DNA of 43,067 nt, from positions 1-43,067 of the forward strand of contig CANMJR010000024.1 in NCBI GenBank assembly GCA_947498025.1, read 5' to 3'. This DNA is from Helicobacteraceae bacterium (GTDB taxonomy: Bacteria; Campylobacterota; Campylobacteria; Campylobacterales; Sulfurimonadaceae). Each line of letters opens with the position of its first letter. The stretch's first letter is position 1. Under the pieces are notes generated by a model. That model saw nothing but the letters and a program-made list of their open reading frames with translations. It had not been told where the DNA came from and did no database searches. The position numbers were made by a program, and so were the translations under genes. Shown here in pieces: positions 1 to 43,067 of the stretch.

Positions 1-312
1 TTGGTATATCTTTGTTTTTTGATTATGCAGTGATGGAAACTTTTTTTTGAGTAAATTTATCACTTTTATTTGTTGTTTTGGTGTTAGTAACATTGCCTTT
101 TTTAATCTATTATCTGTTAATTGTTTTTGTAAAAATTTTTTATTTGCAGTAGAAACATGTAATTCTTTATTTACCGTCTTTTTATTCTTTTTTATAGTTA
201 TTTTAATTCCGCTATTAATCACTTTATCTCTAGCTTCAATTAGACTTTTTAGATGTTTGTTTTTAAACTCTTCTGCAAAAGGTTTATTTTGTTTTATATC
301 AAGACTTAACAT
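1..312 (-). CDS. Partial gene, partner of the upstream ATPase; product unknown
   Basis: The minus strand is open from an ATG at 312 to the left edge: 104 codons with no stop, so the 3' end is missing. It begins MLSLDIKQNKPF and is lysine-rich, without a recognisable motif in the visible part. The start lies inside the end of the ATPase gene, overlapping it by 14 bases, which argues for translational coupling and a joint function. In similar gene pairs known from other bacteria the second gene often encodes an HNH-type nuclease whose motif lies in the C-terminal half. That half is not in this window, so the nuclease idea is inference only. The plus-strand reading of this stretch is low-complexity hydrophobic and looks like a shadow. 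Confidence 0.6.
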   Translation of the reverse strand, partial: MLSLDIKQNKPFAEEFKNKHLKSLIEARDKVINSGIKITIKKNKKTVNKELHVSTANKKFLQKQLTDNRLKKAMLLTPKQQIKVINLLKKKFPSLHNQKTKIYQ

Positions 313-2185
313 TTTCACTCTTTTGTTTTTTCAGTTGCTCTATTTTTAGATTAATTTTTTCTTGTTGCTTTTGTAACTCTTCTAGTTCATCATCTAAACC
401 AAATTTTTCATTGTACATTTGTTCTAATTTTGTTTGTAAAAAAGGCTCACCAATTATAGAAATAATTAGTTTACAAGTTTTTATTTCATTTTTAGATAAT
501 TGTTCTTTTTTTAACAATGCAATTACTTCATTGATTTTACCTTTTGCAAACTCACCCATAAGCCCATCTTTCATAAAAAAAACATGAGAAAGTAAAGTGT
601 GAATATTCGCTCCAAATGGATTTATATTTACTGTTTCACTTATATTTTCTCCATTTTTGAGAAAAATTATATTTTGTTTCATAAGGTCAGAAAGAATAAA
701 AGGAGAATGAGTAGAAATTATAAAATGAAATTTTTTCTCTCGATTTGAAAATACTTCTATTAAGTAAGTGAGTAATTTTTTTTGCCATTCAGGGTGCATA
801 TCATTCGCTGGTTCATCTAAAATAACAAGTATATTTTTTTGCTCAAAATTATTTAAAATATCTTCAATATAAAAGCGTATTCTAAGTGCCGATTTTTCAC
901 CATTGCTTAAGTCGTTATACTCTGCATTTTTAATATTATCAAAAATAAAAATATTAAAAACATCAAAAGGTATTTTTGTTAATAAATTTACATTTTCTTT
1001 ATTGATATTTTGAATTTTTACTTTAATAGATGTTCTTCCATGTTCTAAAATAGATTCAATTGCTTTTTCTGAGTTGTTTAATATATCTAAATACTCAAAA
1101 TATTTTTTCATCTTTAATAGTTTTGATGGAGATCTGCTCCCTTTTCTTGTACCATCTTGTTCAAAAGAGGAATCGAATAACTTTAAAATATCTTCTTTTT
1201 TACTTTTTATCTGAGTATCTAATTTATCGAATGATTCGCAGGTTTCAACTAAGTTTAATACTTCATTCCGTTTTTCTTTTAAGTTATTATTTGTAAAAAT
1301 CAAGTGTACTATTGAATAATATATTAAAAACTTTAAATATTTTTGTGTCGTTAAATTAGACTCACGAATATTTTTTAAATTACTAAAATTTTCAAATAAA
1401 GCATCATCTAACTTTTGTCTAAATTCAATTTGAGACGGATTAAAATAATTTGTAGATAAAATAGACGATTGATTAGAAATTAAAGATTCTAAAATTTTAA
1501 TTTTATCATATTCAAAATTTGTAAGAATGTTGTCATTGCCATCTGTACCATCTTTTTTAGGAACACAACGAATCATCAATTCATTTTCATCATATAACTC
1601 TTTAATATTTACTAAAGAATTTGGAGAGCTATTACTCATACTTTTTTCACGGACATACGGACGAAAGCATGAAAAAGAGTAATCATAATGTAAAACAAAT
1701 AATTGTTTTTTTAATTCTTCACATTGATTAAGTAAAAATTCAAGATTACTAGCTTCTATTTTTTTTTGTTGGCATAACAGTCTTGTATTATTTACAATAG
1801 TTACTTCTGTATCAGCTTTTGTTTTACCAATGATATACAAGTTTGATGCATCAGCAAGAATAAAATAAATTGTTTCAGCAAAATATAAATGTTGAATATA
1901 TTCAGCCTGTGTTTTAGTTGAATTTTGTTCTTGAGTTTTTGATAAAAAAATAAAGAAACCATCTAATGTTTCTATTAACATTTCAATAAGACTACTCTTT
2001 CCACTCCCATTCTCTCCAACAACTGCTGTAACATTAATATTATCAGCAAAAAAGTTTTCTATATGTTCTTTTGGTTTGATGTCTAACACTCCATCCTTAT
2101 ACTTACATGTAAACCTCGGCGAAAAGTTAAACCCTTGCTTTTCAATATTTTTATACTTTTCAACCCACAAATAAACTAGTTCCAT
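299..2185 (-). CDS. AAA/ABC-type ATPase (OLD/RecF-like, AAA_15/AAA_21 group), candidate defence ATPase
   Basis: This is a 628-residue ATPase of the SMC/RecF-like class. Visible motifs are Walker A GENGSGKSS at residues 57-65, an ABC signature-like LSNGEKSALR shortly before Walker B, Walker B ILVILDEPANDMHPEW near residue 450-465, and the H-loop ISTHSPF some 30 residues later. Between Walker A and the signature is a long insert (about 350 residues) with heptad-like helices; the C-terminus ends in a lysine/glutamate-rich coiled coil. Proteins of this build power several anti-phage systems (Septu PtuA, AbiL, PARIS AriA) and act with an effector encoded next door, which fits the overlapping downstream gene. 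The start ATG directly follows the stop of the upstream fragment (TAG-ATG). The gene is clearly more AT-rich than the housekeeping part of the window, a sign of transfer. The ATPase class is secure; the defence role is inference. Confidence 0.85.
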   Translation of the reverse strand: MELVYLWVEKYKNIEKQGFNFSPRFTCKYKDGVLDIKPKEHIENFFADNINVTAVVGENGSGKSSLIEMLIETLDGFFIFLSKTQEQNSTKTQAEYIQHLYFAETIYFILADASNLYIIGKTKADTEVTIVNNTRLLCQQKKIEASNLEFLLNQCEELKKQLFVLHYDYSFSCFRPYVREKSMSNSSPNSLVNIKELYDENELMIRCVPKKDGTDGNDNILTNFEYDKIKILESLISNQSSILSTNYFNPSQIEFRQKLDDALFENFSNLKNIRESNLTTQKYLKFLIYYSIVHLIFTNNNLKEKRNEVLNLVETCESFDKLDTQIKSKKEDILKLFDSSFEQDGTRKGSRSPSKLLKMKKYFEYLDILNNSEKAIESILEHGRTSIKVKIQNINKENVNLLTKIPFDVFNIFIFDNIKNAEYNDLSNGEKSALRIRFYIEDILNNFEQKNILVILDEPANDMHPEWQKKLLTYLIEVFSNREKKFHFIISTHSPFILSDLMKQNIIFLKNGENISETVNINPFGANIHTLLSHVFFMKDGLMGEFAKGKINEVIALLKKEQLSKNEIKTCKLIISIIGEPFLQTKLEQMYNEKFGLDDELEELQKQQEKINLKIEQLKKQKSENVKS

Positions 2186-2545
2186 CTATTCCTCATCTCT
2201 CATCATTCCAAGTTCCAAAACATCTCTCTCAATCTCCGCCTTCAACTCTTCTTCACTCGGCAAATACAACTGATATTTCGACACGAACAGATTTTCATTG
2301 TCGTTTAAAACGGAGTATTTTACGACTGTATTGTCTTTGTCTGCACTGAGTATGATTCCGATGGTCGGGTTATCGTTTTTTTCTTTTTCCATGTCGTCAT
2401 ACATTCGCACATACATGTCCATCTGACCTACATCTTGGTGGGTCAGTTTGCCTTTTTTGAGGTCTATTATGACAAAACATTTCAAGATGTAATTGTAAAA
2501 AACTTGTTTATGAGAAGGTGACTGTAAAAATTGATTTAGTTGCAT
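2186..2545 (-). pseudogene. C-terminal remnant of a DUF1016/YhcG-type PDDEXK nuclease
   Basis: The 119-residue reading frame matches only the last third of YhcG/DUF1016 proteins, which are normally about 330-370 residues. It has the typical FVIIDLKKGKL strand carrying the D-x-K part of the PD-(D/E)XK site, then GQMDMYVRMYDD and NPTIGIILSADKDN. The N-terminal DUF1016 domain and the first catalytic acidic residue (in the family's F-x-IDLLFY segment) are absent. The first dozen residues (MQLNQFLQSPSHK) do not look like the family, so the breakpoint lies just before VFYNYILKCF. The reading frame begins inside the end of the toxin gene. It is probably inactive, a scar of a deletion joining this gene to the toxin-antitoxin module. 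Confidence 0.7.
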
Positions 2546-2835
2546 GAGAAACCTTGATTGTTGTCATATTTTTCATGATGAATAAGTGCAAAAACAGAAA
2601 TTGTCTCATCTTCAATTATATAAATAATCGTGTAACCCTTAAATATCAAGTCTCTAATGTTCTCATCTTTATGATAGATTGATTTTCTATGTTTATATGG
2701 CATATGTGAAATATCTTTACATGATGCAAACAACTCGTTTTTAAATTTTCTAGCTGAGCGAGGGTTGTCTTTTGCTATATATTCTAGCTTTAGAGCCAAA
2801 GAGTGAATGAAACTCTCTTCAAATCTAATGTTCAT
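2536..2835 (-). CDS. RelE/ParE-family toxin
   Basis: A 99-residue protein with the RelE/ParE fold pattern: an N-terminal helix pair (residues about 5-45, with NPRSARKFKNEL typical of the family), then the strand run DENIRDLIFKGYTIIYIIEDETISVFALIHHEK. Family members are either ribosome-dependent mRNA endonucleases or gyrase poisons; the sequence alone does not say which. It is encoded downstream of, and overlaps by 11 bases, the antitoxin gene, the usual order for Phd/YefM-RelE modules. Its 3' end overlaps the nuclease remnant by 10 bases, so the last residues may derive from the junction. Confidence 0.8.
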   Translation of the reverse strand: MNIRFEESFIHSLALKLEYIAKDNPRSARKFKNELFASCKDISHMPYKHRKSIYHKDENIRDLIFKGYTIIYIIEDETISVFALIHHEKYDNNQGFSCN

Positions 2836-3142
2836 ACGCTTTTATCGCCGCATCAAGCTTAGCCTCTGTTTCTTCAATAGAGTAAAATTTAGCCGTACCG
2901 CTTTTTATTTTTTCTACTTGAGAAGCTACAAACTTTCTATCTTCTTCAAAGAGTGCTTTTTGAACCTCTTTTTGAATCATTTTTTCAAAATCTTCACTTT
3001 TTAAAAGTATAAAATCAAGTTTGTTATTTTTTAAAATACCTACTTTCTCCAACTCATTTTTATAGAGCTTTGATGTTATTGTTGCAAAATTTTTTGCAAC
3101 TTCTGTTGCACTAAACAGTTCATTTGTATTGTAAGACACCAT
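2825..3142 (-). CDS. Phd/YefM-type antitoxin
   Basis: A 105-residue protein with an N-terminal Phd/YefM-like segment (LFSATEVAKNFATITSKLYKNELEKVGILKNN, described here in part) in which a short helix-strand unit is followed by IDFILLKSEDFEKM-like residues, then a charged, probably disordered C-terminal tail that would wrap the toxin. It should neutralise the partner encoded 3' of it and repress the operon by binding the repeats just upstream. An AAGGAG ribosome binding site sits 7-8 bases before the ATG. It is first in the operon, the normal order for this class. Confidence 0.8.
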   Translation of the reverse strand: MVSYNTNELFSATEVAKNFATITSKLYKNELEKVGILKNNKLDFILLKSEDFEKMIQKEVQKALFEEDRKFVASQVEKIKSGTAKFYSIEETEAKLDAAIKAYEH

Positions 3143-3154
3143 AATACTACTCCT

Positions 3155-3185
3155 TATATTGCATATAATTTTGCATATTATACAA
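3155..3185 (-). promoter_or_regulatory. Promoter/operator of the toxin-antitoxin operon
   Basis: Read on the minus strand, a TATAAT-like -10 element overlaps two direct copies of ATATGCAA (plus-strand TTGCATAT at 3159-3166 and 3171-3178, 12 bases apart), followed by AAGGAG and the antitoxin ATG. Phd/YefM antitoxins autoregulate by binding short repeats in this position, so these are the likely operator. No binding data are available. Confidence 0.5.
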
Positions 3186-3263
3186 AACTTTACTAACTAC
3201 AATGCCTATTTTAAGCTCTATTTTCTAATGTATTTGACCCTTGATTTGTGAAGAATTTTTCAC

Positions 3264-4602
3264 TCATGCTTTCGCCTTGCTCCCGTAAAACCAGTAAATA
3301 GCCATGCCTATCGCTGACCAGCCTATAAATCGCATCCATGTCTCAAACGGCAGTCCAGCCATCGTGAAGATGATGAGGATAAAACTTAGAGGCATGAGTA
3401 TTTTGAATGCCGGCATCTGGAACTCCGGTTTCATGCTCTTTTGTTTTCGCAACACTATTATCGCAACACTCACCATCAAATAGGCAAAAAGGGTTCCTAT
3501 GTTTACAAGTTCTGCCAAAGTTTTAAGGGGTATAAGCCCCGCCGATGATTGTCGCTTTAAAGGGTGTGTTGTATTTTGGATGAAGCTCGCTCAAGCTCTT
3601 CGTAATAAGCCCGTCTCGTGAGAGTGCAAACAGAATTCTCGTAAACCCTAATCCCATAACAAGCATGACGGTCGTAATCGTAATCACCGCACCCAGAGCA
3701 ATGACATTTGCGGCGAACGGTTCGTTGACTTTGTAGAGTGCAAACGCCAATGCATCGGGAACATTAAGCTCTTGGTAAGGAACAATCGCCGTGAGGGTGA
3801 AGCTCACCAAAATGAAGAAAACAACGCTGAGAATGAGTGACAAAATAAGTCCCCATGGGATATTCTTTCTCGGGTTTTTTGTCTCTTCTGCCACGGTGCT
3901 GATTGCGTCAAAGCCCAAATATGCAAACATGATGAGTGAAGAGGCATGCCAAACACCCTCCCATCCGAAAGGCATAAAGTTGCTCAAATTGTTAAAATCA
4001 ACATGCGGCAAACCAACAAATACAAAGACCGATAACACGATGAGTTTGATGAAAACTATGACTGTATTGACTCTTGCACTCTCTTTGATACCAATCGCCA
4101 AAAGAACGAAAATAAGTAACACAATGCTGAATGCACTGATGTCGATGTATGTGCCGTTTGCAGGGCTGAATGCACCGCTAAGCGCATGCGGCATTGTGAT
4201 GCCCATGCTATTTTCTAAAAAGCGTCTTAAATATCCAGACCAGCCCGTCGCCACCGCTGCAGTTGCAACGCCGTATTCAAGGAGAAGATTCCACCCGACA
4301 AACCATGCAAACATTTCACCCAAACTTGCAAATGTAAAACTATAGGCACTTCCGGCAACGGGATATGCGGAGCTGAGTTCTGCATAAATAAGAGCAACAA
4401 TTGCAATCATCACACCGCTGAGCAAGAAGGATAAAATTATCGCTGGACCTGCCATGGTTGCGGCTGCCTGACCTGTTATTACAAAAATTCCCGAGCCTAT
4501 AACCGCACCAACACCTATAAATGTAACATCCAAAAGTCCAAGCTTTCTCTCGAAACTTCCGCCGCTGCCCGAGAGGTCTTTTTTGTAAAACAGATTCCGC
4601 AT
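3264..4602 (-). pseudogene. APC-family amino-acid permease, disrupted by an out-of-frame deletion
   Basis: Two reading frames together make one APC-superfamily (YfnA/CAT-like) permease. The first (3523-4602, 359 residues) carries the family start KLGLLDVTFIGVGAVIGSGIF and runs through about nine membrane segments to HPKYNTPFKATIIGG, then stops. The second (3264-3518) continues with AELVNIGTLFAYLMVSVAIIVLRKQ and the last membrane segments. In intact relatives the two parts are joined by a short membrane stretch (KATI-I-T-G about nine residues A-G-F-I-P-L). Here GLIPLKTLAELVNIG is readable in the other frame directly after the stop, so about eight codons plus one frame step are missing, between two short GGCGG/GCAGGG-like sequences. 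Either this is a natural deletion or an assembly fault. Without repair, the product lacks its last membrane segments. Confidence 0.8.
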
Positions 4603-4791
4603 GTGTTGCCCTTAATAAAATTATTATGAATTTATAGGTTGATTTTAAAGGGTATTATTATAGTGAAAGAGGCTTAAATATGAGGTAATTTGTTATTGAA
4701 TCAAATTTAGATAGAAATATTTTGCTATTAGAAAAACCTAAGATTTTATATATTGATACTTTCCTGATATGATCTCTGCTACACTTCCGGC

Positions 4792-6855
4792 ATGAAAAAC
4801 ACTATCCTTTTATATATCGCCATTATCGCTTTTTTCGGTAGCGGAATCGCCTATGTCCTCCATATAGGAAGCAACTTAGAGAGTGCAACCATCTTATATG
4901 CTGTTCTGCCCCATACAACGCTAAGTTCAGGTTTGATTGAAAATTTCCTGAAGCAATTACACCATCCGTTAGCTCTTTTGCTGATTCAGATTATTGTGAT
5001 TATGGTAGCTACCCGTTTTTTCGGTTTTTTAGTCTCTTTTGTCGCACAGCCTACGGTTGTAGGAGAAATTATCGCAGGAATAATCCTTGGACCATCCTTG
5101 TTGGGGCTATTTTTTCCTGAATTTTCTATCCTTTTATTCCCAAAAGAGTCATTGAGCAATCTCAGTCTCATCAGTCAGCTCGGGTTAATCTTTTTCATGT
5201 TTGTCGTCGGAATGGAACTTGATTTCGAAAAAATAAAAAAACAATCAAGTGCTTCGGTTTTTATCAGTCATGCCAGTATTATCTTCCCTTTCTTCTTAGG
5301 AGTAGTCCTATCCTACTGGCTCTATCCTCTGTTTGCTCCCAAAAATGTTTTGTTCATGCCGTTTGCCCTTTTTATCGGGATTGCCATGAGTATCACTGCC
5401 TTTCCTGTTTTAGCCCGTATTATCAAAGAAAAAAATCTCACAGATACCCGCTACGGCGCGATGGCAATTACCTGCGCCGCAACGGATGACATCACCGCAT
5501 GGTATATTTTAGCCCTCATAATCACCCTCTCGATTTCCGGAACACTAGGCTCATCCCTATTTTTATTACTCTTTATCGCTCTGTATATTGTTATTATGTT
5601 TTATGGCATTCGTCCTCTTCTCGCTAAAATTGGGCGTACTCAAAGTGAACGGCTCAGTATGAATGGTATGTCAGCCATCGTGGTCTTGCTCCTCATCTCT
5701 TCACTGATTACCGAAGCAATCGGCATTCACGCCCTATTCGGTGCTTTTATGGCGGGAACCATGATGCCCTCTTCTGCAACTTCTAGACTCAAAGAGCTGA
5801 TTGCTTCGCGTTTGGAATATGTCAGTCTTCTCGTATTACTCCCTCTATTTTTTGCCCTTACCGGGCTTCGAGCAGAGATTGGACTGCTCAATACGAGTGA
5901 TGCATGGCTTGTTTGCGGACTCATTATCATTGTTGCCGTCACTGGAAAATTGTTTGGAAGTTCGTTAGCGTCAAAATTTATGGGCTTTAATTGGCGGGAT
6001 TCCTTTGCGTTGGGAATACTGATGAACACGCGAGGATTAATGGAACTAGTTGTATTAAACATCGGCTATGATATGGGGATTCTCTCGACGGAACTCTTTA
6101 CAATGTTTGTCATCATGGCACTGGTAACCACTTTTATGACCGGACCGATATTGACCTTATTAACCAAAGATTCGAAACAAGATCGTATTGTTGCTACCAT
6201 GCAAAAAAGTTTACTTGACCTTTTATCCCACGAACTTAGAACCCCTTTAACACTTATTCTAGGTGCTGCTACTAATCTTGCAAATCGAAATTTCATCCTT
6301 GCAGCAAACGACAAGGAAGCCATGATTCAAACCATTGTAGAGGGGTCACGCCGTATGGAAAAAGTAATAGACAACCTACTCGTCAATGCACGCTTTCGTG
6401 AGCAAAGAACACCTCTAAATATGACGATGGGACGATTGGAGGAGGTGGTTTCATCTGCATTATCTATAGCCGAAAATGACTGGCATCGACAAGCTAAACT
6501 CTCTTTAAGTGCCGATTTTCCACCTATTACGGCAGATTTTACTCTGCTTCAATTAGCAATTGGAAATCTACTGGACAATGCATTTAAATATGGTGATGAG
6601 GTAAGCGTCGAGATGACATTTGCATTTAATGAACTCTATTTAGTAATTTGCAATAACGGAAATCTCCCCTCAGCCGATACAATTAGCACACTTGGTACTA
6701 CCTCAGGTCGGTTGGATAATGCTCAAGGTAAACCGGGGTCGGGGATTGGTTTACGGCTTTCTCAAACCATTATCGAAGCACATGGTGGAAAATTGATGAT
6801 AGAGATGGAAAATGACCATTTTTGTGTTCGGGTGACACTGCGCGGTGAATCATGA
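4792..6855 (+). CDS. CHX/Kef-type cation:proton antiporter fused to a KdpD-like histidine kinase
   Basis: A 687-residue fusion. Residues about 1-455 form a CPA2 Na+(K+)/H+ exchanger domain with 12-13 hydrophobic segments. Family marks include VGEIIAGIILGPSLLG, the substrate-site region AITCAATDDITAW, and GILMNTRGLMELVVLNIG, which resembles CHX/Kef exchangers. Residues about 470-687 are a complete kinase core: H-box LLSHELRTPLT with His480, N-box GNLLDNAFKYG, and G2 box GKPGSGIGLRLSQ; the G1 box reads ICNNG rather than D-x-G. The H-box and the next helix resemble KdpD more than other kinases. There is no PAS or HAMP, so the transporter domain itself must be the sensor, as in CbrA/PrlS where a sodium-solute symporter domain plays this role. 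The gene overlaps its regulator by four bases (ATGA). Likely role: reporting K+/Na+ or pH status. Ion specificity is unknown. Confidence 0.88.
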   Translation: MKNTILLYIAIIAFFGSGIAYVLHIGSNLESATILYAVLPHTTLSSGLIENFLKQLHHPLALLLIQIIVIMVATRFFGFLVSFVAQPTVVGEIIAGIILGPSLLGLFFPEFSILLFPKESLSNLSLISQLGLIFFMFVVGMELDFEKIKKQSSASVFISHASIIFPFFLGVVLSYWLYPLFAPKNVLFMPFALFIGIAMSITAFPVLARIIKEKNLTDTRYGAMAITCAATDDITAWYILALIITLSISGTLGSSLFLLLFIALYIVIMFYGIRPLLAKIGRTQSERLSMNGMSAIVVLLLISSLITEAIGIHALFGAFMAGTMMPSSATSRLKELIASRLEYVSLLVLLPLFFALTGLRAEIGLLNTSDAWLVCGLIIIVAVTGKLFGSSLASKFMGFNWRDSFALGILMNTRGLMELVVLNIGYDMGILSTELFTMFVIMALVTTFMTGPILTLLTKDSKQDRIVATMQKSLLDLLSHELRTPLTLILGAATNLANRNFILAANDKEAMIQTIVEGSRRMEKVIDNLLVNARFREQRTPLNMTMGRLEEVVSSALSIAENDWHRQAKLSLSADFPPITADFTLLQLAIGNLLDNAFKYGDEVSVEMTFAFNELYLVICNNGNLPSADTISTLGTTSGRLDNAQGKPGSGIGLRLSQTIIEAHGGKLMIEMENDHFCVRVTLRGES

Positions 6856-7532
6856 CGCCCCATATCCTGATTATAGACGATGATCCATCCATCCGCCGTT
6901 TGCTTGCGATGACACTGGCATTCGCAGGATTTATGACGGAAACGGCGGCGACAGGAAAAGATGGGTTAAAAAAAGGCTCTGATAAACATTTCGATTTGAT
7001 TCTACTTGATTTGGGATTGCCGGATATGAGCGGTGTAAAGTTTTTAGAGCGTTATCGTAAAGATGAAGAAACTCCCGTGATTATCGTATCTGCAATCCAT
7101 GATGAATTAGACAAAATAGCTGCGCTGAATGCCGGAGCCGATGATTATGTGACCAAACCTTTTAGTACAGATGAACTTATTGCCCGCATACAAGCAAATT
7201 TGCGTCGTTTACTTCCGACATCGACTATCCCATCACTTTTAGTTGTCGGTGCAATAACGATGGATATATCATGTAGAGTAGTTACAATCGATAACATAAG
7301 TATCAAACTCACGCCCAAAGAGTTTAAACTTCTCCGAGTTTTTATGGAAAACCACGGTAAAGCACTTACCCATTCATGGCTTTTAAAAACTATATGGGGA
7401 ATCGGTTATCAGCATGAGACGCACTATTTGCGTGTTTTCATCAATCAACTACGCCAAAAAATAGAAGCAGATCCCACCCGTCCGAAGCGAATCGTCACAG
7501 AAACGGGAATTGGCTATCGGTTTGTTGGATAA
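6852..7532 (+). CDS. KdpE-like OmpR-family response regulator
   Basis: A 226-residue regulator. The receiver domain (1-120) has the acidic pocket IIDDD, phospho-acceptor Asp53 in LILLDLGLPDMSG, a Ser in IIVSA and the switch Lys in YVTKPF. The winged helix (about 130-226) has LTPKEFKLLRVF, the recognition region and the terminal TETGIGYRFVG. The segments KIAALNAGADDY, HYLRVFINQLRQKIE and TETGIGYRF closely follow KdpE. It is coupled to the antiporter-kinase by a four-base overlap and should be its phosphorylation partner. Neither a kdpFABC operon nor another K+ transporter lies in the window, so its targets are not known; the adjacent antiporter gene itself is one possibility. Confidence 0.9.
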   Translation: MTPHILIIDDDPSIRRLLAMTLAFAGFMTETAATGKDGLKKGSDKHFDLILLDLGLPDMSGVKFLERYRKDEETPVIIVSAIHDELDKIAALNAGADDYVTKPFSTDELIARIQANLRRLLPTSTIPSLLVVGAITMDISCRVVTIDNISIKLTPKEFKLLRVFMENHGKALTHSWLLKTIWGIGYQHETHYLRVFINQLRQKIEADPTRPKRIVTETGIGYRFVG

Positions 7533-7636
7533 TACGTTATTTAAATATTTTATTAGGAGATTAAAGTTTTCACATGTACCCGAGCGAAACGACAACTAGC
7601 CTAACTGGCGTTAGACCATGTGAGCAACTAAATTGC

Positions 7637-7714
7637 GAATCGGTATGCCCTCGGGGTGCAAAGGCATTTGGAAATAAAAGAAGATTACTTAACTTTTTCT
7701 AAATATTCACAATC
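7637..7714. repeat. Direct repeat, copy 1: partial duplicate of the efp 3' end and its downstream stem
   Basis: Bases 7685-7714 are identical over 30 bases to 10539-10568, the last nine codons and stop of efp. Homology continues leftward with gaps: both copies have GTATGCC, a spacer of 11-15 bases, GGCAT and GGAAATA before the efp end. This copy has no efp gene attached, so it is a duplicated fragment. Together with copy 2 it brackets the segment that holds hrpB and two truncated genes. Confidence 0.75.
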
Positions 7715-7762
7715 CAGAGTATAAACTGCTACAATCCCATAAAATAACTTAAAGAACAAACG

Positions 7763-7861
7763 ATGAAAATAGCCATCCCGGTAAAAGATGAGAATTTAAC
7801 ATTTTTCGGCAATGCAGGACATACTCCAAACTTTGCTATATTTGATATGAACGGAGTATGA
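7763..7861 (+). pseudogene. Truncated NifX/NafY-like (dinitrogenase Fe-Mo cofactor) domain protein
   Basis: An ATG-started frame of 32 residues reads MKIAIPVKDENLTFFGNAG and then HTPNFAIFDMNGV. This is the N-terminal strand pattern of NifX/NafY/NifB-C-terminal-like domains, which bind iron-sulfur or Fe-Mo clusters and are usually 100-130 residues. The frame stops immediately afterwards, the stop overlapping the hrpB start by ATGA. The last two thirds are missing. It appears to be a remnant left by a deletion that joined it to hrpB; it may still serve as a leader that couples translation to hrpB. Confidence 0.6.
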
Positions 7862-10383
7862 AAAATTTACCCATCAATGAAGTTTTAGAGGATATAAAAA
7901 ACACTTTTAGAACAGACTCCTCACTTATCTTACAAGCTCCTCCAGGCGCAGGAAAGAGTACCGTTGTGCCTATCTCTCTGCTGGGTGAGCCTTGGCTTGA
8001 AGATAAAATAATCATCATGCTCGAACCCCGTCGGGTAGCCGCAAGGATGGTAGCAACCCAGATGGCGAAGCTTTTAGGTGAAGAGGTAGGAGAGAGTGTC
8101 GGTTATCAGGTAAAAATGGATAGCTGTTACACAGAGAAGACAAAGATTTTAGTTGTAACAGAAGCTATTTTAGTGAGAAAACTTCAAGCTAACCAAACCC
8201 TGGATGATGTCGCTATGGTTATCTTTGATGAGTTCCATGAGAGAAGTATTCATACAGATTTATCACTTGCACTTTCTCTGCAGGTACAAGAACTTCTCCG
8301 CGATGATTTAAAGATTTTAATTATGTCTGCAACGCTTAACTCCGAGGAAATATCCAACCTGCTCGGAGATGTTCCGGTTATTACCTCCAAAGGCAAGAGT
8401 TACGAAGTTGAAAATGTTTATCTTGATATTAAAACTTCACAGCCTGATTTTAAATCGTTAAACAGCCTAGCTCTAAATACTACGCTCAAAGCTGTAAAAG
8501 AAAATGACGGAGATATTTTGATTTTTTTGGCCGGAGTCAAAGAGATAAAAAACCTGCACACTTCTCTTTTAAATTCACCTTTGAGTAAAGATATCTTAGT
8601 TCTGCCGCTCTACTCTGCCTTAAGTAAAAAAGAGCAAGACCGTGCCATCCAAAAATCAGATAAACGAAAAATTATTCTCAGTACGAATATTGCTCAAACA
8701 TCCTTAACCATCGAAGGGGTCAAAGTAGTTATTGACACAGGTTTAGAAAAACTTTCACGCTATAACTACTCAAATGCCATGAATCATTTGGAGTTGGCAT
8801 TTATCTCCAAAGATTCGGCAATTCAAAGAGCCGGTCGTGCAGGAAGGCTTTCGCATGGGAAATGTTACAGACTCTGGCATGCGCATAAAACAATGCAGCA
8901 AGCAACAAAACCTGAGATTTTAAGAACAGATTTAAGCGCATTACTTTTAGATTTGGCTTTATGGGGAGTGGATGATTTTAGCGAGTTGAAATGGCTTGAT
9001 ATTCCACATGCAAGGGTTTTGGAAGAGACAAAAGAGGTTTTAAAAGAGCTATCCATGCTTGATGACTCATTTAAAATTAAAGATTTTGGCAAAGATGCAC
9101 TGAGCTTAGGACTTCATCCGAGATTTGCCTACATGCTATTAAAAGCGAATGATTTAGGCTTTGCTTATGAAGCGTGTCTGCTGGCATCACTTTTGGGTGA
9201 AGCGGATATTTTCAGTCATTCTCAAAGGGATAGCGATATATATTCAAGATTTATTCATCTTTATGAAAAAGATTTTGACACTGCCTACATCCATGTTCAT
9301 CGTGCAAAAGAGGTTCTGACTCAGGCAGATTTTTTTTACAATAAATTAAAAACTATCAAAAAAGTTGTAAAGAAAAAGAGTGAGATAAATCAAGAGATGC
9401 TCGGCGTTGTGCTTCTTTTTGCTTACCCTGACAGACTCGCAAAGCAAAGAATAAAAGATGACAACAAGTACAAACTCAGCAATGGCAAGGGTGCAGTTTT
9501 ACATGTAGAAGACTCGCTTTTTAACCGAGAGTTTTTAGTTGTAGCGAACCTGCATGCCAATGACAGAGACTCGTTTATAAATCTGGCACTTGGTATATCT
9601 CAAGAAACGGTAGAGCACTACTTCTCCTCATTTATAAAAAATGTAGAGTCCATAACCTACAACAAAGAAGCTAAGAAGTTTGACATAAGAGAGAGCCGTT
9701 ATTTTTTGGAGTTGCAGCTTCACTCACAACCAACTCAGGCTTCAAAAAATCAAAACTTTAAAAAACTGCTTTTGGATTTAGTCAAAAAAGAGGGGTTGCA
9801 ACTTTTGTCATGGAGTAAAAAAGCAACTGCTTTAAAAGAGAGAGTAAACTTCTTAAACCATCACAGAGAGTTTATAGATTTTAGTGATGAAGCCTTACTT
9901 AACTCGTTAGAACTTTGGCTGGAACCTTATCTGGAAGGGGTTGTAACCGTAAAAGCTTTGGAGGATTTAAATGTTTATACTATGCTTTTATCTCTTTTGT
10001 CTTGGGAGCAGCAACAGCTTTTGGATACTCTCGCACCTTCGAGTGTAAAGGTTCCAAGCGGTTCAAATATTTATATAGATTACGAAGAGTGCAGTAAGCC
10101 TTCCATGCGTGTAAAAATACAGGAGGTTTTTGGAATGCATGAGACACCGAAAGTTCTCAACGACACTTTGCCTTTGCAAATCCACCTTTTGACTCCGGCT
10201 ATGACTCCCATGCAGATAACTTATGATTTGAAAAGCTTCTGGGAAAACTCCTACAGCGAAGTCAGAAAAGAGATAAGAGGCAAATATAAAAGACACTATT
10301 GGCCGGAAAACCCTTTTGAAGCAGTTGCAACAAATAAAACTAAAAAACATATGATGCATTTAGATAAAATTTCAAAAAAATGA
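7858..10383 (+). CDS. hrpB: ATP-dependent helicase HrpB (DEAH-type)
   Basis: An 841-residue DEAH/RHA-type helicase of the HrpB family, near the usual 800-850 residues. Motifs in order: motif I APPGAGKSTVVP (residues 27-38), motif II DEFHERS near residue 126, motif III MSATLN, motif V STNIAQTSLTIEGVKVVID, motif VI QRAGRAGRLSHGKCYRLW, and the HrpB C-terminal signature PAMTPMQITYDL, then YWPENPFEA. The E. coli protein's physiological role is poorly defined; it is thought to act on RNA. The start is supported by the family N-terminus LPINEVLEDI and lies in an ATGA overlap with the NifX-like fragment. The stop overlaps the start of the ArsC-like fragment in the same way, as if this were once a three-gene operon. 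Confidence 0.92.
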   Translation: MKNLPINEVLEDIKNTFRTDSSLILQAPPGAGKSTVVPISLLGEPWLEDKIIIMLEPRRVAARMVATQMAKLLGEEVGESVGYQVKMDSCYTEKTKILVVTEAILVRKLQANQTLDDVAMVIFDEFHERSIHTDLSLALSLQVQELLRDDLKILIMSATLNSEEISNLLGDVPVITSKGKSYEVENVYLDIKTSQPDFKSLNSLALNTTLKAVKENDGDILIFLAGVKEIKNLHTSLLNSPLSKDILVLPLYSALSKKEQDRAIQKSDKRKIILSTNIAQTSLTIEGVKVVIDTGLEKLSRYNYSNAMNHLELAFISKDSAIQRAGRAGRLSHGKCYRLWHAHKTMQQATKPEILRTDLSALLLDLALWGVDDFSELKWLDIPHARVLEETKEVLKELSMLDDSFKIKDFGKDALSLGLHPRFAYMLLKANDLGFAYEACLLASLLGEADIFSHSQRDSDIYSRFIHLYEKDFDTAYIHVHRAKEVLTQADFFYNKLKTIKKVVKKKSEINQEMLGVVLLFAYPDRLAKQRIKDDNKYKLSNGKGAVLHVEDSLFNREFLVVANLHANDRDSFINLALGISQETVEHYFSSFIKNVESITYNKEAKKFDIRESRYFLELQLHSQPTQASKNQNFKKLLLDLVKKEGLQLLSWSKKATALKERVNFLNHHREFIDFSDEALLNSLELWLEPYLEGVVTVKALEDLNVYTMLLSLLSWEQQQLLDTLAPSSVKVPSGSNIYIDYEECSKPSMRVKIQEVFGMHETPKVLNDTLPLQIHLLTPAMTPMQITYDLKSFWENSYSEVRKEIRGKYKRHYWPENPFEAVATNKTKKHMMHLDKISKK

Positions 10384-10514
10384 AGGATACTGAAGTTACT
10401 ATTTGGCACAACCCGCAATGTTCAAAATCTCGCACAGCTTTGGAAATATTGAAACACTCTAATGCAAAAGTTGAATCTGATGTGAGCTGTTATTTCCGTA
10501 TGCCAATATTGTAG
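10380..10514 (+). pseudogene. Truncated ArsC/Spx-like (arsenate reductase family) protein
   Basis: The frame starts at an ATG overlapping the hrpB stop (ATGA) and reads MKDTEVTIWHNPQCSKSRTA, then LEILKHSNAKVE: the N-terminal thioredoxin-fold half-motif of ArsC/YffB proteins with the catalytic Cys in NPQCSKSR. After about 32 residues family similarity ends, and the frame runs through a hairpin to a stop at residue 45. Full-length relatives are about 112-120 residues, with a conserved Arg triad that is absent here. It is almost certainly inactive, cut by the event that joined this segment to the efp region. Confidence 0.65.
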
Positions 10515-10568
10515 CGGCATACTCGGAAATACGAAGGTTTACTTAACTTTTTCTAAATATTCACAATC
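10491..10568. repeat. Direct repeat, copy 2: efp 3' end plus downstream stem
   Basis: This is the parent copy of the repeat at 7637-7714. It holds the hairpin 10492-10530 and the last codons of efp. The 30 bases from 10539 are identical in the two copies; the left part matches with a few substitutions and small gaps. The interval between copies (7715-10490) contains the NifX-like fragment, hrpB and the ArsC-like fragment. Confidence 0.75.
10492..10530. terminator. Hairpin between efp and the ArsC-like fragment
   Basis: The arms ATTTCCGTATGCC (10492-10504) and GGCATACTCGGAAAT (10516-10530) pair almost fully around an 11-base loop, with two unpaired bases. It lies between the 3' ends of two converging units. 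There is no clear T-run on either strand, so termination is plausible but not proven. Confidence 0.5.
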
Positions 10569-11105
10569 AACGGTGTTCACTTTGATAGTGTCGCCCTCAA
10601 GAACATGGTAAGGTACTTGAACAACTGCACCTGTCTCAAGAGTAGCAGGCTTTCTGCTTCCGCTTGAAGTGTCGCCTTTGAAGTTTGGAGGAGTGTCTGT
10701 AATTACAAGTTCCATAATTTCCGGTGCGCTTACAGAGATTGCGTTGCCTTTGTAGAAAATAATATCCACATTTATTCCGTCTTTGAACCATTTAGAAGCG
10801 TCATCGCACTGCTCATACGAAAGAGCCAGTTGCTCATACGAATCGTTGTCCATGAACTGGAACGATTCGCCGTCGTCATAAAGAAACTGCATAGTCGTGT
10901 AAGTGATTTCAGGAACTTCAAACTTATCTCCGGCATGCACAGTTTTTTCAACCACTTTGCCGTTTAAAAAGCTCTTCATCTTCATACGAACAAATGCCGC
11001 ACCTTTACCCGGTTTAACATGTTGGAACTCTACTACTTTGTACGGTACTTCGCCTACGATTAAACGAATATTTTTTTTGATATCACTCATGCCTACAGTT
11101 GCCAT
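10539..11105 (-). CDS. efp: Translation elongation factor P
   Basis: A 188-residue EF-P, the normal length. The N-terminal KOW-like domain has HVKPGKGAAFVR, whose Lys34 region contacts the ribosomal peptidyl-transferase centre; the OB domains have the family marks EIMELVITDTPPNFKGD and SRKPATLETGAVVQVPYHVLEGD. EF-P rescues ribosomes stalled at polyproline. The lysine could be modified by EpmA-type enzymes, none of which is in the window. I chose the ATG at 11105 because AAAGG lies 7-8 bases upstream; a TTG two codons earlier is unlikely. Transcribed alone. A copy of its last codons is found at 7685-7714. Confidence 0.95.
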   Translation of the reverse strand: MATVGMSDIKKNIRLIVGEVPYKVVEFQHVKPGKGAAFVRMKMKSFLNGKVVEKTVHAGDKFEVPEITYTTMQFLYDDGESFQFMDNDSYEQLALSYEQCDDASKWFKDGINVDIIFYKGNAISVSAPEIMELVITDTPPNFKGDTSSGSRKPATLETGAVVQVPYHVLEGDTIKVNTVDCEYLEKVK

Positions 11106-11252
11106 AAACAAACCTTTTTTTGAAAATAATTTTGGAATTTTACACTATATGGACTTAAATGTTATATATCTTCAAAGCTATCCGTCCAAAAATGGATTGG
11201 CATGTAGAAATAATCTTTGCACATGCCAAAAGTTTTGAAGCCTTAAAATCGT

Positions 11253-12689
11253 TTAATCGTAGATTTTATACTTGTTAAAAATATTGAGTCCATCTTGCAT
11301 TCTTGGCATGTATTCATCATTAATCAACTTTTTGTATCCGGCATTATTTCCTAATTTTTGATCTTCAGGTTTGAATTTAGTGTATGCTTCTTTTATAAGC
11401 TCTTCATTATGTAACATAAAGTTGTATTGTTCTATCTTCTTTTGTATCTCTGCTATCATCTCTTTTTGATTTTCAACTATGTTATAAGACTCCCAATTTC
11501 CCTCAATACCATACTTCCTTAAATCCATAGTAGAATTATTTGGGGCATTAAAATCTATTTTTTGTGTCTGTTTATCTTTGTTGTTTTGCTCATCATAAAA
11601 CCACTCAAGTGCATGTGGGTCAGCTCGTCCTGCTTTGATTAATGTTGTTAAAAAATTTACAACCGTGTAGCTTGTATCCATAAAAGAAGAGCTTAAATTA
11701 GCTGCGTAGATTTTTGCCTCTTCTACAGTTTTGCCCTGCTCCAGACCTTCATAAACGGCTGCATTTTGAAATCGTGCTATTTCAGTTGCATTATGAATAC
11801 CCTCTTTAGCCAGAGAGTTATAAGGATATTTTGCTTGAATCTCTTGTACGCCTTTTAGCATCTTTATGTATGCCTCTTCAGAGCCAAATAACTTTTTAAC
11901 AACTTCATTTAACGCAGATTTTTCAAGAGCTTTATCTTTTTCACTTTGTTGTTGTCCTAAAACTATTTTAGTTCCGCCATTTTTTAGAAAAATTTCATCT
12001 GCCATTTTCAGTACATCTTGAAATGGTACATAATTTGGATAAGCCTCATCAATCTTTTGCTTTTGAATCTCTTCATCGGATGGAGAGTATGTTTCAGGCA
12101 TAGGAGTATAAATATCTTTATACTTTTCTTTCATCTCAGCCATTCTTCCTGTTGCCTCAGTTTTAGTGACATTACCAGTTGAAGATGTTGCACTTGTCGC
12201 TGTTACGCTGCTAGTTTTTTCTACCTCTTTTGTGGCTAAAAGTTTTTCCAAGGAGCTTGCTTCTTTAGTGTTTTCATCAAGTAGCACTTTTATAATGGCT
12301 TGTTGTTCTAACGACATGTTGTCATTTGCAACGCCATCTAAACTCTTTTTGTAATCTTGAAGCAGTTCTTTTTTGAAATCATTTAATATTTTAGAAATTT
12401 CAAGTTTTGACTCTGGAGTATCGCTTCTGTTTTGCATGAGAGTTTGAGCATATTTATTTACTTTGTTTTGAATATTTTCTTTTGTGATGGCTGATGCCGA
12501 GGCTATAGATTCTTTAGAATATACATCTTCTAAAAATTTATCTACTATGGATTCTTCTGTCTCTTGCACTTTTACATAAGTTTTTAATTCAAGATTTTCA
12601 CCTTTTAATGAATCAACTATTTCTTTATTGTCGTTAGTTTTGTTCGTAGCTTGAGTATATTGTGCTTGGGTGGATGATGTTACGATCAT
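11253..12689 (-). CDS. Large hydrophilic protein of unknown function
   Basis: A 478-residue protein I do not recognise. It has no signal peptide or membrane segment. The N-terminal 30 residues are Thr/Ser/Gln/Asn-rich, like those of exported flagellar-type proteins. A long helical, Lys/Glu-rich middle part contains a Ser/Thr-rich linker (about residues 160-178), then a C-terminal region with more conserved-looking segments (EAYPNYVPFQDVLKMADEIF; SFMDTSYTVVNFLTTLIKAG; GRADPHALEWFYDEQ). An AGAAGG site precedes the ATG at 8-9 bases. It stands alone between efp and the Uma2 gene. It could be a secreted or flagellum-associated protein, but nothing in the sequence decides this. Confidence 0.75.
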   Translation of the reverse strand: MIVTSSTQAQYTQATNKTNDNKEIVDSLKGENLELKTYVKVQETEESIVDKFLEDVYSKESIASASAITKENIQNKVNKYAQTLMQNRSDTPESKLEISKILNDFKKELLQDYKKSLDGVANDNMSLEQQAIIKVLLDENTKEASSLEKLLATKEVEKTSSVTATSATSSTGNVTKTEATGRMAEMKEKYKDIYTPMPETYSPSDEEIQKQKIDEAYPNYVPFQDVLKMADEIFLKNGGTKIVLGQQQSEKDKALEKSALNEVVKKLFGSEEAYIKMLKGVQEIQAKYPYNSLAKEGIHNATEIARFQNAAVYEGLEQGKTVEEAKIYAANLSSSFMDTSYTVVNFLTTLIKAGRADPHALEWFYDEQNNKDKQTQKIDFNAPNNSTMDLRKYGIEGNWESYNIVENQKEMIAEIQKKIEQYNFMLHNEELIKEAYTKFKPEDQKLGNNAGYKKLINDEYMPRMQDGLNIFNKYKIYD

Positions 12690-12935
12690 AAAATACCTTC
12701 TGCTATATTATGTTAAATTTAAGCAAAAGACATTCCAAATTTATACTAATCAGTATTTACAAGTAACCCAAATGATGCAGTAGATATTTCTAAAAGTCAT
12801 TTATGCTTGTGCTTAAGAGGGATGTTTAGTAAAGATTTCATAGTTTTTGAATATTCTCTAATCTATTTTTTCTATAAGCAAAAACTAGTTTTAGATATAA
12901 TACTTACAATATATAAATTAGTAAAAGGTCATAAG

Positions 12936-13472
12936 ATGTCAAATTTAGCCTATTCAGAACACTATAATAAAAGTGACTATAATCAATGGAAAGGCGATTG
13001 GGAGCTTATTTATGGCTCTGCTTATGCCATGTCGCCCTCGCCCATGTTTGACCATCAGTTTATAAACTTGAAAATATCAAGACAACTAGATGAAAAACTA
13101 GATGGTTGTCCTGAATGTTACGCTGTTTTTGAAACCGATGTGGAGTTTAGCGAAGAGACAGTTGTTCGACCGGACTCTTTTGTAATATGCTATGAACCCC
13201 AAGATAGGTTAAATAAAGCTCCTGAGATAATTTTTGAAGTGATTTCAAAAAGCACGGCAAAAAGAGATGAACAACTCAAATTTGAACTCTATCAAAGCGA
13301 GGGTGTGAAGTATTATATACTGGTGTATCCAAATGGGAAAAAAGCAAAAGTATATAAATTAGAAAACTTCACATATGTAAAAATTGGAGATTTCAGCGAT
13401 GAACACTACACATTTGAGCTAGAAAAATGTAGTATAGATTTTGATTTTAATTTTATTTGGCGAAAAAAATAG
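12936..13472 (+). CDS. Uma2-family (DUF820) restriction-endonuclease-fold protein
   Basis: A 178-residue protein with the Uma2 pattern: WELIYGSAYAMSPSP, HQFINLKISRQL, ETVVRPDSFVIC with the PD of the PD-(D/E)XK fold, PEIIFEVISKST supplying the E-x-(I/V), and KFELYQSEGVKYYILVYP. Uma2 proteins have a nuclease fold and are very abundant in cyanobacteria and spread by transfer; their function is mostly unknown. I chose the ATG at 12936 because AAAAGG lies 7-8 bases upstream and the family starts near here; the frame extends 43 codons further up but that part is hydrophobic and unlike the family. Monocistronic. Confidence 0.8.
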   Translation: MSNLAYSEHYNKSDYNQWKGDWELIYGSAYAMSPSPMFDHQFINLKISRQLDEKLDGCPECYAVFETDVEFSEETVVRPDSFVICYEPQDRLNKAPEIIFEVISKSTAKRDEQLKFELYQSEGVKYYILVYPNGKKAKVYKLENFTYVKIGDFSDEHYTFELEKCSIDFDFNFIWRKK

Positions 13473-13492
13473 TACAAAATAAAAACTCATAA

Positions 13493-14665
<1,173 letters not shown>

Positions 14666-14675
14666 ATAAAATCGC

Positions 14676-14710
14676 ACTCTTTACCCCATTTCCGGAATTA
14701 AGAGTTTTTA
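14676..14710 (+). terminator. Weak hairpin after tgt
   Basis: ACTCTT at 14676-14681 can pair with AAGAGT at 14700-14705, followed by TTTTA. The loop is 18 bases, so the structure is weak. Its position directly after the tgt stop and before the converging gene fits a terminator. Confidence 0.3.
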
Positions 14711-14729
14711 GTTTGCCTTTAATTGCTAC

Positions 14730-16262
14730 TTAACACTCTAAAAGTGTAGTGCAATTACGCCCTTTTTCTTTGCTTTGGTAGAGTGCTTTATCGGATTGAG
14801 TAAGTAAGTTATCTCCGTTTGAAAGCAAATCAGGGATGCAACTCACTACTCCAAAACTCATTGTAATAAGCGGTGCTACTTTTGACTCTCGATGTTCAAT
14901 ACCCAGCTTTACGATATTTTTTCTTGCCAACTCTACAAGATTATATGCTTCTGCCGGAGGCGTTGCTTGAAGGAGTATTACAAACTCTTCTCCCCCGTAG
15001 CGTGCAACTACATCTATGGTGCGACTAAAAGTTTCTTTTAATACATCGGCAACTTGTTGGATTACCTTATCGCCTTTTTGGTGCCCATATGCATCATTAT
15101 AAAGTTTAAAATAGTCAATATCACACAGAACAAGAGCTAAAGTATTTCCGGTTCGTTTAGCATATTCTACTTCTCTCGTGAATGCTTCATCAAAATAACG
15201 ACGATTATAGAGAGCACTTAATCCATCCGTCGTAGCCAAAGTATCAAGAAGACGATTTTTTTCTGTTAACTCAGCTAAAATCGCTACTTTTTGGGTTATA
15301 TCACGATTGGCGACACGCACTCCCATGTAAATTCCATCATGATTATAAACCGGTCTGCATATATGATCTAAAAAGACAATACCTCCATCTTTGCGGACAA
15401 TACGAAATTCAACCTCTTGCGCATCCTCTTCCGGGCGATTAGGTAAATGGGCTTCACTCACATGTTGATTCCAAAAATGAGTATCATCAGGATGGATAAT
15501 ATCAATCAATAAAGAAGGAGTTTGCATAAACTCATTTTGTGTATATCCCGTAACCCTCTGCACCGATGGAGAGATAAAAACAATATTTTTATTTACATCA
15601 ATCCAATATTCCCAATCATAAGTCCAGTCGGCGACAATACGATACTTCTCTTCACTCCCTTTAAGTGCCTCTGCAAACTCTTCAAGCGGACGAATCACTT
15701 GACGAGGAATCAAATAAAAACCGTTAAAAAGTGCAATAATGAGGAGTAAAGTGCCGGAAAATATCATCAGTACAAAGAATAGCTGTTCAGTCTCTTTTTC
15801 TTGTTGATCAAAATAACTATTGAGTTCACGCATCTGACTTTCAAGACTAATCGAATAAGCTTGAACTTCTTGAAGTGCCAATTTCGCATCTTCCAAACGA
15901 TTCTCTTTAGAATATGAAACCACACTGATGAGCTTTTTGTAGAGATGTTCGTAACTATTAAACAGAGAAGCTGTATTGTACACGTTATCTTCTTTTATGA
16001 GCAATATATCGTCATGGATTTGATTGGAGAGTTCTACTGTTTTTAAAAACCCTTTTTCATCCCCTAAAAAAGTAGCATTCAGCGTCGAAGAAACCATTTG
16101 TTCTATTTTTTTAGTTAACTCCTGAGAACGTTTGTGTGATTCAAGTATCTCATTTAAGTTGTGATGCAAAAAAGCATGCATAACCCAAAACAAAAAAATT
16201 ATCATAATACTTGTGATAAGCGTAGGCAACCAAAGTGCATAATGCGAACGTTTCATTTTCAT
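14730..16262 (-). CDS. Membrane-anchored PAS-GGDEF diguanylate cyclase
   Basis: A 510-residue sensor cyclase. One membrane helix near residues 8-30 and another near 160-185 frame a helical periplasmic domain of about 130 residues. A PAS domain with PAC (about 205-335; EYWIDVNKNIVFISPSVQRVTG is its start) follows, then a GGDEF domain (about 345-510). The catalytic motif is RYGGEEF, with the product-inhibition I-site RTID five residues before it, so the enzyme should make c-di-GMP and be feedback-controlled. It overlaps the end of the binding-protein gene by four bases (ATGA), so the two are translated together; the binding protein probably signals through the periplasmic domain. The ligand is not evident. 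Confidence 0.9.
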   Translation of the reverse strand: MKMKRSHYALWLPTLITSIMIIFLFWVMHAFLHHNLNEILESHKRSQELTKKIEQMVSSTLNATFLGDEKGFLKTVELSNQIHDDILLIKEDNVYNTASLFNSYEHLYKKLISVVSYSKENRLEDAKLALQEVQAYSISLESQMRELNSYFDQQEKETEQLFFVLMIFSGTLLLIIALFNGFYLIPRQVIRPLEEFAEALKGSEEKYRIVADWTYDWEYWIDVNKNIVFISPSVQRVTGYTQNEFMQTPSLLIDIIHPDDTHFWNQHVSEAHLPNRPEEDAQEVEFRIVRKDGGIVFLDHICRPVYNHDGIYMGVRVANRDITQKVAILAELTEKNRLLDTLATTDGLSALYNRRYFDEAFTREVEYAKRTGNTLALVLCDIDYFKLYNDAYGHQKGDKVIQQVADVLKETFSRTIDVVARYGGEEFVILLQATPPAEAYNLVELARKNIVKLGIEHRESKVAPLITMSFGVVSCIPDLLSNGDNLLTQSDKALYQSKEKGRNCTTLLEC

Positions 16263-17092
16263 TTCTCCACCGCGACAAAACCAAGTTCAGCTATAGCGGC
16301 ATCCATACCACCACCTTTAGCCCATTGAATAAAATGCTCAACCTTTAGATTGCTTTTGTTCCACACAAGATTTAGCTCCCTTTTAATCGGATAAGTTCCA
16401 TTTTTAATCGTCTCGATAGAAGGATACACATTTTCTATTTTACTAATGCGAATCGGATAACCCATCGCTTCATATTGCAACGCCTCTGCATGCGAGACAA
16501 TGGCGATTGAGCCTTTAAGCCCCGCTGCCCAAAGAATCGTATTTATGTTAGATTCCGCTTCCCAAGCATCTGCTCGAATGAGTTTTGCATCCGGTGGTAA
16601 ATTTTTTCTTTTTGGACTTTTCAATCCGGTGTACTCTTCAAAAACATCCAAAGTTGCCCGATCAATTTTTCTTGAGATAACAATTAGTTTTGAACACTTA
16701 TATCCAATATCTTTGCACTCTTTTATGGAGCCATCATAAAATGCAATAAGCTCTTTTTTGGTTAGATTATTGATAGGTTGACTTTTGTGGTGAATAACTG
16801 CTACTGCATCAATGGCGATTGTCAGATACACAAAACGATCTTTCTCTTCTTGACTTAAACTGCGTGCAACCATGGCTATGTCGCTACTGTTATTGATAAT
16901 TTTTTGTATTCCTGATTCAGTTCCTCCGCCTTCTACATACAGAAACTCTCTGTTGCTTTGCTGATAAGAGGAGGCTATTTTTTCTATAATTGGCTGAATG
17001 GTAGTAGCACCGCTGAAACGGATAGCACTTGAAGAGATTGTCTCTGCTTGTAAAGAAATATTCAAAAAGAGGATAAATAAAATTGTCTTCAT
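16259..17092 (-). CDS. Periplasmic PstS-like solute-binding protein, partner of the cyclase
   Basis: A 277-residue protein with a short signal peptide (MKTILFILFLNISLQAE). It belongs to the PstS-like binding-protein family: FSGATTIQPIIEKIA at the start of the mature part, GGGTESGIQ as phosphate-type ligand loop, and DIAMVARSLSQEEK in place of the usual D-x-G-x-S-R segment. No transporter membrane or ATPase genes are nearby; instead the gene overlaps a membrane diguanylate cyclase. This suggests a sensing rather than uptake role, with the ligand-bound form regulating the cyclase. The ligand may be phosphate or another oxyanion, which is inference. Confidence 0.82.
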   Translation of the reverse strand: MKTILFILFLNISLQAETISSSAIRFSGATTIQPIIEKIASSYQQSNREFLYVEGGGTESGIQKIINNSSDIAMVARSLSQEEKDRFVYLTIAIDAVAVIHHKSQPINNLTKKELIAFYDGSIKECKDIGYKCSKLIVISRKIDRATLDVFEEYTGLKSPKRKNLPPDAKLIRADAWEAESNINTILWAAGLKGSIAIVSHAEALQYEAMGYPIRISKIENVYPSIETIKNGTYPIKRELNLVWNKSNLKVEHFIQWAKGGGMDAAIAELGFVAVEK

Positions 17093-17181
17093 AAAATTCC
17101 CTTGACTCTATTTGGAATATGTTAGCATAAAATTTATGTAATATATCTTTTACTCTCTTTTTAGTGAAGGGGGAAGAAATG

Positions 17182-18135
17182 TTACTTTATAAACCCGATA
17201 GCACTCTTAATTGCATTGATATAACTAAGTGTTTTCGCCTCGCCTCTATAGGCAATGTCAAAGGCTGTTCCATGGTCAACCGAGGTTCGGATGATGGGCA
17301 AGTTGAGGGATATATTGACACTCTCATCAAAATAAAGCGCTTTGAGCGGTGCTAGACCTTGGTCGTGGTACATGGCAACAAAGTAGTTGAAGTTTGAGCG
17401 AAAGTGCGGAGTAAAAGCTATGTCCGGAACGATTGCACCGTAAAAAAGTTTTTTGCCGATTGTTTCGTTTGCTATTTGTATCGCCTCTTCTATCTCTCTC
17501 TCTTCATCTCCCAAAACACCGTTATCTCCGGCATGTGGATTTAATCCCAGAACTGCTACTTTTTTATCTCCTATGCTTTTGTGTAAATCAAGTAAGAACA
17601 GCGTAATTTTTTCTTTTTGTATCGTCGCAGGAACATCGCGAAGCGGAATATGTTCGGTGTAGAGGGCAACAAACATCTTCTCACATCCAAGCATCATAAT
17701 AGCATCTTGTTTAAAGTAATCTCGGAGTAAATCCGTATGCCCCACAAAGTGAAGCCCTGCTCTCTTCCACGCTTCTTTGTGGATTGGCATGGTCACAACC
17801 GCATCCGCCTCTTTTGTCTCGCACAGTTTTATTGCACACATAAAAGAGTCATAGGAGTACTTTCCGCTTGCCGCGTCCACCTGCCCCGCTTCTATCTCAA
17901 AGTCGCCATCCACCGACGCTGTGAGCGAAAGCGAGGAAGTACTCTTGGGGTGAAAAAGCTTAAAATCATTCGGCACTGCAACATTCAGAAGTTTTGCCGC
18001 TTTTTCTAACATGTTAGAGTTGATGCAGTAGATTGGATTACAGAGTTTTGAAACTTCCGTATGCGCTTTAAGAGCTATCTCTATGCCGACACCGTTCAGG
18101 TCGCCGACACTTATTGCGATTGTAGGTTTTTTCAT
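17182..18135 (-). CDS. pdxA: 4-hydroxythreonine-4-phosphate dehydrogenase
   Basis: A 317-residue PdxA, which oxidises 4-phosphohydroxy-threonine in the DXP-dependent pathway to pyridoxal phosphate and feeds PdxJ. Family marks are IAISVGDLNGVGIEI at the N-terminus, VGHTDLL, GLNPHAGDNGVLG and AMYHDQGLAPLK, whose histidines bind the metal, and RTSVDHGTAFDIA near the end. The start overlaps the pdxJ stop by four bases, so both enzymes of the pathway are made from one message. Confidence 0.95.
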   Translation of the reverse strand: MKKPTIAISVGDLNGVGIEIALKAHTEVSKLCNPIYCINSNMLEKAAKLLNVAVPNDFKLFHPKSTSSLSLTASVDGDFEIEAGQVDAASGKYSYDSFMCAIKLCETKEADAVVTMPIHKEAWKRAGLHFVGHTDLLRDYFKQDAIMMLGCEKMFVALYTEHIPLRDVPATIQKEKITLFLLDLHKSIGDKKVAVLGLNPHAGDNGVLGDEEREIEEAIQIANETIGKKLFYGAIVPDIAFTPHFRSNFNYFVAMYHDQGLAPLKALYFDESVNISLNLPIIRTSVDHGTAFDIAYRGEAKTLSYINAIKSAIGFIK

Positions 18136-18926
18136 GAACGGGTTGTGAGTCGTTTCATCTCTTTGACGGCGTCCGCCAAACCGCTGAAAACACTTCTGGC
18201 GATAATGCTCTGTCCGATATTCAGCTCGATAATCTCTTCTATCTTCATCATCTCATGCACATTATGATAGTTGAGTCCATGCCCTGCTGCGACTTCCAGC
18301 CCTATCTTTTTTGCATGTTTTGCTGCATTTTTTATATCTTCTATCGATTTTTCAAGTCGCTCTGAGAGTTCATAACGGGGAAGTTCCAGCTCTTTAACGG
18401 AGTGATTTGAGTAAGGCAAAGAGGAGTGTAACATGGCAAAAAGGTTTGCAAAAGTTCCTGTATGAAGCTCCACCATCTCCGCACCCAACTCGCGTGACTT
18501 CTCCATTGCAAGAAGTGTCGGGTCAACAAAAAGTGAAACGGGAATAATAGAATCATGTAACTGCTCAACGCTGTAGCGTATCTCCTCTTCATACCCGAAT
18601 ACATCCAACCCGCCTTCAGTTGTCACTTCCTCTCTTTTTTCGGGAACTAAAGTAGCACGATGCGGACGCAGTTTGCAAACAATATTTAAGATATTAGTAT
18701 TGATTGAACACTCCAAATTTACGGGTACACTCGAATTTTGTATGATATTTTTTGCATCCACATCTTGAATATGGCGTCTGTCTTCTCTCAAATGAATCGT
18801 TATTTGGTCGGCTCCACTGCCACATGCCACAAAAAGAGCCTGCAAAATCTCTGGGTCGTTTACGCGTCTCGCCTCTCTTAGAACCGCTACATGGTCGATA
18901 TTTACACCTAATTTCATCTTGCTCAC
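18132..18926 (-). CDS. pdxJ: Pyridoxine 5'-phosphate synthase
   Basis: A 264-residue TIM-barrel enzyme that condenses 3-amino-2-oxopropyl phosphate with deoxyxylulose phosphate to pyridoxine phosphate. Diagnostic segments are LGVNIDHVAVLREARR, GADQITIHLREDRRHIQD, ATLVPEKREEVTTEGGLD, VAAGHGLNYHNV and ELNIGQSIIARSVF. It overlaps pdxA downstream and the acyltransferase upstream by four bases each. The ATG at 18926 gives MSKMKLGV; the second Met is equally possible. Confidence 0.96.
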   Translation of the reverse strand: MSKMKLGVNIDHVAVLREARRVNDPEILQALFVACGSGADQITIHLREDRRHIQDVDAKNIIQNSSVPVNLECSINTNILNIVCKLRPHRATLVPEKREEVTTEGGLDVFGYEEEIRYSVEQLHDSIIPVSLFVDPTLLAMEKSRELGAEMVELHTGTFANLFAMLHSSLPYSNHSVKELELPRYELSERLEKSIEDIKNAAKHAKKIGLEVAAGHGLNYHNVHEMMKIEEIIELNIGQSIIARSVFSGLADAVKEMKRLTTRS

Positions 18927-19627
18927 TTTTTTGCTCCTTTTGCACTGTTCATAAACTCTCTATACTCATTTTCAAGATTATCGGGATTTATAAAATTTCC
19001 TATATGCACATGCACCACTTTTTTTTCTTCATAAGGGGCATTTTTGAAAATCACTTCTAAGTGTTCTTCTATAAATACAGGTACAACATCAAGGTGATTT
19101 GCCTTGGCTATTTTTGATGCTCCGTTTTGAAACTTTCCAAGTCCTTCGCCGCCATATCGCTCTCCTTCGGGAAAAATATAGATATTGAGAGTATCCACTT
19201 TTGCAAGTGTAAATTTAATTTTTTTAAAAAAACTCAGCAGCCCTTTTCCGCTCTCCAAATCAACGCTAATACAGCCGCTAAACTTGAAAAAGTCGCCGTA
19301 AAAAGCGTTAAAAAGTTCCTCTTTTGCTATCCAAGCCCCCGTTTTATGACTCAGTGAAAATATATGTTCCATGACTATTATGTCAAGCAAAGAGCGATGG
19401 TTTATGGAATAGAGAATTTTATCTTTTTTGGGGAGTTCTCCGATGAGTTTGACTTCTATATTTAAAAATTCTAAGACACTGTTTGAGTATGCCTGACGGT
19501 CATGGGAGAGCTTTGTATATGCCGGTTTTTGTGAGATAAACGGATGAAAAAATGTCTTTTTAAAAATGTTAATATATTTATATCCAAGCTCAATCATGAA
19601 TATATATTTGCCTAATGTTTTTAGCAT
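18923..19627 (-). CDS. PlsC-type lysophospholipid acyltransferase
   Basis: A 234-residue protein of the 1-acyl-glycerol-3-phosphate acyltransferase superfamily. It has the catalytic NHRSLLDI (N-H-x4-D form) near residue 92 and the substrate motif IFPEGER about 65 residues later, with the VPVFI strand typical of block IV. It should transfer an acyl group to a lysophosphatidic acid or related lipid at the inner membrane. It is the first gene of the tightly overlapping plsC-pdxJ-pdxA unit. Length and motifs are normal; whether it is the main PlsC or a paralogue cannot be told here. Confidence 0.85.
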   Translation of the reverse strand: MLKTLGKYIFMIELGYKYINIFKKTFFHPFISQKPAYTKLSHDRQAYSNSVLEFLNIEVKLIGELPKKDKILYSINHRSLLDIIVMEHIFSLSHKTGAWIAKEELFNAFYGDFFKFSGCISVDLESGKGLLSFFKKIKFTLAKVDTLNIYIFPEGERYGGEGLGKFQNGASKIAKANHLDVVPVFIEEHLEVIFKNAPYEEKKVVHVHIGNFINPDNLENEYREFMNSAKGAKK

Positions 19628-19645
19628 AAAACTTCCCCTTTTATC

Positions 19646-19768
19646 TGATGTTACACACTAAAACGAACGCGTCCGTTTTAGTGGCAGGGACAAGATGTCC
19701 CTACAACCCCCTAAAGCTACAAAACGAAGTTTCTTTAGAAAAAACTTTGTTTTTTGAGAATTATAAGG
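19646..19768 (+). repeat. Dispersed intergenic repeat, copy A (123 bp)
   Basis: It begins TGATGTTACACACTAAAACG and contains a 28-bp palindrome at 19656-19683: arms CACTAAAACG and CGTTTTAGTG around a centre AACGCGTC. Then follow GGCAGGGACA, CTACAACCCCCTAAAGCTAC and a variable tail ending TTTTTTGAGAATTATAAGG. The same order occurs at 27179-27326, 30200-30330 and 34287-34389. In this copy the middle reads GGGACAAGATGTCCC, itself palindromic. It lies between ppk2 and the acyltransferase gene. Confidence 0.85.
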
Positions 19769-19833
19769 TGTTTGCGTATTTTTTATATCTAAATTTTTTG
19801 AAAGGGAAAATTATATCTAAAGTTTTATTTTCT

Positions 19834-19870
19834 GATATTAAGCACCAAAACGAACGCGTCCGTTTTAAAG
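19834..19870 (+). repeat. Dispersed repeat, solo left end (copy A2)
   Basis: TGATATTAAGCACC is followed by the same AAAACG..CGTTTT palindrome (19848-19867), and then sequence diverges. Only the first 37 bases of the repeat are present. It ends four bases before the ppk2 stop codon, so the stem may act as the ppk2 terminator. Confidence 0.7.
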
Positions 19871-19873
19871 GTT

Positions 19874-20830
19874 TTACTCTTTATCTTTTTTAGGTGTGTC
19901 TCTCCTTAGAGACATATCCGACTCCATGATTCGTATCTCATCACTCGCATTTATGCGGATAGAATCGCTAGCTTTGAGATGTTTCTCTTTCATTTTATCC
20001 GGATAATCTATATGATTTAATATATGTTTTATGCAGTTAATTCTAGCTTTTTTCTTGTCATCTGAGCGAATGATTATCCAAGGTGCATGGTCTGTGTGAG
20101 ATGCTAAAAGCATAGAATATTTTGCTATGGTATATTTGTCCCAAAGTCCTTGTGATTTTTCATCGACCGGCGAGAGTTTGTATTGCGCTAAAGGATCTTC
20201 TCTTCTTGATTTAAATCTTTTTTCCTGTTCCTCTTTTGAAACTGAAAAATAAAATTTGAAAATCTGTATGCCTGAGTTTATGAGCATTTTCTCAAATTCC
20301 GGAACATCATGTAAAAACTCTTTATGCTCCTCTTGCGTACAAAACCCCATAACAGGCTCAACTCCACCACGGTTGTACCAACTTCTGTCAAAAAGAACTA
20401 TCTCTCCGGCAGATGGCAAATGGTGCGAATATCTTTGAAAATACCACTGTGTTTTTTCAACATCACTAGGCTTGTCAAGTGCCACAACTCTCGCACCGCG
20501 AGGATTAAGGTGTTCATTGATTCTCTTAATTGTTCCACCTTTTCCGGCAGCATCACGACCTTCAAAAATCATCAATATCTTTTGACCTGTATCTTTTACA
20601 TGGTTTTGCATTTTAAGCAGGTCTATTTGAAGTTTTTTCAACTCATTTTCATACTCGATGACATTCTCTTTAACCCAAACAGCAACCCTTTTAGGTCCAC
20701 CTTTTTTATTTCTTTTTTCAAACTCTTCTTTTTGTTTTTTCTCATTCACCCTTCTATCCGGATGCACTATATTTTCAATAACTAAATCTTCTTGCAACTC
20801 ATTATCAATCATATTTCTTTTATGTCCCAT
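19874..20830 (-). CDS. ppk2: Polyphosphate kinase 2
   Basis: A 318-residue PPK2-family enzyme that transfers phosphate between polyphosphate and nucleotides. Motifs: Walker A region IFEGRDAAGKGGTIKRI (residues about 88-104), Walker B-like VLFDRSWYNRGGVEPVMGF, lid module RFKSRREDPLAQYKLSP, and TDHAPWIIIRSDDKKKARIN. The single-domain architecture fits class I PPK2, in which GTP/ATP synthesis from polyP dominates. A charged tail of about 30 residues (repeating S-x-RI) follows the domain. It lies 45 bases after the DUF255 gene and may be cotranscribed with it. Confidence 0.93.
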   Translation of the reverse strand: MGHKRNMIDNELQEDLVIENIVHPDRRVNEKKQKEEFEKRNKKGGPKRVAVWVKENVIEYENELKKLQIDLLKMQNHVKDTGQKILMIFEGRDAAGKGGTIKRINEHLNPRGARVVALDKPSDVEKTQWYFQRYSHHLPSAGEIVLFDRSWYNRGGVEPVMGFCTQEEHKEFLHDVPEFEKMLINSGIQIFKFYFSVSKEEQEKRFKSRREDPLAQYKLSPVDEKSQGLWDKYTIAKYSMLLASHTDHAPWIIIRSDDKKKARINCIKHILNHIDYPDKMKEKHLKASDSIRINASDEIRIMESDMSLRRDTPKKDKE

Positions 20831-20875
20831 CTTTCACTCCAATAATTATATTCGTTGATTATAAGACAAGCAATA

Positions 20876-22810
20876 TTAAAAACTGATTTTTATAAGCTCG
20901 TTCAATCTGCTTACATCCTCAGTGGTAGCAAAACAGCTTTTCTCCCCACACAATAGGAATTTTTCATCTCCCGTGAGCTTAAACTGAATAAAAGGATACT
21001 CTAAACCGACTAACCCATAGGAGTTGAATTTAAAATTCTCTTCATTCGATTTTATAACTCTGTCTCCCTTTAAATATCTCAGCATTTGAACTAGCATGTA
21101 TGGAGAGTAGATAGGTTTTCTGCCCAGTTCATAGGAGTTGTATTCCAGCGTTTTAAAGGCAAAGTGAGTATATTTTTCATCTTCAAGAAGCGTGCCCAAA
21201 GAGAGAAGAACATCCACCATAATGCTTACGGAACTCGTATAGGTATTGTCTGATATCTCGGCTTTTGTAACAAACTCACCGTTACTGAAATTCCACTCAC
21301 CTTTATTGTAAAACTCCTCCAAAGCCTTGTTTGTAAATCTCTGTGCATCTATAAGATAGAGCTCATTCTGGGTGAATTTATATGCCGTAATTTGAGCCTG
21401 TGCAAGAAAAGCGTAATCTTCCAAGAAAGCCGCAATCTTAGGTTTTTTATGAATAAGCGTTGTGTGATAGAGCGTGCCGTCAATATACATGCACTCCATT
21501 AATGCGTCAAGGGATTTTACGGCTGTCAGATTGTATTTATTATCAATCGCACCAAGAGTAAAGAGCGATTTTATCATCATAGAAGACCATGAAGTTTGAA
21601 TTTTTTTGTCAATAAAAGGATACTCTCTTTTTTTTCTTATATTTTGAAGTATTTTCTTTACATCTTCAAAATAGGCAGGTTTGTCTGCACCCTCCTGATG
21701 AATAATATTTTTTCCCTCAAAGTTTCCGCCAAGTGTGACATCTATTTCACTCAATATTTCGTTGACATGTTCATACCCGTTCTCTATCAAAGCATGGCTA
21801 ACTTCGCTGTAACTATACAAAAAGTAGGTTCCCTCTTCACCCTCTCCGTCGGCGTCACTGGCTGAGTAAAAGAGATTATCTTCGCTCATAAAATTTTGCC
21901 AAAAATCTGCAATCTCTTTAGCTGTTTCTAAAAAATTCTCCTCTTTGTAGGTCAAATATGCCTGTGTATAAAGCTCACACAAAAGGGCATTATCATAAAG
22001 CATCTTCTCAAAGTGAGGAACTTTCCACATGCTATCTACCGAATATCTGCAGAATCCCCCATCAACGAGGTCGTACATGCCGCCTTTTTTCATGGATTTC
22101 AGTGTGTGAAGAACCATCGCTTTCGCCGCTTTATCATCATAAAGTCTGTCTATAGTTAGGAGTGCATTCAGAGTTGAGGCATGTGGAAATTTCGGTGCGG
22201 CAGAAAAACCTCCATAAGAGACCTCATAATTATTTTTTGCCTGAAGCATAAAGTTTTTCACAATATCTTCTTTTAAAACCGTCGCCTCTTTTGGATGTTC
22301 TTTGTGCTTTAAAAACTTCTCAATCTCATCGGCATTTTCAAATAATTTTGCATCGTTCTCACCAACTTTTTGAGCGATCAGTTTTGTAATCTCTTTAAAA
22401 CCCATTCCCTCGATGCTCCCCTGCTTTGATTCAGGCGGAATATAAGTTCCGGCAAAAAAAGGTTTGTTCTGAGGAGTACAAAAGATAGAAGTCGGCCATC
22501 CACCGGCACGACGATTAAGCAGCATATGCACCTCTTGATAATGTTTGTCTATGTCGGGTCGTTCTTCGCGGTCAACCTTGATGCAGACAAAATTCTCATT
22601 TAAAATATCTGCGCACTCCTCATTTTCAAAAACACTCTCTTCCATCACATGACACCAGTGACAAGAGCTGTAACCAATGCTTATAAAGATGGGTTTATTT
22701 TCATCTTTAGCTTTGGCAAAGGCTTCTTCGCCCCAAGGATACCAATCAACAGGATTATTTTTGTGTTGCTGTAAATAGGGTGAATCTTCTGTGGCTAATC
22801 TGTTTGACAT
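20876..22810 (-). CDS. Thioredoxin-domain protein of the DUF255/YyaL (SPATA20-like) family
   Basis: A 644-residue protein with an N-terminal thioredoxin-like DUF255 domain (1-165): [20 protein letters not shown], the redox motif [11 protein letters not shown] (C-x2-C), [24 protein letters not shown]. It is followed by an alpha/alpha-toroid domain like those of six-hairpin glycosidases ([38 protein letters not shown]). The family is widespread from bacteria to mammals; its biochemical role is not settled. Length is near the family norm of 650-700. Confidence 0.92.
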
Positions 22811-22972
22811 AATAATTTCTCGATTTTAAATTTTATGTAGAGTATGAAAATATTGATGATGTTTTGCTTAAAGAAAAAAGTAGATATTTATTTTTAAATG
22901 CTACTGTTTATAAATGAATGAAAAATTTATAGTGAAATAAGAGAGTTTTTTTGGACTTAAAGTAGATATTTT

Positions 22973-23011
22973 AAGCTAAAAAATGAGTTTTCAAACCCAA
23001 ATTTTTAGCTT
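22973..23011. other. Inverted repeat in the gap before the DUF255 gene
   Basis: AAGCTAAAAA (22973-22982) and TTTTTAGCTT (23002-23011) are perfect complements around a 19-base loop. It lies 3' of the small basic gene (minus strand) and upstream of the DUF255 gene; it may end the former's message. Otherwise 22811-23044 holds nothing recognisable. Confidence 0.35.
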
Positions 23012-23044
23012 GAAGAGAGAGCTTGAAATACCTATTCCAGAATT

Positions 23045-23146
23045 TCAACCCTGAGCTTTTTTCGTTTTTTTATCGCTACGTTTTTCTTTCAAAGTTTTTG
23101 TCGGTGATTTCTTAACCGTTTTTTTTGCATCTTGACCTTTTGCCAT
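23045..23146 (-). CDS. 33-residue lysine-rich protein
   Basis: A minus-strand frame of 33 codons starts at an ATG preceded by a strong AAGGAG-type site (AAAAAAGGAGATATT). The product begins MAKGQDAKKTVKK and continues with SPTKTLKEKRSDKK: 14 lysines, no aromatic residues, predicted disordered. Very short proteins with the same MAKGQD-start and a K-rich tail are annotated as hypothetical in many proteobacteria, as I recall; that is memory, not a search. It may be a nucleic-acid- or ribosome-associated peptide. The excellent ribosome binding site is the main sequence evidence that it is translated. Confidence 0.65.
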   Translation of the reverse strand: MAKGQDAKKTVKKSPTKTLKEKRSDKKTKKAQG

Positions 23147-23235
23147 AATATCTCCTTTTTTTGGATTTGTGAATCATGTACTCTTCCGCACCATTGTATA
23201 TCACTTATACTTAAAATGGTTCTTTCTGTACTATT

Positions 23236-23293
23236 TGACAAAGATGTATATATGTAGTAGAATGTATGTACAAAAACACACAAGGATGTACGC
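23236..23293 (+). promoter_or_regulatory. Putative operator region of the second toxin-antitoxin pair
   Basis: GATGTATATATG, AATGTATGTAC and GGATGTACG occur close together before the antitoxin start, that is, several copies of an ATGTA core. Ribbon-helix-helix antitoxins bind such short direct repeats. The copies are imperfect, so this is tentative. Confidence 0.35.
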
Positions 23294-23521
23294 TTGAAAA
23301 AAGCAATTAACATTAGACTTGAAGAATCACTCCTAAATGATTTAGATGCTTATGCTCTTGAGCTCGACAGAAGCAGAACATATCTTATAGAAAAAGCAGT
23401 ATCTACCTACTTTGATACACTTGATGAAATAATTTCAGATAAAAGAATCGATGAACTTAAGAAGGGGAGCATTGAAGTTTTTTCGCTTGAACAAGTTGCC
23501 CGTGAGCTTGGCTTAAAATAG
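23294..23521 (+). CDS. Ribbon-helix-helix antitoxin
   Basis: A 75-residue protein with the RHH/CopG pattern: basic strand KKAINIRLEESLLNDLDAYA, then helices with LDRSRTYLIEKAVSTYF. It should bind DNA as a dimer and neutralise the RelE-like toxin encoded two bases downstream. The only workable start is TTG at 23294, with AAGG eight to nine bases upstream; the nearby ATG is out of frame and stops after three codons. The C-terminal KKGSIEVFSLEQVARELGL segment probably contacts the toxin. Confidence 0.82.
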   Translation: MKKAINIRLEESLLNDLDAYALELDRSRTYLIEKAVSTYFDTLDEIISDKRIDELKKGSIEVFSLEQVARELGLK

Positions 23522-23522
23522 T

Positions 23523-23774
23523 ATGTTTAAAGTAATTATCCAAAAATATGTTCTCAAAGAGTTACAAAAAATCGATAAGGAAAATCAGCAATTCATTTTT
23601 AACAAAATAAAAGATTTGGAAGCAGGTGATTTTACAGGTGATAAAGCTCTAAAAGGTACGCATCAAGGAAAGTTCCGAAAAAGAGCCGGTAACAATAAAA
23701 TAGTATATTTAAAGGAAAATGATATTTTGCTTATAACGCTTATCAGGATTGCTCACAGAAAGGAAATATATTGA
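23523..23774 (+). CDS. RelE/ParE-family toxin
   Basis: An 83-residue RelE-superfamily protein: VIIQKYVLKELQKIDKENQQFIFNKI, LKGTHQGKFRKRAGNNKIVYLKEND and ILLITLIRIAHRKEIY at the end. The C-terminal H-R-K-E-(I/V)-Y is the conserved end of this group and contains residues that in RelE relatives take part in mRNA cleavage. The start lies one base after the antitoxin stop, so they form a typical module. It is unrelated in detail to the toxin at 2536. Confidence 0.85.
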   Translation: MFKVIIQKYVLKELQKIDKENQQFIFNKIKDLEAGDFTGDKALKGTHQGKFRKRAGNNKIVYLKENDILLITLIRIAHRKEIY

Positions 23775-23793
23775 TTTTACGAGGACAAAAACA

Positions 23794-24540
23794 ATGAAAG
23801 AATACCTAACATTCACATATTCCTTAGTCGGCTATACACTCTCTATTATCACTTTAAGTTTTTTGATTTTATGGGTTTATCCATGGGGGTTTATGCCATT
23901 TCATATTGATACTTCTATGATGAGTATAAATGCAAATCCTATTTTGATAAACATAGGTCTGTTACTGTTTTTTGGCTTGCAGCACTCCCTGATGGCGAGG
24001 AGTTTTTTCAAAGATGGGTTGCTAAAAAATATCTCAAGTGCACTGAAATCTGCTACTTATTCTGTTGCTTCGTCCATCTGTCTGGTAATGATATTTTATT
24101 TTTGGCAGCCGATAGAGGGTTATCTTTGGAATTTTCAATCTGACATGATGTTTTGGAGTATTACAATGCTCTACATCATCGGGTGGCTAAGTGCATTTGT
24201 TGCTACTTTTATTATAGACCATTTTGAACTTTTTGGCTTGCATCAGGGGTATAGAGTTTTAAAAAATATTCCTGAACCGGAAGTAAAATTTCAGGTAAGA
24301 TTTTTTTATAAATATATAAGACACCCTATTCAGGCGGGAACGCTTATCGGATTATGGGCAACACCGTCTATGAGTTATGGTCATTTACTCTTAAGTGTCG
24401 GTATTACTATTTATGTTTTTATAGGTCTCTATTATGAAGAGAAAAGCCTGATAAAAACTTTCGGTGAAGAGTACAAAGAGTATATCAAAACCACTCCAAA
24501 GTTGGTTCCGTTTACATTAACAGCCGGCCATCAGTCATGA
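23794..24540 (+). CDS. MddA/NnrU-like integral membrane methyltransferase (ICMT superfamily)
   Basis: A 248-residue membrane protein with about six hydrophobic segments. It resembles methanethiol S-methyltransferase MddA: LLFFGLQHSLMAR, FYFWQPIEGYLWNF, IDHFELFGLHQGYR, FYKYIRHPIQAGTLIGLWATPSMSYGHLLLS and LYYEEKSLIKTFGEEYKEY, the R-H-P and E-E residues being the AdoMet-site marks of the isoprenylcysteine methyltransferase superfamily. MddA makes dimethyl sulfide from methanethiol; other family members (NnrU, generic ICMT-like) have other or unknown substrates, so the substrate is not assured. The start at 23794 has GAGG about ten bases upstream; 15 upstream in-frame codons overlap the toxin gene and are not needed. 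Its 3' end overlaps the convergent gene by 29 bases. Confidence 0.75.
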   Translation: MKEYLTFTYSLVGYTLSIITLSFLILWVYPWGFMPFHIDTSMMSINANPILINIGLLLFFGLQHSLMARSFFKDGLLKNISSALKSATYSVASSICLVMIFYFWQPIEGYLWNFQSDMMFWSITMLYIIGWLSAFVATFIIDHFELFGLHQGYRVLKNIPEPEVKFQVRFFYKYIRHPIQAGTLIGLWATPSMSYGHLLLSVGITIYVFIGLYYEEKSLIKTFGEEYKEYIKTTPKLVPFTLTAGHQS

Positions 24541-25390
24541 TTATGGAACCCTTATGTTGTTTTTTTGCTTTACTATTTTGAATTTTCAGTGATGCTAGAA
24601 TATTATTGAGCGTATCCGATTCAGAAACTTCGACCATACTAATCGTTGCACTCAGGTTAGAATTAGATGCAAACGGCACTTTCTCAAGATTCTCTTTAAT
24701 TGTTGTTGCAATTTTGTTCAAATCTTCACTGACGATTTGAGGAAATAAAATAATAAATATATCTCCTTCCCATCGTGACAATATATCTTTATCTCTAATG
24801 CAGCGTTTAAATACCATACTGCATTTTTTTAAAGCAGTTTCTGATTCAGGTATGCCATACGATTTTGCAAAATTATTAAAGTTGTCAATATCTATATACA
24901 TTAATGAGAAAACACCCCTGTTCTCATTTGCAAGTTTTTGCAGTTTTGCATTTATAATAGATGTCATGTGCATTTTATTTGAGGTCTTTGTTAATGTGTC
25001 TGTCGAAAGAATTTCAGCCAGTTTTGACATTTTTTCTTGAAGTTTATTTTGCAATGCAATAGTATTAATCTCCTTTTCAATTCTTGCGAAAAGTTCTACT
25101 GGGATAAATGGTTTAGTTATGTAATCAGAAGCACCAAGTTTAAAGAGTTTTTCAATAGCTTCGGGTTTTGTTAAAGATGTATGAAAAATAACCGGAATAT
25201 TTGCTGTTTCTTTATCAGCTTTTAATAGTTTAATAGTTTCATAACCATCCATTACAGGCATTTCAACATCAAGGATTATAAGTGATGGTTTATTATTATT
25301 TATCCAAGCTATTGCATCTTTTCCATTGAATGAAAAAGTAACGTTATAGCCTTTTTCTTCTAAAGCAGATGAAAGAGTAGCAATCATCAC
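24512..25390 (-). CDS. Response regulator with degenerate GGDEF domain; start unclear
   Basis: A REC domain followed by a GGDEF-like domain. From the ATG at 25390 the product has 292 residues, but this leaves out the first strand and acidic pair of the REC domain. In-frame codons for NIHLVDDSKV lie just upstream (25391-25420), and the frame stays open to a TAA at 25508-25510 without any ATG, GTG or TTG apart from the GTG at 25391-25393. Either initiation is at a rare codon (for example the ATT at 25415-25417) or the start has been lost. The phospho-acceptor Asp is in LIILDVEMPVMDG and the Lys in ITKPF. The cyclase motif reads RWEGDIF instead of GG(D/E)EF, so it is probably inactive. The neighbouring upstream gene is frameshifted. 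Confidence 0.6.
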   Translation of the reverse strand: MMIATLSSALEEKGYNVTFSFNGKDAIAWINNNKPSLIILDVEMPVMDGYETIKLLKADKETANIPVIFHTSLTKPEAIEKLFKLGASDYITKPFIPVELFARIEKEINTIALQNKLQEKMSKLAEILSTDTLTKTSNKMHMTSIINAKLQKLANENRGVFSLMYIDIDNFNNFAKSYGIPESETALKKCSMVFKRCIRDKDILSRWEGDIFIILFPQIVSEDLNKIATTIKENLEKVPFASNSNLSATISMVEVSESDTLNNILASLKIQNSKAKKQHKGSIIMTDGRLLM

Positions 25391-25489
25391 CTTGCTATCA
25401 TCAACTAAATGAATATTGTATTGGCCATAATCATATTTTAAATCTATTTTAAATGAGTCTATAATTTGTCCTTTATGAGATTTATCTTC

Positions 25490-25517
25490 TTTAAATATTC
25501 TATCATTTTAAATATTC
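25490..25517. repeat. Short direct repeat before the response regulator
   Basis: TTTAAATATTC occurs at 25490-25500 and 25507-25517, separated by six bases. It lies between the frameshifted gene and the response regulator. It may be a regulatory site or chance in AT-rich sequence. Confidence 0.3.
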
Positions 25518-25535
25518 ATCTCAAATTAGGATTAA

Positions 25536-26190
25536 TCAAAATGACTCCATCTCATTATCTTTTTGAGCATAATTACCGCTAATCATTTCCATCTGTAGTA
25601 TGCTGCTAAATATTGAATTATCTAAATAGTGAATGTCCTTAGCACTTTTTGTAATAAATATCTCATGTTTCCAGTTTATTAAATCACTCAAAATTGAATT
25701 TATTATCTCATTATATTTTTTAGCTTGTTTATCTGTGATATTATCAACATCTATTTGACTCAACATAGTTTTAAAGTAAAGTATATAAGAATAAAGCTCT
25801 TTGAAATCTATTATTTGATGGAGCACTGACATGTATAAATTTAACAGTTTTTGAATTTCATCTATTAATTCAGTAGTTATCCCCTTCTGTTGTAGAAAAC
25901 CGTGCATCAAAATCTTGTTCAAAATCATTCAGATTATCCATCAAGTTGCTATCAATAATTTCCATCTCCAAAAAATTTTCAGCACTTATTTTATTTGTAT
26001 AAAAATCTTCATGTTTAATTATACGTACTTTTGCTCTAGGTCGTAATGTAGGATAATGAATATAGATATACTCTCGAATGACACCTTTTAAATTATTATC
26101 AAGAATATCGTTGATTTCATTAAACAGTATCTCATTTGATGAAGATACGGCTCTTTTATTTAAAATGTTTTTCAGATTAACACATATCAT
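25536..26190 (-). pseudogene. Frameshifted gene of unknown function
   Basis: Two overlapping minus-strand frames (25870-26190, 106 codons; 25536-25928, 130 codons) read best as one protein of about 210 residues. The first ends ...RFSTTEGDNY-stop, and the second frame continues sensibly with TELIDEIQKLLNLYMSVLHQ right after that point, so a +1 step (loss of two bases, or gain of one) near 25870 would join them. The joined product is helical with a C-terminal HEIFITKSAKDIHYLDNSIF segment. I do not know its family with confidence; similar HYLD-x-S segments occur in small proteins encoded near response regulators in this phylum, from memory. Placed between tatA and the response regulator. Confidence 0.5.
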
Positions 26191-26239
26191 GTAAACATCA
26201 TCAATCTGTAAATTTAATTTATGAAATAGGGGGAACTAA

Positions 26240-26260
26240 AAGCAGCACAAACTCCTGCTT
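26240..26260 (-). terminator. Hairpin after the tatA remnant
   Basis: AAGCAG (26240-26245) pairs with CTGCTT (26255-26260) around a nine-base loop. On the minus strand it is followed by TTAGTT, on the plus strand by ATTTTTAG, so it could work in either direction. It lies downstream of the minus-strand tatA and before the frameshifted gene. Confidence 0.4.
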
Positions 26261-26349
26261 ATTTTTAGTATTCATTTGACCATTAGAGAAGGATATCTTT
26301 ATATCCTCCATTATCTTTTGTATATGTAATTATGTTTGTGTAGTAGTTC

Positions 26350-26565
26350 TTATGTGTGTTGCAGATACAACTTCTGCGCATGCGCTTCAATTTTTTTTGA
26401 TGTGTCAGAATGAGCAGTTTCAACTGAATCTTCTTGCATCTCTTTTTTAAAATTTTTGATACCTTGACCAATACCTTTAGCTAGTTCCGGTATTTTCTTT
26501 GAACCAAACAATAAAACGACAACGCCTCAAATTACTACTAACTCCATTCCACTAGGTATAGCCAT
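26350..26565 (-). pseudogene. tatA/E-like twin-arginine translocase subunit with an internal TGA
   Basis: From an ATG at 26565 the frame reads MAIPSGMELVVI, then TGA (26527-26529), then [20 protein letters not shown] and [13 protein letters not shown], ending at TAA 26350-26352. This is an otherwise normal 71-residue TatA: N-terminal membrane helix, [12 protein letters not shown] hinge, amphipathic helix, acidic tail. The TGA sits in the membrane helix where relatives have a small residue, usually Gly or Ala; a single G-to-T change of GGA would create it. Reading from an internal start would lack the helix. It is either a nonsense-inactivated second tatA copy or a sequence error. Campylobacterota usually keep a main tatA elsewhere. 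Confidence 0.75.
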
Positions 26566-26654
26566 TGCTGCATCATTCTTTATTTTAAATTAAGTCAAAA
26601 AGTATATCTCTCAAAAGTAAACTATCACCTATCATTTTGTTTTACAATCCACAT

Positions 26655-27116
26655 TTAGATAATACTTTCTAAGCCTAAAATAATCTTCTCTGCCAAATGC
26701 TCTTCAATACCAAGTATTTGTGCTTTGTTCACAAACTGTTGTTTATACTCAATATGCCATTGTTTGTCCATGTGCCCCTCATAAGGCGGACGTTCACTCA
26801 GCGGATTACAAAACCCATTATCTGCTAAACATTGATATTCAGGCGTTTTATACATCTGCAAAAGTTCTAAAGCCTCTGTAATTCTCTTATTAATCTTCTC
26901 TTTTGTCTCTTTTTCAATCTCTCGAAAATTATTGTGGTTGAGATACTGCGCAATTAACTCTTTTACTTCAAAAGAGCTGTTCTCCTCAAAAATCGGCGCA
27001 TACATCTCATTTTCTGTTACTTCATCATATATATCTTCGTACATATTTTCAATCACTGTAAGATAATCCTCATCACTATAGGAATTTCTTAATTTTATTA
27101 TTATTTCATCGAGCAT
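26655..27116 (-). CDS. Conserved-looking acidic protein of unknown function
   Basis: A 153-residue protein not recognised. It is rich in Glu and Lys, with helices throughout and no membrane segment: LDEIIIKLRNSYSDEDYLTVIEN at the start, then EITENEMYAPIFEE-like and NHNNFREIEKETKEKINKRI, a short Cys-containing stretch CLADNGFCNPLSERPPYEGH (two cysteines) and a helical end. The start at 27116 is chosen because AAAAGG lies nine bases upstream; further in-frame codons up to 27239 lie in the dispersed repeat and are not likely to be coding. The P-x-Y-E-G-H segment may help to find relatives. Confidence 0.65.
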   Translation of the reverse strand: MLDEIIIKLRNSYSDEDYLTVIENMYEDIYDEVTENEMYAPIFEENSSFEVKELIAQYLNHNNFREIEKETKEKINKRITEALELLQMYKTPEYQCLADNGFCNPLSERPPYEGHMDKQWHIEYKQQFVNKAQILGIEEHLAEKIILGLESII

Positions 27117-27178
27117 ATAAAAATCCTTTTCATTTTTGTAAATAGGGTGGCATGTAAAGATACTTTTACTTATAAAGT

Positions 27179-27326
27179 CCTTGAAGTTTTCGAAAAACAA
27201 AGTTTTACTAAAGAAACATTTTCGCTTTGCGAAAAACACTTCGCTTGTTTTCGTAGCTTTAGGGGGTTGTAGCTGCTTTTGTCCCTGCCACTAAAACGGA
27301 CGCGTTCGTTTTAGTGCGTAACATCA
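27179..27326 (-). repeat. Dispersed intergenic repeat, copy B (148 bp, long form)
   Basis: On the minus strand it reads TGATGTTACGCACTAAAACG, the 28-bp palindrome, GGCAGGGACAAAAGCAGC, TACAACCCCCTAAAGCTACG, then a long tail that includes a perfect hairpin TTTTCGC-AAA-GCGAAAA, and ends ...CGAAAACTTCAAGG. It begins one base after the stop codon of the 948-residue signalling gene, so its palindrome is in position to terminate that message. Same orientation as copy C on the other side of that gene. Confidence 0.88.
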
Positions 27327-27327
27327 G

Positions 27328-30174
27328 TTATAAAGAGATAAGCGCCTCAAGTTTTTGAAGAATCTCCTCACGAATTTGTCTTAATTTATTTATCCCAACT
27401 ATTTTATCCTCTTCACTCGATTGGATGAGTATTTTTGCGTATTTATGTAACTCTTTATGTTGTCTATCTAATGCTTCATACGCAGGATGTTTTCTTTGCT
27501 CGGTGGAAGCATCGTGCATAATCCAGTTGCCCAAACGACAACTTGATGCACTAAATTCCGGAAGTTTTGAGCTTTTATTTAACAAAAATACTTCAACCGA
27601 ATCAATCCAATTGCGGTGTTCTATGGCGGTGTGCAAGAGTGCTCGATTGTCTGTATTGATTCGTTTGATTGTTTTCCAAGAATCATACCCAGACCAAGAA
27701 TCAATCCACTCTAAGACATCTCTTGCCGGCATTGCTTTTGCAATCGCAAATCCTTGCACCACATCACACCCTAGTTGCAACAAAATTTTTCCAATCTCTT
27801 CCGACTCAACACCCTCCGCCACAACATGACAACTAAATGCATGTGCGAGTCCTATAGAAGCTTCTACGATAGATAAATTGCTACTTGAACTCAGGAGTTT
27901 CATGATAAAACTTTTATCTATTTTAATTGTATTCATCGGGAGTTTTTCCAAGTAATGCAAAGAAGCGTACCCCGTGCCAAAATTATCAATTGCTATACTT
28001 ACACCAAGTTTTTGACATGCACGCAGTATTGTAGAAGTTTGTTCAATGTTTTCAAATGCTGAAGTTTCTAACAGCTCTATCTCTATAGTATTTGGTTTTA
28101 TACCGGGATATTTCACAAAAAGTTCTTTTAGATATGTAGCGAATCCTAATTCTTTAACCTCATGTGAACTCACATTGACGCTCATAGTCAAATTTGAGTC
28201 CCTCACATGCCAACACGCTAATTGATAAAAAGCTTTTTCTAACACCCAATGTCCCAATTCAACCATAAACTTTGGATCATTTTCTACAAACGGAAGAAAA
28301 TCATCAGCATAGATGATACCTTTTTGCGGATGATTCCAGCGGAGCAGTACTTCAAAACCAACCACTCTATTTTTTGACATATCCACTTTTGGTTGATAAT
28401 AAAGAACTAACTCGTCACTCAAAATTGCATGGCGCAAATTGAGAACACTTTGCTGCTGTGTTTTGATTTCGTTCGATGCTTCGAGATTAAAAAATTGATA
28501 CTGTTTTTTACCGGAAATTTTAGCAAAATACATCGCTTGGTCTGCTTGACGAAGAAGCACTTCATTTCCAACATCCTCTGCCTGAGGATAAAAACTCACC
28601 CCGATACTCGCTGAAACTTGCATGCAATGTTTTTCATAGATAATATCCAAGGATAACTCACTTAAAAGTCGCTGCAACATTGGAATAACTTCTTGTGTAC
28701 AGCCAAGGGCATTCACAACTACGACAAACTCATCGCCGCCTAGACGCGAAACGATGTCACTCCCTCGAACGATGTCGCTCATTCTTTGTGCCACGGTAGA
28801 TAATACTTTGTCCCCTGCGTCATGCCCATACGTGTCATTTATCGCTTTAAAACCATCAAGGTCAATAAATAGGAGTGCGAGATATTGGCTGTTTCTTTTA
28901 ACACTCAACATCGCATGTATTAAGAGTTCTGAGAGTAAAAATCTATTTGGCAGATTTGTAAGTGCGTCATGTTTGGCCGTGTGGTCAAGTTCATTTTGAT
29001 GTTCTACTTGAATTGAAATATCCGTATTAAAGCCAACAAATCTCAAAGGCGTGCCATCCGCATCAAACAGAGCTTTACCGCGACCTAAAATCCAACGCCA
29101 AGAACCATCTTTTGCCCTTAAGCGAAATTTAGCCTCATAACTTTGCTCTCCTTTTGAGGCTAAATATGTTTGTACAATTTTCATAGTCTCCTCTTTATCA
29201 TCAGGATTGAGCAGACCAAACCAAGCTTCTATATTTTGAGGTAAATCTCCGACTGTATAACCGAGCATCGTCTCAAATCGTTCAGACAACACAAGACTAT
29301 CACTCTGCAAATCCCAATCCCACAAACCATCTTGTGCTCCTTCTATTGCCAATGAAAAACGATTTCGCTCTGTTTGAAGCTCTTGATTTTGTTTTTCAAT
29401 CTTGAGTTGATTATTTACAGATTCTGTGACAATTCTTGCAATTCCAAAAAGCCCTATTATCTCATTTTGAGCATTGAGGATTGGATATTTTCTATTGTCA
29501 ACCCAGCCTTCATTGCCCTCTTTATCGACAAAAGGATGAATTTCATTGGCATGTGGAACAACTCCCCCATAGATATCTTTTTCAAATTTATAATATTTAT
29601 CTGCAAGCTCTTTTGGAAAGATTTGGTAATCTGTTTTTCCGATAAGCTCAGACCCTTTTTTATAGCCTGCAATAAGCGCTAAAGCATCACTTGATGCAGT
29701 TAAAACATGATGGGCATCTTTAAAAAAGATAAAATCATCTGAGTACTGCATCATGGCCTCAAAATTTGTTCGAATGGCGATTTGCTCATCCATCTTTTTT
29801 ACAAGATATCGCACATCTGTCAACTTTAGGAAAAAGAGAGTTGCATGGTCTAAGTTTTTTTCTAAAAAAGGGGTTCCTTGCCCGTTCAAAATAATGATTT
29901 CAGAATTAGACTTTAAAATACGAAAATTAAACTCAAACTCTTTGTGAGAGGCATTGAGAGAGATACAAAACGAAGCAACATCATCGGGGTGAATGACGCT
30001 CAAGAGTTCAATACCATGTGCGATAACTTGTTTATCTGCTTGAATATCAAAAAGTGTTTCAAAATTCTCTTTTTCTACACAAAAAAGAAGTTTTTGATTA
30101 TCGCAATGATGAAGGAGAATAACATGATGTTTAAAGGCTTCTCTATTTTTCGCATCATGAAATATCTCTTCCAT
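27328..30174 (-). CDS. PAS-PAS-PAS-GGDEF-EAL-CZB c-di-GMP enzyme
   Basis: A 948-residue soluble signalling protein. There are two or three PAS/PAC units (about 1-130 weak, 135-260, 270-395), then GGDEF (about 400-565) with intact RLGGDEF and I-site RGSD. The EAL domain (about 575-820) has GFEVLLRW for the EAL motif, NVS, IELLETS, IDNFGTG (second Asp of DDFGTG is Asn), KIDKSFI, AEGVE and QGFAIAKAM. Then comes a C-terminal CZB domain (about 835-945) with HRNWIDSVEVFL, CRLGNWIMHD and HPAYEALDRQHKELH, the His3-Cys zinc site known from chemoreceptors and from DgcZ. The cyclase is likely active; the phosphodiesterase may be weakened by the Asn. The CZB suggests zinc or oxidant control. The gene stands alone between repeat copies B and C. 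Confidence 0.92.
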   Translation of the reverse strand: MEEIFHDAKNREAFKHHVILLHHCDNQKLLFCVEKENFETLFDIQADKQVIAHGIELLSVIHPDDVASFCISLNASHKEFEFNFRILKSNSEIIILNGQGTPFLEKNLDHATLFFLKLTDVRYLVKKMDEQIAIRTNFEAMMQYSDDFIFFKDAHHVLTASSDALALIAGYKKGSELIGKTDYQIFPKELADKYYKFEKDIYGGVVPHANEIHPFVDKEGNEGWVDNRKYPILNAQNEIIGLFGIARIVTESVNNQLKIEKQNQELQTERNRFSLAIEGAQDGLWDWDLQSDSLVLSERFETMLGYTVGDLPQNIEAWFGLLNPDDKEETMKIVQTYLASKGEQSYEAKFRLRAKDGSWRWILGRGKALFDADGTPLRFVGFNTDISIQVEHQNELDHTAKHDALTNLPNRFLLSELLIHAMLSVKRNSQYLALLFIDLDGFKAINDTYGHDAGDKVLSTVAQRMSDIVRGSDIVSRLGGDEFVVVVNALGCTQEVIPMLQRLLSELSLDIIYEKHCMQVSASIGVSFYPQAEDVGNEVLLRQADQAMYFAKISGKKQYQFFNLEASNEIKTQQQSVLNLRHAILSDELVLYYQPKVDMSKNRVVGFEVLLRWNHPQKGIIYADDFLPFVENDPKFMVELGHWVLEKAFYQLACWHVRDSNLTMSVNVSSHEVKELGFATYLKELFVKYPGIKPNTIEIELLETSAFENIEQTSTILRACQKLGVSIAIDNFGTGYASLHYLEKLPMNTIKIDKSFIMKLLSSSSNLSIVEASIGLAHAFSCHVVAEGVESEEIGKILLQLGCDVVQGFAIAKAMPARDVLEWIDSWSGYDSWKTIKRINTDNRALLHTAIEHRNWIDSVEVFLLNKSSKLPEFSASSCRLGNWIMHDASTEQRKHPAYEALDRQHKELHKYAKILIQSSEEDKIVGINKLRQIREEILQKLEALISL

Positions 30175-30199
30175 ATAAATAACCTTTTTTTTAGATGCT

Positions 30200-30330
30200 T
30201 TTAATTCCCGAAAAACAGAGTTTTACTAAAGAAACATTTTCGCTTTGCGAAAAGCGCTTCACTTGTTTTCGTAGCTTCATGGGGTTGTAGCTGCTTTTGT
30301 CCCTGCCACTAAAACGGACGCGTTCGTTTT
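30200..30330 (-). repeat. Dispersed intergenic repeat, copy C (about 131 bp)
   Basis: Minus-strand reading: AAAAAACGAACGCGTCCG and CGTTTTAGTGGCAGGGAC, AAAAGCAGCTACAACCCCAT, then the long tail with the hairpin TTTTCGC-AAA-GCGAAAA and GTTTTTCGGGAATT. The first 15 bases of the family (TGATGTTACGCAC..) are missing or replaced by A-rich sequence. It lies 26 bases upstream of the 948-residue gene, in the same orientation as copy B. Confidence 0.85.
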
Positions 30331-30394
30331 TTAAAAACTTATCTTACACTATTTTTCTTAAAAAAAATTTCACCTCAATCCACAAACATGTCTC

Positions 30395-30775
30395 TTATCT
30401 CTCAGTTATAACGACATCTCCAAAAAAAAGTTCTCGGTTTGTTTCAAAATTTTCTACAAGTGTAGTAAAACAACCGCCAAGTTCACGGATAGTTTCTATA
30501 TTTGGCTCAATATATATTTTATTCCCTTTTTTTTCCATTGTAATAATGTCCGCTTCTCTGAGTTCTTTAAGATGCTTTGAAATAGTAGGCAGAGCAAAGT
30601 CAAAATGCTCTGCAATTGTACTCACACAAGTGGCATGCGGGCTTATTTTTATATTTTTATCTTTTTTATCTAAAGAACATGTATATCCACCTGTAAACAC
30701 ATTTTTAAAAATTAAAAAACGAGTCTCATTCCCAAGTGCTTTGAAAATTTTTATTTTTTGCTTCATATCCAGCAT
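30395..30775 (-). CDS. ArsR-family transcriptional regulator
   Basis: A 126-residue winged-helix protein: FKALGNETRFLIFKNVF in the first helices, CVSTIAEHFDFALPTISKHLKELREADI as the helix-turn-helix, and the wing MEKKGNKIYIEPN. It has three cysteines (33, 50, 102), with Cys50 at the start of the recognition region, a layout that could sense thiol-reactive or persulfide species as in BigR/SqrR relatives, although the positions are not the same. I chose the ATG at 30775 because AAGG lies six bases upstream; an ATG five codons earlier is possible. It is divergent from the rhodanese-DsrE-DsbD operon and probably represses it. Confidence 0.85.
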   Translation of the reverse strand: MLDMKQKIKIFKALGNETRFLIFKNVFTGGYTCSLDKKDKNIKISPHATCVSTIAEHFDFALPTISKHLKELREADIITMEKKGNKIYIEPNIETIRELGGCFTTLVENFETNRELFFGDVVITER

Positions 30776-30783
30776 TCTAATCC

Positions 30784-30851
30784 TTGACATTGTTATTAAA
30801 AAATTATACCATACTTAAATCTATTTAGTTAAATGCCTAATTAGGCATTTA
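30784..30851 (+). promoter_or_regulatory. Promoter and 22-bp palindromic operator of the rhodanese operon
   Basis: A TTGACA at 30784-30789 and TATACC about 15 bases later make a sigma-70-like promoter reading toward the rhodanese gene. Downstream, 30830-30851 is a perfect 22-bp palindrome with half-site TAAATGCCTAA. It lies between two divergent genes, one of them an ArsR regulator, the expected place for an ArsR dimer site. An AGGAG ribosome binding site follows at 30862-30866. Confidence 0.65.
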
Positions 30852-30871
30852 CTATAAAACTAGGAGAAAAG

Positions 30872-31342
30872 ATGAAAAAAAGAGTCATAAACATGGTATT
30901 GGCAGCTATGCTATCTTCAACAGCGGCTCTCAATGGCGGAGCAGTAGAGGCAGATAAATTAGTGGCGGAGGCTGTAAAAGAAACAGGCGAGATGGAGCCT
31001 CAAAAACTTAAACAGATGATAGACAAAGAAGAAGCGGTCATAGTTCTGGATGTAAGAGAATCTGAACAAAGAGCAGAAGGGCAGATTTATACAGATAAGT
31101 TTTTTGCAATTACTCGCGGTAATTTAGAGTTTGAAGTGACGAATCAAATTAAAGATAAAAATGCTGTGATTGTAACTTATTGCCGCGGCGGCAGCCGTGG
31201 TGTATTGGCTGCGCAAACACTTAGACATCTTGGCTATAAAAATGCTACAAACCTCAAAGGCGGGCTCAAAGGATGGGCAACATTGGGCTATCCTATAGAG
31301 ACCGGTCTTGGAGTAACAAAACTAACGGAGGAAGAAAAATGA
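30872..31342 (+). CDS. Secreted rhodanese-like sulfurtransferase
   Basis: A 156-residue protein with a signal peptide (MKKRVINMVLAAMLSSTAALN) and a single rhodanese domain: VIVLDVRESEQRAEGQI, then the active-site loop TYCRGGSRG, whose Cys would carry the persulfide, and LGYKNATNLKGGLKGWATLGYP. It probably acts in the periplasm on thiosulfate, polysulfide or another sulfane donor. It is first in a three-gene unit; its stop overlaps the DsrE-like start by four bases. The context with a divergent ArsR regulator and DsbD suggests sulfur-stress or thiol handling. Confidence 0.88.
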   Translation: MKKRVINMVLAAMLSSTAALNGGAVEADKLVAEAVKETGEMEPQKLKQMIDKEEAVIVLDVRESEQRAEGQIYTDKFFAITRGNLEFEVTNQIKDKNAVIVTYCRGGSRGVLAAQTLRHLGYKNATNLKGGLKGWATLGYPIETGLGVTKLTEEEK

Positions 31343-31692
31343 TAACAATAATACTCAATCATCAGCCTTATGACGGGACGGATGTAACATGGAATGCTTT
31401 GCGTTTGGCAAAAACACTACACAAAAATGGGGAGGAAGTGAACATCTTTTTAATGAATGATGCCGTTGACCTTGCGCGTGATAGAACTGCTAAACCTGAT
31501 TATTACGATAATGATTTAGTTGAAATGGTCAAAAAGATGTATGCAAACGGCATAAAATTACAGGCATGTGGAACTTGTAATGCACGATGCGGTATCTTCA
31601 AAAATGAACCCTATTTTGATGAAAAAGTATCTTCTACTATGGAAGTACTTTCAAGCTGGGTTATAAATAGTAAGCAAGTCATCACATTTTAA
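31339..31692 (+). CDS. DsrE/TusD-like sulfur-relay protein
   Basis: A 117-residue DsrE-family protein: TIILNHQPYDGTDVTWNALRLA at the N-terminus, NIFLMNDAVDLAR, and the Cys-containing loop LQACGTCNARCGI, the position of the sulfur-carrying Cys in DsrE/TusD and related proteins. It is cytoplasmic by its lack of a signal peptide. Start ATG at 31339 lies in an ATGA overlap with the rhodanese gene, preceded by GGAGG. It probably accepts or relays sulfane sulfur together with the rhodanese; the direct partner is unknown. Confidence 0.85.
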   Translation: MITIILNHQPYDGTDVTWNALRLAKTLHKNGEEVNIFLMNDAVDLARDRTAKPDYYDNDLVEMVKKMYANGIKLQACGTCNARCGIFKNEPYFDEKVSSTMEVLSSWVINSKQVITF

Positions 31693-31774
31693 TCACTAAT
31701 AATGGAAGTAAAAGATAGTTATTATTTAAGAGTAGCTATAATCGAACAAATTTTTTTTAATGAGTGGGTTAATG

Positions 31775-33559
31775 ATGTCAAAAATTATTCTGTTTCTTTT
31801 TTTAAGTGTTTTTTTATTTGGTGAAACACCAAAATTTTTAATGCCGAACGAAGCTTTTATTCCACATGCCAAGCTCAATGAGAAGATGCAGATTGAGGCG
31901 AATGTTGCGATTGCTAAAGATATTTACTTGTATGAAGATAAAGTAAAACTAGAGGTTATCGATGCAACAAATACCGTAACTATAAAAGAGATTGCAGCAC
32001 CAAAAAGCGTCAAGCACGAGGGGGACATGGTCTATTTAAGCTCTCCTTCCTTTGTAATAACCTTAGAAAAAAAGAGCGATGTCAAAGAGATAAAAAAAGT
32101 AGAGTTCAAACTCTCCTACCAGGGCTGCTCGGAACAGGGGCTTTGTTATGAACCTTTGAGCAAAACATACTCTTTGGATGTGAACAGCTCAAAATTAAGT
32201 ATTGCAAGTGAAACCTCTCAAATAAAAAAATTAGATATTCCAACTCAAAAAGCATCACAAACAGATACTCTTAAGCAAGAGGTTTCAGAAACAGATGCTA
32301 TTGCAAATACGATTATCTCAGGAAGTATCGGCTTAATTCTTTTAACATTTTTTGGCTTTGGGCTTCTGCTGGCTCTCACACCATGTACCTTTCCTATGAT
32401 TCCGATAATCTCCGGAATAATCATAAGCCAAGGAGAGGGCTTAACCACTAAAAAAGCACTTTTTCTCTCTGTTGTTTATGTACTGTCCATGTCTGTTGCC
32501 TATACGATAGCAGGTGTTTTAGCCGGTCTTTTTGGCTCAGGTCTTCAAGCGGCAATGCAAAACGCATGGATTATCTTCTCTTTTTCAGCTATCTTTGTAG
32601 CCCTAGCACTCAGCATGTTTGGCTATTTTGAGTTAAAGGCTCCCTCTTTTTTACTCAACTCTCTTGGCGAATCAAGAAGACATAGAGGTATTTTGGGTGT
32701 CGCAGTAATGGGCTTTCTGTCGGCTCTTATCGTTGGTCCATGTGTTGCAGCCCCGCTCGCAGGCGCTTTGGTTTACATCGGGCAAACAGGTGACGCATTT
32801 CTTGGAGGAGTGGCACTTTTTGCCATGAGCATAGGAATGGGACTGCCGCTCATTGTGGTCGGAGTGAGTGCAGGAAAGTTTATGCCAAAACCGGGGCATT
32901 GGATGGTTCTGGTAAACAATATCTTTGGTGTAATGATGCTCGGCGTTGCCATTTGGATGCTTGAAAAAGTAGTGGATGTTTACTATACTATGCTTTTATG
33001 GTCTCTATTACTTGTTAGTTTTTCCCTCTATCTCGGGGCGTTTGAAAAAAAGATACATTTTATTAGAAAAAGCATAGCAATTATCCTGTTTATCTACTCT
33101 GTTTCTCTTCTCATAGGAACTCTCGGCGGCTCAAAGAGCATGAGCAAACCGCTGGAATTTTTAAAACCTCAGGTTGCCCTTACATCTGAAAAAGCCCGAC
33201 ATGCGGAGTTTACAAAAGTGAGCTCCATTGAAGAGCTAGATGCACTTCTGCAAAAAAACAGAGGCAAAAAAATCATGCTCGATTTTAGTGCTGACTGGTG
33301 TACTTCATGTAAAGAGTTTGAAGAAGTTACATTTGCAGATGTCGGCGTTGCAAAAAAGATGGGCGAGTTTGTTCTGATTCAAGCAGATATTACAGCCAAC
33401 GGAGAGAAAGAAAAAGCTCTCAGCAATAAATATGGAGTTTTTGGTCCTCCTGTGATTCTGTTTTTTGATGAAAATAGTGAAGTTATAAAAGCCAAAACTA
33501 TTACAGGTTTTATGGAACCGATTGAATTTTTAAAACATCTAAACACAATAAACTTATAA
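31775..33559 (+). CDS. dsbD: Thiol:disulfide interchange protein DsbD
   Basis: About 594 residues with the three DsbD parts. After a signal peptide (MSKIILFLFLSVFLFGE) comes an N-terminal beta domain with CSEQGLCYEP (two Cys). Then there are eight membrane segments with the redox pair in LTPCTFPMIP and VGPCVAAPLAG, and a C-terminal thioredoxin domain with DFSADWCTSCKEFE. It carries electrons from cytoplasmic thioredoxin to periplasmic thiol proteins. Two adjacent ATGs (31772, 31775) and one at 31760 are possible; GTGGG at 31764-31768 favours 31775. It follows the DsrE-like gene by about 80 bases and ends at a strong hairpin. Confidence 0.93.
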   Translation: MSKIILFLFLSVFLFGETPKFLMPNEAFIPHAKLNEKMQIEANVAIAKDIYLYEDKVKLEVIDATNTVTIKEIAAPKSVKHEGDMVYLSSPSFVITLEKKSDVKEIKKVEFKLSYQGCSEQGLCYEPLSKTYSLDVNSSKLSIASETSQIKKLDIPTQKASQTDTLKQEVSETDAIANTIISGSIGLILLTFFGFGLLLALTPCTFPMIPIISGIIISQGEGLTTKKALFLSVVYVLSMSVAYTIAGVLAGLFGSGLQAAMQNAWIIFSFSAIFVALALSMFGYFELKAPSFLLNSLGESRRHRGILGVAVMGFLSALIVGPCVAAPLAGALVYIGQTGDAFLGGVALFAMSIGMGLPLIVVGVSAGKFMPKPGHWMVLVNNIFGVMMLGVAIWMLEKVVDVYYTMLLWSLLLVSFSLYLGAFEKKIHFIRKSIAIILFIYSVSLLIGTLGGSKSMSKPLEFLKPQVALTSEKARHAEFTKVSSIEELDALLQKNRGKKIMLDFSADWCTSCKEFEEVTFADVGVAKKMGEFVLIQADITANGEKEKALSNKYGVFGPPVILFFDENSEVIKAKTITGFMEPIEFLKHLNTINL

Positions 33560-33566
33560 CTTTGAT

Positions 33567-33592
33567 GCTCAAATGGGCTTTTACCCATTTGA
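33567..33592 (+). terminator. Strong hairpin after dsbD
   Basis: Perfect 10-bp arms CTCAAATGGG (33567-33576) and CCCATTTGAG (33583-33592) around CTTTTA. It lies between the converging dsbD and nitroreductase genes and may serve both. Directly after it, GTGCGTAACATCA (33592-33604) equals, in reverse, the first 13 bases of the dispersed repeat family. Confidence 0.65.
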
Positions 33593-33602
33593 GTGCGTAA
33601 CA

Positions 33603-34232
33603 TCAGTGAATAAACTCAAAAACCTCTTCATACGCTAAACGTAGTTGCGTTGACTGCTCATTCACTCTATATCCAAGCGGAAGCAGCATGGAGAGCTGAT
33701 ATTTTTTTGTATCAAGACCCAAAATCTCTTCAACCTTCTCCTTCTCAAAACCCTCAATAGGGCAAGAATCTATCCCTATAAATGCCGCAGCACTCATCAT
33801 ATTTGCAGATGCTATATAGGATTGTTTGGATGTCCAAGCGTAAATATTTTCATCACTGCTGAGCGTATGTTTGAGATGCGACGCATATAAAGCAAGATAG
33901 AAGTCAATCTTCTCTTGTGACATCTCTCGTCTTGCAAATCTTGCTTTTGGTACGCCCGATTCCGGTTTTGCACTCTCAATTGCAGCCAACACGACAACCA
34001 AATGCGAGCATGAAGTAATCTGCACCTGATTCCAGCAAAAAGGTCTCAGTTTGGCTCTTAGCTCCTCATTTGTTATAACCAGAAACTTCCATGGCTCCAT
34101 GCCAAACGAGGATGGCGATTTTCGCCCCGCCTCAAGTATAAACTTGAGTTCATCCTCGGATATTTTTTTGCTCTCATCAAAAACTTTGCAGGCATGTCTA
34201 AAATCCATTGCCTTTGAAAAATCATTATTCAT
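33603..34232 (-). CDS. Nitroreductase-family NAD(P)H-dependent oxidoreductase
   Basis: A 209-residue flavoprotein of the NfsB/nitroreductase family: MDFRHACKVFDESKKIS (the R-x-C-R-x-F-type FMN contact region), GRKSPSSFGMEPWKFLVI with the SSFGMEPW FMN signature, and the C-terminal IEGFEKEKVEEILGL and LLPLGYRV segments. It reduces nitro compounds or quinones with FMN as cofactor; the physiological substrate is unknown. Length is normal. It converges with dsbD and is read alone. Confidence 0.9.
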   Translation of the reverse strand: MNNDFSKAMDFRHACKVFDESKKISEDELKFILEAGRKSPSSFGMEPWKFLVITNEELRAKLRPFCWNQVQITSCSHLVVVLAAIESAKPESGVPKARFARREMSQEKIDFYLALYASHLKHTLSSDENIYAWTSKQSYIASANMMSAAAFIGIDSCPIEGFEKEKVEEILGLDTKKYQLSMLLPLGYRVNEQSTQLRLAYEEVFEFIH

Positions 34233-34286
34233 CTTTAAAATCTCCCTCTAAAATAGTAAAAAATTATATACTTCCAAAACTTAATT

Positions 34287-34389
34287 AATGTTACGCACTA
34301 AAACGAACGCGTCCGTTTTAGTGGCAGGGACAAAAGCAGCTACAACCCCCTAAAGCTACGAAAAACTTTGTTTTTCGAGAATTACAAGG
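34287..34389 (+). repeat. Dispersed intergenic repeat, copy D (103 bp, short form)
   Basis: It reads ATGTTACGCACTAAAACG, the 28-bp palindrome, GGCAGGGACAAAAGCAGC, TACAACCCCCTAAAGCTACG and then jumps to AAAACTTTGTTTTTCGAG AATTACAAGG. The part with the AAA-loop hairpin is missing relative to copies B and C. It ends four bases before the ATG of the AEC transporter, so the AAGG(A) at its right end is that gene's ribosome binding site. Confidence 0.88.
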
Positions 34390-34393
34390 AAAC

Positions 34394-35299
34394 ATGACAA
34401 TGGAAAATTTTGCACTTATATTTACAGCTCTATTTATCGGCTATATCCTAAACAAAAGAGAGGTCTTCTCCAAAGATGCACCTCTGATTTTAAACCAGTT
34501 TATACTCTATATCTCACTTCCGGCGATGGCTCTACTGCAGATTCCAAAGCTTACCCTCTCCTACGAGGTTATTATCCCTGTTTTTATAGCGTGGATTGTT
34601 ATGAGCGTGAGTGCTCTGCTTATCTTTTATATCTCCAAATTTCTTTCGTTTTCCAGAGAGGAGACGGGTGCATTGATGCTTGTTGGGGTTCTTGGAAACA
34701 CCTCATTTTTAGGTATTCCCATAATTTCGGCATACTTTGGAGAGAAAGCATTGGGCTATGTTTTAATGTATGACCAACTAGGTTCCTTTATAGCACTCTC
34801 AACTTATGGAACTTTTGTCTCAGTTTACTACTCAAGTCACAAAAAAGTTGACAAAAAAGCAATACTCTTAAAGATTATAAAATTTCCGCCGTTTTTATCT
34901 CTGTTTGTAGCACTTTTCTTTATAGGCACTGCGTTTTATCCGCTCGTGACAAGCGTACTCTCTTCGCTCGCAAGCACCATAGTTCCGCTCGCTCTCGTCT
35001 CCGTCGGTCTGCAATTGAGATTTAAACTTCCGGCACATGAGATAAAACCTTTTAGCGTCGCACTTTTTGTGACATTGGTCATCGCTCCGCTGGCTGCCTA
35101 TGGAATCTCTCTTCTATTCTCATGGCACAACAGTGCATCTCAAATCTCTATTATGGAAGCGAGCATGGGGCCCATGATAACAGCCGGAGCGGTAGCCACC
35201 ATGTCAGGATTAGCTCCAAAATTAAGCTCTTCCATCATCGGCTATGGAACGCTTTTATCGTTTTTCACTACTTGGGTTGTTTATAGACTTATAGTCTAA
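34394..35299 (+). CDS. AEC-family transporter
   Basis: A 301-residue membrane protein with ten hydrophobic segments of the auxin-efflux-carrier (AEC) family: FTALFIGYILNKREVFSKDA, LNQFILYISLPAMALLQIP, VGVLGNTSFLGIPIISAYFG and the C-terminal MEASMGPMITAGAVATMSG. Bacterial members move small carboxylates such as malate or malonate; the substrate is not predictable here. The ATG at 34394 is preceded by CAAGGAAAC from the end of repeat copy D. ychJ follows after 22 bases and is probably cotranscribed. Confidence 0.9.
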   Translation: MTMENFALIFTALFIGYILNKREVFSKDAPLILNQFILYISLPAMALLQIPKLTLSYEVIIPVFIAWIVMSVSALLIFYISKFLSFSREETGALMLVGVLGNTSFLGIPIISAYFGEKALGYVLMYDQLGSFIALSTYGTFVSVYYSSHKKVDKKAILLKIIKFPPFLSLFVALFFIGTAFYPLVTSVLSSLASTIVPLALVSVGLQLRFKLPAHEIKPFSVALFVTLVIAPLAAYGISLLFSWHNSASQISIMEASMGPMITAGAVATMSGLAPKLSSSIIGYGTLLSFFTTWVVYRLIV

Positions 35300-35321
35300 A
35301 TATTTTTAAAAGGAGATGCCT

Positions 35322-35762
35322 TTGCGTCCATGTTACTGCGATAGTAAAAAAGAGTTTAGTGCGTGTTGTGAGCCGTTTTTAAGCGGCATTCAAAAACCGT
35401 CCACTCCTGTACAGCTTATGCGAAGCAGATATAGTGCTTTTGCAGTGGGCGACGGCAAATATCTTGTAAAAACAACTGCAAAAGAGAACCGCTACGAAGA
35501 GGATGCAAAACTCATAAAAGAGTCTGCGCAAAATATTGTTTGGCTTGGGCTTGAGGTTTTATATGAGAGTGAAAATCAGGTCGAATTTAAAGCCTACTAC
35601 AAAGAGAGAGATGGAATCAATGTGTTGCATGAAAAGAGCAGTTTTGTCAAAGAAGAGGGCATGTGGCTCTACAAAGACGGGATACTCTTTAACTCTAAAA
35701 TAGAGAGAAATGAGCCCTGTCCATGCAAAAGCGGCAAAAAATATAAAAAGTGTTGCGGGTGA
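35322..35762 (+). CDS. ychJ: YchJ-family protein with two SEC-C motifs
   Basis: A 146-residue protein with a SEC-C zinc motif at each end: CYCDSKKEFSACCEPF and EPCPCKSGKKYKKCCG, around an NTF2-like middle domain (PVQLMRSRYSAFAVGDGKYLVKT). This is the YchJ/UPF0225 architecture, function unknown. The best start is the TTG at 35322, six bases after AGGAG, giving (M)RPCYCDS; the ATG at 35316 is directly against the AGGAG and is less likely. The gene follows the AEC transporter closely. Confidence 0.88.
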   Translation: MRPCYCDSKKEFSACCEPFLSGIQKPSTPVQLMRSRYSAFAVGDGKYLVKTTAKENRYEEDAKLIKESAQNIVWLGLEVLYESENQVEFKAYYKERDGINVLHEKSSFVKEEGMWLYKDGILFNSKIERNEPCPCKSGKKYKKCCG

Positions 35763-35771
35763 TTTAACCCG
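35756..35771. terminator. Small hairpin between ychJ and slyD
   Basis: CGGGT (35756-35760) pairs with ACCCG (35767-35771) around GATTTA. It overlaps the ychJ stop and lies between converging genes. No T-run follows, so it is a weak candidate. Confidence 0.35.
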
Positions 35772-35795
35772 AATTATGCAATGCGAATGGGCAGC

Positions 35796-36275
35796 TTAAT
35801 CGTGGTGATGATGCCCATGATTTAAAATTGCATCCATCTCCTCTTCACTCAGCTCTTGAACCTCTGTGATAGTTCCCTCAAAGGTGAGCGTGCGTCCGAC
35901 AAGCGGATGGTTGGCATTGAGGGTTGCAAAATCATCCTCAATATTTGTCACCACATAAATAACCCCCTCTTCCGGAGACTCATCTATGTAACCGTCAAGC
36001 TCCATGCCGATAAAAATATCCTCCGGAAGTTCGTCTATCGACTCTTGAAATATCAACTCCTCTTTGTACGCACCAAAGGCTTTCTCTGGCGGTAGGGTTA
36101 CCTTAAACGACTCATTTGCCTCTTTTCCCTCAAGAATATCTTCAAGCTCTTGAAATATATGACCATGCCCGCCATGAAGATAAATAAGCTCCTCTTCACC
36201 AGGATTTAGATGCACTCCATCTGCATCGCTCAAGCGATAATTGAGGTGCACAAGTAAGTTTTTAGAAATTTTCAT
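35796..36275 (-). CDS. slyD: FKBP-type peptidyl-prolyl isomerase SlyD
   Basis: A 159-residue SlyD-type protein. The FKBP domain is split by the insert-in-flap chaperone domain: NYRLSDADGVHLNPG, YLHGGHGHIFQELEDILEGKE, LPPEKAFGAYKEELIF, then TLNANHPLVGRTLTFEGTI and a histidine-rich tail ending GHHHHD, a nickel/zinc-binding feature of SlyD. It acts as folding catalyst and metal chaperone, for example for hydrogenase. The start at 36275 is chosen for the AAAGGA eight bases upstream; codons further up to 36389 are not part of the family. Confidence 0.9.
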   Translation of the reverse strand: MKISKNLLVHLNYRLSDADGVHLNPGEEELIYLHGGHGHIFQELEDILEGKEANESFKVTLPPEKAFGAYKEELIFQESIDELPEDIFIGMELDGYIDESPEEGVIYVVTNIEDDFATLNANHPLVGRTLTFEGTITEVQELSEEEMDAILNHGHHHHD

Positions 36276-36317
36276 AAAGAAATCCTTTATTTTTTTTGGA
36301 TTATAACATAATACAAA

Positions 36318-36335
36318 ATGCCAAATATTTGGCAT
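36318..36335. promoter_or_regulatory. 18-bp palindrome between divergent slyD and cupin genes
   Basis: ATGCCAAATATTTGGCAT is a perfect palindrome, 43 bases from slyD and 67 from the cupin gene. It could be an operator for a dimeric regulator acting on both. It shares ATGCC/GGCAT ends with the operator at 30830-30851. Confidence 0.4.
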
Positions 36336-36401
36336 GTGAAAATCTTGCAAGAATGTGTTATCATCTTTTGAGAGCAAAAATTTAAACAATGAGAAAATAG
36401 A

Positions 36402-36713
36402 ATGGAAAATATATTTAAAAACAGTTCAGGAGTTCCTACGAAAGGCACTGAGAGCTTTGAAACACTTTTTGATAATGAGAAAATCAAAATAGAAAAAATC
36501 CTCTCAAATGAGCTGATTGAGGGTGAATGGTATAAGCAAAACAGCGATGAGTGGGTAGTCTTGCTCTGCGGAAGTGCTATTTTGGAGTTTGAAGACCACA
36601 CCCAAGAGTTGGTATGTGGAGATTATCTTTATATTCCAAAACTCAAAAAACACAGAGTTTTAAAAACTTCAAACGATGCCATGTGGCTGGCACTGCATTT
36701 AAAGCCTCTCTGA
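36402..36713 (+). CDS. Small cupin-domain protein
   Basis: A 103-residue single-cupin protein. After KIEKILSNELIEGEWYKQNSD comes the cupin strand EWVVLLCGSAILEFED (motif 1), then LVCGDYLYIPKLKKHRVLKTS (motif 2, with the H-R-V of the metal site). The first motif has only part of the usual metal-binding His/Glu set. Function is unknown; it may bind a small ligand or metal. It is divergent from slyD with a palindrome between. 36714-36934, downstream, shows no supportable gene. Confidence 0.85.
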   Translation: MENIFKNSSGVPTKGTESFETLFDNEKIKIEKILSNELIEGEWYKQNSDEWVVLLCGSAILEFEDHTQELVCGDYLYIPKLKKHRVLKTSNDAMWLALHLKPL

Positions 36714-36934
36714 TCAAAAAATACAGACACAAATATAAAGATGTTTTATGAATTTATTCCGATAATGTAATACTTAAAGTCATTCCAAATCAATTTTCCT
36801 CTATGTCCGATATCTTTTTTATAGTTCCTTGATGGATATGCTCGATTTAAATGATTCGCTAATTGCATTAGCCAACGCTGGCACCAAGATTATTCGAAAA
36901 CCGAACTCCACAAAACCCCTAAAACGGAAACTTC

Positions 36935-39900
36935 CTAAATATTTTTCCACTCATTTTTAACAGCCTTAGCATCTTCTTCACGATTTACTAGAGTAAATAA
37001 TTCATAAGAATCCGAATATTTTTTATCAGATTCTTTTTGATTTCCATCCATTCTATAAGCACGGCCATAAAGACGAAGTATTTTAGCTTGGTCGGATTCA
37101 AAATTATTGTTTTTAGCAATCACTTCAGCTTCCGAAATATACGCATATGCATCTTTAGTATTTTTCTTATCAAGTAGTATATTAATTAATGAAATTAAAG
37201 TTGCAACAACGCGACGATCCATATTCATCTCTATAAAATTATTTAATGCTGAGATTAACGCGATTTTTGCTTCATCAAGATTGCCCATATCAGCATAATT
37301 ACGCCCCTTGGCAAGCAGTGCATTAGCACTACCTACAAGATTACCTATACGATTCATAGCATCAGCAGAGTGAATAAAATGTTCAAGTGCCATTTCCATC
37401 TCACCACGTTTACTACGTAAATAACCAAGAGACAACTCTACATTACCTATTTGACGACGATTTTTTAATTTTTTAAATAGCTCTAAACTGCGAATATTGT
37501 ATTCTAAGGCAGTATCTAACTCATTTTTATTTTCATAAAATACTGCAATATTATTGCAACATAATGCAATATGCTCTTGCGAGTCTTCCTTTTCAAAAAG
37601 TGCAAGCGCTATAAGAGCTTTTTCCAGCGCTTCATCCGTACGTCTAAGTCTATTAAGAACCCAAGATAAATTCATCAGAAGATGCCCATATTCAAGACAA
37701 TCAGTATGATTTTTTAGAAGTTCAAGAGCATTTTCATAAAATTCTATAGCTGTCTCTTTGGAACCGCGCTTTTCTTCAATACGACCAATATTTCTCACAG
37801 CATTTGCTTTCTCAAGCTCATTATCGGAGACTTCTGCAATATACTGCCATGCATTAACTGCTCCATTCATATCACCTAGGAGTTCTAGAACATCAGAATA
37901 CTCTTTATAAATTATTTTTAATGTTGGTTCTATATTTTTCAAATCCTTACCAATTGCAATTGCCTGATTAAAAAAATCTCTTGCTGTTTCATTTGCAAAA
38001 ACATTTTTTGCCTTCAATCCACTACGCACTAAAAACTCATAAGCATTCTCCATATCATTTGCTTCAAAATAGTGATGAGCAAGTGATTCTACATGTTCCT
38101 GCAATCTATCTTTAAATAGTTCTCTGATTGCTGTTGCTACTTCAAGATGCAAAGAACGTCTGCGTGCTAAGAGTAAAGTTTCGTAAACAGCTTCTTGAAT
38201 AAACGAAGTATGAAAAGAGTATTCAACTTCTGGAAATGATTGAGATTCGAAAATCATTTCACACTTTAACAAGGCATCAATATTTTTATCTATGTTTACT
38301 GTACCTGTAAGTTTCTCGATTAATTTACGGCTAAATGTCAATCCTACAACAGAAGCTTTACTTATGAGTGCATGTTCTTGTGCTGAGAGCTTGTCAAAAC
38401 GAGCAATAATTAACCCTATGATTGAATTTGGAATAGAAACCTCTGATAATTCTTTAACAATCTCTATCCCATCATCTTTTCTTTTAATTATCTCTTCATT
38501 TAAAAGTGAATGTACTATCTCTTGTATGAATAGTGGATTTCCATCAGAGCGTGTGCCGATTAAATCTATTAAATCTTTTGGAAGAGTATTAACTTTTAAA
38601 ATATTTTTAACAAGCTGTTCGCAATCATTACGCGTAAGACGTTCAAAATTGAGTTCAATCGTTCTATTTCCAAGCACTCTTCTTGCAAGTGGAAGAAGCT
38701 TAGAAGAAGATATATTTTTATCCGGACGCAACATAAGAAGCAACATAATCGGCGATTTTTGTGCTGAATGGATAAGTGAAGATATCACTTCTACAGAAGC
38801 AATATCTGAATTATGAAGATCTTCAATTGAAATAATTGTAGGTTTATGTTTTGCAAAAGTAGAGAAGGTCCAGCCAATAGCCTTAATCGTAGCTGTATTT
38901 ATCTCCTGTGCCGACATTTCTACTATCGGTACATTATATTGCTCAGATAAATTTAAATCAAGTAGTTTTCCAATCAATACAAGAGCATTTTTTGCCATAT
39001 CCGATAAAACATCTCTATCTTCATTTAATAAAAGCGGCATTGCTTCAACGAATTTTTGAGTCATTGTATCTACCATATCATCAGAATCTATACCGCATAA
39101 ATGTTTAAAGATATCAATAAATGTATGGTAAGGGGTATTTCGTCCGTATGAGTGACAACGCCCTTCGATAAATTGTAAATCACCTTGTTTGAATTTGCTT
39201 TTAAGTTCTGCATGTACACGACTTTTTCCAAATCCCGGATCAGAAATAAGAAAAATAGCCTGTCCCTCTCCACTTTTAAGACGTGCTATACTCTCCGTTA
39301 GCATAGTTATCTCCTGATTTCTGCCGATAAGAGGAACTTCATCAGTCGCACCGCCGCCTTTTAATTCAAAATCTTCAAGAGCACGTACAACTTCATAAAC
39401 ATTAACCGGATCACGTTTTCCTTTTACCATCATAGGTTCATGTTCTATAAACTCAAATAGACTTTTTGTTTGATTATAAGTGAAAGCAGAAATAAAAATT
39501 TGTCCATTTACTGCTTGTGATTCAAGTCTTGAAGCAAGATTAACGGTATCACCCATCACTGTATAGTCCATACGTGCATTCGATCCCATGTCTCCGGCAA
39601 TAACAACACCGGTATTTATCCCAACATGTAATGTTAAAGGTTTTTCAAGTTTCACAGGAAGGTTTTTATTAAATTCTACAATTTTTCTATTCATCTCTAT
39701 AGCGGCACGAAGAGCAAGTTCGGGATCATTCTCATGCGTGATTGGAGCACCGAAAATTGCCATAATACAGTCACCGATAAACTTGTCTATATATCCTTCA
39801 TACTCAATTACGGTATCTCCCATAATCTGAAGGCAAGCATTCATAATAGTTGTAACTTCTTCTGGATCTAACTTTTCGCTCATGGCTGTAAAACCAGATA

Positions 39901-40177
39901 AATCAGCAAATAAAACAGTAACCATTTTGCGTTCTGAATGGTGCTTGTCTTCTGATACGTTAGAATTTATTATATTCGCTTGTACTGGATTTATTTCCTG
40001 ATAACTTGAAATATAAGTATTATTGGATGGAAGTCTAAATCCACAATTAGCACAGTATATATCACCCTCATAAGCAACAGTCTGACATTGATCACAAACT
40101 AAAATAAGACGGAGACCACACTCGGTACAGAAATGAACATTATCGCGATTTTCATGATTACAAGATTGACATTTGAT
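36935..40177 (-). CDS. Zinc-ribbon / class III adenylate cyclase / AAA ATPase / TPR protein
   Basis: About 1080 residues. The N-terminus has two zinc ribbons (C-x2-C...C-x2-C twice: KCQSCNHENRDNVHFCTECG and CDQCQTVAYEGDIYCANCG). A class III cyclase domain follows (about 80-255): VTVLFADLSGFTAMSEKL and FIGDCIMAIFGAP give the two metal Asp, DKFIGD the Lys, DYTVMGDTVNLASR the transition-state residues. Then an AAA/STAND ATPase (Walker A SDPGFGKSR near 310, SIEDLHNSD) and a TPR array to the end. From the first ATG (39925) the frame has 996 codons and would lose the zinc ribbons. The in-frame codons upstream are clearly coding but contain no ATG, GTG or TTG; GAGGAG lies six bases before an ATC at 40177, giving (M)KCQSC, as in relatives. 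So AUC is the likely start. Confidence 0.85.
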   Translation of the reverse strand: MKCQSCNHENRDNVHFCTECGLRLILVCDQCQTVAYEGDIYCANCGFRLPSNNTYISSYQEINPVQANIINSNVSEDKHHSERKMVTVLFADLSGFTAMSEKLDPEEVTTIMNACLQIMGDTVIEYEGYIDKFIGDCIMAIFGAPITHENDPELALRAAIEMNRKIVEFNKNLPVKLEKPLTLHVGINTGVVIAGDMGSNARMDYTVMGDTVNLASRLESQAVNGQIFISAFTYNQTKSLFEFIEHEPMMVKGKRDPVNVYEVVRALEDFELKGGGATDEVPLIGRNQEITMLTESIARLKSGEGQAIFLISDPGFGKSRVHAELKSKFKQGDLQFIEGRCHSYGRNTPYHTFIDIFKHLCGIDSDDMVDTMTQKFVEAMPLLLNEDRDVLSDMAKNALVLIGKLLDLNLSEQYNVPIVEMSAQEINTATIKAIGWTFSTFAKHKPTIISIEDLHNSDIASVEVISSLIHSAQKSPIMLLLMLRPDKNISSSKLLPLARRVLGNRTIELNFERLTRNDCEQLVKNILKVNTLPKDLIDLIGTRSDGNPLFIQEIVHSLLNEEIIKRKDDGIEIVKELSEVSIPNSIIGLIIARFDKLSAQEHALISKASVVGLTFSRKLIEKLTGTVNIDKNIDALLKCEMIFESQSFPEVEYSFHTSFIQEAVYETLLLARRRSLHLEVATAIRELFKDRLQEHVESLAHHYFEANDMENAYEFLVRSGLKAKNVFANETARDFFNQAIAIGKDLKNIEPTLKIIYKEYSDVLELLGDMNGAVNAWQYIAEVSDNELEKANAVRNIGRIEEKRGSKETAIEFYENALELLKNHTDCLEYGHLLMNLSWVLNRLRRTDEALEKALIALALFEKEDSQEHIALCCNNIAVFYENKNELDTALEYNIRSLELFKKLKNRRQIGNVELSLGYLRSKRGEMEMALEHFIHSADAMNRIGNLVGSANALLAKGRNYADMGNLDEAKIALISALNNFIEMNMDRRVVATLISLINILLDKKNTKDAYAYISEAEVIAKNNNFESDQAKILRLYGRAYRMDGNQKESDKKYSDSYELFTLVNREEDAKAVKNEWKNI

Positions 40178-40259
40178 GATAAACTCCTCTACAAAGTAAT
40201 AGCAATAATTATAAACTTTATTCCTTAAATAGTACCCTATTAAAATTGCTCTATATGGG

Positions 40260-40274
40260 GATTCAAAATACTCA
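40260..40274. repeat. 15-bp direct repeat, left of the transposase fragment
   Basis: GATTCAAAATACTCA occurs here and again at 40999-41013, bracketing the IS4-type fragment (724 bases between). A duplicated target is one explanation, although 15 bases is more than IS4 elements usually make; a repeat from an internal deletion is another. Just inside, CTGCCATTAAGTTAAG resembles an IS end. Confidence 0.6.
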
Positions 40275-40292
40275 CTGCCATTAAGTTAAGAA

Positions 40293-40988
40293 CTAAAAGC
40301 ATATTTTTTTACTCCTTTTATGATAATTACAAAGTTGATAATCAGAAGTTTTAATCCTTGGAATTTTTCTATTTGGTCTAATTTGTACGGGATTTGTTCT
40401 GAATAATTTTTCTAATCGTTCTAGTAAATCGGTTGGAGGGTTTTGATCAAATAAAAGTTCTAGTGCTTGATTCTTAATGGCATTAAATGATACAGCATGA
40501 TTTACCTGTTGTTTATTCAGAGTTTTTTTCTGTTTGAGTTCTTCATTTATATCGCTTGTTAATATCGTTTCAAGACCACTAAGGTATATTGTAGAATAAA
40601 AATCTTGATATATTGAATGAGCCGTTTTACCTGAAAAGTTTTCAAGGGTTAATCTATTTTTGATAATGCCATAAAATTCTTCCACTCCCCAGCGTAAATA
40701 ATAAATATCTTTAAACTCATCGGTTGGGAACTCTACTTCATCAAGCAGGTTAGTCACTAACACTTCATACTCTCCTGTTGAGAGAGTAACACGAACAAAT
40801 CTTACTTTTATATTTTTTGGTAAATTAAACTTTTCAATCTCTTTGTCTTTTGTGTGATGTACTTCAAGAGTAATGGTTCTATCACTTGAACCTTCACCTG
40901 CAAGCATTTGTCGTGCTTCTTTAAAAGATGCACGAGAACAACGCATTACAAACTTCTTGCCTGCTTTACAAAGAGTGGATAAGTGGGG
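40293..40988 (-). pseudogene. IS4-family transposase, C-terminal fragment
   Basis: The frame from 40988 (no start; ATG at 40946) to 40293 encodes the C-terminal half of an IS4-type DDE transposase. The YREK box is visible in IYYLRWGVEEFYGIIKNRL (Y-x2-R-x3-E-x6-K), preceded by VRFVRVTLSTGEYEVLVTNL. The N-terminal DNA-binding part and the first catalytic Asp are missing; full proteins have about 370-450 residues. The frame opens after a TGA that lies near the right-hand 15-bp repeat. It cannot be active. The end CTGCCATTAAGTTAAGAAC beyond its stop is probably the IS right terminus. Confidence 0.8.
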
Positions 40989-40998
40989 TCATTCCAGT

Positions 40999-41013
40999 GA
41001 TTCAAAATACTCA
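40999..41013. repeat. 15-bp direct repeat, right of the transposase fragment
   Basis: Second copy of GATTCAAAATACTCA. The following 230 bases (41014-41243) hold no complete gene. They contain two small hairpins, TACCC-CTTGA-GGGTA near 41023-41037 and CCATC-CACTTT-GATGG near 41088-41103, and a short plus-strand reading ending EGKNGLCRLETEA that could be the tail of a decayed IS605-type tnpB. Confidence 0.6.
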
Positions 41014-41243
41014 GAACGAGGTACCCCTTGAGGGTAAAAACGGACTATGCCGATTAGAAACTGAAGCTTAACAATCTCTCAATTAGCCATCCACTTTGAT
41101 GGACGGCTTGATGACGCTTTAACCCTACCTTCCGACTTTCTTAGATAATTGCACTTATTTTTAGAATTGGCGAAAACATATTGCCATTGGTTAGGCTTAT
41201 ATGCTAATAAAACATGCTCTGTTTAACTCTTTTTTAACAATTT

Positions 41244-41762
41244 CTATTTAACCCCTTGTTCATTTAGTATTTTATAACCTTTACAACCATTATTATTCCC
41301 GTTATCACATGCTTTACCAAACAATTTCTTCGCTTTTGACTTATCTTGTCTAACACCTTCTCCCGTACTATATAAAACTCCTAAATTTAGACAACCACCC
41401 ATATTTTGTTCACTATCACACACTTTGGCATAAAGTTCACTTGCTTTTTTCTTATCTTGTTGTATGCCATCTCCATTATCATACAAAATACCTAGATTGT
41501 AACAACTACGTATATGTCCACTATCACATGCTTTGCCAAATAGTTCTTTTGCTTTTAACTTATTTTGTTTTACACCATCTCCATTATTATACAAAAGACC
41601 TAAATTGAAACAAGCACCCATACTCCCAATATCACAGGCTTTTGTCCATAATTTATTTGCTTTTTTAAAATTGCCATTTTTTGCTTCTTTGACTCCATCA
41701 CTTGTTAAATCAGCACTCAAGCTTCCTATCATTAACACTAAAATTAATATTATTTTTATCAT
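41244..41762 (-). CDS. Secreted Sel1-repeat protein (Hcp-like)
   Basis: A 172-residue protein with a signal peptide (MIKIILILVLMIGSLSAD) and four Sel1-like repeats of about 36 residues, each with AC..G.....C.NLGLLY-N-GDGV and KAKELFGKACDSG elements. The cysteine pairs in each repeat are as in Helicobacter cysteine-rich Hcp proteins, where they form disulfides. Such periplasmic repeat proteins act as interaction scaffolds; Hcp proteins bind cell-wall-related ligands. It has no genes linked to it on the same strand and lies between mobile sequences. Confidence 0.88.
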   Translation of the reverse strand: MIKIILILVLMIGSLSADLTSDGVKEAKNGNFKKANKLWTKACDIGSMGACFNLGLLYNNGDGVKQNKLKAKELFGKACDSGHIRSCYNLGILYDNGDGIQQDKKKASELYAKVCDSEQNMGGCLNLGVLYSTGEGVRQDKSKAKKLFGKACDNGNNNGCKGYKILNEQGVK

Positions 41763-41904
41763 CTTTATCCCTCCTTTGTTTAACGAAGATTATAACTAAA
41801 AAACAATTTAAGTTATTAAGATTGACAGTGATGGCGAGATTACAAAAAATGATTTCTATGTTAGTTGGTACGCTTCTATTTTTCTTTTATATGCAAACTC
41901 TGGA

Positions 41905-42225
41905 ATGCCTCTAAAAAAGAAATTGGAACTTGCCAGACTCTCATCCTATGTTATTTTTCCACATTTAAAAAAAGTAAAAAAAACGATAACTCCAAATAAA
42001 AGTAGTTCATCAAAAAAGTACACAATAAAAGACGAGACAGTTGTAGAATACCAAATAAGTGAAAATTCAGCAACAAAGCCAATTCGTGAAAAATCTTTTT
42101 TTCATGGTTTGAGACTATACGATTTTTCAGATGCTCGCTTTAAAATAACTAAAACTAAAGATGAGATAGAACAGACAGAAGAATATTTAAATGTTCTTAC
42201 TAAGCACCTAAATAAATTAAGCTAA
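41905..42225 (+). CDS. Unknown small protein; frame open upstream without a start
   Basis: From the ATG at 41905 it has 106 residues (MPLKKKLELARLSSYVIF at the start), basic, without known motif. The same frame is open from 41812 and the extra 31 codons look like protein (IDSDGEITKNDFYVSWYASI), with no ATG, GTG or TTG there and a TAA just before. Either the gene lost its 5' end or its start, or translation begins at 41905 despite a weak ribosome binding site. It may be part of the element that starts here. The family is not recognised. Confidence 0.5.
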   Translation: MPLKKKLELARLSSYVIFPHLKKVKKTITPNKSSSSKKYTIKDETVVEYQISENSATKPIREKSFFHGLRLYDFSDARFKITKTKDEIEQTEEYLNVLTKHLNKLS

Positions 42226-42322
42226 AGTTCCATTACAAGCATTCTTCTATCTTCCCCACAAAAAAATGACAAAAAAATACCTTTCCTTTAAACTTACGCT
42301 CGATTAATTAATTTCCACCAAA

Positions 42323-42338
42323 AAGCATTCCGATGCTT
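42323..42338 (+). terminator. Tetraloop hairpin upstream of the small OB-like gene
   Basis: AAGCAT-TCCG-ATGCTT is a perfect 6-bp stem with a four-base loop, followed by CTTAAAC. It lies between two plus-strand genes and may end the first message or regulate the second. There is no T-run. Confidence 0.4.
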
Positions 42339-42379
42339 CTTAAACGCGTAAAAGTTTATTTCCCTATAAAGGGTTTATG

Positions 42380-42637
42380 ATGTCAACATATAAAAAAGGA
42401 AAATTGCTAAGTCAATTTGTTAGTCCAGATTTTAAAAAAGAGGACGGAACAATAGTTGAAGGCAAAGTAAAAATACAAATATTGGAAGTGGTGACACTTA
42501 AAAATGGCGAAATAAAAAACGAGTTGATAGATATCTCTATCCCAAAAGAAAAACTTGCTCTCTATAAAGACAAGATTGGTTCAACCGTAGAAGTTGAAGT
42601 TGGCGTAATAGGAAAGTGTAGTTACTACGGTATCTAA
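42380..42637 (+). CDS. Small beta-rich protein, possible phage ssDNA-binding protein
   Basis: An 85-residue protein starting MSTYKKGKLLSQF. It is rich in alternating hydrophobic/charged strands (VEGKVKIQILEVVTLKNGEI, STVEVEVGVIGKCSYYGI), as expected for an OB-fold. Its size and position just before a gene resembling a rolling-circle replication initiator fit the single-stranded-DNA-binding protein of a filamentous phage (gpV-like), but there is no diagnostic motif. AAAGGG lies six bases before the second of two ATGs (42380), chosen as start; 42377 is possible. Confidence 0.55.
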   Translation: MSTYKKGKLLSQFVSPDFKKEDGTIVEGKVKIQILEVVTLKNGEIKNELIDISIPKEKLALYKDKIGSTVEVEVGVIGKCSYYGI

Positions 42638-42922
42638 ATAAATACATCGTAATGAGAGGAACTCTGATTCTGTTTGTGAGGCGACGAACAAAAGAAGAAG
42701 AGTGCCTCGAATGACGACTAATTTCTCCGAGTTCTTGGTAACACTCGGTTCTTAACATATTTATAGAATAAAACTAGATGTTAACAATCGAAAATATATC
42801 AAAAAAACGAACTCCGAAGATGAGGACGGGAAGGAAGAACGCCTTAGTGATGACGCCCGCCCGCAATCGTAGTAGGAGGCTATCCTTAGCCTCCTTTAAT
42901 AACTAACATTAAAGGTAAAAAA
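42638..42922 (+). other. Structured non-coding region, possible origin or leader
   Basis: The 285 bases have no gene but several potential stems: GAGGC/GCCTC near 42680-42710, CCGAGT-N10-ACTCGG near 42736-42757, and a perfect AGGAGGCTA-TCCT-TAGCCTCCT at 42874-42895 just before the next gene's ribosome binding site. Base composition is higher in G+C than the surroundings in the last third. In filamentous phages and rolling-circle plasmids the origin lies in such a region next to the initiator gene. This is a suggestion only. Confidence 0.4.
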
Positions 42923-43067
42923 ATGGAAGAAACTAATAATAATTTTCTCACTAACTTACCAAATGTAATTAGTGGGATAGATACCCTTTTCTACTTCTAT
43001 GAAACTAATGACGCCTATGATGATTTTTTCTTAGAGATATTAAACCAATTAGAAGAGAGCAAAGGAA
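42923..43067 (+). CDS. Partial gene at the right edge, possible replication initiation factor
   Basis: The frame starts at ATG 42923, with AAAGG seven bases upstream, and is open for 48 codons to the edge. The product begins MEETNNNFLTNLPNVISG and continues IDTLFYFYETNDAYDDFF. The I-D-T-(L/F)-Y-x-F-(C/Y)-E-(S/T)-N pattern reminds me of the N-terminus of the replication initiation factor family (filamentous-phage gpII/plasmid Rep type) found in Campylobacterota elements. This is from memory and only the first 48 residues are visible. The catalytic Tyr region is outside the window. Confidence 0.5.
   Translation, partial: MEETNNNFLTNLPNVISGIDTLFYFYETNDAYDDFFLEILNQLEESKG

Follow-up and report, generated by a model that had tools for sequence, protein, structure and literature searches.

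How can the moving core of a transporter drive a histidine kinase? In the case of CbrA the literature calls this coupling not yet understood (PMC13022988), and the fusion gene analyzed here bears on the same question. In the window, i.e. the whole stretch of 43,067 nucleotides under analysis, two adjoining forward-strand ORFs between positions 4792 and 7532 encode an exchanger-kinase fusion and a response regulator. The fusion, its intact ion site, the constraint on it, an operator-like site and a K+ gene neighborhood in relatives are properties of the sequences themselves. We consider it reasonably probable that the pair is a K+-linked two-component system with a whole antiporter as sensor, working as proposed below. 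In this small set of sulfur-oxidising bacteria, salt or potassium stress is thus probably sensed by means of an ion transporter.

Structure of the locus

The two ORFs, which share four bases (ATGA), and the features assigned to them are as follows.

4753-4770, forward strand: candidate KdpE-type operator TTGATA-CTTTC-CTGATA-T, two 6-bp half-sites with a 5-bp spacer, 21 bp upstream of the start codon (kup-promoter matrix)
4780-4785, forward strand: -10-like hexamer TACACT, 6 bp upstream of the ATG and shared at this position by 11 of 12 fusion genes, the exception being L066
4792-6855, forward strand: exchanger-kinase fusion, 687 aa (ORF, Pfam, relatives)
4795-4872, forward strand: extra N-terminal helix, residues 2-27, ahead of the 13 NapA-like helices (predicted model)
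4966-6165, forward strand: NapA-fold module of the CPA2 exchanger, residues 59-458, in which helices are broken at 200-204 and 411-416 (Pfam, alignment, model)
5485-5490, forward strand: Asp232-Asp233, DD motif of the ion site, corresponding to NapA D156-D157 (NapA alignment; 39 of 39 exchanger rows)
5947-5949, forward strand: Lys386, corresponding to NapA K305 (alignment; 39 of 39 rows)
6031-6045, forward strand: Arg414 to Glu418 in broken helix TM12 (Arg in 39 of 39 rows; Glu in 29 of 39, absent from 10 NapA-like rows)
6088-6282, forward strand: single predicted helix, residues 433-497, the last exchanger helix running on into DHp helix 1 (model)
6208-6393, forward strand: HisKA/DHp domain with phospho-acceptor His480 in HELRTP (Pfam, alignment)
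6538-6840, forward strand: HATPase_c domain with N box GNLLDNAFKYG, variant G1 box Asn621-Asn-Gly623 and G2 box GKPGSGIGL (Pfam, alignment)
6852-7532, forward strand: KdpE-like OmpR-family regulator, 226 aa, with Asp53 (ORF, Pfam, equivalog comparison)

Pfam located Na_H_Exchanger at residues 75-457 (E 6.3e-55), HisKA at 473-534 and HATPase_c at 583-683 of the fusion, and Response_reg together with Trans_reg_C in the regulator. The original prediction of a complete exchanger and a kinase core in one frame was thereby confirmed, as were the lack of PAS or HAMP domains between them in the Pfam scan and, from the translations, the phospho-acceptors His480 and Asp53. Counting the predicted helices by hand gives the 13 of NapA and a further one at residues 2-27; the unfused Campylobacterales and Bacteroidota sequences displayed in the alignment share a similar N-terminal stretch. 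A permease adjoining the locus is frame-broken. Searching Rfam with the window gave no match at gathering score.

Distribution of the fusion and of unfused exchangers

The fusion was found in 11 of 41 genomes of the sister genus Sulfuricurvum (76-94% identity) and in 1 of 135 genomes of the window's own genus, namely the window genome, which may have acquired it from Sulfuricurvum. It had been proposed to check whether the regulator is always adjacent, and this was the case in all 12 fusion-bearing genomes. Alignment A1 consists of the ten complete fusions, without the split copies of G192 and G212; alignment A2 was built without L027 (stops), L044 and others, and the exchanger tree without six NapA-like rows.

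Unfused exchanger orthologues occurred in 12 of 398 Campylobacterales genomes drawn from a larger group, with two candidates scored per genome. Their sequences stop at the fusion junction. That relatives encode the exchanger alone shows the origin of this part. One of them is located directly behind kdpABCDE. Scoring the best two to three candidates of each genome gave matches in 35 of 296 Bacteroidota and 49 of 398 Pseudomonadota genomes; among the matches listed none spanned both domains, and the longest (G844, to position 523) was without kinase. No kinase domain was detected in the exchanger ORFs of 34 loci from these two phyla (32 different genes, some of them cut). Among 72,556 plasmid records 66 matched, none covering more than 80% of the query. 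The scan of genome contigs used a single protein query and hence covers close relatives. The open-access literature searched yielded no description of an exchanger fused to a kinase.

The exchanger half

The exchanger resembles NapA in fold (Foldseek E 4.7e-14; structure comparison VIA, Z 41.0, rmsd 2.9 over 378) at a sequence identity of 22-23%. It combines the Na_H_Exchanger domain and NapA-like fold with the Asp pair, Lys and TM12 Arg of CPA2 antiporters, although its score against the CPA2 family model TIGR00932 (145.8 bits) is below the cut-off of 238.3. The Kef-type assignment made earlier did not hold: the ion site carries the NapA-type DD instead of the Kef-type QD in 10 of 10 fusions, and no RCK/TrkA domain was found in the Pfam scan. 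D232, D233, K386, R414 and E418 are unchanged in all ten complete fusions. Conservation of the proposed TDD site therefore extends to the two Asp residues but not to the Thr: five of the fusions have Thr and five have Ala, and all 12 unfused Campylobacterales orthologues have Ala. The second refuting finding named originally, a lack of conservation at this site, thus did not arise.

Among fusion copies, from which all dN/dS figures derive (values for unfused exchangers, based on ungapped pairing, were left out), dN/dS of the exchanger was 0.03-0.08 in eight pairs and below the kinase value in seven of them. Invariant alignment columns amounted to 75% in the exchanger versus 51% in the kinase. 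By these measures the exchanger is under strong purifying selection, but it is not the slower-evolving half everywhere, since its dN slightly exceeded that of the kinase in all three pairwise comparisons of the copies from the window, G205 and G196.

These data bear on the alternative that the exchanger does not transport and acts as a pure ion receptor, as in Ks-Amt5. The precedent of a transporter serving as kinase sensor exists in that protein (PMC5764959). Such a binding-only sensor seems unlikely here, because all tested NapA site residues are retained, as in the unfused orthologues, and because the exchanger is strongly constrained.

Kinase core and regulator

The closest equivalog models were KdpD PRK10490 for the kinase (83.5 bits over the kinase core, cut-off 1123) and KdpE PRK10529 for the regulator (217.7 bits, cut-off 325). 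By these scores the pair is KdpD/KdpE-like and does not consist of KdpD/KdpE equivalogs. The regulator has the REC and winged-helix domains, the phospho-acceptor Asp and the Arg/Arg/Thr set of KdpE; R193, R200 and T215, described as DNA-contact residues of KdpE (PMC3264566), correspond to its R194, R201 and T216 in the alignment, counted by hand.

A KdpD-type DHp-CA core is indicated by PRK10490 as best model, by KdpD (6lgq) as best-scoring PDB kinase and by tree grouping. The N-terminal ATP-binding domain (PF02702) and Usp of KdpD, which are present in a relative's full KdpD (L065), are absent from the fusion, as is the four-helix DUF4118 sensor region according to Pfam. In the tree the fusion's kinase half falls together with short KdpD-like kinases whose genes adjoin kup (support 99/97) and not with full KdpD, which narrows the original label of a KdpD-like kinase; the fusion kinases form a long branch, a warning of long-branch joins. 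The nearest kinases are these kup-linked cores with 35-37% identity, and the nearest regulators share 53-59%.

His480, the N box and the G2 box are intact. The G1 box ICNNG, pointed out earlier as atypical, does depart from 6lgq, its first Asn standing at the position of the G1 Asp. It is no local defect, however, since this Asn recurs in each of the 10 fusions and in all 24 related kinases compared from the same phylum.

A candidate operator and the potassium gene neighborhood

The putative operator before the fusion scored 19.4 with a matrix built from 13 kup promoter sites; the next best site in the window reached 11.5, and 3 of 200 shuffled windows attained 19.4 anywhere. The E. coli KdpE site TTTATA-N5-TTTACA has the same geometry (PMC3264566). 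The hexamer TACACT presumably acts as a promoter element, and the fusion transcript is possibly leaderless.

The 13 training sites were selected visually among 22 different kup genes (with 23 starts, because one gene appears twice) and scored 21.1-28.5 when each was left out in turn. Three untrained kup genes (L065 twice, L073) gave 15.9-18.9, and the remaining six (L076/L163, L148, L152, L164, L165, L166) gave -4.2 to 8.3, i.e. no site. The site of the L068 fusion scored just 11.6. In 231,912 bp, made up of 14 stretches chosen for holding these genes, 21 sites scored at least 14. All but one of them lie ahead of a fusion, of kup or of one of two small genes in the kdp-kup clusters, and 2 of these 20 are training sites; the operator sites of the fusions are not independent of each other, because their promoters are homologous.

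We rejected the operator as a fusion-specific mark, since the same operator precedes kup in eight fusion-negative genomes; it may thus belong to the kup-linked KdpE. At the kup promoter of the window genome itself no operator was found (best score 1.3).

In five of the 11 relatives the fusion pair lies behind kdpABCDE and/or kup (kdpA was named by position and a reference of our own, kdpB and kdpC additionally by Pfam). The original statement that no kdpFABC genes are near thus applies to the window alone and not to these relatives with kdp and/or kup directly upstream. The view that the regulon is open is countered by this neighborhood and by the candidate operator. Kup, KdpC and TrkH were surveyed in 33 of 42 genomes (the window genome and 32 of the 41; the nine omitted are fusion-negative and less than 90% complete), with kdp judged by KdpC alone. 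TrkH was found in 12 of 12 fusion-bearing genomes; Kup and KdpC were both undetected in fusion-bearing G208, G211 and G196 (81% complete). The association of kup/kdp with the fusion was not significant (8 of 11 versus 10 of 21, Fisher p 0.27). Judging from promoters and gene neighborhood, the regulon most likely comprises K+ uptake (kup/kdp) and autoregulation.

Alternatively, the pair may be an output of the K+ regulon, turned on by the kup-linked KdpE, while its own regulator controls unrelated genes of pH, Na+ or osmotic response. This would agree with the operator shared with kup in fusion-negative genomes and with the three fusion-positive genomes lacking detectable Kup and KdpC. We regard it as improbable, because the fusion's regulator has almost the same recognition region as the kup-linked KdpE of G180, so that shared targets are expected, and because in the window genome the operator precedes the fusion although the kup promoter has none.

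Junction helix and proposed mechanism

Structure prediction of the joining helix, suggested as a check, yielded a single helix 433-497, unbroken across the junction between exchanger and DHp domain, but the model is least reliable here, with pLDDT below 50 at residues 460-474. A first model (pLDDT 43) was discarded. In NapA-type proteins the core domains lie off the dimer axis, so that the weakly modelled linker has to bring the two DHp helices together.

Taken together, we propose that the two genes would form a self-contained two-component system for monovalent-cation homeostasis. Its sensor would be an entire CPA2 antiporter. The last membrane helix of this antiporter, which in NapA and KefC belongs to the moving core domain, may run directly into the first helix of the KdpD-type kinase core. 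Occupancy of the DD site by ion or proton, or the inward or outward state of the exchanger, could be passed by this helix to the DHp bundle and there set kinase versus phosphatase activity. The regulator would bind KdpE-type operators and control its own operon and, where present, kup/kdpFABC. Sensing by the exchanger, helical coupling, the targets of the regulator and the ion that is read are what we infer.

More tentatively, a working electrogenic antiporter may be coupled to the kinase such that its elevator movement turns or shifts the TM13-DHp helix, and the direction or rate of exchange is read to set the K+ uptake genes. If true, the kinase would report the cell's own ion and proton gradient; to our knowledge, no antiporter-based flux-reading kinase has been known before. 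The fusion offers an active-looking transporter, a short junction without extra domain, unfused orthologues as natural controls and a predicted output, so that transport and signalling could be measured on one small protein. Since the sensor half of KdpD is swapped for an ion exchanger and the K+ regulon is apparently kept, the fusion is also relevant to the question of what KdpD-type kinases sense.

A quite unlikely alternative is mere co-location of an ordinary antiporter, joined to ensure co-expression, with a kinase that reads another cue (cytoplasmic pH or ions via DHp/CA, or a partner protein). Unfused orthologues do occur, the one behind kdpABCDE among them, and pH sensing at the DHp level is listed for HK853 (PMC8534201). 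The halves also have partly separate histories, the exchangers of G197 and G196 being 97% and the kinases 78% identical, and thus tolerate exchange. But the swapped copies still have the kinase joined to the exchanger, the junction shows no length change across 10 of 10 aligned copies, and Pfam detected no cytoplasmic sensor domain.

To an assembly artefact or decaying gene we give practically no credence: the window genome is the sole carrier among 135 of its genus and the adjoining permease is broken, but 12 genomes share the fusion, with purifying selection and a conserved upstream block. Thus, of the refuting finding named originally, separate genes combined with an artefactual fusion, only the separate exchanger was encountered. 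Bin contamination is not indicated, as the GC content of the window (0.36) is inside the range of nine pieces of the genome, two of them overlapping (0.31-0.39); that of the fusion is 0.42.

Comparison with known systems

The proposed antiporter-based system is comparable with Ks-Amt5 and CbrA and a member of neither. Ks-Amt5 of Kuenenia stuttgartiensis likewise has a whole transporter joined straight to DHp-CA without PAS, HAMP or STAC, but is reported to have lost transport (PMC5764959), whereas the site residues of the fusion are intact. Its trimeric Amt, a domain absent from the fusion according to Pfam, handles another ion; the fusion has a CPA2 antiporter, a KdpE-type regulator and a K+ gene context. 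CbrA, whose transporter domain acts as kinase sensor and has been termed a transceptor (PMC13022988), CrbS and RpuS also combine a transporter domain and a histidine kinase in one chain (PMC9100948, PMC5715377). They differ in the SLC5 fold and STAC link, both undetected in the fusion by Pfam.

NapA shares the fold, DD motif, Lys305 and TM12 Arg but is without the extra N-terminal helix and the C-terminal kinase. The eukaryotic sperm Na+/H+ exchanger SLC9C1 also has a CPA fold with C-terminal regulatory domains, but its voltage-sensor and cyclic-nucleotide domains control transport and not kinase output. The K+/H+ exchanger KefC is built on the same principle and differs by its QD motif and RCK domains (PMC11150392).

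KdpD/KdpE provide the closest kinase core and regulator models, the KdpE-type operator and the kdp/kup neighbors in relatives, whereas the ATP-binding domain, Usp, DUF4118 and GAF of KdpD are replaced by the exchanger. Nearest of all in kinase and regulator are the kup-linked pairs of a short KdpD-like kinase and a KdpE-like regulator (e.g. L076 3129-4807 in the window's genome). The same operator precedes most Sulfuricurvum kup genes seen, and the kinases differ in their sensor half, which is DUF4118 in the kup-linked ones and the exchanger in the fusion.

The fusion gene and its regulator

The gene pair comprises two overlapping open frames.

4792-6855, plus strand: exchanger-kinase fusion gene, a single open frame of 687 aa
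6852-7532, plus strand: regulator gene, an open frame of 226 aa, overlapping the fusion gene by ATGA

Pfam placed Na_H_Exchanger at residues 75-457, HisKA at 473-534 and HATPase_c at 583-683 of the fusion. No further domain was found between the exchanger and the kinase domains, in agreement with the original prediction of a junction lacking PAS and HAMP. The 226-aa protein is a receiver and winged-helix regulator. The top NCBIfam equivalogs were KdpD over the kinase core and KdpE for the regulator, each far under its cut-off, and the best PDB relatives were NapA (exchanger), KdpD 6lgq (kinase) and KdpE (regulator). Since the KdpD, Usp and DUF4118 parts of KdpD are all absent, the fusion is not a KdpD.

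A protein search of genome contigs detected the same fusion at 81-94% identity in Sulfuricurvum and Campylobacterales MAGs. Among GTDB genomes, only 1 of 135 in the window's genus carries it, the window genome itself, and the sister genus g16, taken as Sulfuricurvum, has it in 11 of 41. Two of these 11 genomes carry it split across two contigs; in one (G192) the pieces share 66 identical overlapping residues and are thus most simply one gene. Separate exchanger genes matching the N-terminal half (459-475 aa, 49-62% identity) do exist in 12 of 398 Campylobacterales genomes, but the recurrence of the fusion in 11 g16 genomes shows that it is not an assembly artefact. The regulator follows directly in all 12 fusion-bearing genomes.

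In the kinase tree the window copy is nested among the g16 copies, which makes transfer from Sulfuricurvum the simplest history. No close match was found between the relatives' flanking genes and genes of the window, the best (35-38%) being to a GGDEF-type protein. By eye, the pair in G205 (L063) is flanked by a 111-aa fragment on one side and a complete 980-aa copy on the other, both seemingly of one gene family, as if it had been inserted at that place; in G192 (L074) a 978-aa relative likewise lies downstream of the pair.

Ion site, kinase core and junction helix

Alignment to NapA equates Asp232-Asp233 with D156-D157 and Lys386 with K305; Arg414 and Glu418 fall within TM12, a broken helix. 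No variation was seen in the aspartates, Lys or Arg across the 10 fusions and the 12 unfused Campylobacterales, 7 Bacteroidota and 10 NapA-like sequences aligned with them; Glu418 is likewise constant outside the NapA-like set. Of the proposed 'TDD' site the aspartates are therefore conserved, but the threonine is not. According to the KefC study (PMC11150392), KefC has a QD motif and was read as electroneutral, whereas the DD site of NapA type is tied to electrogenic exchange. Because the fusion has DD where KefC has QD, its ion site is of the NapA type. Exchanger dN/dS was 0.03-0.08 in eight pairs and under the kinase's value in seven of them, and 75% of exchanger columns are invariant versus 51% of kinase columns. 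Exchanger dN is, however, slightly above kinase dN in the three pairs of the closest clade (window, G205, G196).

His480, the N box and the G2 box of the kinase are intact. The G1 box (ICNNG) had been noted as atypical and does carry Asn at the position of Asp in 6lgq; this is not peculiar to the fusion, since all 24 related kinases from the phylum have Asn as well, and it is thus a lineage trait rather than decay.

The structure model (63 aligned rows, mean pLDDT 73.9) contains, by our own helix count, the 13 NapA helices, an extra N-terminal helix and two broken crossing helices. The predicted complete exchanger of 12-13 helices was thus recovered, with one helix more than proposed. Foldseek returned NapA 5bz2 as the top match (E 4.7e-14), followed by histidine kinases, and VIA-align superposed 378 residues on NapA with Z 41.0. 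The last membrane helix is predicted to continue past His480 as a single helix (433-497), with pLDDT < 50 at residues 460-474. As TM13 of KefC is described as part of the core domain, the moving part in the elevator mechanism (PMC11150392), coupling of exchanger and kinase through this modelled helix is possible.

Origin of the two halves

The unfused orthologues stop a few residues past the last exchanger helix, which is the fusion point, and the kinase half groups, on a long branch, with short DUF4118-containing kinases whose genes lie behind kup (bootstrap 99, SH-aLRT 97). Most simply, the membrane sensor of a KdpD-like kinase would have been swapped for an exchanger. The regulator groups more weakly with regulators of the kup-linked kinases (SH-aLRT 82). 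One unfused orthologue (L090, genome G498) lies directly behind kdpABCDE, and another (L101, G274) adjoins a molybdopterin-oxidoreductase cluster related to one that, in 7 of the 11 Sulfuricurvum genomes, stands beside the fusion (of these, L068, L070 and L071 were compared with L064). Three proteins of the G274 cluster share 46.6, 38.5 and 29.8% identity with those of the fusion-flanking cluster, with a short fourth match, so that G274 looks like the unfused state at seemingly the same locus.

The halves have been shuffled since fusion. Between G197 and G196 the exchangers are 97% identical (dS 0.23) and the kinases 78% (dS 1.56). Across the fusions of G196, G197 and G207 (L064, L065, L066) identities are 93-97% for the exchanger halves and 63-78% for the kinase halves, which points to domain swapping at the junction. 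The regulator tree, like the kinase tree, places L065 outside the clade of L064.

Two other arrangements were noted. L122 of the Pseudomonadota genome G903 has a frame with a HisKA-region match (2094-3128, plus strand) divergent to an unfused exchanger. L015 of Paludibacter (Bacteroidota; 4384-8262) encodes a 785-aa CHX-type exchanger without kinase directly after a His_kinase-domain protein and a response regulator.

Neighbouring K+ uptake genes and putative operators

The pair lies behind kdp and/or kup in 5 of the 11 relatives: behind kdpABCDE and kup in G197 and G192, behind kdpABCDE in G213, and behind kup-kdpDE in G180 and G212. A block common to all 12 fusion genes stands immediately 5' of the ATG; its two half-sites of 6 bp are separated by 5 bp, as in the E. 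coli KdpE site, reported as TTTATA-N5-TTTACA (PMC3264566). A position matrix trained on 13 sites from kup promoters, and on none from fusion promoters, scored 19.4 at position 4753, the sole site of at least 14 in the 43 kb; 3 of 200 shuffled windows reached 19.4 anywhere. In 14 stretches (231,912 bp) selected for holding these genes, 21 sites scored at least 14. Of these, 11 precede fusion genes and 6 precede kup (2 of the 6 being training sites); another 3 stand before two small kdp-kup cluster genes, and 1 lies inside kdpD. Four kdpA genes were checked. That of G213 has a site of 20.9 about 180 bp upstream, that of G214 has sites of 14.1 and 15.2 within 190 bp, and the other two have weak sites only (9.6 and 10.2, about 170 bp).

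By matrix scan, sites precede 16 of 22 kup genes (13 of the 16 trained the matrix) and were not found before the other 6. Several results speak against a simple scheme. The window genome's own kup promoter, among those 6, has no site, and eight fusion-negative genomes also carry sites before kup. Neither Kup nor KdpC was detected in three fusion-bearing genomes, TrkH is present in all 12, and presence of kup or kdp showed no significant association with the fusion. Most likely, the two paralogous regulators, the fusion's and the kup-linked one, share operators in Sulfuricurvum, and in the window genome the fusion operon is most likely at least self-controlling.

The two small cluster genes (L065, 5247-5672 and 7607-8026) encode 141 aa (no family) and 139 aa (Lcl_C domain). 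KdpE-type operators precede the former in L070 and L073 and the latter in L073, making both candidate K+ regulon members. In L111 of G207 (1444-3563) the frame at the TrkH match has 432 aa; next to it is a frame of 226 aa weakly similar to KdpE (24%), and an operator-like site scoring 15.3 lies between the two.

Relation to known transporter-kinases

By analogy, the fusion probably works like the transporter-kinase sensors Ks-Amt5, described as having a direct junction and lost transport (PMC5764959), and CbrA, an SLC5-STAC protein (PMC13022988). A Pfam scan found no Amt, SLC5 or STAC in the fusion, in contrast to the Amt of Ks-Amt5 and the SLC5 and STAC of CbrA; it thus belongs to neither family. 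No description of an exchanger-kinase fusion was recognised in literature searches of an open-access library. Ks-Amt5 is named in a review's passage on kinases fused to transporters; neither 'antiporter' nor 'exchanger' appears in the main text of that review (PMC8534201). The fusion is a new version of a transporter-kinase, built on an antiporter.

Other features of the window

3264-4602, minus strand: BcaP-like amino-acid permease gene, broken near 3520 into frames of 359 and 84 aa
299-3142, minus strand: low-GC island (GC 0.25 in its largest gene)
40293-40946, minus strand: weak DDE transposase domain match, under cut-off
7763-7858, plus strand: short coding remnant directly 5' of the hrpB helicase gene

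The permease split beside the fusion is a frameshift or an assembly error. The island encodes an AAA ATPase (AAA_21), a YhcG-type PDDEXK nuclease piece, a ParE-family toxin and the toxin's possible antitoxin partner, which has no Pfam match. The first residues of the remnant presumably resemble the NifX/dinitrogenase-cofactor family.
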